From NCBI RefSeq assembly GCF_030936135.1, contig NW_026777143.1, positions 7,501-71,500 of the forward strand: a DNA stretch of 64,000 nt. The letters are read 5' to 3'. The position numbers and the translations under genes are program-made. Below are positions 1 through 64,000 of the stretch, piece by piece (position 1 is the first letter of the stretch; each line of letters begins with the position of its first letter). Source of the stretch: Gavia stellata (taxonomy: Eukaryota > Chordata > Aves > Gaviiformes > Gaviidae). The notes under the pieces were generated by a model that did no database searches, was not told the origin of the DNA, and saw only the letters and a program-made list of their open reading frames with translations.

Positions 1-25
1 CAAGAGACAAAAAGAGCGAATGCTT

Positions 26-31
26 CTTTAT
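26..31 (-). terminator. Candidate poly(A) signal, minus strand
   Basis: On the minus strand positions 31-26 read AATAAA. The 25 bases beyond it, out to the window edge, are T-rich with GT-type steps on the minus strand, as expected downstream of a cleavage site. It would be a natural 3' end for a leftward transcript coming through the repeat array, but one hexamer is weak evidence and transcripts cannot be seen here. Confidence 0.3.
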
Positions 32-1289
32 TACAACTTCATTGCATCAATTTTCTTTGGTTTACCTTAGGCTACTCCAAAAACTACGCCTCATTAGAGT
101 TCCAACTACCCTTATTAGCTCTCTAGGCAAAAACGGTAACTACAGCTTCCCTAAGAGCTTTCAATCTGCACTGCTTCATTTGATACTTTCCTTTACCCAT
201 ACTCAGGTTTATTCCACACCCTCTCTTATTGTCATCACCTTTTTGAGAGGGCTCCTTGGCGTGGGCGGCTATTAGGCCCGAGTTTAGTTTATGTTGCTTT
301 AAAGTGCCTCACAGTTTAACTAAGGAAAACCCTTTACTCTACTGCTAATACAAAAGATCTAATTTACAGCCCAAAAGATGCACACGTTCTGGGAACCCCT
401 GCACAGCTACATTTACCTCTGTGTATCAGCTACCATCCCTCATGTGCCTATTCCTATCTTTACATTATCATTTACAAAATTTGCCCCTGCCAGGCCCAAG
501 TCAGAGGGAGCTTCTGGTCCCGTAACTGCTTTCCATTTTTTTCCCTCCTGTGTAGAGCCACCTCCAGGTGTGCGAGGCGCACATCTCGCTTTGTACTTCC
601 GTTTGCCTTTTCGGTCATTACCGTGCTTTCAAGGGGGATGCGCTACCACCTGTATGTTAAACCTTTTTTGTGTTCGAATCGGTCCTTTTCCGACTCCTAA
701 CCGGCGTTACAGTATGTACGCCTACAGTTGAACTCTATGCTGTTCTTTACCTACCACAATACAAGTACACTCTGCATAGTAAATCGAGCAATCCATACTA
801 CTCCTTTTGTTCAGTTTTTAGTCATTTCTCTTATAAATACATTTAGACTCCATAAACTTTACCACTACCTTCATAGGCACAGCAACTCTTTAGTACCTGC
901 GATTCTCAGGTTAGGACGCTCTTCCACATTCCTCCCTCCCGTTACATCCACCGCTTTACATCCGGACATTTTCCTCTTCACGACAACGCTGTCTCCGCCG
1001 TTTGCATTCCCGGGCCAAAAGCCGGCGAGCTCTGCTTCTCTCAACACGCGGTCAACTACGGTGCCTACACGCCTAAATAAAATGCTGTCGGTTTCAGTAC
1101 ATCACAAACCACAAAGCCCTTAAAATTTTATTTTCAGTCACACCTGAGTTTAATACAGTTAGGCCCACCCACTTTGCACTCAAGCCCTCCTTGACACTGG
1201 CTCCCTAGTCTGACTCCCTACACCCTTCTACCAGAATATCTGTGACCGTATTCCCATGACCATACGCTAAACACCATACCTCCCTGCTA
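32..1289. other. Unassigned single-copy-looking sequence
   Basis: This stretch is lower in GC than the rest of the window. Only short open frames without recognisable domains occur (longest 131 codons at 728-1123), with no convincing splice-bounded exon chain and no transposon ends that I recognise. If the poly(A) signal at 26-31 is used, this would be the 3' exon or 3' UTR of the leftward transcript. Confidence 0.4.
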
Positions 1290-1373
1290 TGACAGACAAA
1301 TATCCCGTTCCAGGGGAGTGCTCCCCAGGAACACCATTCCCAGGGGCCTCAAAAATAAAAAAAAACACTCAAG

Positions 1374-2189
1374 AAACCACCCTGCCTGCCAAAACCCCGG
1401 CCCTGGCCCGACCTCCGCCCCAACGCTGGCGACGAACGTCGCCTCGCAGAGCGGCCGGGACCGGGGGAAAAAAAACACCCAGCTGGGGGAAGAAAAAAAA
1501 AATCCCCCAGCTGGGGTTTTTTTTATTCTATTTCTCTTTTCAAATGTCCAAAACAGACACCACTCTCAACTCCACCTCCAAGCTGCAGGGAAAAACACAT
1601 CAGGTAACACACAGTTCAGTATACAAGGCTAAGCACCTTCACAACACACCGCTCATTCAGCTACCGCCTAAACCGCCCCTCGCTCGCGCATCATCCGCTC
1701 CCGCCACCCACCCGCCCCGAGGGGCCGGCGCCCGTTTCCACCACGCTCCTGGGAACGGCGTTCCCGAGGGCCTCCAAAGAAAAACCACCCTGCCTGCCAA
1801 AACCCCGGCCCCGGCCCGACCTCCGCCCCAACGCTGGCGACGAACGTCGCCTCGCAGAGCGGCCGGGACCGGGGGAAAAAAAACACCCAGCTGGGGGAAG
1901 AAAAAAAAAATCCCCCAGCTGGGGTTTTTTTTATTCTATTTCTCTTTTCAAATGTCCAAAACAGACACCACTCTCAACTCCACCTCCAAGCTGCAGGGAA
2001 AAACACATCAGGTAAAACACAGTTCAGTATACAAGGCTAAGCACCTTCACAACACACCGCTCATTCAGCTACCGCCTAAACCGCCCCTCGCTCGCGCATC
2101 ATCCGCTCCCGCCACCCACCCGCCCCGAGGGGCCGGCGCCCGTTTCCACCACGCTCCTGGGAACGGCGTTCCCGAGGGCCTCCAAAGAA
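1374..2189. repeat. Two near-identical 408-bp tandem copies
   Basis: Copy 1 is 1374-1781 and copy 2 is 1782-2189. They differ at only a few positions by eye, and the end of a further copy is visible at about 1313-1373. Each copy contains an inverted repeat around CCAGCTGG and a GC-rich half. The open frame across both copies (1289-2245) simply repeats itself and is not evidence of a protein. The high identity points to a recent duplication or ongoing homogenisation. Confidence 0.85.
1478..1515. repeat. Inverted repeat inside the 408-bp unit
   Basis: The 13-base arm CCCAGCTGGGGGA (1478-1490) is followed, after a short A-rich loop, by its perfect reverse complement TCCCCCAGCTGGG (1503-1515). 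The same structure recurs 408 bp on, at 1886-1898 and 1911-1923, and in imperfect form at about 2730-2775. Each arm also contains its own palindrome, CCAGCTGG. Confidence 0.8.
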
Positions 2190-2900
2190 AAACCACCCTG
2201 CCTGCCAAAACCCCGGCCCTGGCCCGACGTCCACCCAAACGGTAGCAATAAAGGTCACCTTGCAGAGCACCTCGAAACATGGGGGTGGTGGTGGTGGTGC
2301 AGGGCAGGCCCAGGGCAGGAACCCACCGGGAGAAAGAAAAACAAAAAACCACAAAAAAACCAACCACACCCACCCTGGCTGGTTTTTCTCCCCCCACTAA
2401 ATGTCTGAAAAAAAATTTAATTGCATTTGTGCATACAACCTGCAAGGGAGTATTAAAAACAAAGCACACCCCAACACAACTATACAAGCTGAGGCACATG
2501 CAAAACATGCCCCTCGTTGAGCTACCGTGCAAACAGCTCCTCCCCCTCTCGGCTCATCGATTCTACCGCCCGCCAGAATGAGGCGTTGCTCCGTGTCTGT
2601 GCCGCTCCCCAGAGCCTCGATAATCGCCCCGCCCTCGTAAACCCAGGCCTGAGCCCATCCTCCTTCCAAACGCAGGCAACAAACATCACGTTGTAGAGTG
2701 GCCGGGACCGAGGGAAAACACAGCCGCCCAGCTGGGGGAGAAAGAGAAAACCACAACACACCCAGCTGGGGGATTTCTCCCCCCATTTGTATTGTTAAAA
2801 AAAGTTTTAGCATCTCAACATTAATTACAACCCACAACAAAACAGTTGACGCGTACAAGGTTAGACGCATTCAAAAACCGACGCTCATTCAACGTGCGCT
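2190..2900. repeat. Two diverged copies of the 408-bp repeat
   Basis: About 2190-2640 and 2640-2900 keep the order of landmarks of the 408-bp unit (CCTGGC-type GC-rich start, paired CAGCTGGGGGA arms in the second, then an AAATGT or ATTTGT segment, then TACAAGG and the GCTCATTCA or GTTGAGCTACCG end) but differ widely in sequence and length. They look like older members of the same tandem family. Confidence 0.6.
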
Positions 2901-4570
2901 CGATTCCACCCCTCGCTCTGAACATCTCCGTTTCGCCGCCCGCCCGCCGCCTCGGCGCATCGCCCCCGTTCTAAAGCCGTTCCCAGAACCGCGTCGCCGT
3001 GTGCCTCGAACGTCCGATTCCGATGCGTTGGCACGCATCGCCGTAAGTCAAGGAAGAGTCCTCGCTGCACATGCCGCTCCCTCTCAGTTGCTTTTATTTC
3101 TACACTCTGGCAAAACTTGCACGAGGATTTGCTCCGGGGATCCGAACGGCCCCACGGTGCCCGCATAACGCGGCAGAAGGGACTCTACAGCCCGCTTGCC
3201 TGTAGCTACCGGCTATCCCCAAAAACACCCCGCTACAACCTTCGCCCAAACAGGCCACGCTAATCGACGTATCTGCATCCCACATTTGGGCCGCTCCACC
3301 CCGAGCGGTACGGCTATGCACACAGACAAAGCCGCTCCGCCTCAAAACACATGCAAACAAACGTGACGTAAGGCTGCGAGAACAGCGCGCCGCATAGAGT
3401 TAACGCCGGACCGAAACGCGGCCTCGGGTTAAGCGTGACTGTCGCGGCCGCTCCGGCAGAGCCTGCCGTGCGAGAAGGCTGCGGCTCCAGACCGAGGGCA
3501 GGCAATGAGGCTGCAATGACCGCTCAAGACAAAAATGCCAGGAAATACTTAAGACTAAGATGACACAGGGAACAAAACCCCGGAAGAACTTGAGACGCTC
3601 GGCAAGAGAAGACCCAATAGCAAAGCCCTACTGAGAGCCATGAGACAGACTGGTCAAACACGCCTATGACGCTAAACCGGACCGGCAGCTTTCCGCTTCT
3701 ACGTCACGCTGCAAAACACGACACGGTCGATTGGCAACGCACCGATAACTGGAGACCAAAACGATGCCGCGGATGGCTACTCCGATCGCGGGATGAAGCG
3801 AGTACGCCGGAGCTTCCTCAGACGAGAAAGCCGAGACGCATCAACACGTTAGGTAAGGCACGCATACAAAACCACGCTAGGCATACAACATGACCCTACC
3901 CGCTCATCCCAGAGCCACTTTAAAGGTGCGCGCGCCTCGCGACCTTTTGCGCCCGCTACCCACGTGCGGCTCGCTCCCCGCAAACTACCCTCTCGTTACC
4001 CTGCCGTTTGGGGATGCGAGGTCCCCGCTCCCCACCGCTTCGCTTTCGCAGTGCTGTGGGTCGCCGTTTATCCTCAGTGGCCATCCTCAATGGATGCTTC
4101 ACATAAAAAGCTGCCTCACGTAAAAGCAAGGTTCCTTTACTCACCTCATGTCCCTCGGTCACCCGCAAGAACAACACACAGAGCTGTTTAATACACGCTT
4201 CATCCATGAGAGAGCGGCCCGCCAAAGCTCCGCTTCTCTGCTGTACTCCGACTCAAAATAACACACACGCGTTGCGGACAGAGTCCTCTAGCGCTTAACC
4301 CCAGAGCGTCAATAACGACCGAGACGGCCCAAAGCGACCGACCGTGCAGAGACCCGTCACGCAGCTCCTTGGACGTGGGCATCTCATCCGTTTCCAGAGG
4401 CTCGCTACAGGGCACCTGCAATAACAGTAGGATAACCGTTGCCGACTTGCCACGTTAGCTCACGCCACCTCGCAATCCCGCCGGGATCCGCTCGACTCCC
4501 GTTCGCATGCGCAGACACCCGAAAGTCACCTTAACTCTTCACACCGGCTACACGATGCCATACGTTGTGA
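2901..4570. other. CpG-rich sequence without a recognised gene
   Basis: CpG is frequent and apparently not depleted although overall GC is moderate, unlike ordinary bulk vertebrate DNA. Open frames are short (under about 160 codons) and resemble nothing I know. It could be a CpG island, a hypomethylated satellite flank or a very old diverged part of the neighbouring arrays. Confidence 0.45.
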
Positions 4571-4574
4571 CACG

Positions 4575-5280
4575 CTCACATTGCTCACCGCAAAACCCAA
4601 GTACAGACACAGGACAGTCTCAAATGGCTGTCAACCCAAGTACAGAGCTGCGCAACACAAGACAGTCTCACGCAGCAGTCCGCACAAGTACGGAGCGACG
4701 CAACCGCACTGGAAAACCAAGCACAGAGCACCGCAAAGCAAAGCCATCTCGCACGGCAGTCCGCACAAGTACGGAGCGACGCAACCGCACTGGAAAACCA
4801 AGTACAGAGCACCGCAAAGCAAGACAGTCTCGCACGGCAGTCTGTACCGGTGCTGAGCAACACACTGGAAAACTTAGTAGATTGACGCAACGCACCACAA
4901 AGCGAGACAGTCTCGCACGGCAGTCCGTACCAGCGTGGAGCGACGCAAACGCACTGCAGAGCCAAGCGCGGAGCGACACAAACGCGCTGCAGAGCTAGAC
5001 GGTCTTGGTGGCAGTCAATACAGGCGTGGAGCGACGCAAACACACTGCGGAGCCGAGTGCTGAGCGACACAAACGCGCTGCAGAGCAAGACGGTCTCGGG
5101 TGGCAGTCAATACAGGCGCAGAGCAATACGATCCACTGCAGAGCAAGACGGCCTCAGGTGGCAGTCAATACAAGTACAGAGCAATACAATGCACTAGAAA
5201 ACCAAATACAGAGCGATACTAATGCGCTATAAAACCAAATACAGAGCACTGCAACGCACTACAAAACCAGAACCGTGCAC
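4575..5280. repeat. CpG-rich minisatellite, period about 81 bp
   Basis: The motif GTCCGCACAAGTACGGAGCG at 4679 returns at 4760, 81 bases later. Shorter sub-motifs such as CAGAGCACCGCAAAGCAAGA and GACGCAAACGCACTGCAGAG recur throughout at roughly 27-30 base steps, so the unit is itself built of smaller repeats. Order degrades toward 5280. Long frames on both strands are by-products of the repeat. Confidence 0.8.
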
Positions 5281-5286
5281 GTGTGA

Positions 5287-7301
5287 GAAGCACAGCTTTA
5301 AGACCTAAGCCTATAGGAACGCAGCGTTGGAGTGTTGTAGGGGATCTCTGCAGAAACAGAACTTTCAATAGCTGGTCCAGATGGCCTCCGCAAAGGCAAC
5401 CCTCCAGAAACTCCTGCGATGCAAAACACACTTTAAGCTCCAATCGTGGGACCGGAATCGCGTGACAGGCTCTACGTCAAAGCGATGAGACGTTCAAGAC
5501 CCTCAGGACGCCTACCGAGGCACGTGCTGGGAGCGGAGAGCCTGCGGGGCAGAACGTAGAGACCTATGGAAGGCTCCATATAGGAGACAGAACACAGACT
5601 ACACCAGTGACACCGGGACGCAGACCGGAATTGTTCACATATTGCAGAACAGACCCCGGGCCCTCTATCCGCCAACAAACTTAACGGAGCCCGAATAACC
5701 CTCTCTGCAACCCTGACGTTAGACGCCCCCTGCTGGCCTCACCCCACCTACCGCTTCTGCCCCTCGACTTAGCTTTTGGAGGGCAGGGTCCACATTCCAT
5801 CCTCATCGGGAGCACGTCATCTAACCGGGATGTTCCCGCATTCACCCAGTTCCTCTTCATCACCTGCAAAGACAGAGCGCCGCCGGTCACCGACACGCCA
5901 GCCATCGATTCCAAAGTCACCTGCTGCGACCCCGATTGCTTCTGGCATCTAAGATACCAAGAGACACAAAGTTATCCTTGGGCTTATGAGAGGTCACCGG
6001 CCCCGGGCTCCTCCTCGCTACTACCTAGCTCACCACAGGTGGTCATCCGATTCCAAAGGCGGCCTGCACAGCACCTGCAAAACCAAAAAGGTAAATACTT
6101 AAGTGAGTTGCCATATAATACTTCACTACTAATCACCCACCCAGCCGACAACTCCTCACCTTCTCAGACTGCTCGTCGGCTGCGGCTTTGTCCCTACGAG
6201 GCTGCGTGCGGCACCTGCAAAAACCCAAGCAAAAGCCACATGCTGAGATACTGCCCAAAGCCGCAGCCTGTCCGCAGTTACTCCCCATCTCCTGCTCTTT
6301 ACCTCGGCTGCTCGCTGGCCCCGCCTCTGCCGTTTACAGGTTGTCAGGTAGAGGCTTGAGTACCACCTGTAAATCATAAACACAAGATACTCATAAAATT
6401 CACAAACAATACAACACCTGAAAAATAACTGCTACTTCGGCCCGCTAATCACAGCTCACCTTATCAGAGTCGGCTCCGGAGCCAACATCCTGCTTTGCAG
6501 CTTTACAATTAAAAAACCCGCAAAACAAAACCTCTAGGCTAGTCACGCAGCCACTAGTCACATCTGCCCTCGGACACCACGCGCCGAACCGCCTTCTTAT
6601 GGCGCTCCGCTCACGTCTGCTCCGTCGCCTGTTGACACGCCGCTTATCCTGCTCCGTCTGAAAAAGCAATATTGAACAAGTCACCCAGATGCCAATCGAT
6701 GGCTTAAGAATTCTAGAGGTCTCGATTCCATTTAGGAATACCATCTACATTCCAACTACAGCCTGCCATTACAAAACCCACATAAAGACCGAAACCTTTA
6801 AGCCCCACACATACAAGCCTTAACGCCTTTGAGATTGTCTGCTTTACTACGCTGAACAGCCCCTCCCACGCAGTGCTGATCATCTCCATAAAACGCTATT
6901 GAAGCAACCGTCCACACAACCTGCCGACAGCTACTCGATCCAAGATGACTGTACGATCGCTGCCTAGACAGTCTAGGCACATCAACGTACCGTAACTGTA
7001 GACTCTTCCTGCTACTCCACCTACCCCTGACACCACACCCCCGAGCAGAGCAGCTCCGAGCCAGACGCACGCGCACGCACGCCAACGCTACTCTGAACGC
7101 TACAGACAACATGACTCAAAGATGAGAGAAAACTCTCAGCAAGAAGAATGACGCCTAGACCGGAGACTCTGTCGCGCTAGAAGACCTAAACGGCCACAAC
7201 GATGAGACGAGGCGGCTCTACGGCAGCCCCGAAGAAGAGTCGCACATGATGGCCCCTGACAAGAAGCAGTCCCTGTCAAAACTGAGACGATGGATGCGCA
7301 G
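5287..7301. repeat. 2-kb array, unit 1
   Basis: This is the leftmost and most diverged unit of the array, starting at GAAGCACAGCTTTAAGACCT. It carries the landmark TAACTGCTAC at 6427 and the type-A segment with the palindrome at 6961-6979. Minus-strand exon-like blocks flanked by AG and GTGAG signals are seen near 6035-6090, 6150-6220 and 6455-6500, but several have lost their donor or acceptor, so this unit may not splice normally. Confidence 0.75.
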
Positions 7302-9410
7302 TAAGCCCGGTTTCAAGACTTAAGAACATAAGGATGCAGGGCAGAACAAGTCACAGTCCATGAAAATAGACTGAGAGAGCAGAGCTGCCGACGCAGCCTG
7401 GAACGATGCCGCAAAAAGAGGACCGATGGAAACTTCTGAGGCGCGAGACCGATCCACGCTTTAAGCTTATAACGCAAGAAAAGAAGCGCCCGATTGGCTC
7501 TGTGCCGACGAGTACGGGCATTCGAGACGCTAGGGATGGCAACCGAGGCGCATGCTGCGCTCCTCAAGCGCAAAGAGCAACGAGGACTTTGAGACCCAAG
7601 GAAGAGCTAAGACACAGAAGACAGACCGCACAAACTACACACCGACACACAGACACAGGCTGGAACTGCCCTGCCGGGCACACGTTAGTCTTGTGCCGAA
7701 GAGTACCCCGCTCCCTTTACCTGCCCAAAGGGGACCGTTCCTGGACAGTCCTCTCCCCTACGCTACCTTTAAAACCCCTCCCTGCAATTCCCAACCTTGT
7801 CCCCTCCTCCAAGCCCCAGTCCCTCAACTTAGCTGTCGGAGCACCCGGGGTCTGAATCCATCCTCAAAGTTACATCGGCTAACTGGAATGTTCCTGCAGT
7901 CAACAGGTTCCTCTTCATCACCCACAATAAAAATCAAAAACAAAGCAGTGCCAGCTGTGAGCATCACATCGGCCAACAACAACCTCTTCCACAACACATC
8001 CCTCCTCAGATGAGACGTGGCATTCTGCTCACCTGCTCGTTCCCAAATTGGACGCTGCGGCTGTCGTCACCTGTTTTAGGTAAGATTCCAAGAGACACAA
8101 AATTATCTCTGGGCTTGTGAGGAGTCACCAGCCCCACGCTCCTCCTCACTACCACCCCAGCTCACCCCAAATGAGCATTCAGTTCTAAAGGCGGCCCACG
8201 CAGCATCTGCAAAACCGAAAGGTAAATACTTAAGCGAGTTGCTGTGTAATACTTTGCTCTTGGACACCGACACAGCCAACCGCCTTACCTTCTCATACTG
8301 CTCATCAGCGTGTGGCTTCACCTTGCCGAGTCTGCATGCAGCACCTGGAAAAAAAACAAAGCAAAAGGCACATGCTGACATGCCACCCAAAACCTCAGCC
8401 TGCCCGCAGCAATTCCCATCTCCCACTCGCCCACCTGGCCTCCATCCTTTTGGGCTGCCACACTGAGGCTCAGGTACCACCTGTAGACACAAACAACAGG
8501 GGATGCTTCTACCTTCACCAACAATAGAACACATGAAAAATAACTGCTACTTCAGCCCACTAGTCATGGCTTACCTTGCCCAAAGCAGCTCCGCTACCAC
8601 TATCCCACTGTTATCATCATTTCACACATTCAAAATAAGGAAAGACAGAACCACAGTGTAGTCATACAGCCACCAGGTGCATCTTCCTCCAACACCGTGC
8701 ACCAACCCACCTTCTTATGGCACAGCGCTCGCCTGCTCTGTTGCTCTTTGGTGCTTATCTTGTCCCTCTGCATGCAAAAAAAAAAATATTGATCATGTCT
8801 CCCAGATGCTGATTGATAGCTGAAAAACTCCAGAGGTCTCAATTCCATTTAGGAATACCATCTAGACTCCAATTACAGCCTGCCATTACAAAAAACAGAC
8901 CAAACCTTAAGTCCAACACATACAAGCCTTAATGCCTTTGAGATTCGATCTGCTTCGCTACCGCTGAACAGCCCCTCCCACACAGTTCCAATCGTCCCCA
9001 CAAAACATTATGGAAATGACTGTCCACACAACCTGCCGAAGGCTACTCGATCCGAGATGACTGTACAACCCTTGCCTAGACAGTCTAGGCACATCAACAT
9101 AGCATAACCGTAGACTCTTCCTGCTATTCCACCTACCCCTGACACCACACCCCCGGGCAGAGCAGCTCCGAGCCAGACACATACATGCAGAGACCAACAC
9201 TATACATAACGCTACAGACAACATGACTTGAAGATGAGAGAAAACCCTCAGAAAGACGACTGATGCCCAGAACAGAGATGCTGTCAGGCAAGATGACCTA
9301 CAGGGCTGCAACAATGAGGCGAGGAGGCTCTACAGCAGCCCCAGAAAGGAGTCAAACGTTACAGCCCATAACAAGAAGTCACTGTCAAAACTCAGATGAT
9401 GGATGCATGA
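7302..9410. repeat. 2-kb array, unit 2
   Basis: The landmark TAACTGCTAC lies at 8541, 2114 bases after that of unit 1. The type-A segment has its palindrome at 9073-9091. Exon-like blocks lie on the minus strand near 8045-8085 (shortened to 38 bases), 8172-8215, 8285-8345 and 8705-8775. Copies of an open frame on the minus strand (7313-7573 here) recur in other units with shared residues KLKAWIGL. Confidence 0.8.
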
Positions 9411-11417
9411 GAAGCCTGGCTTCAAGACCTAAGAGCGTGAAGGTTGCGAGGAAGAAGTCCCAGTCTGTGAAAATAGACGGCTAGAGAGCTGAGCTGCTGA
9501 CGCAGCCTGGAACCATGCCGCAGGAGAAGACTGATGAGAAACTTCAAGACGAGACCGATCCACGCTTTAAGCTGATAACGCAAAAAAAGAAGCGTCCGAT
9601 TGGCTCTGTGCCAATGAGTACTGGCATTTGAAACCCTAGGGATGGCACCCGAGGCGCACGCTGCGCTCCTCGAGCGCAAAGAGCAACAAGAACGCTGAGA
9701 CCCGAGGAAGGTCTAAGACACAGAAGGCAGACCGCACAAACTACACACCGACACACAGACGCAGGCTGGAACTGCCCTGCCCACGCTAGTCTTGCCCCAA
9801 AGAGTAACCCGCTCCCTTTACGCAGGCAGCCCTCTCCCCTACGCTAACTTTAATGCACCTCCCTACAATTCCCAACTTTATCCCCTCCTCCCAGGCCCTC
9901 CCCTTCAACTTAGCTTTCAAAGAGCCAGGAATTTGATTCCATCCTTGACAAGAAAAAGAAATCTGTATTGGATAACTGGGATGTTCCTGCTGTAGTTACC
10001 ACATTCTTCTTCACCACCTGCAAGAAAAACAAGCACCAGCAGCGAGCACCCTGTCAGTTGATACCCATGTCTTCAACATCACCCTCCTCCTCAAAAACAA
10101 TATGGCCTTGTGCTCACCTGCTCCGCATGGATTCCAGAGTCAGATGCTGTGGTCATGATTACTTCTGGCACCTAAGATACCAAGAGACAGACTATTACTG
10201 TTGTGCTTGCGAGAAGTCACCAGCCCCGTGCTCCTCCTTACTACTACCCAGCTCACCTCAAAAGCTCATCCAATGCCAAAGGCGGCCTGCAGGGTGCCTG
10301 CAAAACCAAAGAGGAACGTTTCGCTGAGTTGCTGCAGCATACTTTGCTCCGAGACACTGACCCAGCAAAAGCCGTCTCACCTTCTCGGACTGCTCGTTGC
10401 CATGCTGCTTCACCCCTCCGAGCCCATGTACAGCACCTGAAAGAGAAAAGAGAGCAAAAGACACATGCTGAGATACTGCTGAAACTGCAGCCTGGCCACA
10501 GCTATTCCCATCTCCCACTCCTTTACCTTAGGCTGCCTCCACCATTTACAGGTCACCACATTCAGACCTAGCTGCCACCTGGAAGACACAGACAGGGGAT
10601 GCTTCTAACTTCACCAACAATACAAGTCCTGAAAAAAATAACTGCTGCTTCAGCCCACTAGTCACGGCTTACCTTGCCCGAGGCAGCTCCAGAGCCGGTA
10701 TCCTGCTTTGCTCATTGCTTCCACCTTCAAAGGTAAAAAACAAACCAAAACTTCTAAGGTAGTCATATAGCCACCAGTCACGTCTTCCCTCTGACACCAC
10801 ACAACAAACCACCTTCTTACGGCAACTGCTCGCCTCCTGTCACCCTTTGGCCCGTGGCTCGTCCCTCTGCATCTGAAAAAGCAATATCAAGCAAGTCACC
10901 CAGATGCAGACCGATAGCTGAACAACACCAGGGGTCTTGTTTCCATTTAGGAATACCATCTGGAGTCCAACTACACCCTACCATAAAAAAATTCTGGTCA
11001 TCCCCTGTGTCTGCATAACACTATGGAAATTACTCTCCTCACCTGCTGCATATATGGCTACTTGCTCTGAAATGGACTGTACACCCTTTGCCTACAAAGC
11101 CTTGGCCTGTCAAGATATTACCTAGAGAATCTTACTGCTATTTTCCTGCTGAGCCTATCACTGCTACGCCTCCAGGCAGAGCAGCTCCAACCCAGACAAA
11201 AACCACACACAGACCAACGCTGCACACAAACAAGACAAAGGACAAAACCCAGGGACATAAGAACGCTCCCTGTAAGAACGACTCCCGGACCAGAGATGCC
11301 ACCAGGCGAGAAGGCCTAGGGGGCCGTGAGGAAGAATCTACGGCAGCTCCAGAAAAAGTCGAATGCCGTGCCCCTCGACAAGAAGATATGGCCGCAACTG
11401 AGATGAAGCATGCGCAA
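9411..11417. repeat. 2-kb array, unit 3
   Basis: The landmark lies at 10639, 2098 bases after unit 2. It carries a type-B right segment (about 10,937-11,417) instead of type A. Minus-strand exon-like blocks include 10118-10171 (54 bases, 18 uninterrupted codons, AG before and GTGAGC after) and 10673-10724 (52 bases, GTAAGC after). Confidence 0.8.
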
Positions 11418-13495
11418 GAAGCCCTGCGTAAAGGCCTAGGAATGTAGGCATGCAGGGAAGAAGTCTGAGAAAAGGGATCCATGAAAACAGGCCGGTCAAG
11501 ATCAGAGCTGCTGACTCGGCCTGGAACAATGCCACAAAAAGAGGACTGACCAGAAACTTCTGACACGCAAGTCCTATCCACGCTTCAAGCTTGTTATGCA
11601 AGGAAAGCAGCGCCCAGTTGGTACTATGCCAACGCATACAGGTATTCGAGACTGTGTTCCTTGAGCGCAAAGATGACACGGAGACTTCAGGAAGGTCTAA
11701 GACACAGAAGACAGACTGCATAAACTACACAACACCACACCGACACAGGCTGGAACTGCCCTGCCCACACTAGTCTTGTGCTGAAAAGTAACCCGCTCGC
11801 TTTACCTGGACAGCCCTCTCACCTACACTACCTTGAAAACGCCTCCCTGCAAGTCCCAACCTTGTCTGTCTCCTCCCAGCTTTGGTCCTTCCACTTATCT
11901 TACAAAGGGCCACAGGTCTGAAGCCATCCTCAAGAACACACCCACACAAACCACATTAGCGAACTGGAACATTTCTGCAGTCGCCAGGTTCCTCTTCATC
12001 ACCTGCAAAAAAGAAAACAAACCAAACAAGTGCCAGCAGTAAGCGTCACATCAGTCAACACCGACCTTTTGCACGACACCCTCCCCCCCAAAAGCAAGGC
12101 GGTCTTCCGCTCACCCGCACCGTGCCGACTCCAAAGTCGAACGCTGTGGCCATCATCGATTCTGGCACCTAAGATACCGAGAGAGAAAATTGCTGTTGCG
12201 CTTGCGAGAAATCACCAGCCCCGCGCTCCTCCTCGCTACTACCCAGCTCACCTCAAAAGCTCGTCCAATTCCACAGGCGGCCCACACGGCACCTGCAAGA
12301 CCACAGAGAAATGCTTCATGGACTGGCCACAGGATACTCTGCTCTTAGACACCAACCCAGACAACAAACACTTCACCTTCACGGACCTCTTGTCAGCACG
12401 CTGCTTTGTCCCTCTAAGGCAATGTGCAGCACCTGCAAAAAGGCACATGCTGAGGTAATGCCCAAAACCACTGGCTGCCTGCAGTGATTCCCATGTCCCA
12501 CTCCTTTACCTCGGCTGCTCACCCGCCCCGCCTCTGCTATTTACAGGTTGCTACACTGAGGCTCAGTTATCACCTGTAAGACACAAACAACAAGGGATGC
12601 TTCAACCTTCACCAAGGATACAAGACCTGAAAAATAACTGCTACTTGAGCCTGCTAGTCATGGCTCACCTTGCTGGAGTCAGATCTAGTGCCAATATCCT
12701 GCTTTGCACCTTTAAAATTAAAGACGACAAAATCTATAAGCTAGTCATACAGCCACCGGTTGCATCTTCCCTCCAACACCACACACCAACCCACCTTCTC
12801 AAAGCGTTCTGCTGGCCTCTCCTCCATCACCCATTGGCACACAGCTCGTTGCTCTGCATCTGAAAATGCAATATTGAATGAGTCACCCAAATGCTGATTG
12901 ATAGCTGAACAGGTCCAGAGGTATCGATTCCATTTAGAAATACCATCTGGAGTCTAACTACAGCCTGCCATTATAACAAAAGAGACCAAAAACTTTAAGC
13001 CCCACACATACAAGCCTTAACGCCTTTGAGATTCAGTCTGCTTCACTACCGCTGAACAGCCCCTCCCACATGGCTCTAATCACCCCCATCAAACGCTATG
13101 GAAATGACTGTCCACGCAACCTGCCGATGGCTACTCAATTTGAGATGACCGTACAACCATTGCCTAGATAGTCTAGGCATATCAACATATTAACCGTAGG
13201 CTCTTCCCGCTATTCCACCCACCCCTGACTCCACACACCCGGGCAGAGCAGCTCCAAGCCAAACACACACACAGAGACCGACACCCCTCAAAACACGACA
13301 GACAATACAACTCAAAAGACAAGAGAAAAGCTCTCGGCAAGAACAACGATGTCCGGACCAGAGATGCTGTCGGGCAAGAACACCTACAGGGCCGCAACAG
13401 TGAGGCGAGGAGGCTCTATGGCAGCCCCAGAAAAGAGTGCGACATAATGGCCCATAAGAAGTTACAGTCAAAACCGAGATGATGGATGCACAAGA
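11418..13495. repeat. 2-kb array, unit 4
   Basis: The landmark lies at 12635. It has a type-A segment with a slightly altered palindrome at 13161-13179. The 54-base exon-like block is at 12115-12168. About 12,045-12,700 is nearly the same as 14,145-14,800 of unit 5, while the left end of the unit matches unit 6 instead, so units are mosaics. Confidence 0.8.
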
Positions 13496-15515
13496 GGCCT
13501 GGCTTCAAGACCAAAGAACATAAGGATGCAGGGAATAGTCTCAGTCCGTGACTATAGAAGGCTAGAGAGCAGAGCTGCTGACACAGCCTGGAACAACGCC
13601 GCAAGAGAACCGACCGGAAACTTCAAGAGAAGTGAGACCGATCCAGGCTTTAAGCTTGTAATGCAAGAGAATAAGCACCCGATAGGTACTATGTCGATGA
13701 ATACAAGCATTTGAGACCTGAGGGATGGTGCCCAAGGCACATGCTCTGCTTCTTGAGCGCAAAGAGCAATGAGGCCATTAGGACCCAAGGAAGGTCCAAG
13801 ACACAGAAGACAGACTACACAAACTACACCACACCGACACAGGCTGGAACTGCCCTGCCCAGCACACATAATGTGTTGCTGATAAGCAACCCACTCCCTT
13901 TACCTGGACAGCCCTCTCCCCTACACTACCTTTTAATCCCACTCCCCGCCATTCCCAACCTTGTCTGCCTCCTCCCAGCCCCAGTCCTTCAACTTAGCTT
14001 TCAGAGGGCCAGGGGTTTGAATCCATCCTCGACGAAAACCAAACAAGCCACATTGGCTAACTGGGGCATTCCTGCAGTCGCCAGGTTCCTCTTCATCACC
14101 TGCAAAAAAACCCCAAGTGCCAGCAGTAAGCATCACGTCAGTCGACACTGACCTCTTGCACAACACCCTCCCCCTAAAAGCAAGGTGGCCTTCTGCTCAC
14201 CCGCACCGTGCCGACTCCAAAGTCAAACGCTGTGGCCATCATCGCTTCTGGCACCTAAGATAGCAAGAGAGAGAAAATTACTGTTGCGCTTGCGAGAAAT
14301 CACCAGCCCCACGCTCCTCCTCGCTACTACCCAGCTCACCTCAAAAGTTCGTCCAATTCCACAGACGGCCCACACGGCACCTGCGAGACCAAAGAGAAAC
14401 GCTTCACAGAGTGGCCACAGGATACTCTGCTCTTAGACACCGACCCAGACGACAACCACCTCACCTTCGTGGACCTCTTGTCAGCACGCTGCTTTGTCCC
14501 TCTAAGGCAATGTGCAGCACCTGCAAAAACAAAAGCAAAAAGGCACATGCTGAGGTACTGCCCAAAACCGCAGCCTGCCTGCAGCGATTCCCATCTCCCG
14601 CTCCTTTGCCTCGTCTGCTCACCCGCCCTGCCTCTGCTATTTACAAGTTGCTACACTGAGGCTCAGTTATCACCTGTAAGACACAAACAACAAGGGATGC
14701 TTTGACCTTCACCAAGAATACAAGACCTGAAAAATAACTGCTACTTCAGCCCACTAGTCACGGCTCACCTTGCCTGAGCCACCTCCGGTGCCGATAGCCT
14801 GCTATGCTCATTGCTTCGCACCTTCAGAATAAAAAACCCAAAACCTATAAGGTAGTCATATAGCCATCAGTCACATCTTCCCTCTGACACCACACAACAA
14901 ACCACCTTCTTGCACCGACCACTCACGTCTCCTCTTTTGCCCATAGGCGCCCGGCTCATACCTCTGCATATGGCAAAGCAATATTGAACAGCTCACCCAG
15001 ATGCAGACCGATAGCTGAACAACACCAGGGGTCTTGTTTCCATTTAGGAATACCATCTGGAGTCCAACTACACCCTACCGTGAAAAAAAACTGGTCATCC
15101 CCTGTGTCTGCATAACACTATGGAAATTACTCTCCTCACCTGCTGCATATATGGCTACTTGCTCTGAAATGGACTGTACACCCTTTGCCTACAAAGCCTT
15201 GGCCTGTCAAGATATTACCTAGAGAATCTTACTGCTATTTTCCTGCTGAGCCTATCACTGCTACGCCCCCAGGCAGAGCAGCTCCAACCCAGACAAAAAC
15301 CACACACAGACCAATGCTGGCCACAAACAAGACAAAGGACACAACCCAGGGACATAAGAACGCTCCCTGTAAGAATGACTCCCGGACCAGAGATGCCACC
15401 GGGCGAGAAGGCCTAGGGGGCCGTGAGGAAGAATCTACGGCAGCTCCAGAAAAAGTCGAATGCCGTGCCCCTCGACAAGAAGATATGGCCGCAACTGAGA
15501 TGAAGCATGCGCGAG
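13496..15515. repeat. 2-kb array, unit 5
   Basis: The landmark lies at 14735, 2100 bases after unit 4. The type-B segment (about 15,034-15,515) is close to 98 percent identical by eye to that of unit 3, 4097 bases away. The 54-base exon-like block is at 14201-14254. This pair is the youngest duplication visible in the array. Confidence 0.8.
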
Positions 15516-16830
15516 AAGCCCTGCGTAAAGGCCTAGGAATGTAGGCATGCAGGGAAGAAGTCTGAGAAAAGGGATCCATGAAAACAGGCCGGTCAAGATC
15601 AGAGCTGCTGACTCGGCCTGGAACGATGCCACAAAAAGAGGACTGACCAGAAACTTTGAGATGCAAGTCCTATCCACGCTTCAAGCTTGTTATGCAAGGA
15701 AAGCAGCGCCCAGTTGGCACTATACCAACGCATACAGGCATTTGAGACCCTAGGGATGGCACCCAGGGGACATACTGTGCTCCTCAAGCACAAAAAGGAC
15801 ATGGAGACTTCAGGAAGGTCTACCAAACAGAAGACAGTCTGCACAAACTACACCACACAGACACAGGCTGGAACTGCCCTGCCCACGCTAGTCTTGTGCT
15901 GAAGAGTAACCCGCTCGCTTTACCTGCCCAAAGGTGACTCTTCCTGGGCAGCCCTCTCCCCTACGCTAACTTAAATACCCCCCCTGCAATTCCCAACCTT
16001 GTCCCCTCCAACCAGAGTCCCCTCCTCAGTCCCAGTCCTTCCACTTAGCTTTCAGAGGGCCAGGGGTCTGAATCCATCCTACACAAAAAACACATCAGCT
16101 AACTGGGATATTCCTGCAGTTGCCACATTCCTCTTCATCATCTTCACAAAAACAGTGCCAGCAGTAAGCATCACATCAGTCAACATTCACCTCTTGCACA
16201 ACACCCTCCTCCTCAAAAGCAAGGTGGCCTTCCGTTCACCTGCTCTGTACTGATTCCAAAGTCGGACGCTGTGGCCATCATCGCTTCTGGTACCTAAGAT
16301 ACCAAGAGACAGAAAACTACTGTTGCGCTTCTGAGAAGTCACCGGCCCCGTGCTCCTCCTCACTACTACCCCAGCTCACCTCAAATCCAGTTCCAAATGC
16401 AGCCTGAATGGCTCCTGCAAAACCAAAAGACAAAGACCTGAGCTGCCACATGATGATCTGCTCTTAGACACAGACCCAGCTGAGAACCGCCTCACCTTCT
16501 CAGACCACTCATCAGCCTGCAGCTTCACCCCTCCCAGCCTGCTGCAGCACCTGAAGAAACCAAAGCAAAAGGCACACGTGAGATACTGCCCGAAACCACA
16601 GCCTTCCAGCCTTTCATTACTTTACCTTGGTGGTTCACCTGCCAAACACAAACAAGGGATGCTTCTAACCTCACTACAACACAACACCTGAAAATTAACT
16701 GCTACTTGAGCCCACTAGTCACAGCTCACCTTGCCTGAGTCACCTCCAGCACCAATAGCCTGCTTCGCTCATTGCTTCCACCTGCAAAATAAAAAAATAC
16801 CAAACCTGTAAGCTACTCACTCCTGATGCT
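15516..16830. repeat. 2-kb array, unit 6 (incomplete)
   Basis: This is the rightmost unit, with its landmark at 16696. The left half is very close to unit 4 (11,418 onward), and similarity ends shortly after the 52-base exon-like block at 16730-16781. The 54-base block is at 16240-16293, with donor GTGAAC. It is the first unit that a leftward transcript would meet. Confidence 0.75.
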
Positions 16831-17299
16831 TATAATGTATGAGGGGCCTGCTGCTAGCTGTAAAGGTTTAGGGACAAATTAGTGCTCTGTGGGCAACCAG
16901 GTAATTAGCTGCCCCATACCCTGAAAGACACTATGAATCATATCCCAGCTGCTTTCTTAAGAAGTGTTAAAAGTCCATATACAGATGCATACGAAATGCT
17001 CACCCTAACCCCTGCTAGAAAATCTCATCATCAGTCCTATTAGCAGAGACTATATCGGTAACAGACACAACACACAGTACAACTGGTGAAAAAACCAAGG
17101 TTCCACCATCAATGAAGTCAGGAATTCAAGGAAAATGCAAGGCACCTAGAGTAAAAAAAAAACCCTACACACAATCAAAGCATCTTACTGCCCCTGAACA
17201 CTCAATACAAAATTACTGACCTGAAAAAAACCCCACCGCATACAGATGTACTTTCTACTACATATGCTGCTGAAGCTCAACAGGTCCTGAAGCTCTTAC
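16831..17299. other. Unique sequence between array and promoter
   Basis: Moderate-GC sequence that does not match the units and has no substantial open frame. If the predicted leftward transcript is real, this is its first intron, from the donor at 17,299 to the acceptor near 16,782. Confidence 0.4.
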
Positions 17300-17427
17300 C
17301 TCAGACAGACACCTCCGCTTCTCTAAATATCAAAACACACCTGCCCAAAGAGCTTAGGCAGCTCAAAAGCAGCAATTGACTGAAGGAACAGCAGAGCACC
17401 AACACCAGAGAAGCCCAGGAGCAGAAT
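17300..17427 (-). other. Predicted noncoding first exon
   Basis: From the initiator A at 17427 the minus strand runs 128 bases to GAG followed by GTAAGA, a strong donor. The exon contains no ATG. One frame is hydrophobic (ELILLLGFSGVGALLFLQ) and looks like a signal peptide, but it lacks a start codon. A weaker donor (GTGTGT) at 17,340 is possible. Confidence 0.4.
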
Positions 17428-17487
17428 GAGCTCCCTGAGGAGCGGCTGTGGCTCATATACCCCGGGCCTCGCCCACCGCCCCTCCCA
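17427..17487 (-). promoter_or_regulatory. Minus-strand TATA-initiator promoter with GC boxes
   Basis: Minus strand: GC-box/KLF-type sequence GTGGGAGGGGCGGTGGG (17487-17471), then TATATGA (17459-17453), then TCATTCT, a match to the YYANWYY initiator, with its A at 17427. The spacing of 32 bases from the first T of the TATA to that A is what functional core promoters show. It faces the 2-kb array. Confidence 0.5.
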
Positions 17488-17526
17488 CAACCACCCGGAG
17501 AAGGGGAGGGGTGAATTGCCTGAAGG

Positions 17527-17532
17527 CATAAA
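17527..17532 (+). promoter_or_regulatory. Possible divergent TATA variant
   Basis: CATAAA on the plus strand lies about 70 bases from the minus-strand TATA, across shared GC boxes, so the region may fire in both directions. The first plus-strand ATG (17591) opens a frame of only ten codons, so any rightward product would be noncoding. Confidence 0.25.
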
Positions 17533-17639
17533 GGCGGCTGGAGGAGCAGCAGGGAGTTTGCTCATCTGCCTTAGGTTTACAGGATATAAGATGCTGAATG
17601 GAGAAAGTGACCCTTACTGAAAATTACAATACCTGCTCT

Positions 17640-18249
17640 TTTACTACAAGTACATCTATTGCATCAGCAACGTGACCGGGTAGGGAATGAAGCTTAATTT
17701 TTCTGGGGCATAGATAGAAAAAGGTAGATGTTGTACTAAGCTATGTAAGAAAGTAGTTCATTAAAAGTAATAACTATATTATTATGAAAAATTATGTGCT
17801 TTAGTTTCCTATAAAAAACCAAAATGCTCTGGAGTTACACTTCATTTCCAGCAAGACCACGCATGCCACCTAACGTCTACCGGAACTATGTTCTGGGTAG
17901 GACGCAGTGACAAAGCAGAATTAGAACCCGTAGGACTCCCTTCTCACAAATATCTCTATTTGCAAAGTAAATTATTTACTTTAAATCGTTGATGATTCAG
18001 AGTCACCTTGACAGTCTCTCCGACTGACTCCCTTAAGAGAATTAGATGAGTCTCAAAGGACAGAAAACACCAAAAAAAATCGAAATACAAGAAATTTATC
18101 AAGCTGTATGAAGCAGCCTAATTAGCACCTAGGTAGCTAGAACAAAAATAAATTGCAAAGCACAACAGAAAACACCACAGGAGACATGTCAATAAAAAGA
18201 GAGGAAGGTTATCGCCTCCTCTGAAAAACTGAAGAGGGGATCTTAGCCG
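17640..18249. other. AT-richer intergenic sequence, nothing recognised
   Basis: No open frame of note, no repeat structure and no splice-bounded block seen. It separates the putative promoter region from the satellite to its right. Confidence 0.5.
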
Positions 18250-19740
18250 ACGATAGACATCTGTGGGGCACCAGATAACCACACAGAAACATACTATAAG
18301 ATGGGAAATAAAAAGACCACTCTGGAGCACAAAGATGGCTTCGGAAAAGGTTCTGACAGAACAAGAGGCATCGTCACGGGGATTAGAGAAGTCCCGAAGG
18401 GGCCAGAGAGACCAAAGAAGTCTTGGGGACGCAACGAGCTCAAAAGGGAATTGAACAAAGTACAGATGTCCTCCTCGGGGGACCGGGGACTGAATGGAGG
18501 CGCGCCAAATGGATGAGAGGACAGAAAGACCCTCCGGGGTAACACGTGTGGACTCGGGAAGCGTTCTGAGGGGAAAAGAGGGTGCAACGCACCCTCCCGA
18601 GCTAAAACAGGGCTGTAGGGTATAGGGGAGGTCTCGCAAGAACTCAGCAAAGGGAGCGGAGGAGTCCCGAGGGGGCCTGAGAGACCAAAGAAGCCTCAGA
18701 GGTAACAATGAGGAACTCTGAAGGGGATTTCAACAAAGTACAGATGTCGTCAGGGATCCGGGGGCTGAACGAAGGCATCCTAAACGGCAAAGAGTAAGAT
18801 AACAGCGCTCTGAAGTGCGCACAAAAATAAAATTGAAAGGGAGCTGAAGTGCTACAAGAGTGCTGCGGAGTACAAGAAAGGACTCGGAAGACATAGACAG
18901 TGGAAGAATTACGAGGGGGCACGGTGAGAAAAGACGACTTGGAGACGCAGCGAGGGCCTTGGAGTTTCAGGAGGGCATCGGGGCAAACTACAGGTGACTG
19001 AGAGAGGAACCAAATGGAGACACCCTCGATGGCAGAGAGAAAGACAAAGGAGCGCTGCACAGCAAAGAAAGAAGGGAGGCGCTGATGGAGCAAGAGAGCT
19101 AGAAAGGGCGATGAAGTGCCACGAGGTGCCGTGGAGATCGAGGAAGGTCTCGGTAGGCATCGTGACTGTGAGGAGAGGGGTGTCGAGGGGTGCTAACGGA
19201 CAAGACAAGGCTCGGGGATGACAAAGAGGAACTCGGGTGATCATCTGAGCAGGGTACAGACGGTCTCGGGTGGTAAGGGACTGAACATGGAAATCCTAGA
19301 TAGCGTAGAGGAACAAATGAGTGTTCTGTGGCTCAAAGATGGTCCCATGTAAAGTGCTAAAAGATGGATGTGGTCTCTGGAGGCATCGTGACTGGGAGAA
19401 GAAACGTCCTGAGGGAGCCAGAAAAAGGATTGGGAAATCAACAATTAAATCCAGAGGGGATCTCAGCCGATAAACGTGTCATCAGAGGGCCAGGGAGCAA
19501 GTAGAGGCGTGGCTAGAGGGAAGAGAGGAGAGAATGACCGGGCTGGGTCACAGATACGGACTCAGGAAGTCTTCTGAGTGAACGAGAGGGATGTGAGGTC
19601 CACCACAAAGCTAAAAGTGTGCTAAGGGCAACCGTGAAGGCATCACGACACCATTGGAGGGGTCCTGATTGCGCCAAAGAAGGCTCAGGGACACGAGGAG
19701 GAAGTCTGGAGGGGATCTGAACAGAGTACGCGGGTGTACT
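18250..19740. repeat. Diverged satellite, units of about 205-278 bp
   Basis: Landmarks such as AAAGTACAGATGTC recur in altered form at about 18252, 18457, 18735, 18985, 19252, 19472 and 19724, giving spacings of 205-278 bases. Each is followed by GGGACTGAA-like and GGCATC-like segments and preceded by GTCCCGA(G)GGGGCC(T)GAGAGACC. Indels are common, so this is an old tandem array. The minus-strand frame 18118-18708 is repeat-driven. Confidence 0.75.
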
Positions 19741-19889
19741 ACATGTCCTTAGCTGAGGCCTGCGGAGCCCCAGGGGGTCCGTCTTCGCTCTGCGCAGGAG
19801 CGCAGCTCTGTGCCCTTGCACCTCGCCCGAGCGCGGCGTCGTGTGGTCGGGGACATCCCTCGGGCCGGCTCAGCCGTCCTGGCTGTGTC

Positions 19890-20000
19890 CCCCCGCCCCT
19901 CGTGCACCCCCCGCCCTTTGTGCACCCCCCGCCCCTCGTGCACCCCCAGCTCCTTCTGCACCCCCCGCCCCTCGTGCACCCCCGCCCTTTGTGCACCCCC
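19890..20000. repeat. C-rich minisatellite, about 18 bp
   Basis: Repeats of CCCCTCGTGCACCCCCCG alternating with CCCTTTGTGCACCCCC, about six copies with length variation. Confidence 0.8.
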
Positions 20001-20176
20001 CGCCTGCTCGCTGGCGGGGCGGTGTGAGGAGTAGGGGGGTGCAGGGAAGTGGGGGGTACGTGGGAGTTTGGGTGGGGGTGTGGGCAGCACCCCAGGGGTC
20101 CAGAGGGGTTGGGGGGAGGCAGTGTGGAATATGGGGGGGGGGGGGCAGGAGATAAGAGGGTGGGAGATGTAGGGGG

Positions 20177-20310
20177 GAGATGTCACGTGGAAAAAAAACT
20201 CGCATGGAAGAAAAAACTCACGTGGGGAAAAACTCTCCTGGGAAAAATCGCCTGTGAAAAAAAATTCGCGTTGGAAAGCACCAGCGTGGGGAAACCGCGC
20301 CTGGAAAGCG
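20177..20310. repeat. A-rich short tandem repeat, about 20 bp
   Basis: Imperfect repeats of the type CACGTGGAAAAAAAACTCGC, with CACGTGG, CATGGAAG and CTGGGAAAAATCGC variants, about seven copies just upstream of the LAMTOR4 CpG island. Several copies contain CACGTG or CGTGGG E-box-like cores. Confidence 0.65.
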
Positions 20311-20344
20311 TTTAGGTCAGAGAGACACGGCGGAGGGAGACACT

Positions 20345-20660
20345 GAGCGGGGGGGCGCGGATGGGCGGGGGGGGCGCGGATGGGCGGGGGGGGCGCGGAT
20401 GGGCGGGGGGGGCGCGGGGATGGGGGGGGCGGAGCGCTCCCGCTGCCGTGCCGGGGCCGGCACGCCGGGAGCCACGCCCCCGCCCGGCTCGCCACGCCCC
20501 CCGCCCGGCTCGCCACGCCCCCCGCATCCCCACACGGCTCCGCCCCCCCTCCCCCGCGCCGCCGGGGTGAGAGGCCGCCTCAGGCGCCCAATGGGGCGGC
20601 GGGGGCAGGCACAGGGGGCGGGGCGCGGCGGTCACCTGACCGAACGCCGCCGGAGCGGCG
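20345..20660 (+). promoter_or_regulatory. LAMTOR4: LAMTOR4 CpG-island promoter region
   Basis: Starts with four copies of an 18-bp GGGGGGGCGCGGATGGGC repeat (20347-20425), then dense CpG and GC boxes (CCACGCCCC three times in a row at 20470-20525), an inverted CCAAT-like CCAATGGGG at 20588 and GGTCACCTGACC just before the start codon. The transcription start cannot be fixed. Confidence 0.55.
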
Positions 20661-20662
20661 CC

Positions 20663-22259
20663 ATGGTGAGCGCTGGGCGGGGAGGGGGGGGCGGTGGGAT
20701 GGAGGAACCGGGAGCGGGGTGGGGGCACTGGGATGAGGGACACTGCGCGATGACTGGAACCGGGGGCACTGGGGCATGGGGCGGGGGAGATCTGAGGCGG
20801 GAGGAGAACCGGGGGGGGCCCTGTGCCGTGTGGGCTGACGGGCCGCCCCCCCCGCCCCCAGACCACGGCGCTGACCCAGGGGCTGGAGCGCATCCCGGAC
20901 CAGCTGGGCTACCTGGTCATCAGCGATGGGGCCGTGCTGGCGGTGAGGGCCGTGGCACCCGCTCCCGGAGGCCTGGGGCGGGGGGGCTCCCGGAGGCCTG
21001 GGTCCCTGCGGGTAGGGGGGGTGCAGAAGGAACACAGAGGTACCTGGAGGCACCTGGATGGGCGGGGGGGGCGGACAGACACCGGGTCCTGGGGGTGTGG
21101 GAGAGGTACCTGGATATCCGGGGGGGCGAACACCCGGGTGCTCGGGGGGTGGAAGGGGTACCCAGGTATCGGGGGGGGCAGACCCCCGGGTGCTCGGGGG
21201 GTGTGTGTGGAAGGGGTACCCAGGTATCGGGGGGGGGGGCAGACCCCCGGGTGCTCGGGGGGGGTGTGTGTGTGGAAGGGGTACCCAGGTATCGGGGGGG
21301 GGGGGGCAGACACCCGGGTGCTCGGGGGGGGGTGTGTGTGGAAGGGGTACCCAGGTATCGGGGGGGGGGCAGACCCCCGGGTGCTCGGGGGGGCTGTGTG
21401 TGTGGAAGGGGTACCCAGGTATCGGGGGGGGGGGGGCAGACCCCCGGGTGCTCGGGGGGTGGAAGGGGTACCCGGGTATCCGGGGGGGGGGGGGGGCAGA
21501 CCCCCGGGAGCTCGGGGGGGTGAAAGGGGTACCTGGATATCTGGGCCTGCGGGGGGCTCAGACGTTGGGGTCCCACTGACGCTGTCACCCCCACCTCCCC
21601 AGTCGTCGGGTGACCTGGAGAACGATGAGCAGACGGCCACCATCCTCTCGGAGCTGGTGGCCACGGCCTGTGGGCTGCGGCTCCAGCGTGGCCATGACCC
21701 CCCCTTCAAGCGCCTCTCAGGTGAGTGTGGGCTGTCCCTGGGGTGGCTCTGACCCTCACACCACGCCTAGGGTCAAGACAGTGCCCCCCAAATTGTCCCC
21801 AGGGCGGTGCCCCGGGGCCCTGCAGTCCCCCAGGGTGGCTGTGACTGCTGCGCTCTCCCCAGGGGGAGTGGTGGCACTGCTGTCCCCGGTGTTCTAGGGG
21901 TGACCCCAAGTTATCCCCCCAGTAGTGGTGGCCCTGCTGTCTGTAGGGCAGCTGTGACCCTCACGCTGTCCCCGTGCTGGTGGCCCCACCATGCCCAGAG
22001 CAGCCCCGATCACCGTGCTGTCCCCGTGCTGGTGTCCCCACCATCCTGGGTGCTCTCCCCAGGGTGTCAGTGGCCCTGTGCTCACCCCATCCCCGAGGTA
22101 GCAGTGCCCTCAATGTCGTTGGGGCACTGGCCCTGTCCCTGTGCTCACCCTGTCCCCGCAGTGGTGTTCGGGGAACACTCCCTCCTCGTCACTGTCTCTG
22201 GACAGAAGCTCTTCGTGGTGAAGCGGCAGAACCACATCCAGGAGCCCGTTGCCGTCTGA
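20663..22259 (+). CDS. LAMTOR4: LAMTOR4, Ragulator subunit
   Basis: Late endosomal/lysosomal adaptor, one of five subunits of Ragulator, the lysosome-surface scaffold that anchors the Rag GTPases and so mTORC1. Exons: 20663-20665 (the ATG alone), 20862-20942, 21603-21720 and 22162-22259, all with GT-AG borders, giving 99 residues, the same length as the human protein. The product reads [20 protein letters not shown] and ends in [14 protein letters not shown], a compact roadblock-type fold by family knowledge. Intron 2 carries a minisatellite. The gene converges on TRAPPC14. Identity is secure because the sequence aligns end to end from memory. Confidence 0.97.
21105..21540. repeat. Minisatellite in LAMTOR4 intron 2
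   Basis: Seven or eight copies of a unit of about 60 bp, with the core GGGTACCCAGGTATCGGGGG, then CAGACCCCCGGGTGCTCGGGG. Length variation is mainly in the G runs. It produces long spurious open frames on both strands. Confidence 0.85.
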
Positions 22260-22531
22260 GATGCGTCCCCCGCTGTCACCAAGAGGGGGGATGGTCCCCC
22301 TCATCCCCACTGTCCCCAGGGCCTCAGGGCGGGGACGGGACATGGAACTGGCTCCCCTGTCCCTGCTGGCCCCAGGGCCCTGCAGCAACACCCACTCGTG
22401 TCCCTGTCACCTCGAGGGCCTTGGGGACTGGTCCTCCACGTCCCTGCAGTCCACAAGGCCACGTGGTGTCCCCTGCGTGCCTCGGGGTCCGGCGGCATCA
22501 CCCCCCAAGCACACTGTCTGTCTGCTGAGGC

Positions 22532-22537
22532 AATAAA
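22532..22537 (+). terminator. LAMTOR4: LAMTOR4 poly(A) signal
   Basis: AATAAA, 273 bases after the LAMTOR4 stop codon, followed by a T-rich region. Only about 200 bases separate it from the oppositely directed TRAPPC14 poly(A) signal. Confidence 0.8.
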
Positions 22538-22739
22538 TTACATCCTGGTCCCCCCCACATCTGACTTCTTTGGTGAGGATATGGGCATGGGGTGAGATGG
22601 GACCCTCACACAGGAAAGGGGGACACAGAGCCCTTTGGGGGCCTCCTGCTGCCCCTGCTCCCTGCAGGACACCTCAAGTCACCCCAGCATCCCCTGCCCT
22701 CCCCTGGTGACAGACTTGTCCCCGTGTCCAGGCCAGCGC

Positions 22740-22745
22740 TTTATT
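22740..22745 (-). terminator. TRAPPC14: TRAPPC14 poly(A) signal
   Basis: AATAAA on the minus strand, about 560 bases beyond the TRAPPC14 stop codon. A CA dinucleotide tract (22750-22766) lies just inside the UTR. Confidence 0.75.
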
Positions 22746-23305
22746 GGCACGCACACACACACACACGGACGGCAGCCAGCGTGGAGACAAATAAATAACA
22801 GGGAGTGGAGGTGCCACCCATATTGGGAGGCACGGAGACGTCCCCGTCCCCAGCAGCGTGCAGGGGTTGGCAGTGCAGGACCCGCCTTTGGCTCAGTGCC
22901 CCACGGACAAGTCCCAGTGGCCCCAGGGACAGGTCCTGGTCCCTTGTTCCCCCCATCCCTCCCCCCCACCCCCGAGCAGCCAAATTCAAGGCAACGCAGG
23001 AAGCCAAAGGGGTGTAAACAGCGCTGGGACCAGCCACAGGACGTCCCCCCGCTTCCCCCGTGCCAGCCCTGTCCCCCAGAGCATTGTCACCCCCAGGCTG
23101 GGGACAAACCCCTGTCCCCGTTGGTCTCCCCATGGCACGTTCCAGTCTAGTCCCAGTGAAGCAGCAGGTTCATCCCCCGGGGGTGCAGGGACACAGCCCT
23201 GTCCCCAGCCCCCCACGTTCCCCTCCCACCCAAGCTTGTCCCTTTCCAGCGCAGTCTCCAGGACGCAGCAGGATTTGTCCGTCCCCATGGTCCCCAAGGT
23301 CCGTG

Positions 23306-26300
23306 TCACTTGACAGGTTCCACGACCAGCACCTTGCACTCCCGTTTGGCAATCTTGTCCAGGGACAGCACCGTCTTCTCGGGGGGCAGGTAGAGGGGAC
23401 GCCCCACGGGGGACCCCACCGGCGGGGTGATGGCACGTCGCTCCATCACGCTGCCTGACCTGGGGTGTGGGGAGGTAAGGGGGGCTGCCCTGTGGGGCTG
23501 GCTGTCCCCTCCCCGTGTTCCCCCCCCTGGAGCTGCCTCCTGTCCCATGTCTTGCCCGGTCTCCTCCCTGTCCCAGGTGTCCCTCTGCTGTGTCCCCATC
23601 AGCCCCAGCCATCCGCCCACCGCATCCTTCTCCTGAGTGTCCTCCCTGTCCCAGGTGTGCCCCAGCCCCGTCCTGCCTGTCCCCCCCACCGCGTCGCCCT
23701 TCTGTGTGCCCCCCAACCCTGCTCTGATCCCACCACCATGCCCCTCTCATTCAAAGTGTCCCTTCCAACCCCACCCCAGGTGCCCTGTCTGTCCCACGTG
23801 TCCCTCTGCCGGGTCCCCGCTGTCCCCCCGTACCTCATGAGGTGGCTGCGGGATGGCTGCTGGTGGGAGAAGGACTGGGACCGGCCCAGCCCAGCCTGGT
23901 GCCGCTCCACCAGGTCCCGCACGGCCGGGCTGCTGGGGCTGCTCTTGCGCGACACGGGCCGGGCCTCGGGCGGTGGGTTGGCCACGCTGGCCGTGAACTG
24001 CAGCTTCAGCTTCATGTGCTGGGACAGCTGGGGACAGACGGGGGACACGGTGATGCTGGGCCAGGCCCCAGGGCAGCCCTGGGTGCCCCGCAGCTGGGCA
24101 GCCTCACCTCGAAGAGGCCGGCCCGCAGCGCCTGAAAGGCCACACGAATGGTGAGGGCGCTGCCCTTCCGCGAGTAGCCCAGGTTGTTGAGCGGCGTGTG
24201 GCACACGATGGCGTCCAGCGCTGCCTGCGTGGCCCGGCGCTCCTCCCCGGACAGCTTCTTCCCTGCGGGGACCATCAGAGTGGCGGGGACGGGACCGCTG
24301 GCCCTTGCCCGGCCACCTCCAGCACCTCCTGGTTATGACTGTCGCATCCTGGCCACCCATCGTGGCCTCCCCGGATCTCCACCCCCCTTCCCTCACCTCA
24401 TCTGTCCCCTCTTAGCTACCTGCAGAGGCACCCGCAGCCCCTCTGATCCCCTCCCCGCCCTCTCGCTCCCCTGCCGGGCCCTGTCCCCTCTGTCCCCACC
24501 GGCCGTGGCAGTCTCAGGTGTCCAGACGAGGCGCACGGCCAGGAAGTCCTGGAGGTCGTTGAGCAGCGTGTAGGTGACGGTGAAGCGCTGCCGGGCCCGC
24601 ACTGGGGACTCACAGGCAGCTGTCATCACAAAACGTGGCCGCTCCAGGCGGATGCTCGGCAGCCTGGGGATGGCAGGGGGGTACTGATGAGGGGACAGCC
24701 ACCAGGAGCCGCAGGGATGCGGCATTAGCAGCATGGGACAGCCCCGCAGAGCCTTGAGGACGTAGGGACAGGGACATGGAGACAGCCACATGGCAGCCCC
24801 ACGACATGAGGTTACTGGCACAAGCAGGGGCAGGGATATCTCTGGGTCCCACTCCTTGGGGCAGGAGGATCTGGGGGTCCCACCCCATTCAGGGACAGGG
24901 CACATCAAGGACCCTCAGGGCTGCTCTCACCGGTAATGCGTGTAGATGCTGCTGGTGAAGGGCAGTTTTGGTGTTGACCACTGGATCACGGCCACCAGTG
25001 GGACCTCCAGGCCCTGGGTGGGGGGACAATGGGTCAGAGATGTCCCGTCACCACTGCTCCCAGCAAGGATGGTCCCAATATCCCCACAGGCTCCCCAGCA
25101 AGGACAAACACCCCAGGGCCCAACACGGACGGTCCCCCACAGCAAGGACAGTGGCCCCACGTCCCAGCCAGGGTGGTCTCTGCTGCCCCCAGGGGAGCAC
25201 AAGGACACCCAGACAAGGACAGCATCCCCCAGGCCACCGACCGGGACGGTGGCCCCCGATCCTGTCCCAGACAACACCTCCCTGCTAGGACGGTCCCCCA
25301 GTGTCCCCTCGTGCCTGGCCTCGGGGCAGTCACCTAGGGGGTCTAGTGTCCCCCCAGCCCTGAGAGTCCCCCCCCAGTGTCCCCTCACCTCCTTGGCATC
25401 CTCAGGAGGCCGCTCAGGTGCCTGGAGCTGGAAGAGGAAGTTGTGCTCCTCGAGGGCGCTAAGGGCACAGGGACAGGCCGAGCCGGCGCCGGCCACACGG
25501 CAGAAGGCGCCCACAGGCACCTCGCCCGAGTGGTGGCTGCGGGACGGGGTGCAGGGACAGGTCAGTGACAAGCAGGGACCCGTGCTGCCAGCCCAGGGCT
25601 GGCAGTGCCCCCCAGGGCTTCCCCAGGATGGGGCCAGGGACACGGCACAGCCCCGTCCTGAGGAAAACTGGGGGCCCCGTGGGGTCTGGGAGACGGCACG
25701 GCTGTGGCCCACCCTGCCCCATGGACAGCCTCCCCAGCTGTCCCAGCACTCACCAGACATCATCGACCAGCAGCACGGAGCCATCGGGCATGACGGGCAA
25801 GTAACTGGCGTTGAAGTTGGGCAGGATCTGCACGTCCCACAGCGAGATCTCCTCCTGGGACCAGCCATTGAGCACTGGGGGATGGGGACATCAGGGTAGA
25901 GCGCAGGGAGCGCCGTCATGGCCCCAACCAGCCTGTGTCACATCCTCCCCTGCCCCGCATCCTCCACTCTGTCGCAGCCACCCCACAGACACCACCCCTG
26001 TCCCAGCCAACCCTAGGACCCCTCTCCCCATGCCACCGCGCTGTCCCACTCACCTTTGAGCACAGTGAGGTACTTCCCAGACACGGTGAGCTGGCGGCAT
26101 CGCACCACGGGCGGGGGCAGCACCGTCAGCAGGGTGCTCACTGCGGGGACACGGGCGGTCAGGGGACATGGGATGCAGGGACACGGGGAGGGAGAGGGGA
26201 CGCTCCTACCCTGCGCCTTGAAGGCCCCCTGCTCCTGGCGGAAGACGTGCGCAGGTGCCCGCGTCTGCAGCAGGCTTAGGTACCCACCGCCCTCCTGCAG

Positions 26301-27533
26301 CTCGGGTGGCTCTGTGTCCCTTTTCCACACTGTCACCACGATCTGGGGACAGCAGGGACACGGGTCACGGCTGGCCCAGGTCCAGCCCCGAGCTCCCCCT
26401 CTGTCCCCACAGCTCCTCCTGTCCCCCGCGCCTACCCCAAGTGGCTTTCGTGGACCTGGAGAGGGGAGAGCAGGGCTGGATCCTGCCCTCCATCCCATGT
26501 CACTATGCTGTCCCCGAGGTCCCCGCATTGTGACCAAACCCCCCTCCCGTTCCCAAATTCTACCTTGCCCTTGATGGACCCAGAAAGGAGGACCAGGGCT
26601 AGATCTCTGTGCCAGCTCTGTGGTCCCACACTGTCTCCAAGACTTTCCCTAATGACTGCATATTGTCCCCAAGGTCCCCTTCTGCCCTTGAGGTCCCCAT
26701 GCTGTCCCCAAAATCCACACACTGTGTCTGAGGTCCCTTCCCATCCTCCAGGTCCCCACACTGTCCTCGAGGTCACCTCCCGACCCCCCTCGGCCTCACC
26801 TTGGCCTTGACGGTACCAGGCGGCAGCTTGTCGAGGGAGATGGTCAAGGGGAAGATGACCTCGTCCGTGGACACGATGGGGTCCTCCACCGGTATCTGGG
26901 AACACAGCGGGGATCAGCGCCACAGTGGCCCTTGGCCCCATCCCCCTCCACATCCCCCGTGTCCTCTGCTGTGCCATGTCCTCCCCCGGTCCTCGTCCCC
27001 ACACGCCCCCTTGTCCCCACATCCCTCTCGTCCCCAGGTCCCTCCCTTGCTCCCACACCCCCTTGTCCCCCACGTCCCCCCCAAATCCTCCCTTGTCTCC
27101 GTGTCCCTTCCTGACTCCTCCTTGCCCCCCGATCCCCGTCACCCACCCCAGCGGCAGGTCTCCCCGGGGCGCCCTGGCTGTGCGTCAGCAGGGCCCGGCA
27201 GTCCCGGAAGACGGTGGGCTCTGGCGAGGCCCCGCTCCCGGTGCTGTCTGGGTCCGCGTCCCGGTCCCCGCCGGCCTCTGCGCCGCCGGGGCTGACGCTG
27301 GCCAGGGCGGCCAGCGAGGCGGCCAGCTCGGCCCAGGGCGGCCGGCCCGGCCCGGTGCCGCTGCCGCTACCGGGGCGGCAGCGGAGCACCAGGAGGAACC
27401 GCACGGTCTCGCCCAGGTAGAGATGGTTGCGGCGGGGCAGCGCCCGGTACCGGCCCGGTTCCCCCGACAGCAGCTCCCGGGCCGCGAACGGCACCGCCGG
27501 GAAGTACATGAAGTAATCGCACTGCGACTCCAT
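23306..27533 (-). CDS. TRAPPC14: TRAPPC14 (MAP11/C7orf43), TRAPPII subunit
   Basis: Subunit of the TRAPPII tethering complex; in human cells it links TRAPPII to preciliary vesicle traffic. Eleven coding exons, 5' to 3': 27147-27533, 26800-26895, 26210-26342, 26054-26140, 25754-25874, 25389-25536, 24931-25013, 24500-24663, 24108-24262, 23834-24027, 23306-23459. All have GT-AG borders and phases agree, giving 573 residues (human about 580). The start is MESQCDYFMYFPAVP with GRYRALPRRNHLYLGETVRF nearby; the end is IAKRECKVLVVEPVK. The stretch after RCRPG is Gly/Pro-rich and variable. No break seen. Confidence 0.97.
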
Positions 27534-28128
27534 GGGCACCGGCACCGGGAGGGGGGGTAAGGACGGTGGGAACCGCGGAGAACCGGGGGATCTTAGGGGC
27601 AAGGGACAGAAGGGTCCTGGGGGCGACGCCGGGGCACCGGCGGGTTCCGAGCCAGGGGAGACCCCGGAGACGAGCGGCCCGGGGCGGGGAGGGTCTCGGG
27701 GCCTGACCGGGGGAATGCCGGGCGTGGGGATGCCGGGCCGGGCCGGACTTGCCCGGAGGGTCTCCCGGAGCCGGGCCGCGCCGGGGGAGGTGCCGGGAGC
27801 GGGCCGGGCCGGGCCGGGCCGGGGGCTCCCGGGTCCGGGTCCGGGTCCGGGTCCGGGTCCGGGTCCGCGCGGCGCTGCCGGAGCGACCGGGCGCTGCAGG
27901 GAGGGGCGCGCGCAGGGCGCGCAACAGAGCTCCGAGCGCCTGGATCTGGTCGGGTCGGGCAGCTGAGCGCCGAGCGCGTCGATGCTCCGCCTCCTTCGCA
28001 GGGCCCAATCGCCCCCTGGAGGGGCGGGACTTCCTCTCCTCCGCTCCTCGCGATCCCCCTCCCGGGACGGGACATCCCCGCTGTGTGATTGGCGGCAGCA
28101 GCACCCAATCAGCGGTCTGATTCCAGTC
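27534..28128 (-). promoter_or_regulatory. TRAPPC14: TRAPPC14 promoter/CpG island
   Basis: CpG-dense sequence containing CCAAT boxes at 28005-28009 and 28105-28109 on the plus strand and one on the minus strand at 28092-28088, as in NF-Y-driven promoters. A short (GGGTCC)n tract lies at about 27832-27868. The left end of this block is TRAPPC14 5' UTR; the exact start site is not visible. Confidence 0.5.
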
Positions 28129-28134
28129 TTTATT
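28129..28134 (-). terminator. GAL3ST4: GAL3ST4 poly(A) signal
   Basis: AATAAA on the minus strand. Using it places the whole 75-bp minisatellite at 28231-28900 inside the GAL3ST4 3' UTR and ends the transcript almost within the TRAPPC14 promoter, the two genes lying head to tail. Confidence 0.65.
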
Positions 28135-28230
28135 GCCATAGTTACCACAAAGCGAGCCTTGATGAGGCGGGGCCTGCGCCCGCCCCTTCCCCCCGGGGGT
28201 GGTGGGGCCGCGTGTGCACCTGGGGGGGGC

Positions 28231-28900
28231 CTGATCCCCACCGGGGCGCGGGACCATTACCCGGCCCCGGTAAACTGAGGCACGGAGCTGTACCATGGGG
28301 GGGCCTGATCCCCACCGGGGCGGGGGACCATTACCCGGCCCCGGTAAACTGAGGCACGGAGCTGTACCATGGGGGGGCCTGATCCCCACCGGGGCAGGGG
28401 ACGATTACCCGGCCCCGGTAAACTGAGGCACGGAGCTGTACCATGGGAGGACCCTGATCCCCACCGGGGCGGGGGGCCATTACCCGGCCCCGGTAAACTG
28501 AGGCACGGAGCTGTACCATGGGAGGACCCTGATCCCCACCGGGGCAGGGGACGATTACCCGGCCCCGGTAAACTGAGGCACGGAGCTGTACCATGGGGGG
28601 ACCCTGATCCCCACTGGGGCAGGGGACCATTACCCAGCCCTGGTAAACCGAGGCACGGGGTGGTACCGTGGGAGAACCCCGATCCGTGTCAGGGTTAGGG
28701 GTGTTCGTTATCAGCCCAGGTAAACTGAGGCATAGAGCTGTACCGTGGGGGGACCCCAATCCCTATTAGACTGCGGGGGCGGGGGGGCAGCATTACCCAC
28801 AGCAGGTAAACCGAGGCACAAAGTGGTTCCATGGGGGGACTCTGATCCCCATCAGGGTTAGGGGGCCCGTTGCCTGGTCCAGGTAAACCAAGGCACGGCG
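28231..28900. repeat. 75-bp minisatellite in the GAL3ST4 3' UTR
   Basis: CTGATCCCCACCGGGG starts at 28231, 28305, 28379, 28454, 28529 and 28604 (period 74-75), followed by about three decayed copies. Each unit also contains TTACCCGGCCCCGGTAAACT, a near-palindrome, and CACGGAGCTGTACCATGGG. Up to about nine copies. Confidence 0.9.
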
Positions 28901-28939
28901 CCGTTCCTGGGCCGCACGTCGCTGTTACAGCCCCCCGTG

Positions 28940-30759
28940 CTACCCCCCGGGTGGGACGGATGCGTTGACCCCCCCAAACTGCCGCCGGTCAAGGATGTCC
29001 TTGTACTGCAGCTCGGGGGTGGCAAGGCGAGCGCAGCGCTCCCGCTCGGCGGGGGGCAGCCCAGCCCGTAGGGCGTACCCCAGGATCTGAGCCCGGCCGG
29101 GGGGCTGGAAGGGGCGGAGGCGGCCGTCGGGGATGGCGCGGGCGGGCAGGGGTCCGCCACCCCGCAGGCAGCGGCGGGCCAGGGCGGCACGGTGCTGGCG
29201 CAGGCGGGCCACCTCCTCCTGCAGGCGGGCGGCCCCGAAGGCCTCGGCCCGGCGCCAGAAGGAGCGGTTGAGGTGGGCGTAGAGCGCCCAGTCGAGGCTG
29301 TTCCAGGCCCGCAGGCGGGCGGCCTGGGTGGGCGAGACGCGGGGGACATCCTCAGCGGGGCGGCCGTTGTGGGCGAAGGCGGCCATGGCCTCCTCGGGCC
29401 AGCACAGGGCCTCGCGCAGCAGCACCAGTGACTCGTCGAAGTGTTCGGCCAGCAGCACCAGGGCGAAGGTCCGCTCCAGCCCTGCCAGCGCTGCCGCCAC
29501 CGCTGCCCCATCCCCGTCCCCCGCCGCCGCCGGCAGCCCGAAGTCGAACCACTGCAGGTTGCGGGCGTAGTGGTTGCCCCGTGCCCTGGCCTCGTAGAAG
29601 CGCCCCGGGGCCGCCAGGAAGGCGGCCAGCGAGGGGGCCCGCCGGAAGGCCGGTGCCACAGCCCGGTAGTAGGCGAAGGCTGACTCGCCCAGCGTGCCCG
29701 GGTCCCGCACGATAGAGAAGTAGAAGCTGTCGTTGGGCATCACTTTCTGCACCTGGGTGGGAATCGCGGCGGCAGCTCGGCACCCCACCGGGGCGGCTGC
29801 TGGCTGTGCCCCCCCGGCCCCCAACGTCCCACGGATCCCCCAATCCCTGCCCAGCCGCCTCCGTCTCCCCCAGACATCCCGTTGCCCCTAGACTTTCTCC
29901 GCCTCATGTGGCGTCCCCCATCTCCTCCAGACGTCCCACGTCCCCTTAGCCATCCCCTGGCTCTGCCAGACCGCTTCCCTTTCCAAATCTCCCCAGACCT
30001 CCTCTGTCTCCCCCGACGTCCTCCACCTCGCCCAGATGCCCCCAACCCCAGCCACCCCCGTCCCCCATCCCTCTCCATCCCACATACCCCAACCCAGCCC
30101 CACTCCCCCACGTTCCCCCATTTCCCCCCCAGCCGCCGCATCCCTGCTGTCCCCCTGCACCCCCCGGTACCTCGGTGAGGTTGAAGCGCATGTGGTGGCA
30201 GATGATGTCGAAGGGAGGTCCCCCTGGGCGGTACCCCTTGACCCGCTCGGCCCGGAAGGGGCTGGGGTACCCGAACTGGTAGCGGTGGGGCAGGGCGAAG
30301 CGCAGCCCCCGTGCCTCCCCGAAGCGGTGCAAAAGGTTGACCACGCTGCTGCCCCCCGTCTTGTGGGTCTTCAGGAACACCAGGTGGGTGCGGGGCTGGC
30401 AGGGCGCCGGGGGGCGGCCAGCGGGGGCCACGGGGGTCCTGAGGACACGCGATGGGATCAGGGGGTGCTGGTGGGGACCCCCCATACTGCCTGGCCCCAG
30501 CTGTCCAAGGGGACAGGGACCCGTCCTGGGACCCCCAGGGCATTGGGGACCCCCATCCCGCCTGACCTGGGACATCCCCTGGGTGAGGGCCCAGGGGATT
30601 TTGGGGGTGCAGTGTGTGGTGAGCCGGGGGGGCTGGGGAAGGATCTCACCTGCGCTGGAACGGCCCCCCCAGGAGCTGCACCGTGAAGCCGATGGTGACG
30701 CAGACCCCCAGGGCAGCCCCCAGCGTCTGGAGCCGGCAGCAGGCGGGTGGCAGCTTCAT
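28940..30759 (-). CDS. GAL3ST4: GAL3ST4, galactose-3-O-sulfotransferase 4
   Basis: Golgi type II membrane enzyme that moves sulfate from PAPS to the 3-OH of terminal galactose, mainly on O-glycan core 1 and core 2. Coding exons: 30650-30759, 30171-30438 and 28940-29752, giving 396 residues. Residues about 10-32 form the membrane anchor (LGAALGVCVTIGFTVQLLGG). The PAPS 5'-phosphate loop is LKTHKTGGSSVVNLL (about 59-73) and the 3'-phosphate motif SIVRDP is at about 139-144; the end has TPELQYKDILD as in the human protein. It is about 90 residues shorter than human, mostly because a variable loop after WFDFGLP is tiny here. An acceptor at 30764 just before the ATG shows that the 5' UTR is spliced. 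Confidence 0.96.
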
Positions 30760-30763
30760 CGTC

Positions 30764-30915
30764 CTGCAGGGACACGGCGGCTTAGGGGACCCCGGTGTCA
30801 CCTTCCTGGGGACACGGGGAGGCTGCGACATCGGGGTCCCCATGCTCCCCCAAGCAGGCCACATCCCGCCCAGGGTGGGCAGAGCCCCGGAACCGCCCAG
30901 AGCCACGTCGTGGCG

Positions 30916-30949
<34 letters not shown>

Positions 30950-32018
30950 GTCTGCGGGGACGTTGGGGACCTGCCAGCCCAGCCCCACCCGGGGACAGCT
31001 GGGACTGTTACAGGGATGGGGACAGGGACAGGAATGGGCCACTGCGCCGGGGAGACCTCTGCCACCCCCGTTCCTCCCTGTGCCCCAGGACCCCGCTGTG
31101 TCCCTGGGCCTCTCTGTCCCACCCCAGGACTCTCTGCTCTCCCCATCCCTCCAGGAAACCCCCGTGTCCCCCTGTTCCCCTCCAGGACCCCCCCCCACTC
31201 CTTGTCCCTTCCAGGATCCCCTGTCCCCCGCCACGAGACATCATCTGTCCCCCACAGCCCCTGTCCCCGAGATGCCACGTCACCCCTGTACCCCCCCAAG
31301 ATGCTCCTGACCCCATGTCCCCAACCACATCCCCAACATCCCTCCTGTCCCCTCTGCTTTGCTCCGGGGCCCTGGGACCCCACGTTCCCCTGGGACCCCT
31401 GTGCCCCAAACCCCATGTCCCACTCACCCTCCATGTCTCCCTGTACCCCCGCGTCCCCCTCCACAGCCCCGGGCCGCCTCTCTACTCCCCCGGGCCCCGT
31501 GTCCCCCCAGCCCTGCCCCAGGGCCCCCCCAGGTTGACCCCCAGACCTGTGTCTCCCCTGCCTCCCCTCCAGGACCCCCTTGGTTCCCAGGCCCCCCTGA
31601 CCCCCCGTCCCCCTCCTGTCCCCAGACCCCCGGGTCCCCCGTCCCCTCACAGCCCCACCCCGGTCCCCCCATGTCCCGCACAGCCACGTCTCCCTCCCGG
31701 ACCCCGAGTCCCACCAGGAACCCTGTGCCCCGCGTGACCTCACGGTCACCTCGTCCCACTGTCCCCAGTGTCCCCCCGGCCCCGTGACTTCCCAGACGCT
31801 GCCCCCCCCGGGACTCCCCCCCAAGTTCTGTGCCCCCCCCTCGCGCCCCGTCCCCCCTCCGTGCCCCTCGTCCCTCGCGTGCGCCCACCCTGTCCCACAG
31901 CCCCCCGGACCCCGGCTCCCTGCCGTGCCCCCCGGTCCCGGTGCTCCCCGGGGGCGGTCCTGGTGCCCCCCGTGTCCTCCTGTTTCCCACCCCCGTCCCG
32001 GTGCCCCCCCGCACTCAC
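30764..32018 (-). other. GAL3ST4: GAL3ST4 5'-UTR intron, C/T-rich with a 31-G run
   Basis: Between the acceptor upstream of the ATG and a good donor (GTGAGT at 32018-32013) lies about 1.25 kb of strand-asymmetric sequence, C-rich on the plus strand, with imperfect repeats of CCCTGTCCCC type. An uninterrupted run of 31 G occurs at 30918-30948. No gene or conserved exon seen inside. Confidence 0.55.
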
Positions 32019-33320
32019 CGCGGACGCGGGACCGCTCGCTCAGCCCCGCCGCATCCCGCCGCGCTCCCGGGGGGGCCGGGGGGGCTCAGGGGCGACCGGG
32101 GGGGGGGGGCTCAGGGGCGACCCGGGGCTCGGCACGGGGGGGCTCCGGCCGCCCCGGTGTCCCGGGCGGGGTGTCCGGCCGCCCCGGTCCCGCTGTCCGG
32201 GGAGCCGGGGCCCGGGGGGGGGTCTCGTACGCCGGGCCGGGGCGCGGGGGGGGCTGGTGTGCCGCTGGTTCCCGGTGTCCCGGTGGCTCTCTCGCTCTCC
32301 GCGAAGTTTTCTCCTTTGTCTCCCGCTGTCCCGCCCCGCCCCGCCGCACCGGGACGGCCCCCGGTACCGGGACGGCCCCCGCGCCCCCGCCCGGACACAG
32401 CGAGACGCCCCGGGACCGGCACCGCGAGCGGGGCGGGCCCCCCGCCCGTAGCGGGACAGAGCCCGGGGGCACCGGGGGCCGCTCCCGAGCGCGGCGCAGG
32501 GCCACGAGTGTCCCTGCTCCCCGGGCTGCGGGGGCTGGGGGAGACTGGGGGAACCGGGAGCACTGGGAACGCTGGTGGGGGGCGCTGGGAGGCACTGGTG
32601 GGGACGCTGCGGGGCCTGGGGGGCGCCGAGAGGGCACTGAGGGGCTGAGGCCGAGGGTCGGGGGCCGCCCCAGAGCGCGGGAGGCCCTGGGGAACCCCCA
32701 GGCTACGCGGGGCTATAGGCACCCCCCAGACTGCAGGGGGCTACGGGGAACCCCCGGGCCCTGTGGGGCAGGAGGACCCCCAGGGGACCCCCAGGCGCTG
32801 CGAGGCGCCGGGGCCCAGCGGGACCGGGTGGGGCCCCGGTGCTCCCCCGGTGCTACGTGGCTGTGGGGCCTAAAGGGGATCCCCGGAATACGGGGACCCA
32901 TGGGGACAAGGCGGGGTGCGGGCGGCAGCCCAGGCTACGCGGGGCAGCGGGGCCACGCGGGACCCCAGTGCCGAGGGGGCCGTCGGGGGTCCCCAGGACA
33001 GGAGGGACTCCCGGCCGCTGGATGCTACCGGGACCCCCGCTCCGACCGGGGCTATGGGGACCCCGGGCCACCCCGCCCACGTGGGCGGTGGGGGCCGCAC
33101 GGGCCACGCCCCTCGCACGTGCCGGCCGGGGACGGGGCCGCCCTCCGTGCTGCGCCTGCGCGTTGAGCTCCGCGCCGCCCCGGCCCCGCACGTGCCGGGC
33201 CTGACCTCCTCCGTCGTTCGGCAGCGCGAGGCGAGGCAGGACTTGGGGGGAGAGCGGCGGCGGGGGGAACGTGACCGCGGCGGGGGGCACGTGACCTCGG
33301 CGGGGGCCGGGGGGGGGCGA
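32019..33320. promoter_or_regulatory. CpG island between GAL3ST4 and STAG3
   Basis: Dense CpG with many GC boxes. The right-hand edge of a spliced GAL3ST4 5' exon (ending at 32019) sits here, and STAG3 must start somewhere to the right, so this is a plausible divergent promoter. Open frames in it are GC-driven. GPC2, the human neighbour in this position, was looked for and not found. Confidence 0.45.
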
Positions 33321-33339
33321 TCCCCCCCCGAGTGGCCTG

Positions 33340-34130
33340 GGGGGGCCTCAGCCCCCCCCCCCAGTGTGTCCCGGGTGGGATCTGGGGGGCCTCACCCCAA
33401 CAGAGTGACCGGGGGGGGCCTCAACTCCCCCCCCAGTGTGACCCGGGTGGGATCTGGGGGGCCTCACCCCAACAGAGTGACCGGGGGGGGCCTCAGCCCC
33501 CCCCCAGTGTGACCCGGGTGGGATCTGGGGGGCCTCACCCCAACAGAGTGACCGGGGGGGGGCCTCAACTCCCCCCCCAGTGTGACCCGGGTGGGATCTG
33601 GGGGTGCCTCACCCCCCCCCAGTGTGACCCGGGTGGGATCTGGGGGGCCTCACCCCAACAGAGTGACCGGGGGGGGCCTCACCCCCCCCCAGTGTGACCC
33701 GGGTGGGATCTGGGGGGCCTCACCCCAACAGAGTGACCGGGGGGGGCCTCACCCCCCCCCAGTGTGACCCGGGTGGGATCTGGGGGGGGCCTCACCCCAA
33801 CGGAGTGACCGGGGGGGGCCTCACCCCCGCCCCAGTGTGACCCGGGTGGGATCTGGGGGGGCCTCACCCCCCCCCAGTGTGACCCGGGTGGGATCTGGGG
33901 GGTCCTCACCCCACCAGAGTGACCGGGGGGGGGCCTCACCCCCCCCCAGTGTGATCCGGGTGGGATCTGGGGGGGCCTCACCCCCCCCCAGTGTGACCCG
34001 GGTGGGATCTGGGGGGCCTCACCCCACCAGAGTGACCGGGGGGGGCCTCAGCCCCCCCCCAGTGTGACCCAGGTGGGATCTGGGGGGCCTCACCCCCCCA
34101 GTATGACCCAGGGGGGCTTAGGGGAGGCCT
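33340..34130. repeat. Minisatellite upstream of STAG3
   Basis: About a dozen copies of a unit of roughly 70 bp: GTGACCCGGGTGGGATCTGG, then GGGGCCTCACCCCAACAGAG, then TGACCGGGGGGGGCCTCA. Some copies lack one half. It ends about 200 bases before the first STAG3 coding exon and probably lies in the 5' UTR intron or promoter. Confidence 0.9.
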
Positions 34131-34353
34131 CAGACGCCCCAGTGTGACCCAGGGAGGCTTGGGGCCATCTCCCCCACGTCGCCCCAGGGCAGGCCTGGTG
34201 TCCTCGTCCCCCCCTCGGTCGCCCTCGGCAGGGGCTGTTTGTGGGTGCTTGCCCCCCGCCCGGCCCTGGGGTGTCGGGGCAAGGGGGTGCCCCCGCCACC
34301 CCGGTCCCCCTGATCCCGCCCACCTCCCCCGTCCCCCAGGCCCTGCCGTCACC

Positions 34354-37300
34354 ATGCCCCCACGGCGCTCGGCCCGCATCCAGGCCATCTCCTCCAGCTC
34401 CGGCTCCTCCGCTGGGCCGGGCACCGGCTCCAGCCCTGCACTGGGGTCAGCCGGGGTGCGGAGCGGCTCCCCGGGATCGCCGCCGGCCCCCGACAGCCCG
34501 TGAGTGGGGCGCTGGGGAGGGCAGGGGGGTGGGGGCCCAGCCGGCCCCTGGCTGCACCCCACCACCATGCCGTCCCTGCAGGGACCTCAGCAGTGGTGAC
34601 TCTGGCAGCGACTTCGAGGACACGCTGCGGCTGCGCAGCAAGCGGGGACCCCAGCGGGCGCTGAGCCACAGCCCCGTACGTCCTGCCCCCACCTTCCAGC
34701 CACGTTCCCCGTCCTGAGGCTGCTCCAAACCTCCACCGTGTCCCCTCCCACCAGGTCCCAAAGCGTCCCCGAATGAGGGAGACCAGCAGGGACAGGAGCA
34801 GTCCAGCCGCGAGCAACCCAGAGCAAAACACCCTCTTTGAGGCCATCAGGTCGGCCAAGACTGCCGTCGAGGTAACCCCACTCATGCAGCACCCCGGGGG
34901 GCCCCAGCCAGCTCACGCAGGGGATGAAGGGACATGGGGGGCCACACGTGTCTCGAGTGGGGGACACGGGTGTCCCCACCCGGCTGCTGTTTGATGCTGG
35001 CTGTCCTGTGCCGGCAGACGGTGGTGGATGACTGGCTGGAGACCTATAAGCAGGACCGTGAGATGGGGTTCCTGGAGCTTGTCAACTTTATCATCCGCTC
35101 CTGTGGCTGCAGAGGTGTGGGGGTCCCCGCTGGGTGTTCTGTCCCCTCTGTGCTGCTGGTGGGCCCCCCCCTCCAGCCCAGGGACCCCCATTTCGCCCCT
35201 GGCTGCCCCGGCAGGTGTGGTGACCCCAAAGATGTTCAGGGACCTGCAGAACTCGGAGATCATCCAGCAGCTGACGGAGAAGTTCGAGGAGGTGCCGGGT
35301 GGGGGCCGGGAGGAGGTGGCAGCGGTGCCAGTGGGGGCCCCGGCTCACCCTGTTTCCTGCAGGATTCAGCTGAGTACCCGCTCTCACTGGGCACCCAGCC
35401 CTGGCGCCGCTTCCGGGCCGGCTTCTGCGAGCTGGTGGCGGTGGTGGTGCGGCGGTGCCAGTACAGCGTTGTCTACGACGAGTTCCTGATGGATGCCCTC
35501 ATCTCCCTGCTCACCGGCCTCTCCGACTCCCAGGTGCGGGCTTTCCGCCACACCAGCACCCTGGCAGGTAGGCAGCTTCCCGGGAGGGCTCCCCGTGGGC
35601 TCCCCGCGGGGGTCCCTGCTCCCACCGCGCTGCCCTCCCAGCCATGAAGCTGATGACAGCGTTGGTGAACGTGGCGCTGGGTGTGAGCCTGCACCAGGAG
35701 AACAACCAGCGGCAGTACGAGGCCGAGCGGAGCAAGGGGCCTGGCCGTCGGGCCACCGACAAGCTTGAGGCACTGCTGGAGAAGCGCCGGGAGGTGAGCA
35801 GCGGCGACGGGGGGCTGGGTGGCGATGGCAGGGGACTGGGCCCCGCCTGAGCCCTGCTGCGTCCCCCCAGCTCCGGGAGCAGCAGGAGGAGATCGAGAAC
35901 ATGATGAACGCCATCTTCAAGGGCGTCTTCGTGCACCGCTACAGGTCGGGGCTGGCCCAGCAGCTCGGGAGCAGAAGGGGGTCTTGTGACGGGGGAGAAG
36001 GGGCATGGAGTGTGGCGTGGCCAGGCTGGGAGGGCAGGTGGGAGCGATGTGGGGATGGGGACGTGGAGCTGCTGGGGACCGCGGCGTGAGCCTGGGCGGT
36101 GCCGCGCACGGCAGAGATGTGGTGCCCGAGATCCGGGCCATCTGCATGGAGGAGCTGGGGACGTGGATGAGGAGCTACGCAGCCTCCTTCCTCACCGACG
36201 GCTACCTCAAGTACATTGGCTGGAACCTGCACGACAAGGTGGGCCAGGGATGGGGGCCAGGGGCCACGGGGCCGGGCCGAGGGTCCCGCTGACGGCCCCC
36301 GTCCCCGCAGCAGCGGGAGGTGCGTCTGCAGTGCGTGAAGGCACTGCAGGGGCTGTACTGCCACCGGGACACAGCCGCCCACATGGAGCTCTTCACCAGC
36401 CGCTTCAAGGTGAGTGGGGGCCTGTGGGTGTCCCCTGGGTCCCTGCACAGGGTGTCACTGACTGCATCCCCCTCGCCAGACCCGCATGGTGTCCATGGTC
36501 CTTGACAAGGAGCCTGATGTGGCCGTGGAGGTGGTGAAGTTGCTGACGCTGATGCTGGAGTGAGCACGGGACTGGGGCTGGCGGGGGGACATGGGGGCAC
36601 AGGGTTCTCCACTGAGACTGGGGACAGACGATGGGGCTGGAGGGCAGCCCAGGGGACAGGGTCCTGCTGCAAATGTAGGGCCCTGGGGACACCGAGAACA
36701 GGGTCAGGGGGAGCGGGGCTGGGGAGCGGGAGAGCAGGGCCCCCCACCATTCCTCATGCACAGGAACATGGAGGAGGCGCTGACAGAGGAGGACTGCCAG
36801 AGCGTCTACCCCGTGGTCTACGTATCCAGCCGAGCACTCGCCTCCGCCGCCGGGCTTTTCCTCTACCGCCGGTGAGCAAGGGCCGGTGCCTGGCACAGGC
36901 TGTCCCATGCCAGGGGCTGGCCGCCAGCCCACCCCTGCCCGGCACCAGAGCTGCCGTCACCAGGCCGCGGGCCCCACAAAAAGCCGAGCGTTTTCTGCCT
37001 GCCAAACCCTGAGTCAGACTCCGTTTCCTCCCCACTCCACCGTGGGGAGCATCTGGCAGGCGGCCGGTGGAGGCCGGCAGACCGGCTACCTTCGTCCCAG
37101 GCTCGTTAGCACTGTCCTTAACGGGAGTGGGGCCTGGGGCAGCCGTATCCGGCCCCGGGGTCGCTGCGGGGCAAGCGCGAGCCCAGCACGCGCTGGGTCA
37201 GCTGCCTGGAGCCCCGGCTGCGCGTCCCGCTCACACGCTCATGCTCTTGCGCCAGCCTTGGCGCGCTCGGCAGAGAGGAGGCTGGCGGCGCCGTGTTTAT

Positions 37301-40300
37301 CTCGGCACAGGCCTTGGCGGCTCTTGGCAGCAGCAGTGTTTGGGCTTGTCACGGCCCCGTTCCCCCGCACATCTGGAATGGTGGCAGCTGTGTGTGGCGT
37401 CAGCCCGGGTCCTCCCTGTCCCCTGGGGCTCAGAGTTCGGGTGCCGCCCCAGGGTGGGGCCGGGGGGGACCCGCGTGTCTGTGTCCCCCATCTCTGTCCC
37501 CAGAGTGGGGGGTATGTGGGACCCCCATGTCCTTGTCCCTTGGGGCACTCTTCCCCTGTACATCCTGCTTAGGTACTTGCGATCCCCACGTCTGTGTCCC
37601 ACCGGGGGTCTCTGCCCCCCTCACACCCAGCGTGGGCACACGGGACCCCTGTGTGACCCTGTGTGCGTGTCCCCAGGCTGCTGGACCCCCAGCGAGAGGT
37701 GGGCAGGGAGCTGTCTCATGATGGGGACAACAGGACCTTCTTCCGGCTGCTTCTGGCCTTCTTCATCGAGAGCGAGGTGAGAGCCTCAGCGGGCCCGGCG
37801 GGGCAGGGGGGCCCTGCATGCCGTGACGGTCCCCTGTCCCCCATCCCCAGCTCCATGAGCACGCAGCCTACTTGGTGGACAGCCTGTGGGACTGCGCCGG
37901 GCCCCGGCTGAGAGACTGGGAGACCATCAGCGCTTTGCTGTTGGAGGAGTCGCCCACTGAGGGTATGACACTGCTGGGAGACACTGGGATGTGCTGGGAT
38001 GTCACTGGGAGACACTGGGATACGCTGGGACGTTACTGGGACCAAGTAGGCTACATTGGAACACCCTGGGACACCCTTGAGGTATACAGGGACATTGCTG
38101 GGAGACACTGAGAGATGCTGGGAAGCACTAGGGTGTATTGAGAGATCATGGGGAGACACCGGGGCACTGCTGCAATGCACTGGGATATATTGGGACATCA
38201 CTGGGAGACACTGTGGTTGCTGCGGGATATCCCTGGGAGATGTTTGGACATTGCTGGGAGATGCTGGGATGTGATGGAGAGGCACTGGGGCATCACTGGA
38301 ACATAAGGCGACATGCTGGGACGTCACTGGGTTGTGCTGCGACATTGCTGGGGCACTGGTGGGTGGTCAGGGGACATACTGAGATTTGTTGGGATGCACT
38401 GGGCCCTGCGGGGATGACCTGGGCCCCCCTGGCCCAGCAGAGGGGGTGCCGGGCTGCCCCCCAGCCTGCTCATTTCCCCTCCCAGGCCTGGCAGACCGGC
38501 AGGAGAAGGCACTGGTGGAGATCCTGGCAGCCAGCGTGGTCCAGGCGGCCGAGGGGCAGCCTCCGGTGGGCCGCGGCCCGGCCAAGAAGGTAACAGGGCT
38601 GGGGAGGGGGCTGGGGAGGGGGCAGGGGGCCCCCTGGGCCACCCTGAGCCCCTTGTCTGCCTCCAGCCCTCAGCCCGGGAGCGCAAGGTGCAGGTGGAGG
38701 AGAGAACCCGGCTCACCCACTGCCTTGTCCCAGCCCTGCCCCAGCTGCTGGCCAAGGTGAGGGGGACGGGGCCCCCCGCCACCCCCGGGGGCCTGGGGGG
38801 GGTCGGCACTGACCCCCGGTCCCCACTGCCCCCGCAGTTCTCAGCCGACGCTGAGAAGGTGGCTCCGCTCCTGGAGGTGCTGCGCTGCTTCGACCTCAGC
38901 ATCTACTGCACCGGGCGGCTGGAGAAGGTGCTGCCCCCTCGCCCCCCGGGCAGGATCTGGCGCCCCGGGGCTGGGGCAGAGCCGCTCTGCCCCTGGGAAA
39001 TGGGGCTGCAGGGATGGGGTGCTGATGGGTTCCCTGGGTGTCCCCTTCAGGATGCTCTGCGTCCCTGTCCCCATCGGGAGGCTGTGTGCCCTGTGCCCCC
39101 CGTCAAGGGTCTGTCCCTGTCCCCCTGGGGGGCCCACAGCTGTCCTCATCCTCGCCGGGGGCCGTACGTCCCTGTGGGAGGCTGCAAGTCCCCCCATGGG
39201 AGGCCCCGTGACCCTCGTCCCCAGGGAGGCGGCGTGTCCCGGTCCCTCCCGCAGCCCCTTCTCCCCGCAGCACCTGGAGCTGGTGCTGGGGCAGCTGCAG
39301 GAGGTGGTGGAGAAGCACGCAGGGCAGACAGTGCTGGAAGCTGCGTCCCGCGCGCTCCACGCGCTCTGCGACCCTGAGCTCGCCCTGCATGGCCGCGGGG
39401 ACCTGGTGCGCAGCCGCCTTGCCGACCAGCTGGCCGACAAGTTCCACCAGGATGTCACTGAGCTGCTTCAGGTAGAGGGGATGGGAGAGGGACCCTGAGT
39501 TTGGGAGGGGGCTGGGGACCGCTGGGGTCAGGACAGGGACCTGAAGATCAGGACATGGATCTGGAGCCTGGGATGGAGCTTAGGCCACCCCAGGGCAGGG
39601 ACTCAGACTCCAGGACAGGGCTGGGGACAGGGACCCGGAGACAGAACGGGCCGAGGACAGGAGAGGGACCAGGACCTATAGGGACAGCAGTGGCCTGGGC
39701 AGGGACAGGGCATTGGTGGGGAAGAGCCGCTCCGGGAGGTGCTGGGTGGGGTAGCCGGCAAGGGACTGCGGGGAGCGGGATGTCCCCAGCCTGGTGTGGG
39801 TCCCCAACCCCACATGGAGCATCCCCAACCCCGCGAGGGGTGTCCCCAACCCCGGGCCCTGCCCAGGCCTCGTCCCTGGACGAGGAGGAGGTGTACAGCA
39901 TGGCGGCCACACTGAAGAGGATCTCCATCCTGTTCAAGTGAGTGGGGAGCCGTGGGGCCACACCACCCCTTTGCCTGTGTCCGCAGGGGTCCCCCGGTGT
40001 CCTTGTCCCCCTCCACGTGCCTCCCCTATGTCCTGTCCCATGGCATCCTGCCCCTCTGCCCTGTGTGTCCTTGGCACCCTGTCCCCTGCCCCATGTGCTC
40101 CCCATGTCCCTGTACAGTGGCATCCCATGGCCCAGTGTCCTGTCCCTTGCTCTGTGTCCCCTGCCTGACGTGCTCCCCATGTCCCTGTCCCCTGGTGTCC
40201 TGTCGCCTGCCCCATGTCCTCCCCGTGTCCCTGTCCCCCAGCATCCTGTCTCCTGCCCCACATCTCCCCTCACCCCGCTGATGCCACTCTGTCCCTCCAG

Positions 40301-43300
40301 CGCCCACGACCTGACTCCCTGGCAGCTCTTTGAGCCCTGCACCCGGCTCCTGCAGTGCGCTGTGGACACAGGCGAGGTGCCTCCGCAGGTACCGCCCTGG
40401 GGACACAGCGGGGACACGGTGGGGATGTGGCAGGGCTCGTCAGCACCACGGCCATCCCTTGCCCATATCTGGCCCCGCAGGTCCTTGTCCCCGCCATCAC
40501 CTGCCTCCACTTCCACATCCTCTGGGACCTCTCACGCCTGCCCAGCACCGATGTCCCCCAGGTGAGCGGGTGGTACGTGGACAGCTGCGAGGACAACTTG
40601 GGGCGGCCCCCGTGTCCCTGAAGGCCACCACGTCCCCCTGCCCAGGAGCAGCTGCAGAGCCTGAAGACCAGAGTGACCTCCTTCTGCTCGCTGTGCCAGA
40701 GCTGCCTGTCCGATGTGGACGCCGGCGTCCGGGAGCAGGTACGCAGGGGCCAGGGAGACGCGTGGCGGGGGGCGGGCCTGGCACTGAGCCCATCCTCATG
40801 TCATCAGGCCTTCGTGGTGCTCAGCGACCTGCTGCTGGTGTTTGGGCCCCAGCTGCCACAGGACGGGCGGGAGGCGCTGGCCCCACTGGTGCTGCTGCCC
40901 GACGCGGGGCTGCAGTCCCAGCTGGCCGCCTTCCTCATGGACCACGTTTTCCACCACGCCTGCAGCCATGAGGAGCTCTCAGCTGCGGGTACGTCCCCTC
41001 CGCGCATCCCAGGAGCGTCCCCTGGGGTGCCTGTCCCCCCACCGTCCCCTCCTGTCTCCACAGAGGACAGCGAGAGCCGCATCGAGGAGCTGCACCAGCG
41101 CCGGGTGCTCCTGGCCGGCTTCTGCAAACTCATCATCTACAACGTGCTGGAGCTCAGTGCTGCCTCCGACGTCTTCAAGCACTACGCCAAGGTAAGGGGC
41201 ATGCGGAGGGGCTGTCCCACTGGCCCTGCAGCGGCTTGGGGACATCGGGCCCTGTCATCTTCTCCCCAGTTTTACAGTGACTACGGGGACATCATCAAAG
41301 AGACGCTGAACTGCACCCGTCAGATGGACCGGCAGGAGTGGGCTCGCACCCTGCTGCTCAGCTTGCAGCAGGTACGGCACTGGCTGGGGGCGCTCTGGGG
41401 GTCCCTGGCGTTCTCCAGGAGGCTGCGAGGGTCTCCGGGGCATCTGGGGGTTCTCCAGGGGAGTCTAGGGGTCTTTGGGGTGCTCTAGGGAGGTCTGGGA
41501 GGTTCCAGGAGATGTGGACAGGGATTGGGGGGGTGTCTCTGGGGAGGTCCAGGGGTCTGAGAGGCTCTGTGGGGGTCCAGCTTGGGGGCTCCAGAGGGGC
41601 CTCGGGGGTCTCCAAGGAGTCCTGCACTGACCCTCTGCCCCTGCGCAGCTGATGACGGAGCTACTGCTGCAGCAAGGCCCCGAGATCCAGGCAGCCGAGG
41701 CTTTCCTGGAGATCCGGGATCTGGCACGGCGCTTCTCCCTGCTCTTTAGCCTCCACCAGCTCCGCAACCGCCCGGCACTGCTCAGCGTGCACAAGTGCGA
41801 GGGGGTGGGGGGGCCGGGGGGCGGCCAAGGGGCTTGGCCGAGGCTCAGCCTCCCCCCTCACCCCTCTGCCCCGGCCAGGGAGGGGATCCAGTTTGCCTTC
41901 CAGGAGCCTCCGGGCCCCGGGCCAGGGCTGCCACCCCTCAACCTGCCCTTCCTGGAGGTGCTGAGCGAGTTCTCACCCCGGCTGCTGCGCCCTGACAAGG
42001 CCCTGCTGTGAGTGGGGCGGCGGGTGCGGGACCCCCGGGGGCTGGCGGGGGCCTCTTCGGGTCCCCAGGGGCCATGTGGTGTTCCCAGGGGAGTCCTCAA
42101 GGTCCACGTGGGGTCCTTGGGGGCAATGTGGGGTCTCCGGGGACATCCCCCAGCACCACGTGGGGTCCCCCAGCACCCTGCAGGTCCCCAGTGCTGCGTC
42201 ACCCACCGTGTCCCCCCCATCTCCCCACCCACAGCCTGGCCTACCTGGAGAAGATGTGCCAGGAGCAGCGGTGGTTGGTGCCGCGGGATGCACCGTGGCC
42301 GTCCCTTGTCACCTACCGCAACTCCCTGCAGCCGCAGGAGGAGGGGGGCTCGGTGAGCAGCCACAGCACAGCCCCCCGCCCGCGCCCCCCACCCGGTTCT
42401 GCTACCAAGAGACCCCGCGTGGACGGTGAGGCGGGGGCTGAGCCCTGGGGGACCACGTGTCCTTGGGGCCACGCCACCCCCAGCACACAGGCTGGGCTGC
42501 GTGGGGCTGGGGGGGCTCGTCCCTCTCTGGGGGGACCCAGGCCGGAGGCTGGGACCAGTCTGAGGCTCCCCAGTACAGAGCGAGGGTCACTGTGGGGTGG
42601 GAAGCTGAGAGGTGGCAAACGGCGGGTTCATGTCGGTGCAGTCACCTCTGCCAGAGCCGGACTGTCCTCTTGAGGGGACGGGACAGGGTGTGGGGACAGG
42701 GACAATGGCGGGGCTCAAGGATGGGGACAGGGCCTGGGGCTGGGGACACAGCTCAGGGACAGGAATAGGGTCTGGGGATGTGGCGGGGCTGCCCGTGCTT
42801 AGCCCCCTCCCACAGCCCCCTCGGAGCACCCCGACTCCAGCCCGTGGCCGAGCAGCCGCCTCCCCAGCCCGGCCCTGACCTCCACCATGCTGCGGGGTGG
42901 CCCCCCCCTGTCCCGGCTGCTAGCGCGGGACCCCAGCTCCGACCCTAGCCTCCTGCAGAGGTGAGTGTCTGGGCTGGGGGCGAGACCCCCCCAAACCGCA
43001 TGCCCCCCACCCAGGGCCCCCCCTGATTCCCCATCCTCTCCTCCTGCAGCAACTCCCTGTCCCACTGGCGCAGCGGGATAAACCGGTGAGCAACAGCCGG
43101 GGGCAGGGGGTGGGCACCGGAGGGGGACCAGGGTGGGCCCTGGGGCTGTTTTGGGGGAGAGTCTTGGGGGGGGTCCTCTATCCTCCACCTCCCTCCCTTC
43201 TCCCCCAGGCTCAGCCTGATGGTGGAGGAGGAGGAGGAGGAGGAGGAGGAAGAGGAGGTGGCGATCGAAGATGAGAGCAGCCAGGAGGACACCCCAGAGC

Positions 43301-43590
43301 AGGACAGGGTGAGGTTACCCCCTGAGGGTCCCCCCGGCCAGCTGCCCCTGCAGCGGTGGGGCGGGCGGCACCCTGGGGCGCCTCCACCCCAGCCAGCCCC
43401 AACCCGACCCCCCCAGACTCTGCTGGCCCCCCAGGGCCAGCTCCGGGACCTCTTTGACTCTACCATCCTGGGCATCGAGGTGAGCTGGAGGGAACGCAGG
43501 GGTCCGTGGCGGAAGAGGGACGCCAAAGGAGAGCCCTCGCCCCCACTTTGGGGGAGTCTCACAGGACCCCTCTCCCCACAGGACATCTGA
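34354..43590 (+). CDS. STAG3: STAG3, meiotic cohesin subunit
   Basis: STAG3 joins REC8- or RAD21L-containing cohesin rings on meiotic chromosome axes and is needed for synapsis and fertility. I place 33 coding exons with consistent phases, among them 34354-34499, 34755-34871, 35363-35567, 36115-36238, 37677-37776, 39271-39471, 40808-40988, 42235-42425, 43209-43308 and 43582-43590 (stop), about 1210 residues (human 1225). STAG domain about 155-270 ([19 protein letters not shown]); stromalin conserved domain about 321-415 ([25 protein letters not shown]). The tail keeps [10 protein letters not shown] and ends STILGIEDI. Exon 32 may begin at 43417 or 43435. No break seen. Confidence 0.97.
36872..37676 (+). 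other. STAG3 intron 12, possible regulatory element
   Basis: This 805-bp intron has varied, non-repetitive sequence in its left half, unlike the other introns of the gene. It contains TGAGTCA (37010-37016), a GATA-type AGATAA on the minus strand (37303-37298) and TTGGC half-sites around 37313-37330. No open frame or RNA fold was recognised. Confidence 0.25.
37963..38400. repeat. Degenerate repeat in STAG3 intron 14
   Basis: Tandem-like repetition of short blocks such as GGGAGACACTGGGAT, GCTGGGATGTCACT and GGACATTGCTGGGAGA. The period is variable, near 12-26 bases, and drifts through the intron. Confidence 0.65.
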
Positions 43591-43629
43591 GCGAGGGAGC
43601 CCCGGCGGCGCGGAGCAGTTTGGCGCCTG

Positions 43630-43635
43630 TTTATT
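43630..43635 (-). terminator. AP4M1: AP4M1 poly(A) signal
   Basis: AATAAA on the minus strand, about 190 bases beyond the AP4M1 stop codon. It lies only 40 bases past the STAG3 stop codon and upstream of the STAG3 poly(A) signal, so the two transcripts would overlap at their 3' ends. Confidence 0.65.
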
Positions 43636-43694
43636 GTTGTTACGAGCCCAAATCCGGGGGAGCCCGGCTCCCTGGGCCCTGTTCGGTGATGGTT

Positions 43695-43700
43695 AATAAA
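43695..43700 (+). terminator. STAG3: STAG3 poly(A) signal
   Basis: AATAAA, 105 bases past the STAG3 stop codon. The predicted STAG3 3' UTR is thus very short. Confidence 0.8.
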
Positions 43701-43825
43701 CACTCGGTTGACAGCCGGCGCTGGGGCACTGGTCCTCCTTTCAGGGCGCAGGTCCCCCGTGTCGGGGCGCGGGTTCCCAGTGTCAGGGGTCCGCGGGGTG
43801 AGGGTCTCGGCAGGGGGGTCCCTGC

Positions 43826-46800
43826 TCAGAGGCGCAGCACGTAGGAGTCGCTGTGGGTGAGGTAGCGCACCCAGCGCTGCGGGGGCCCAGCAGGCCCCGG
43901 CAGCCGCACAAAGCGGACGTGCAGCCCTGAGCAGGTGTGCGCGGGCAGCTCGAAGGCCAGGTTGGCCGGGCCCAGCTCCAGCAGCGACGCATGGCTCAGC
44001 CCCGGCACCTCCAGCTGCGGGGAGGGTGCGGTGACGCCAGGGACGGCACGGGACACTGGCCCTAGGCCCCACAGCTGCCCCCCCAAAGGGGACGTGGGTC
44101 CCTGCCCATCCCCAGGCCCCGCGGTCACCCCCATCAGAGGGACAGGTCCCCAAAGGCTTCCCAAGGAGGTGGGGGACAGGTCCCTGCCCGGCCCTGGGCC
44201 CTGGGGGAGCTCCCTGCCTGGCCCCCCCACTCCCCTCGGCCCCCCCGGCCCTCACCTTGAAGAGCGCCGACAGTTGTGACCCGCCCTGGCAGCGCGGGAT
44301 GTCCCAGCGGATGGACTTGGTGCCAGGCTGCAGCTCGGCCGTCTGCTCGGGGCTGCTCAGCTCCTGCGCCAGGCTGGGGGGACATGGCGGGGTGAGAGGG
44401 TGATAAGGCAGGGGACAGCCCCCAGACCCCCAAATGCCAGCACCCACCTGCTCACCCCCTTGGGCACGGGCAGCTGCAGGCGGACGTTGAGGGCTTGGCT
44501 GGAATTTGAGGTGGGGGGTCAGGGGCCAGGCTCTGCTGCGGCCCTCCCTGGTCCACCCAGGCACCTACCTCTTGGGGGACAGGTCGCAGCGGAGCTTCAG
44601 GTACAGCCGGAGCCTGCAGGGAAACAGGGATGGTCAGAATGGGGGTGACCCCCTAGGGATGGTCAGAATGAGGGTGACCCCCCGCCCCCCCGCTCACCTC
44701 CCCGTGGGGTCCTGGTCCACGGTGGGGAAGAGGCGGAAGGGCAGAGGCGAGGGGATGTCATCTGCCAGCTGGTACTGCATGAGCGTGAGCTGGGGGAGAT
44801 GGGGCTCAGGGCGGGGCTGCTGCAGCCCCCCCAGGTCCCCAGTGTCCCCTGGTGTCCCTCACCTCCCCCTGGCTCGGGGTGACCTTCAGGACCCTCCCGC
44901 TCTCGAACTCGTCCAGCTTGATGGAGCTGTGAAAGGCGCATTCGTCCACCCGGACAGCTGTGCCGTAGCCTGGGGGGGGCAGAGGAGAGTGCTACGGGGT
45001 GGTGGGGGGCAAAGCAGGGGGGAGGGGGTTGCTGGGGGGCAGCCAGGGGTGTTAGGGCGTTGCTGGAGGACAGAGGCTGGGGGGGGACGGGGGGGGGGGC
45101 TCACCCCGCAGCTCCGACTTGCCCACGCAGAACTCCTCTGTCAGCCCGATGCGCATCTCTGCGGGGACAAAGACGGTGTGGGGTCACCCCGGTGGACAGC
45201 CCTGGCCGTCCCTGACCCCCCAGTACCCCAGCCCTGGCCCCCCCTTACCCGCACAGCTGGGCAGGTAGCACTTGAGGCGGATTTCCCCCTGGACGTCCAC
45301 CTTCATGGGTGTCCCCTGGGGAGAGGGCACGGGGGGCGAGTTGGGACAAGCGGGTGGGTGGATGAGACTTTGGGGGAACATGGGGGTCCCGGGGGGGGTG
45401 GGGTCGCTGCGCGGAGCCAAAGCACCCGGGGGACATGGGGTGATGCTCTGGGGACACGCTGAGGGGTGGCGGTCAGGGAATCCCCATCCCCACTCACGTT
45501 GGCAGCGATGACCACCGTCAGCCTCTCCACCACGTCCACAAAGACCTCGTTCCTGGTGCCCTGTGGCCAGAGGGGCGGTCAAGGCTGGGGGGGACATAAT
45601 GGGGGGACGGGGGGGGACGCTGGGGAGGTCCTACCTGCTCCCCCCGGGGTGGCAGCACGGGGCGGCTGGCGGCGGAGCTGGGGGCCACCCTGCTCTGCTG
45701 TGTCTCGGCGCCAAACTGCAACGACACGAGGGGGGGGCAGGACACAGGGTTTGGGCAGCCCGGCCAGCCTGGGGGGGCTGAGGGGGGGCGTTGGAGTGTC
45801 CCTGGGTCCTCACCAGCCCAATGGAGCCCAGGTCGAGGAGGCTGAAGGGTTTGGTGGCCGTGGGCTCCGTGTGCATGAAGTTGCGCAGCACCTCAGGCGC
45901 CGTGGTCTGGATGTAGCCATAGTCCTGGGGGGCCGGGTGGGGGGGTCATCACCCCTTTGATGCTGTCCCATGCGATCCCTGGGGTGTCCTCTACCCCCGC
46001 CCCAAACCATCCCCTTCCCCCTGGGGTATTCCAACCGGGTGTGCCAGAAGGCTCCCTGTCACCGCCTGAGCTGTCCCCAGCCCCAAGGGGGTCCCCACCA
46101 CCCCAAGGGGTGTCCCCAGCCCCATGAGGTGTCCCCAGTGCCCCCCGGGGTGTCCCCCATTCCCTCCAGGGAGTTCTCACCATGCCAAGGTGTCCTCACC
46201 CCCCCGTTGGGGTGTCCCCAGCTCCCCCCACTTGTACCCAGGTCCCCCGTGTGTCCCCAGCTCCCCCCGTGTCCCCCCAGCTCCCCCCAGCAATGTCCCC
46301 AGCTCCCTCCACGTGTCCCCAGCTCCCCCCAGCAAAGTCCCCAGCTGCCCCCTGGCAATGTCCCCAGCTGCCCCCCGGCAAAGTCCCCAGCTCCCCCCAG
46401 CAAAGTCCCCAGCTCCCCCCAGCGATGTTCCCAGCTCCCCCAGTGTGTCCCCAGCTCCCCCCAGCAAAGTCCCCAGCTCCCCCCGCGTGTCCCCAGCTCC
46501 CCCCCGGCAATGTCCCCACCAGCATCTCATCTAGCAGCTCGTAGATAAGGGCGAAGTTGAGGCTGATATTCTTCTCGCTGAGGGGCCCGCAGAAGTCCCG
46601 CAGCAGCGTCACCAGCCTGCAGCAGGACCCGTGGCCATCAGGGGGTCCCTGTCACCCCCCGCTGTACCCCCCGGCCCGCCCCAGGCCCCCCGTACCTGTT
46701 GAGGAACTCCACCAGGGTGAAGGGTGACGCGTCCGGCGTTGTGGTGGCCACGAAGTAGAGCCCCGCGTGCCGCACGTGGACAAAGTGCCGACCCTCGTGT

Positions 46801-47125
46801 GCCTGCGGCGGGGAGCAGAGCGGTGACCCCCGTGGGACCCCCAGGGAACCCCCTGTGCCCCCCCGGGCCCCCCTTACCATGAAGACGGGGGCCTGGTCCC
46901 CCGGCAGCGAGGTGATCCTGCGGTAGAAGGTGTCGGCGAGGTCCGTGCTGGTGCCACAGGTCTCCCCGCGGACTGGGGGGCGTTAAGGAGAATGGGGGGG
47001 ACACAGGGGGGGCCCTGGGCAGCCCCTCAAGCAGGGGGACCCCCGGGGTGCGGGGAGCGGAGGATACAGTCCTTGTGGATGAGCCGGTCGCCCTTGGAGG
47101 ACAGGATGAAGATCTGGGAGAGCAT
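43826..47125 (-). CDS. AP4M1: AP4M1, AP-4 complex mu subunit
   Basis: Medium subunit of the AP-4 adaptor at the trans-Golgi network, which sorts cargo such as ATG9A; loss in humans causes hereditary spastic paraplegia. Fifteen coding exons: 47068-47125, 46878-46972, 46696-46802, 46520-46616, 45814-45924, 45635-45715, 45498-45560, 45249-45315, 45105-45158, 44863-44969, 44698-44789, 44569-44613, 44448-44498, 44256-44373, 43826-44014; phases agree and give 444 residues (human 453). The longin-like half starts [19 protein letters not shown]; the mu-homology domain runs from about 184 ([20 protein letters not shown]) to [15 protein letters not shown]. It diverges from MCM7 and converges on STAG3. 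Confidence 0.97.
46060..46510. repeat. Minisatellite in AP4M1 intron 4
   Basis: Imperfect repeats of TCCCCAGCTCCCCCCAGCAA type (roughly 24-33 bp) in the intron between exons 46520-46616 and 45814-45924. On the transcribed (minus) strand this is G-rich. Confidence 0.8.
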
Positions 47126-47269
47126 GGCCGGGCTGGGGGGACAGGGGAGGGTTGGCGTGGGCCCCCCAGGGCCCTGCACCCCCCCGAGCGCTGCGCACCC
47201 CAAAGCTGCCTGCCCAAGAACCCCCAACCCCCCGGGACTGCCCCAGAGCCCCCAGCAGCCTGAGCCCTC

Positions 47270-47950
47270 CCAGCACCCTGTGCCCCCCCGACTCTTGACC
47301 CCCAGCTCCCTCTGCCCCCCCCGACTCTTGACCCCCCAGCTCCCTCTGCCCCCCCGACTCTTGACCCCCCAGCTCCCTGTGCCCCCCCGACTCTTGACCC
47401 CCCAGCTCCCTGTGCCCCCCCCGACTCTTGAACCCCAGCTCCCTCTGCCCCCCCGACTCTTGACCCCCCAGCTCCCTGTGCCCCCCCCGACTCGGGAACC
47501 CCAGCTCCCTGCCCCCCCCAACTCTTGACCCCCAGCTCCCTCTGCCCCCCCCGACTCTTGACCCCCCAGCTCCCTCTGCCCCCCCGACTCTTGACCCCCC
47601 AGCTCCCTGTGCCCCCCCGACTCGGGAACCCCCAGCACCCTGTGCCCCCCCCGACTCTTGACCCCCCAGCTCCCTCTGCCCCCCCAACTCTTGACCCCCC
47701 AGCTCCCTGTGCCCCCCCGACTCTTGACCCCCAGCTCCCTCTGCCCCCCCCGACTCTTGACCCCCCAGCTCCCTGTGCCCCCCCGACTCTTGACCCCCAG
47801 CTCCCTGTGCCCCCCCCGACTCTTGACCTCCAGCTCCCTGTGCCCCCCCGACTCTTGACCCCCAGCTCCCTGTGCCCCCCCCGACTCTTGACCCCCAGCT
47901 CCCTGTGCCCCCCCGACTCGGGAACCCCAGCTCCCTGTGCCCATCCCAGG
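47270..47950. repeat. 33-bp minisatellite upstream of AP4M1
   Basis: About twenty copies; GACTCTTGACC starts at 47290, 47323, 47356 and 47389, a constant 33-base step. Because 33 is a multiple of three, open frames run through it on both strands (up to 554 codons), but they are artefacts. It lies upstream of the AP4M1 ATG, in the 5' intron or promoter flank. Confidence 0.9.
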
Positions 47951-48099
47951 CACCTGAGCCCGCCGGGCCCCGCACCCCAAACCTCCCCACCCACCGCAGG
48001 GCTCGGCACCCCCCAAGCCCACCACGCCACCCCCCACCCCCCCCCCCCCCCGGCTACCCCCGGGCGCGGCCCCTTTAAGAAGGGGCGTGTCCAGGGCCC

Positions 48100-48438
48100 C
48101 TCCGGGTCCCCCCGAACCTGCGTCCCGCCGGGCGGGTGGCGGTCACCTGACACTGCCGAAAGGGGCGTGGCCCAGGCCGGACCGCCGCGCATCGCTATTG
48201 GCCGGCGGCGCGAAGAGGGTGGCCCGCGCCGGACTGGGCGGTGGCGGTCACGTGGTGCCGGTTTTCGCGCCACTTTTGGTTGCGGCGGCGGGAGCCGGAG
48301 CGGTGGCGGAGTCGGGATTGAGCCTCGTGGGGACCCGTAGCGGGAGCAGCACCGGCCCTGCGGGAACCGGAACCGGAACCGGAACCGGAACCGACCTGAC
48401 CCGGCCCGGCCCGGCCCGGGACTGACCCCGACCCCGCC
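48100..48438. promoter_or_regulatory. AP4M1-MCM7 divergent promoter
   Basis: Holds an inverted CCAAT box (48197-48201), an E2F-type site on the minus strand (TTCGCGCC, 48214-48207), an E-box CACGTG (48249-48254) and an E2F site TTTTCGCGC (48262-48270). E2F and MYC-family control of MCM7 is established in mammals. A (GGAACC)n tract at 48362-48395 lies in the MCM7 5' UTR. Confidence 0.7.
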
Positions 48439-53934
<5,496 letters not shown>

Positions 53935-54124
53935 GGGGGGGCGCACATGTGGGGGTGCCCTACAGCCCCCCCGCGGGGCAGGGGGCTGCGCAGGGGTGCA
54001 GCTGCGGTCACCGTCACGGCGCAGGGGGACACGGCGTGTGTCTGTGCTGGCTCCCGTGGCCCTTCACCTGCCCTGGCCCCGCTCCCCCCCTTACAGCGCC
54101 TTGTTAAGTGGGTTTTTTTTAACC

Positions 54125-54130
54125 AATAAA
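54125..54130 (+). terminator. MCM7: MCM7 poly(A) signal
   Basis: AATAAA, 190 bases past the stop codon, preceded by a T run and followed by a T-rich stretch. It faces the COPS6 signal about 180 bases away without overlap. Confidence 0.85.
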
Positions 54131-54308
54131 AGTCTTTTCCTACTGTTTTTGGTGACACCATCAGCCTGTTCATGCACACACCCCCACCGGAGCCATGCTC
54201 GTCCCCCTCCCTGGACCACACTTGCCCCCCCCTCCAGGACCACACGTTCCTGGGCAGAGCTCTCCCAGGACATGGAGGTCGGAGCCCCAGTTCCCATCCT
54301 GGAGCTGA

Positions 54309-54314
54309 TTTATT
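54309..54314 (-). terminator. COPS6: COPS6 poly(A) signal
   Basis: AATAAA on the minus strand, about 100 bases beyond the COPS6 stop codon. Confidence 0.8.
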
Positions 54315-54415
54315 GGGTGGGGGGGGGAACACAGTCCCGGTGTGGGGTCCCCCAGCCCCAGGGAGGGCTCAGGGCCTGGCTGGGGCGGGGGGGGGGGCGT
54401 CCCCAGTGTCCCCCC

Positions 54416-58630
<4,215 letters not shown>

Positions 58631-58735
58631 CTTGACTTGGCCTGTCCCTGCCCGGCCGCCGTACGAATGAGCTCTGCGCATGCGCGGGAGAGAACACAGG
58701 GACGGAGCCGAAGAGGGCGGCGCATGCGCACACAG
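58631..58735 (-). promoter_or_regulatory. COPS6: COPS6 promoter with two NRF1 sites
   Basis: TGCGCATGCGCG at 58675-58686 and GCGCATGCGCA at 58720-58730 both match the palindromic NRF1 consensus, 45 bases apart and just upstream of the COPS6 start codon. There is no TATA. NRF1 control is typical of housekeeping genes. Confidence 0.7.
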
Positions 58736-58744
58736 CCTTGGGCC

Positions 58745-59040
58745 CCGGTATCTCCTCCCCGGTCCTTTCCAGTGCCTCCCAGTCCCGCCCAGTGCCCTCC
58801 TAACGGCCTCCTGGGCCCTTCCCAGTGCCTCCCAGTCCCCGCCTAAGGCCTCCCGGGCCCTTCCCAGTGCCTCCCAGTGCCTCCCAGTCCCCTCCTAAAG
58901 GCCTCCCGGGCCCTTCCCAGTGCCTCCCAGTCCCCTCCTAAAGGCCTCCCGGGCCCTTCCCAGTGCCTCCCAGTCCCGCCCAGTCCCCTCCTAACGGCCT
59001 CCCGGGCCCTTCCCAGTACCACCCAGTCCCTTCCCAGTGC
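58745..59040. repeat. Minisatellite upstream of COPS6
   Basis: About six imperfect units of roughly 40-55 bp built from CCCTTCCCAGTGCCTCCCAG and CCCCTCCTAAAGGCCTCCCG. It separates the COPS6 promoter from the SNAPC2 3' end. Confidence 0.85.
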
Positions 59041-59178
59041 CTCACGGCGGGTCCCAGGGCATGGGGGGGGGGGGGGCAGCTTCCCACTGCAACTCTAGAA
59101 ATGGTGGATTTTTTTTTCCTCCATTTATTCCACCGCCCAAATGACTCCAGAAAGTCCCATTTTTAGCAAACCGCAGCC

Positions 59179-59184
59179 TTTATT
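59179..59184 (-). terminator. SNAPC2: SNAPC2 poly(A) signal
   Basis: AATAAA on the minus strand, 62 bases beyond the SNAPC2 stop codon chosen here (59246-59248). Its position argues against the longer open frame that would only stop at 59163. Confidence 0.75.
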
Positions 59185-59245
59185 CCCCAGCCGGACCCCT
59201 CAGCCCCCCACGGGGGGGGCACTCCCCGGGGAGGGGGGTCCCGGC

Positions 59246-61094
59246 TCACCCCGAGGGTTCCGCCCGTGCCAGGAGCTGCAGAGGGACCAGGAAGAGGTTG
59301 AGGGGGCAGAGGCCGACCCCCCTCCAGCCAGATGGGGGGGGTACTGGGGGCCGGGGGGGTGGTGGGGAGGTCTGGGGGGTCCGTCTCCGGGGGGCGGGGG
59401 GCCGTCAGGGCGCTGTAGGACCCCCGGAGGTGGCTGTGGAGGGCGGTGCGGTCGAGGGCGCCCAGCTCCTGGGGGAGGGAGCCCAGCAGCGCCAGCACCA
59501 CCGCCGACTCTGGGGGGGGAACACACGGCGTCAGGGACCCCCCCCACCCGCCCCACGCCCTCCCGGAGGGGTCCCAGCCCCACGGGGGGGGGGGGGGGGG
59601 TCCCAACGACATTGTCCCCAGCTGGGGCTGCCCCCGGTTTGGGACCGACACCCCCCAGTGTGGGACAACCCCCCCAGCAAAGGACAGACGACCGCCCCCG
59701 ACCCTCCCTGCTCTCCCCCCACCTTCTCCCCAAATCCCCCTCCCCAGACGACCCCACAACACAGAAACTGGGAGGGGGGTCCCCAAATCCCCCCCCGACA
59801 CCTCCCCAGCATCAGGGACCTCCACTCACCGCCGGGGGGGAGCATGGGGCCCTTCCCGCCCCGGCAGAGCAGCGCCAGGTACTCGTAGACCCTCTGGAAG
59901 TCGACAGCGAAGCCCCCGGGGGCGGGGGGCTGTGGGGCCGGGGGGTCCCCCGGTGCTGACCCTCCCTGATCCGGCGGAGCCACAGTGCCAGTGGGATGCG
60001 GGGGGAGGGAGTGGAGAAGGCTCAGTGGCTCCGTGCCCGCAACGGTAAGGATCTGGAGGGGACAACGCGGAGATGGGGGGAGTGACGCGCCCTGAGAGGT
60101 GCCCAGAGAGGGGGGGGACTGTCCACTCTGCCCCCCCTCCAGGAAACCCCCACAAACCCCCCACCTGGGAAAAGGCAGCTGCTGTCGCCTCCTCCAGCCC
60201 CTCCGCCAGCGTCTCGGCCAGCTCCAGCCACACCTGGAAGGCGAAGCAGGGGGTGACACCGGGGCCCCGGCCACCCCCCAGGGGCAGGGACCCCCCCACC
60301 CGCCCCGGGACCCCCGCACCTCGATGGGGGCCGGGATCTGGGCGCGGTGGCGGCGCTGCTGCTCCAGGCAGTGCCGGTACTGGGTGCGCACGGCCTCCCG
60401 CGCCGCCCGGCCCCGCAGCCGGCACAGGAACGACAGGATCTGCGGGGGGGGGTGTCAGGGTCTGCGCTCCCACTGCGGGGGGGCCCAGCCGGGGATGGGG
60501 GACGCTACCTCCAGCCCGGGGCGGGGGGGCTGCGGCCGATGGGACATGGGGGGACGCCAGCAGACCCTGGACCCCCCTGTGCGGCCACCGCTCCCCCAGG
60601 GAACCCAACGGCTGGGCACCGCCGCATCACCCCCCCGGGGCCCCCAGCGTCTGGGGCCCCCCATGTTACCCCCCACCACCAGGGACCCCCATGTCACCGC
60701 CCCCCCCGGGACCCCGTCAGCCCCCCCCGGGACCCCCACATAAGCCCCCCGCCCCGGGGGTACAGGTACCCGGGGACCCCCATATTACCCCCCCCCAGGG
60801 GTCCCAGGCGTCCGGGGTCCCCCCACTCCACCCCCGCCGCGTCCCAGGCACCGGGACCGCCCCCCCCCCCCCCGCCGCCCCCACCTCGGCCTCGCTCCGC
60901 CGGGGCAGGCGCTCCCGCAGCGGCCGCGGCTGCAGGTCGGAGAGGCCGAGGGCGGCCTGAGCCCGTAGCGCCGCGAGCAGCGCCCGCTTCTCCCGCGCCG
61001 ACCAGGCCGCCCGCGGCCGCTCCGGCTCCGCCGCGGCCCCCGGGCCCGTCACGTACCGCGCCGGGGCCAAGCGGGGCCGCAGCGGCGGCTTCAT
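59246..61094 (-). CDS. SNAPC2: SNAPC2, snRNA-activating complex subunit 2
   Basis: Subunit (SNAP45) of SNAPc, the complex that binds the proximal sequence element of U1-U6 and other snRNA promoters for Pol II and Pol III. Exons: 60885-61094, 60320-60439, 60165-60233, 59830-60052, 59246-59509. Start MKPPLRPRLAPARYVTGP; RAAWSAREKRALLAALRAQ matches the human N-terminal region; QIPAPIEVWLELAETLAEG and FAVDFQRVYEYLALL follow. The last exon begins ESAVVLALLGSLPQEL in one frame and ends GLCPLNLFLVPLQLLARAEP in the next, as in human. The exon is one base too long, next to a run of 8 C on the coding strand, so I suspect a sequence error. About 294 residues (human 334). Confidence 0.93.
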
Positions 61095-61202
61095 GGCGGA
61101 AACGGCCGGGGCCGCCGCCGGCGCGCAGAGATGGCGTCACTCCCGGTGCGCCCGCACGGCGCCACCTGATTGCGTCAGTCGCAGCGCGACCAGAGCCGCT
61201 GA

Positions 61203-61222
61203 GCACGCTGGGAGTTGTAGTT
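61203..61222 (-). promoter_or_regulatory. SNAPC2: ZNF143-type site in the SNAPC2 promoter
   Basis: The minus strand reads AACTACAACTCCCAGCGTGC, a close match to the ZNF143/THAP11 motif ACTACAATTCCCAGAATGC. It lies about 110-130 bases upstream of the start codon, in the only gap (about 180 bases) between PELP1 and SNAPC2. Confidence 0.75.
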
Positions 61223-61290
61223 CGACTCGAGCCCGCCCCCCCCCACACACCCCCACACACACAGCCGGGTTGGGGGGTGGGGGGGTCGTC

Positions 61291-61296
61291 TTTATT
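61291..61296 (-). terminator. PELP1: PELP1 poly(A) signal
   Basis: AATAAA on the minus strand, 62 bases past the PELP1 stop codon (61358-61360). Confidence 0.8.
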
Positions 61297-61357
61297 CCAC
61301 GTCTCGCCGCTGTGGGGGGGGACCGGGCGGGGCCGCGCCAGGGGGCGGCCGGGGGGG

Positions 61358-63687
61358 TCACGGGGCGGTTTCGGGGGCCTTGTCGTCGTCCGGGGGGCAG
61401 TCGATGAAATCCGCCAGCATCGTGGCCGTCTCGTCCAGCTCCTGGGGGGGTCGGTCAGGGGGGGTCAGGGGGGGTCGGGGGTCCTGGGGGGGTCGGGGGG
61501 GCGACCGCCCTGCTCCCCCGGGACCCCGCACTGCCCCCCTCACCCCCGCCCGGGCCCCCCCGTACCTCCTCCTTCTCCACGGGGGGCAGCGGCTCCTCCT
61601 CCAGCTGCGGGGGCACCGGGGGGGGGCTGCCGGCCCCCCCCCGGGGGTTCAGGGTGGGGGGGGGGGTGGGCCGCATCCAGGGCGGGGGGGGGGCACCTCA
61701 GGGGGCTCCAGGAGGGGGGGCGGGGGCTCGGGGATGCCGGGGGGGGGCTCCCCCTCTCCCTCCCCCCCCTCCTGGGGGGCTTTGGTCCCCCCCTCCTCCT
61801 CTTCCTCCTCTTCCTCCTCCTCCTCGGCCGGGGGGGGCGGGTGGCCTTCGTCCACCTCCATCACCAGGGCGCCGGTGTCGCCGGGGGGCAGGGGGGGCTC
61901 CTCGGGCACCGGCAGGGGCTGCTCCTCCTCGGCGCCCCCTTCCTCCTCCTCCTCTTCCTCCTCCTCCTCCTCGGAGAGGCCTTCGTCCTCCTCGTACTCC
62001 TCCTCATCCTCCTCGTACTCCTCCTCACCCAGCTCTTCCTCCTCGTCGAACTCTTCCTCCTCCTCCTCCTCCTCTTCCTCCTCCTCGAAGAACTCTTCCT
62101 CCCCAAACTCCTCTTCCTCCTCCTCCTCCTCCTCCTCCTCCTCCTCCTCTTCCTCGCTGCTGTTGATGTTGATCACGGCCGGGTCGGGCTCCCCAGGGAT
62201 CCCCGGCGGCTCTGGGGGGGCGACTGGGGGGACGACGGGGGGCAGCGGCGGGGGGGGCGGGCGGGGGGGGCCCTGGCTCCTCAGGGGGCTCGGGGGGCGC
62301 CGGCGGGGGTGAGGGGGGTAGCGGCGGCGGCCCCCCGCTCTTGGGGGCGGGGGGCGAGGCGGGGGCGCCCCGCTTGGGGACGATGACCACGCTGTCGTCC
62401 GAGTCGCTCTCCAGGGAGATCTCCACGTCCGAGGGCTCCTCCTTGTCGTAGTGCACGAAGACGGGGCGCCGGGGGCGCCCCCCCGCCGGGCCCCCCTCCT
62501 CCTCGCCCCCAGGGGCGGCGGGGGGCTGCCCGGGGGGGGCCTCCCCGGGGGGCTCCTCCGCCAGCGGCGGCAGCCGGGGGGGCCCCAGCGGGTTAGCTGG
62601 GGCGGCCCGGGGCGCCCCTGGGAAGGCGGGGGGCGGCAGGGGGCGGAACGGGGGGGCGGGAGGCTCCGGGGGGGCCCCCGGGACGGCGGTGGGGTGCAGG
62701 GGGGGCACCCAGGGCCGGGCCAGGGCGTTGGCCACCACCAGGGCTTCGGTGCAGACGGAGGAGACCTGGACGGGGGGGGGCGGGGGGTTACTGGGGTGCT
62801 GGGGAGAGATGGGGGACGGGGGGGCTTTGGGGGTCCCCGCTGTGGAATGGGGGCGTCCCTGGGGGGTGGAGGGGCCTGGCTCCCTGATGGGGCAGTCCCC
62901 CAGGGTGGGGCTGTGGGGTGAGGGGGTCTCTGAATGATCCGGCTGTAGGACAGGGGCTTTTAGGGGTGCCGGGGGGGGCGGCTGTGAAATGGGGGGACCC
63001 AGGGGAGGTAAGAGGGTCCCGGCTCTGGGACAGGGGGTCCTCAGGGCGGGTCGCGACCCATGTGGGTCTCAGCTAAGGGCTGGGGGGTGTCTGGGGTCCC
63101 GGCTGTGAAATGGGGGGGGCCGGAGTGGCTCCAGGGGAGACCCCGGAGGGATGAAGGGGGGAGGCAGGAGGAGTAAGGGGTCCCTGGGGGACGGAGACCG
63201 CCTGGGGGTCCCGGGGGGGGGCTGGGGAGGATCGGGGGCCCCTGGGGGGGGTCCCAGCTCTGGGATGGGGGTCCTGGGGAGGATCGGGGGCCGCTGGGGG
63301 GGTCCCAGCTCTGGGTTGGGGGGTCCTGGGGAGGATCGGGGGCCGCTGGGCGGGTCCCAGCTCTGGGATGGGGGTCCTGGGGAGGATCGGGGGCCCCTGG
63401 GGGTCCCAGCTCTGGGATGGGGGGGCCTGGGGGCCCCCGCCCGTCTCACCTGGAGGGCCGGGTCGCGCTGGCCCTGGCCGAAGGCGCGCAGGGCGCAGTG
63501 CAGCGGGGGGGGCCCGGCGGGGGCGGGGGCCAGCACCAGGGCCAGCAGCAGCTGGTAGAGGGCGGCCCGGCACGGGGGGCTGGCGTAGGGGGTGCCGGGG
63601 GGGGCCGGCGGCAGCAGCGGGGGGCCCGGGGGGGGCCTCGGTCTGCGGCAGCCGCAGCAGCAGCGGCACCACCAGCTCCTGCAGCCG
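61358..63687 (-). CDS. PELP1: PELP1, 3' part (about 475 C-terminal residues)
   Basis: Scaffold of the Rix1-type complex (PELP1-TEX10-WDR18) in 60S ribosome maturation and a nuclear-receptor coregulator. The 5' part lies beyond the window. Exons: 63450-63687, 61697-62765, 61566-61604 and 61358-61441. Seen: RLQELVVPLLLRL; LYQLL (an LXXLL motif); VFVHYDKEEPSDVEISLE followed by DSDDSVVIVPK, which resembles a SUMO-interacting motif; a Pro-rich stretch; ININSSEEEE opening a Glu-rich tract of over 100 residues; and MLADFIDCPPDDDK near the end. The two longer exons are each one base too long, with the frame changing in or near G/C runs. The 92-bp intron 61605-61696 is inferred from phase. Confidence 0.9.
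63185..63430. repeat. Minisatellite in a PELP1 intron
   Basis: Four to five units of about 52 bp: GGTCCCAGCTCTGGGATGGG, then GGTCCTGGGGAGGATCGGGG and GCCCCTGGGGG. It lies between exons 62765 and 63450. Confidence 0.9.
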
Positions 63688-64000
63688 CTGGCAAGGGGAT
63701 GGGGCGGGGGGGTCAGGGGAGGGGGCACAGCCCCCCCCTCCCCGGGGACCTGCAGCACGAGTCCGCAACCCCCCCACCATCACCCCGACCCTACAGAGAC
63801 CCCCATCACCTGCCCCCCACTTGCCCCAGCCCCACAGACACCCCCTACCTGCCCCCCCAAACCCATTACCAGCCCCACTCCCACTGAGACCCCCGCCTTC
63901 TCCCAGCAGTTGTCCCCACCCATCCTCGAGGCCCCCCCAAGAACCACCCCAGCCCCACACCTGCCCCCCAAACCCCCAGTACACCCCCCCAGCCCCGCGG
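63688..64000 (-). other. PELP1 intron sequence to the window edge
   Basis: C-rich, low-complexity sequence upstream of the exon acceptor at 63,688. No further PELP1 exon was recognised before the end of the window. Confidence 0.6.

Follow-up and report, generated by a model that had tools for sequence, protein, structure and literature searches.

A candidate telomere-directed, noncoding spliced transcription unit of TERRA-like type at many chromosome ends of Gavia stellata

The module located near the left end of the 64,000-nucleotide stretch of Gavia stellata DNA analysed here (the window) is probably a subtelomeric noncoding spliced transcription unit that recurs at many chromosome ends, points toward the telomere and resembles TERRA. 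According to the proposed mechanism, RNA polymerase II would start from a TATA promoter, close to position 17427, and proceed telomere-ward on the minus strand through an array of tandem units. The many strong U1 sites of this array would help the polymerase to stay on for 15-25 kb, the short exons A, C, D and E would be spliced together unit after unit, and the product would be a G-rich RNA of the same strand as UUAGGG. By analogy, the most likely mode of action is TERRA or TERRA-precursor transcription. Transcription, its tissue and its end point are what we infer from the DNA; arrival of the predicted transcription at the telomere is possible but rather doubtful.

Six direct-repeat units spaced by 1.96-2.1 kb occupy about 5.3-16.9 kb of the window, and all features located below were assigned to the minus strand. 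Unit 1 (14963-16923) belongs to the first, promoter-proximal class according to the unit alignment and tree. Units 2 (12863-14962) and 3 (10867-12862) are of the middle class, and unit 4 (8769-10866) was placed by the same alignment and tree. Units 5 (6654-8768) and 6 (5287-6653) represent the penultimate and last classes, each forming a single clade across the four ends read. The unit comparison comprised 22 units from these four ends, in all of which the order of the array is fixed, with distinct first, penultimate and last units and a variable middle; the classes differ by about 30%. The preliminary description attributed to every unit the same ordered set of splice-bounded minus-strand blocks. 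Six units of about 2 kb are indeed present, but the signals are incomplete in two of them: the unit alignment reveals that unit 5 has lost the acceptor AG of both A and E and that the end of E and its donor are missing from unit 6. Elsewhere, the GT of the C donor is lost in three of the four class-6 units.

All the junctions proposed in that description are present in the sequence, namely the donor GT at 17299 and the blocks 16781-16730, 16293-16240, 14254-14201 and 10171-10118. Within unit 1, and across the 23 of 40 copies included in a 3-kb alignment used for conservation, lengths and frames, exon A (16730-16781) measures 52 nt in all 23 copies with a GT donor in 18 and GC in five. Exon C (16496-16550) measures 56 nt in 20 copies, 55 nt in two and 44 nt in one, while exons D (16380-16414) and E (16240-16293) are invariably 35 and 54 nt long; the donor GT of C, D and E is kept in 23/23 copies. 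Block B (16626-16638) is a doubtful exon whose acceptor AG is lost in 8/23 copies. The exons of unit 2 are located at 14821-14769 (A), 14520-14465 (C), 14380-14340 (D) and 14254-14201 (E). The sense strand of the array contains the motif AGGTGAG 17 times for 2.45 expected, and GGTGAG 26 times for 9.0 expected, against none on the opposite strand where 1.4 are expected. The six units are not independent and conservation is therefore better evidence than such motif counts.

In the 22-unit alignment, 16 sense columns carry GTRAG, and the four predicted donors rank as the best conserved among them; a single such column is found in antisense. Conservation of the donor windows between unit classes reaches 0.857 versus 0.694, a value matched by none of 1870 shifted masks, and among the 23 copies the GT is kept with a mean frequency of 0.94 at the predicted donors versus 0.79 at other GTs. 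The corresponding figures for acceptors are 0.89 versus 0.887, and 170 of the 1870 shifts in the 22-unit comparison are equally conserved, so that acceptors appear to be conserved only weakly and not clearly. Exon substitutions proceed at the background rate, since 712/1116 shifts are as low in the 23 copies and 1027/1870 as conserved in the 22 units. The exon blocks nevertheless avoid length change (1/1116 shifts as low, or 21/1111 with homopolymers excluded). A comparison of splice dinucleotides with their flanks, proposed earlier as a refuting test, was made among the copies of this genome: donors evolve more slowly than the flanks, acceptors weakly so, and exons no more slowly.

The TATA promoter and ATG-less exon previously noticed to the right of the array on the minus strand are present, and both the TATA and the exon donor are kept across copies. 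The core promoter (17421-17560) is the slowest part of the module, with a pi of 0.065 versus a mean of 0.107 and none of 499 control windows (17780-14850) as low in the 23 copies. The TATA element GTATATGAG (17452-17460) is exact in 36/39 copies and in 10/10 macrosatellite promoters. Exon 1 (17300-17427) lacks an ATG and ends at a donor GT (17299-17298) whose GTRAG is kept in 37/39 copies; its start near 17427 is predicted from the TATA spacing. These counts cover 39 of the 40 copies, window included, the partial copy L055 and the repeat fetches L036-L038 of one same place being excluded. Copies exchange sequence and hence are not independent.

Judged from these copies, the locus is conserved in the manner of an lncRNA gene, promoter and splice donors being kept without exon sequence or frames, and acceptors weakly. 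Production and splicing of the predicted RNA, rather than a protein or the exon sequence, would probably be the kept feature. The module could also be an inert subtelomeric repeat whose promoter and splice-like signals are untranscribed fossils homogenized by gene conversion. This is unlikely: high similarity across ends, unconstrained exons and acceptors that are not clearly conserved are consistent with it, but conversion leaves unexplained why promoter and donors are slow and exons are not, a pattern also observed between unit classes.

The coding potential was addressed in the same alignments. Block E was described as 54 nt long with 18 open codons in four units, and this holds for units 1-4 of the window, units 5 and 6 having blocks of 47 and 44 nt. 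Its frame 0 is open in 22/22 unit copies and 23/23 unit-1 copies, and its variation by codon position is 0.104, 0.140 and 0.212, the third being the highest. These features would be expected if exons A-E had once been coding and the module were a decaying protein-coding gene family. However, the synonymous excess in block E is not significant (13 versus 10.6 expected, P = 0.17), the C-D-E frames do not join and block lengths vary among units. Three open reading frames of the window are stop-free in only 2/23, 7/23 and 2/23 copies, window included, and a Pfam search of ten ORFs returned matches below the curated cut-off and no family above it. In the RNA predicted from exon 1 plus unit 1, the longest frame opening with ATG encodes 16 amino acids. 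On this comparison no reading frame is kept as it would be in a protein-coding family, block E alone being open, and a decaying gene is very improbable. The copy comparison backs the earlier preference for a repeat-built noncoding spliced unit over an intact protein gene, which is not supported; decay, offered as the alternative, finds weak support.

The locus had been viewed as a single one. Its repeat-built nature stands, but it turns out to be a subtelomeric module, of which the genome contains 40 copies or more, window included; these are directed to the end wherever this can be judged. The contig opens with telomere repeats (CCCTAA), and the 40 scored copies are spread over 36 contigs. 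All 18 copies on contigs longer than 200 kb point to the nearest contig end, from which they are separated by 18-44 kb with one exception at 133 kb. On the 16 contigs of this size, scored copies occur one per end and in a single orientation. On small contigs, scored hits show the same promoter at the head of units repeated in tandem at intervals of 8.6-20.3 kb. The single macrosatellite unit fetched contains this promoter and unit 1 together with 4.2 kb of a ~190-bp satellite.

D4Z4-type macrosatellites are subtelomeric and consist of tandem units in the kb range, with promoters and distal splicing. The module could be a selfish or passive macrosatellite of this type that carries a promoter, multiplies by recombination and yields RNA as a by-product, which would account for the tandem promoter-headed units of the small contigs. 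We consider this reading rather unlikely given the one copy per end in a single orientation on the 16 large contigs and the conservation of promoter and donors above their surroundings. The module also differs from D4Z4 by the lack of a kept protein frame and by having just one promoter for each array in the ends read.

The base composition of the strands is consistent with the proposed transcription. The sense-strand GC skew is -0.18 over 17428-19200 versus +0.22 over 5287-17427; it is negative up to the predicted start, turns positive there and remains so throughout the next 17 kb. The change of sign is also observed in the macrosatellite copy and in 7/7 copies with upstream sequence, in which the flank of opposite skew (17561-19200) is homologous to about 18.1-19.2 kb. 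The read stretches of four other ends display skews of +0.22 to +0.32. The telomere-side continuation (1-5286) has a G-rich sense strand, with a skew of +0.31 over 1-1300 and +0.19 over 1301-5286. It is CpG-rich from 2.5 to 5 kb (CpG observed/expected 1.04-1.17 over 2501-5000), and positions 106-4634 align in the same order with the C1 end, with 80% identity. In ordinary primate and rodent genes, the skew exceeds 0.1 near 5' ends and is below 0.06 further in (PMC2927911); the skew of the module exceeds these values and may therefore stem in part from something else, for instance a G-rich ancestry. Among substitution asymmetries, C>T over G>A is significant (P = 0.02) and A>G over T>C is not (P = 0.12).

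It is quite possible that the module is a self-contained subtelomeric lncRNA gene devoid of a telomere role. Its RNA would then be polyadenylated short of the telomere, and spread by exchange between ends would account for where the module lies and which way it points. The promoter and splice evidence is the same for both readings. Sense-strand AATAAA signals lie past the array, at 3098, 1935, 1527, 1132, 213 and 32, and subtelomeres in birds and mammals show a bias toward interchromosomal duplication (PMC13431229). On the other hand, the positive skew continues past these sites to base 1 of the window, and likewise in the telomere-side stretches read of C1 and C32. The absence of AATAAA from the sense strand of the array was discarded as support for a transcription unit, since composition alone predicts it (0.6 expected).

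The TERRA-like reading, which we favor, is based on features shared with human ends (PMC12242772, PMC5286223): a subtelomeric start, telomere direction, occurrence at many ends and positive downstream GC skew. This skew is reported directly past the predicted TERRA start in a substantial number of human subtelomeres (PMC5286223). The module differs by its TATA promoter devoid of a CpG island and of 61-29-37-type repeats, by its tandem splice-signal units and by lying 17 kb or more away from the telomere tract. Its promoter does not resemble the human type I TERRA promoter, made of CpG-rich 61-29-37 repeats near the telomere: CpG observed/expected is low (0.30-0.47 across 17001-18000) and no tandem repeat was reported at the promoter. 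Human type II TERRA regions likewise lack 61-29-37 repeats.

Among avian sequences, PO41 RNA of chicken and quail is also a noncoding subtelomeric tandem repeat (PMC4301066). However, PO41 has a 41-bp unit that is transcribed on both strands and mostly seen at one focus, unlike the 2-kb units and one-sided signals of the module, and none of the tandem repeats detected in the first 20 kb has a 41-bp period. The sections seen of the complete chicken genome paper mention the subtelomere once, in passing (PMC9974502). Literature searches limited to open-licence PMC papers brought up neither a promoter nor a spliced unit at the ends of bird chromosomes.

To our knowledge, little is known of telomeric RNA production outside mammals and yeast. 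A more ambitious and somewhat improbable proposal is that the module constitutes the avian TERRA gene, with a TATA promoter at nearly every end, a U1-dense array carrying the polymerase 15-25 kb into the telomere, and splicing removing most subtelomeric RNA. If so, the macrosatellite promoter placed before the ~190-bp satellite would produce G-rich RNA from the satellite in an equivalent way. A defined promoter, a predicted start and donors at no fewer than 18 ends make the origin of telomeric RNA testable by RNA-seq and promoter deletion, and the module offers a case of splice donors kept while exon sequence drifts.

Additional searches were also carried out. The promoter pattern had no match in viral contigs, and a single 28-base match in an Acinetobacter contig was judged to be due to chance, as blastn detected no resemblance to the module outside this match. 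The tRNA scan was empty. Intronic snoRNAs, suggested by GTGATGA boxes, were not supported by Rfam searches. Six Rfam E-value matches in the first 20 kb were all under gathering scores and taken as chance; at gathering score, the whole window contains a single Rfam match, a microRNA located far to the right of the array.

The genome searched comprises 1.32 Gb in 1185 contigs, and the window corresponds to positions 7501-71500 of contig C939. CCCTAA repeats make up roughly the first 2.5 kb of this contig, so that the window is subtelomeric on its left. Proceeding inward from the contig end, the telomere is followed by an intervening stretch, a 5-kb region of short tandem repeats, the array of six 2-kb units (5287..16923) and finally exon 1 (17300..17427, minus strand) with its promoter; the GC-rich chromosome arm begins at about 20 kb, inward of the promoter. 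A 408-bp tandem duplication (1374-2241) and short tandem repeats of 32-91 bp (4636-5269) are located between the array and the telomere, and the telomere-side stretch 2501-5000 is CpG-rich, with an observed/expected ratio of 1.04-1.17 versus 0.16-0.69 over 8501-17000.

The promoter and first unit were used together as a query, and 40 of 382 candidates were scored, giving a copy number of at least 40. The matches of all the scored copies, the window among them, cover at least 154-1701 of the 1701 bases (lower bounds), and the other 39 display 84-93% identity to the window. The 36 contigs that carry these copies vary in size between 133 Mb and a few tens of kb. On contigs larger than 200 kb, every scored copy (18/18) points at the nearest contig end, at a distance of 18-44 kb with one exception, the C2:113584457-113586179 copy, which lies 133 kb from the end and far deeper inside than the other 39. 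On shorter contigs, which are hardly informative, 16 of 22 copies do so. Telomere repeats are present at 5 of the 11 contig starts inspected; the part retrieved from the remaining ones consists of N or other sequence. Since TTAGGG is carried by the minus strand at left ends, a transcript of the unit would proceed in the TERRA direction.

The composition of the strands changes at the predicted start (about 17427). Minus-strand GC skew is -0.18 upstream (17428-19200), then +0.22 over 5287-17427, +0.19 over 1301-5286 and +0.31 over 1-1300. The same step recurs in each of the 7 copies read with 1.5 kb upstream, from between -0.03 and -0.17 to between +0.28 and +0.33. TA skew shows no step at the start, being positive before and after it. 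Positive GC skew has been described at the 5' ends of mammalian genes (PMC2927911) and, in a considerable number of human subtelomeres, immediately downstream of where TERRA is predicted to start (PMC5286223). Compared with ordinary genes, the skew here is stronger and extends further; transcription-linked mutation may therefore not be its sole cause. Among rare variants, C>T exceeds G>A (P = 0.02) and the excess of A>G over T>C is not significant (P = 0.12). AATAAA occurs 0 times in the sense strand of the array (0.6 expected) and 3 times in the antisense strand (3.2 expected); this scarcity results from composition and lends no independent support.

The comparisons were made within one genome, in which copies exchange sequence, using 23 or 39 of the 40 copies or four ends depending on the test. 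In 23 aligned copies, the 140-base promoter (17560-17421) displays a pi of 0.065 versus a mean of 0.107, a value as low being found in none of 499 control windows. Of 39 copies, 36 have the TATA element GTATATGAG (17452..17460) unchanged and 37 have GTRAG at the exon 1 donor (17299-17298). Between unit classes, mean identity is 0.70. The four donor windows reach 0.857 versus 0.694, which none of 1870 circular shifts attained. The unit alignment contains 16 sense-strand GGTRAG columns, of which the four predicted donors are the best kept (0.75-0.98, the next being 0.63), and a single antisense one. Retention of GT across the 23 copies averages 0.94 at donors versus 0.79 elsewhere; 2 of these copies have lost the exon 1 donor, and 5 carry GC at donor A. 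Two intron stretches are among the 60-base blocks that differ least between unit classes, one following exon A (0.83) and one following exon D (about 16310-16380 and counterparts, GTGAGCTGGGTAGTAG...GAGGAGGAGC; 0.80 versus the 0.70 mean).

Acceptors are weakly conserved between unit classes, 170 of 1870 shifts equaling them, and in the 23 copies their AGs are retained no better than others (0.89 versus 0.887). Exon sequence shows no excess conservation between unit classes (1027/1870 shifts as conserved) and no reduced diversity among the 23 copies (712/1116 shifts as low). Blocks A, B, D and E are constant in length in 23/23 copies and C in 20/23; for the blocks taken together, as few gap patterns were obtained with only 1 of 1116 shifted masks, or 21 of 1111 once homopolymer indels are removed, which makes the effect on exon length a modest one. 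Of the three ORFs checked, one lacks stops in 7 of the 23 copies and the other two in 2 each. Block E is open, yet 13 of its 37 variants are synonymous versus 10.6 expected (P = 0.17), and the predicted RNA joining exon 1 and unit 1 contains no ATG frame longer than 16 codons.

A promoter and donors that change slowly, exons that vary freely and the lack of a kept frame form the pattern expected for an RNA whose production rather than sequence counts. The direction of the 18 copies at large-contig ends, together with the skew, suggests that the important part is transcription directed at the telomere. The dense U1 sites of the array would suit a polymerase traveling far, a mechanism established for other genes. 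Entry of the predicted RNA into the telomere itself is possible, though less likely than not. The module most likely works like subtelomeric TERRA-type transcription; it is not assigned as a TERRA gene because it lacks the features of the human type I TERRA promoter, and because any telomere content of the RNA is putative. No comparable unit was found for birds in the open-licence papers searched. The chicken and quail PO41 repeat (PMC4301066) is a different element.

In the four ends read (window, C1 left, C33 and C31), the arrays contain 6, 4, 6 and 6 units, respectively. The first, penultimate and last units each form one clade across these ends (support 100/100 each), and the middle units differ in number. 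In the likeliest history, the module took shape before spreading among the ends, and its middle grows and shrinks.

A search with the promoter alone (40 scored of 94 candidates) retrieved 20 known copies and 20 new hits, the latter on 11 small contigs of 22-78 kb (C850, C670, C483, C731, C626, C610, C416, C358, C345, C162 and C78). On six of these contigs there are two or three scored hits, all on one strand and 8.6-20.3 kb apart. The hits point to a tandem macrosatellite in which promoter and unit 1 take turns with a satellite. The one macrosatellite unit read, of 8.6 kb (from C416:2700-11900), comprises promoter, exon 1, unit 1, part of unit 2, a satellite of about 190-bp repeats over 4.2 kb and the upstream region again. 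Genome-wide, this satellite gave 7696 first-look candidates, 40 of them scored, and lies on the same strand as the promoter in all 9 contigs common to both searches. TATA and exon 1 donor are exact in 10/10 macrosatellite promoters fetched, which are nearly alike. In the C416 copy, GC skew upstream of the promoter is close to zero or negative; downstream it amounts to about +0.3 and holds through the satellite, apart from a single 500-base block close to zero. This copy retains the donors of A, C and D and has lost that of E.

MCM7 lies in the right, GC-rich part of the window; its plus-strand exons (49638-53931) match MCM_OB, MCM, MCM_lid and HTH_MCM7. Neither mir-25 nor mir-106b was found at up to 3 mismatches. 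A mir-17-family hairpin (52903-52982), which we take to resemble miR-93, is located between two MCM7 exons. An ORF at 54632-55213, with a MitMem_reg match exactly at the cut-off (26.6 bits), is possibly an exon of a neighboring minus-strand gene.
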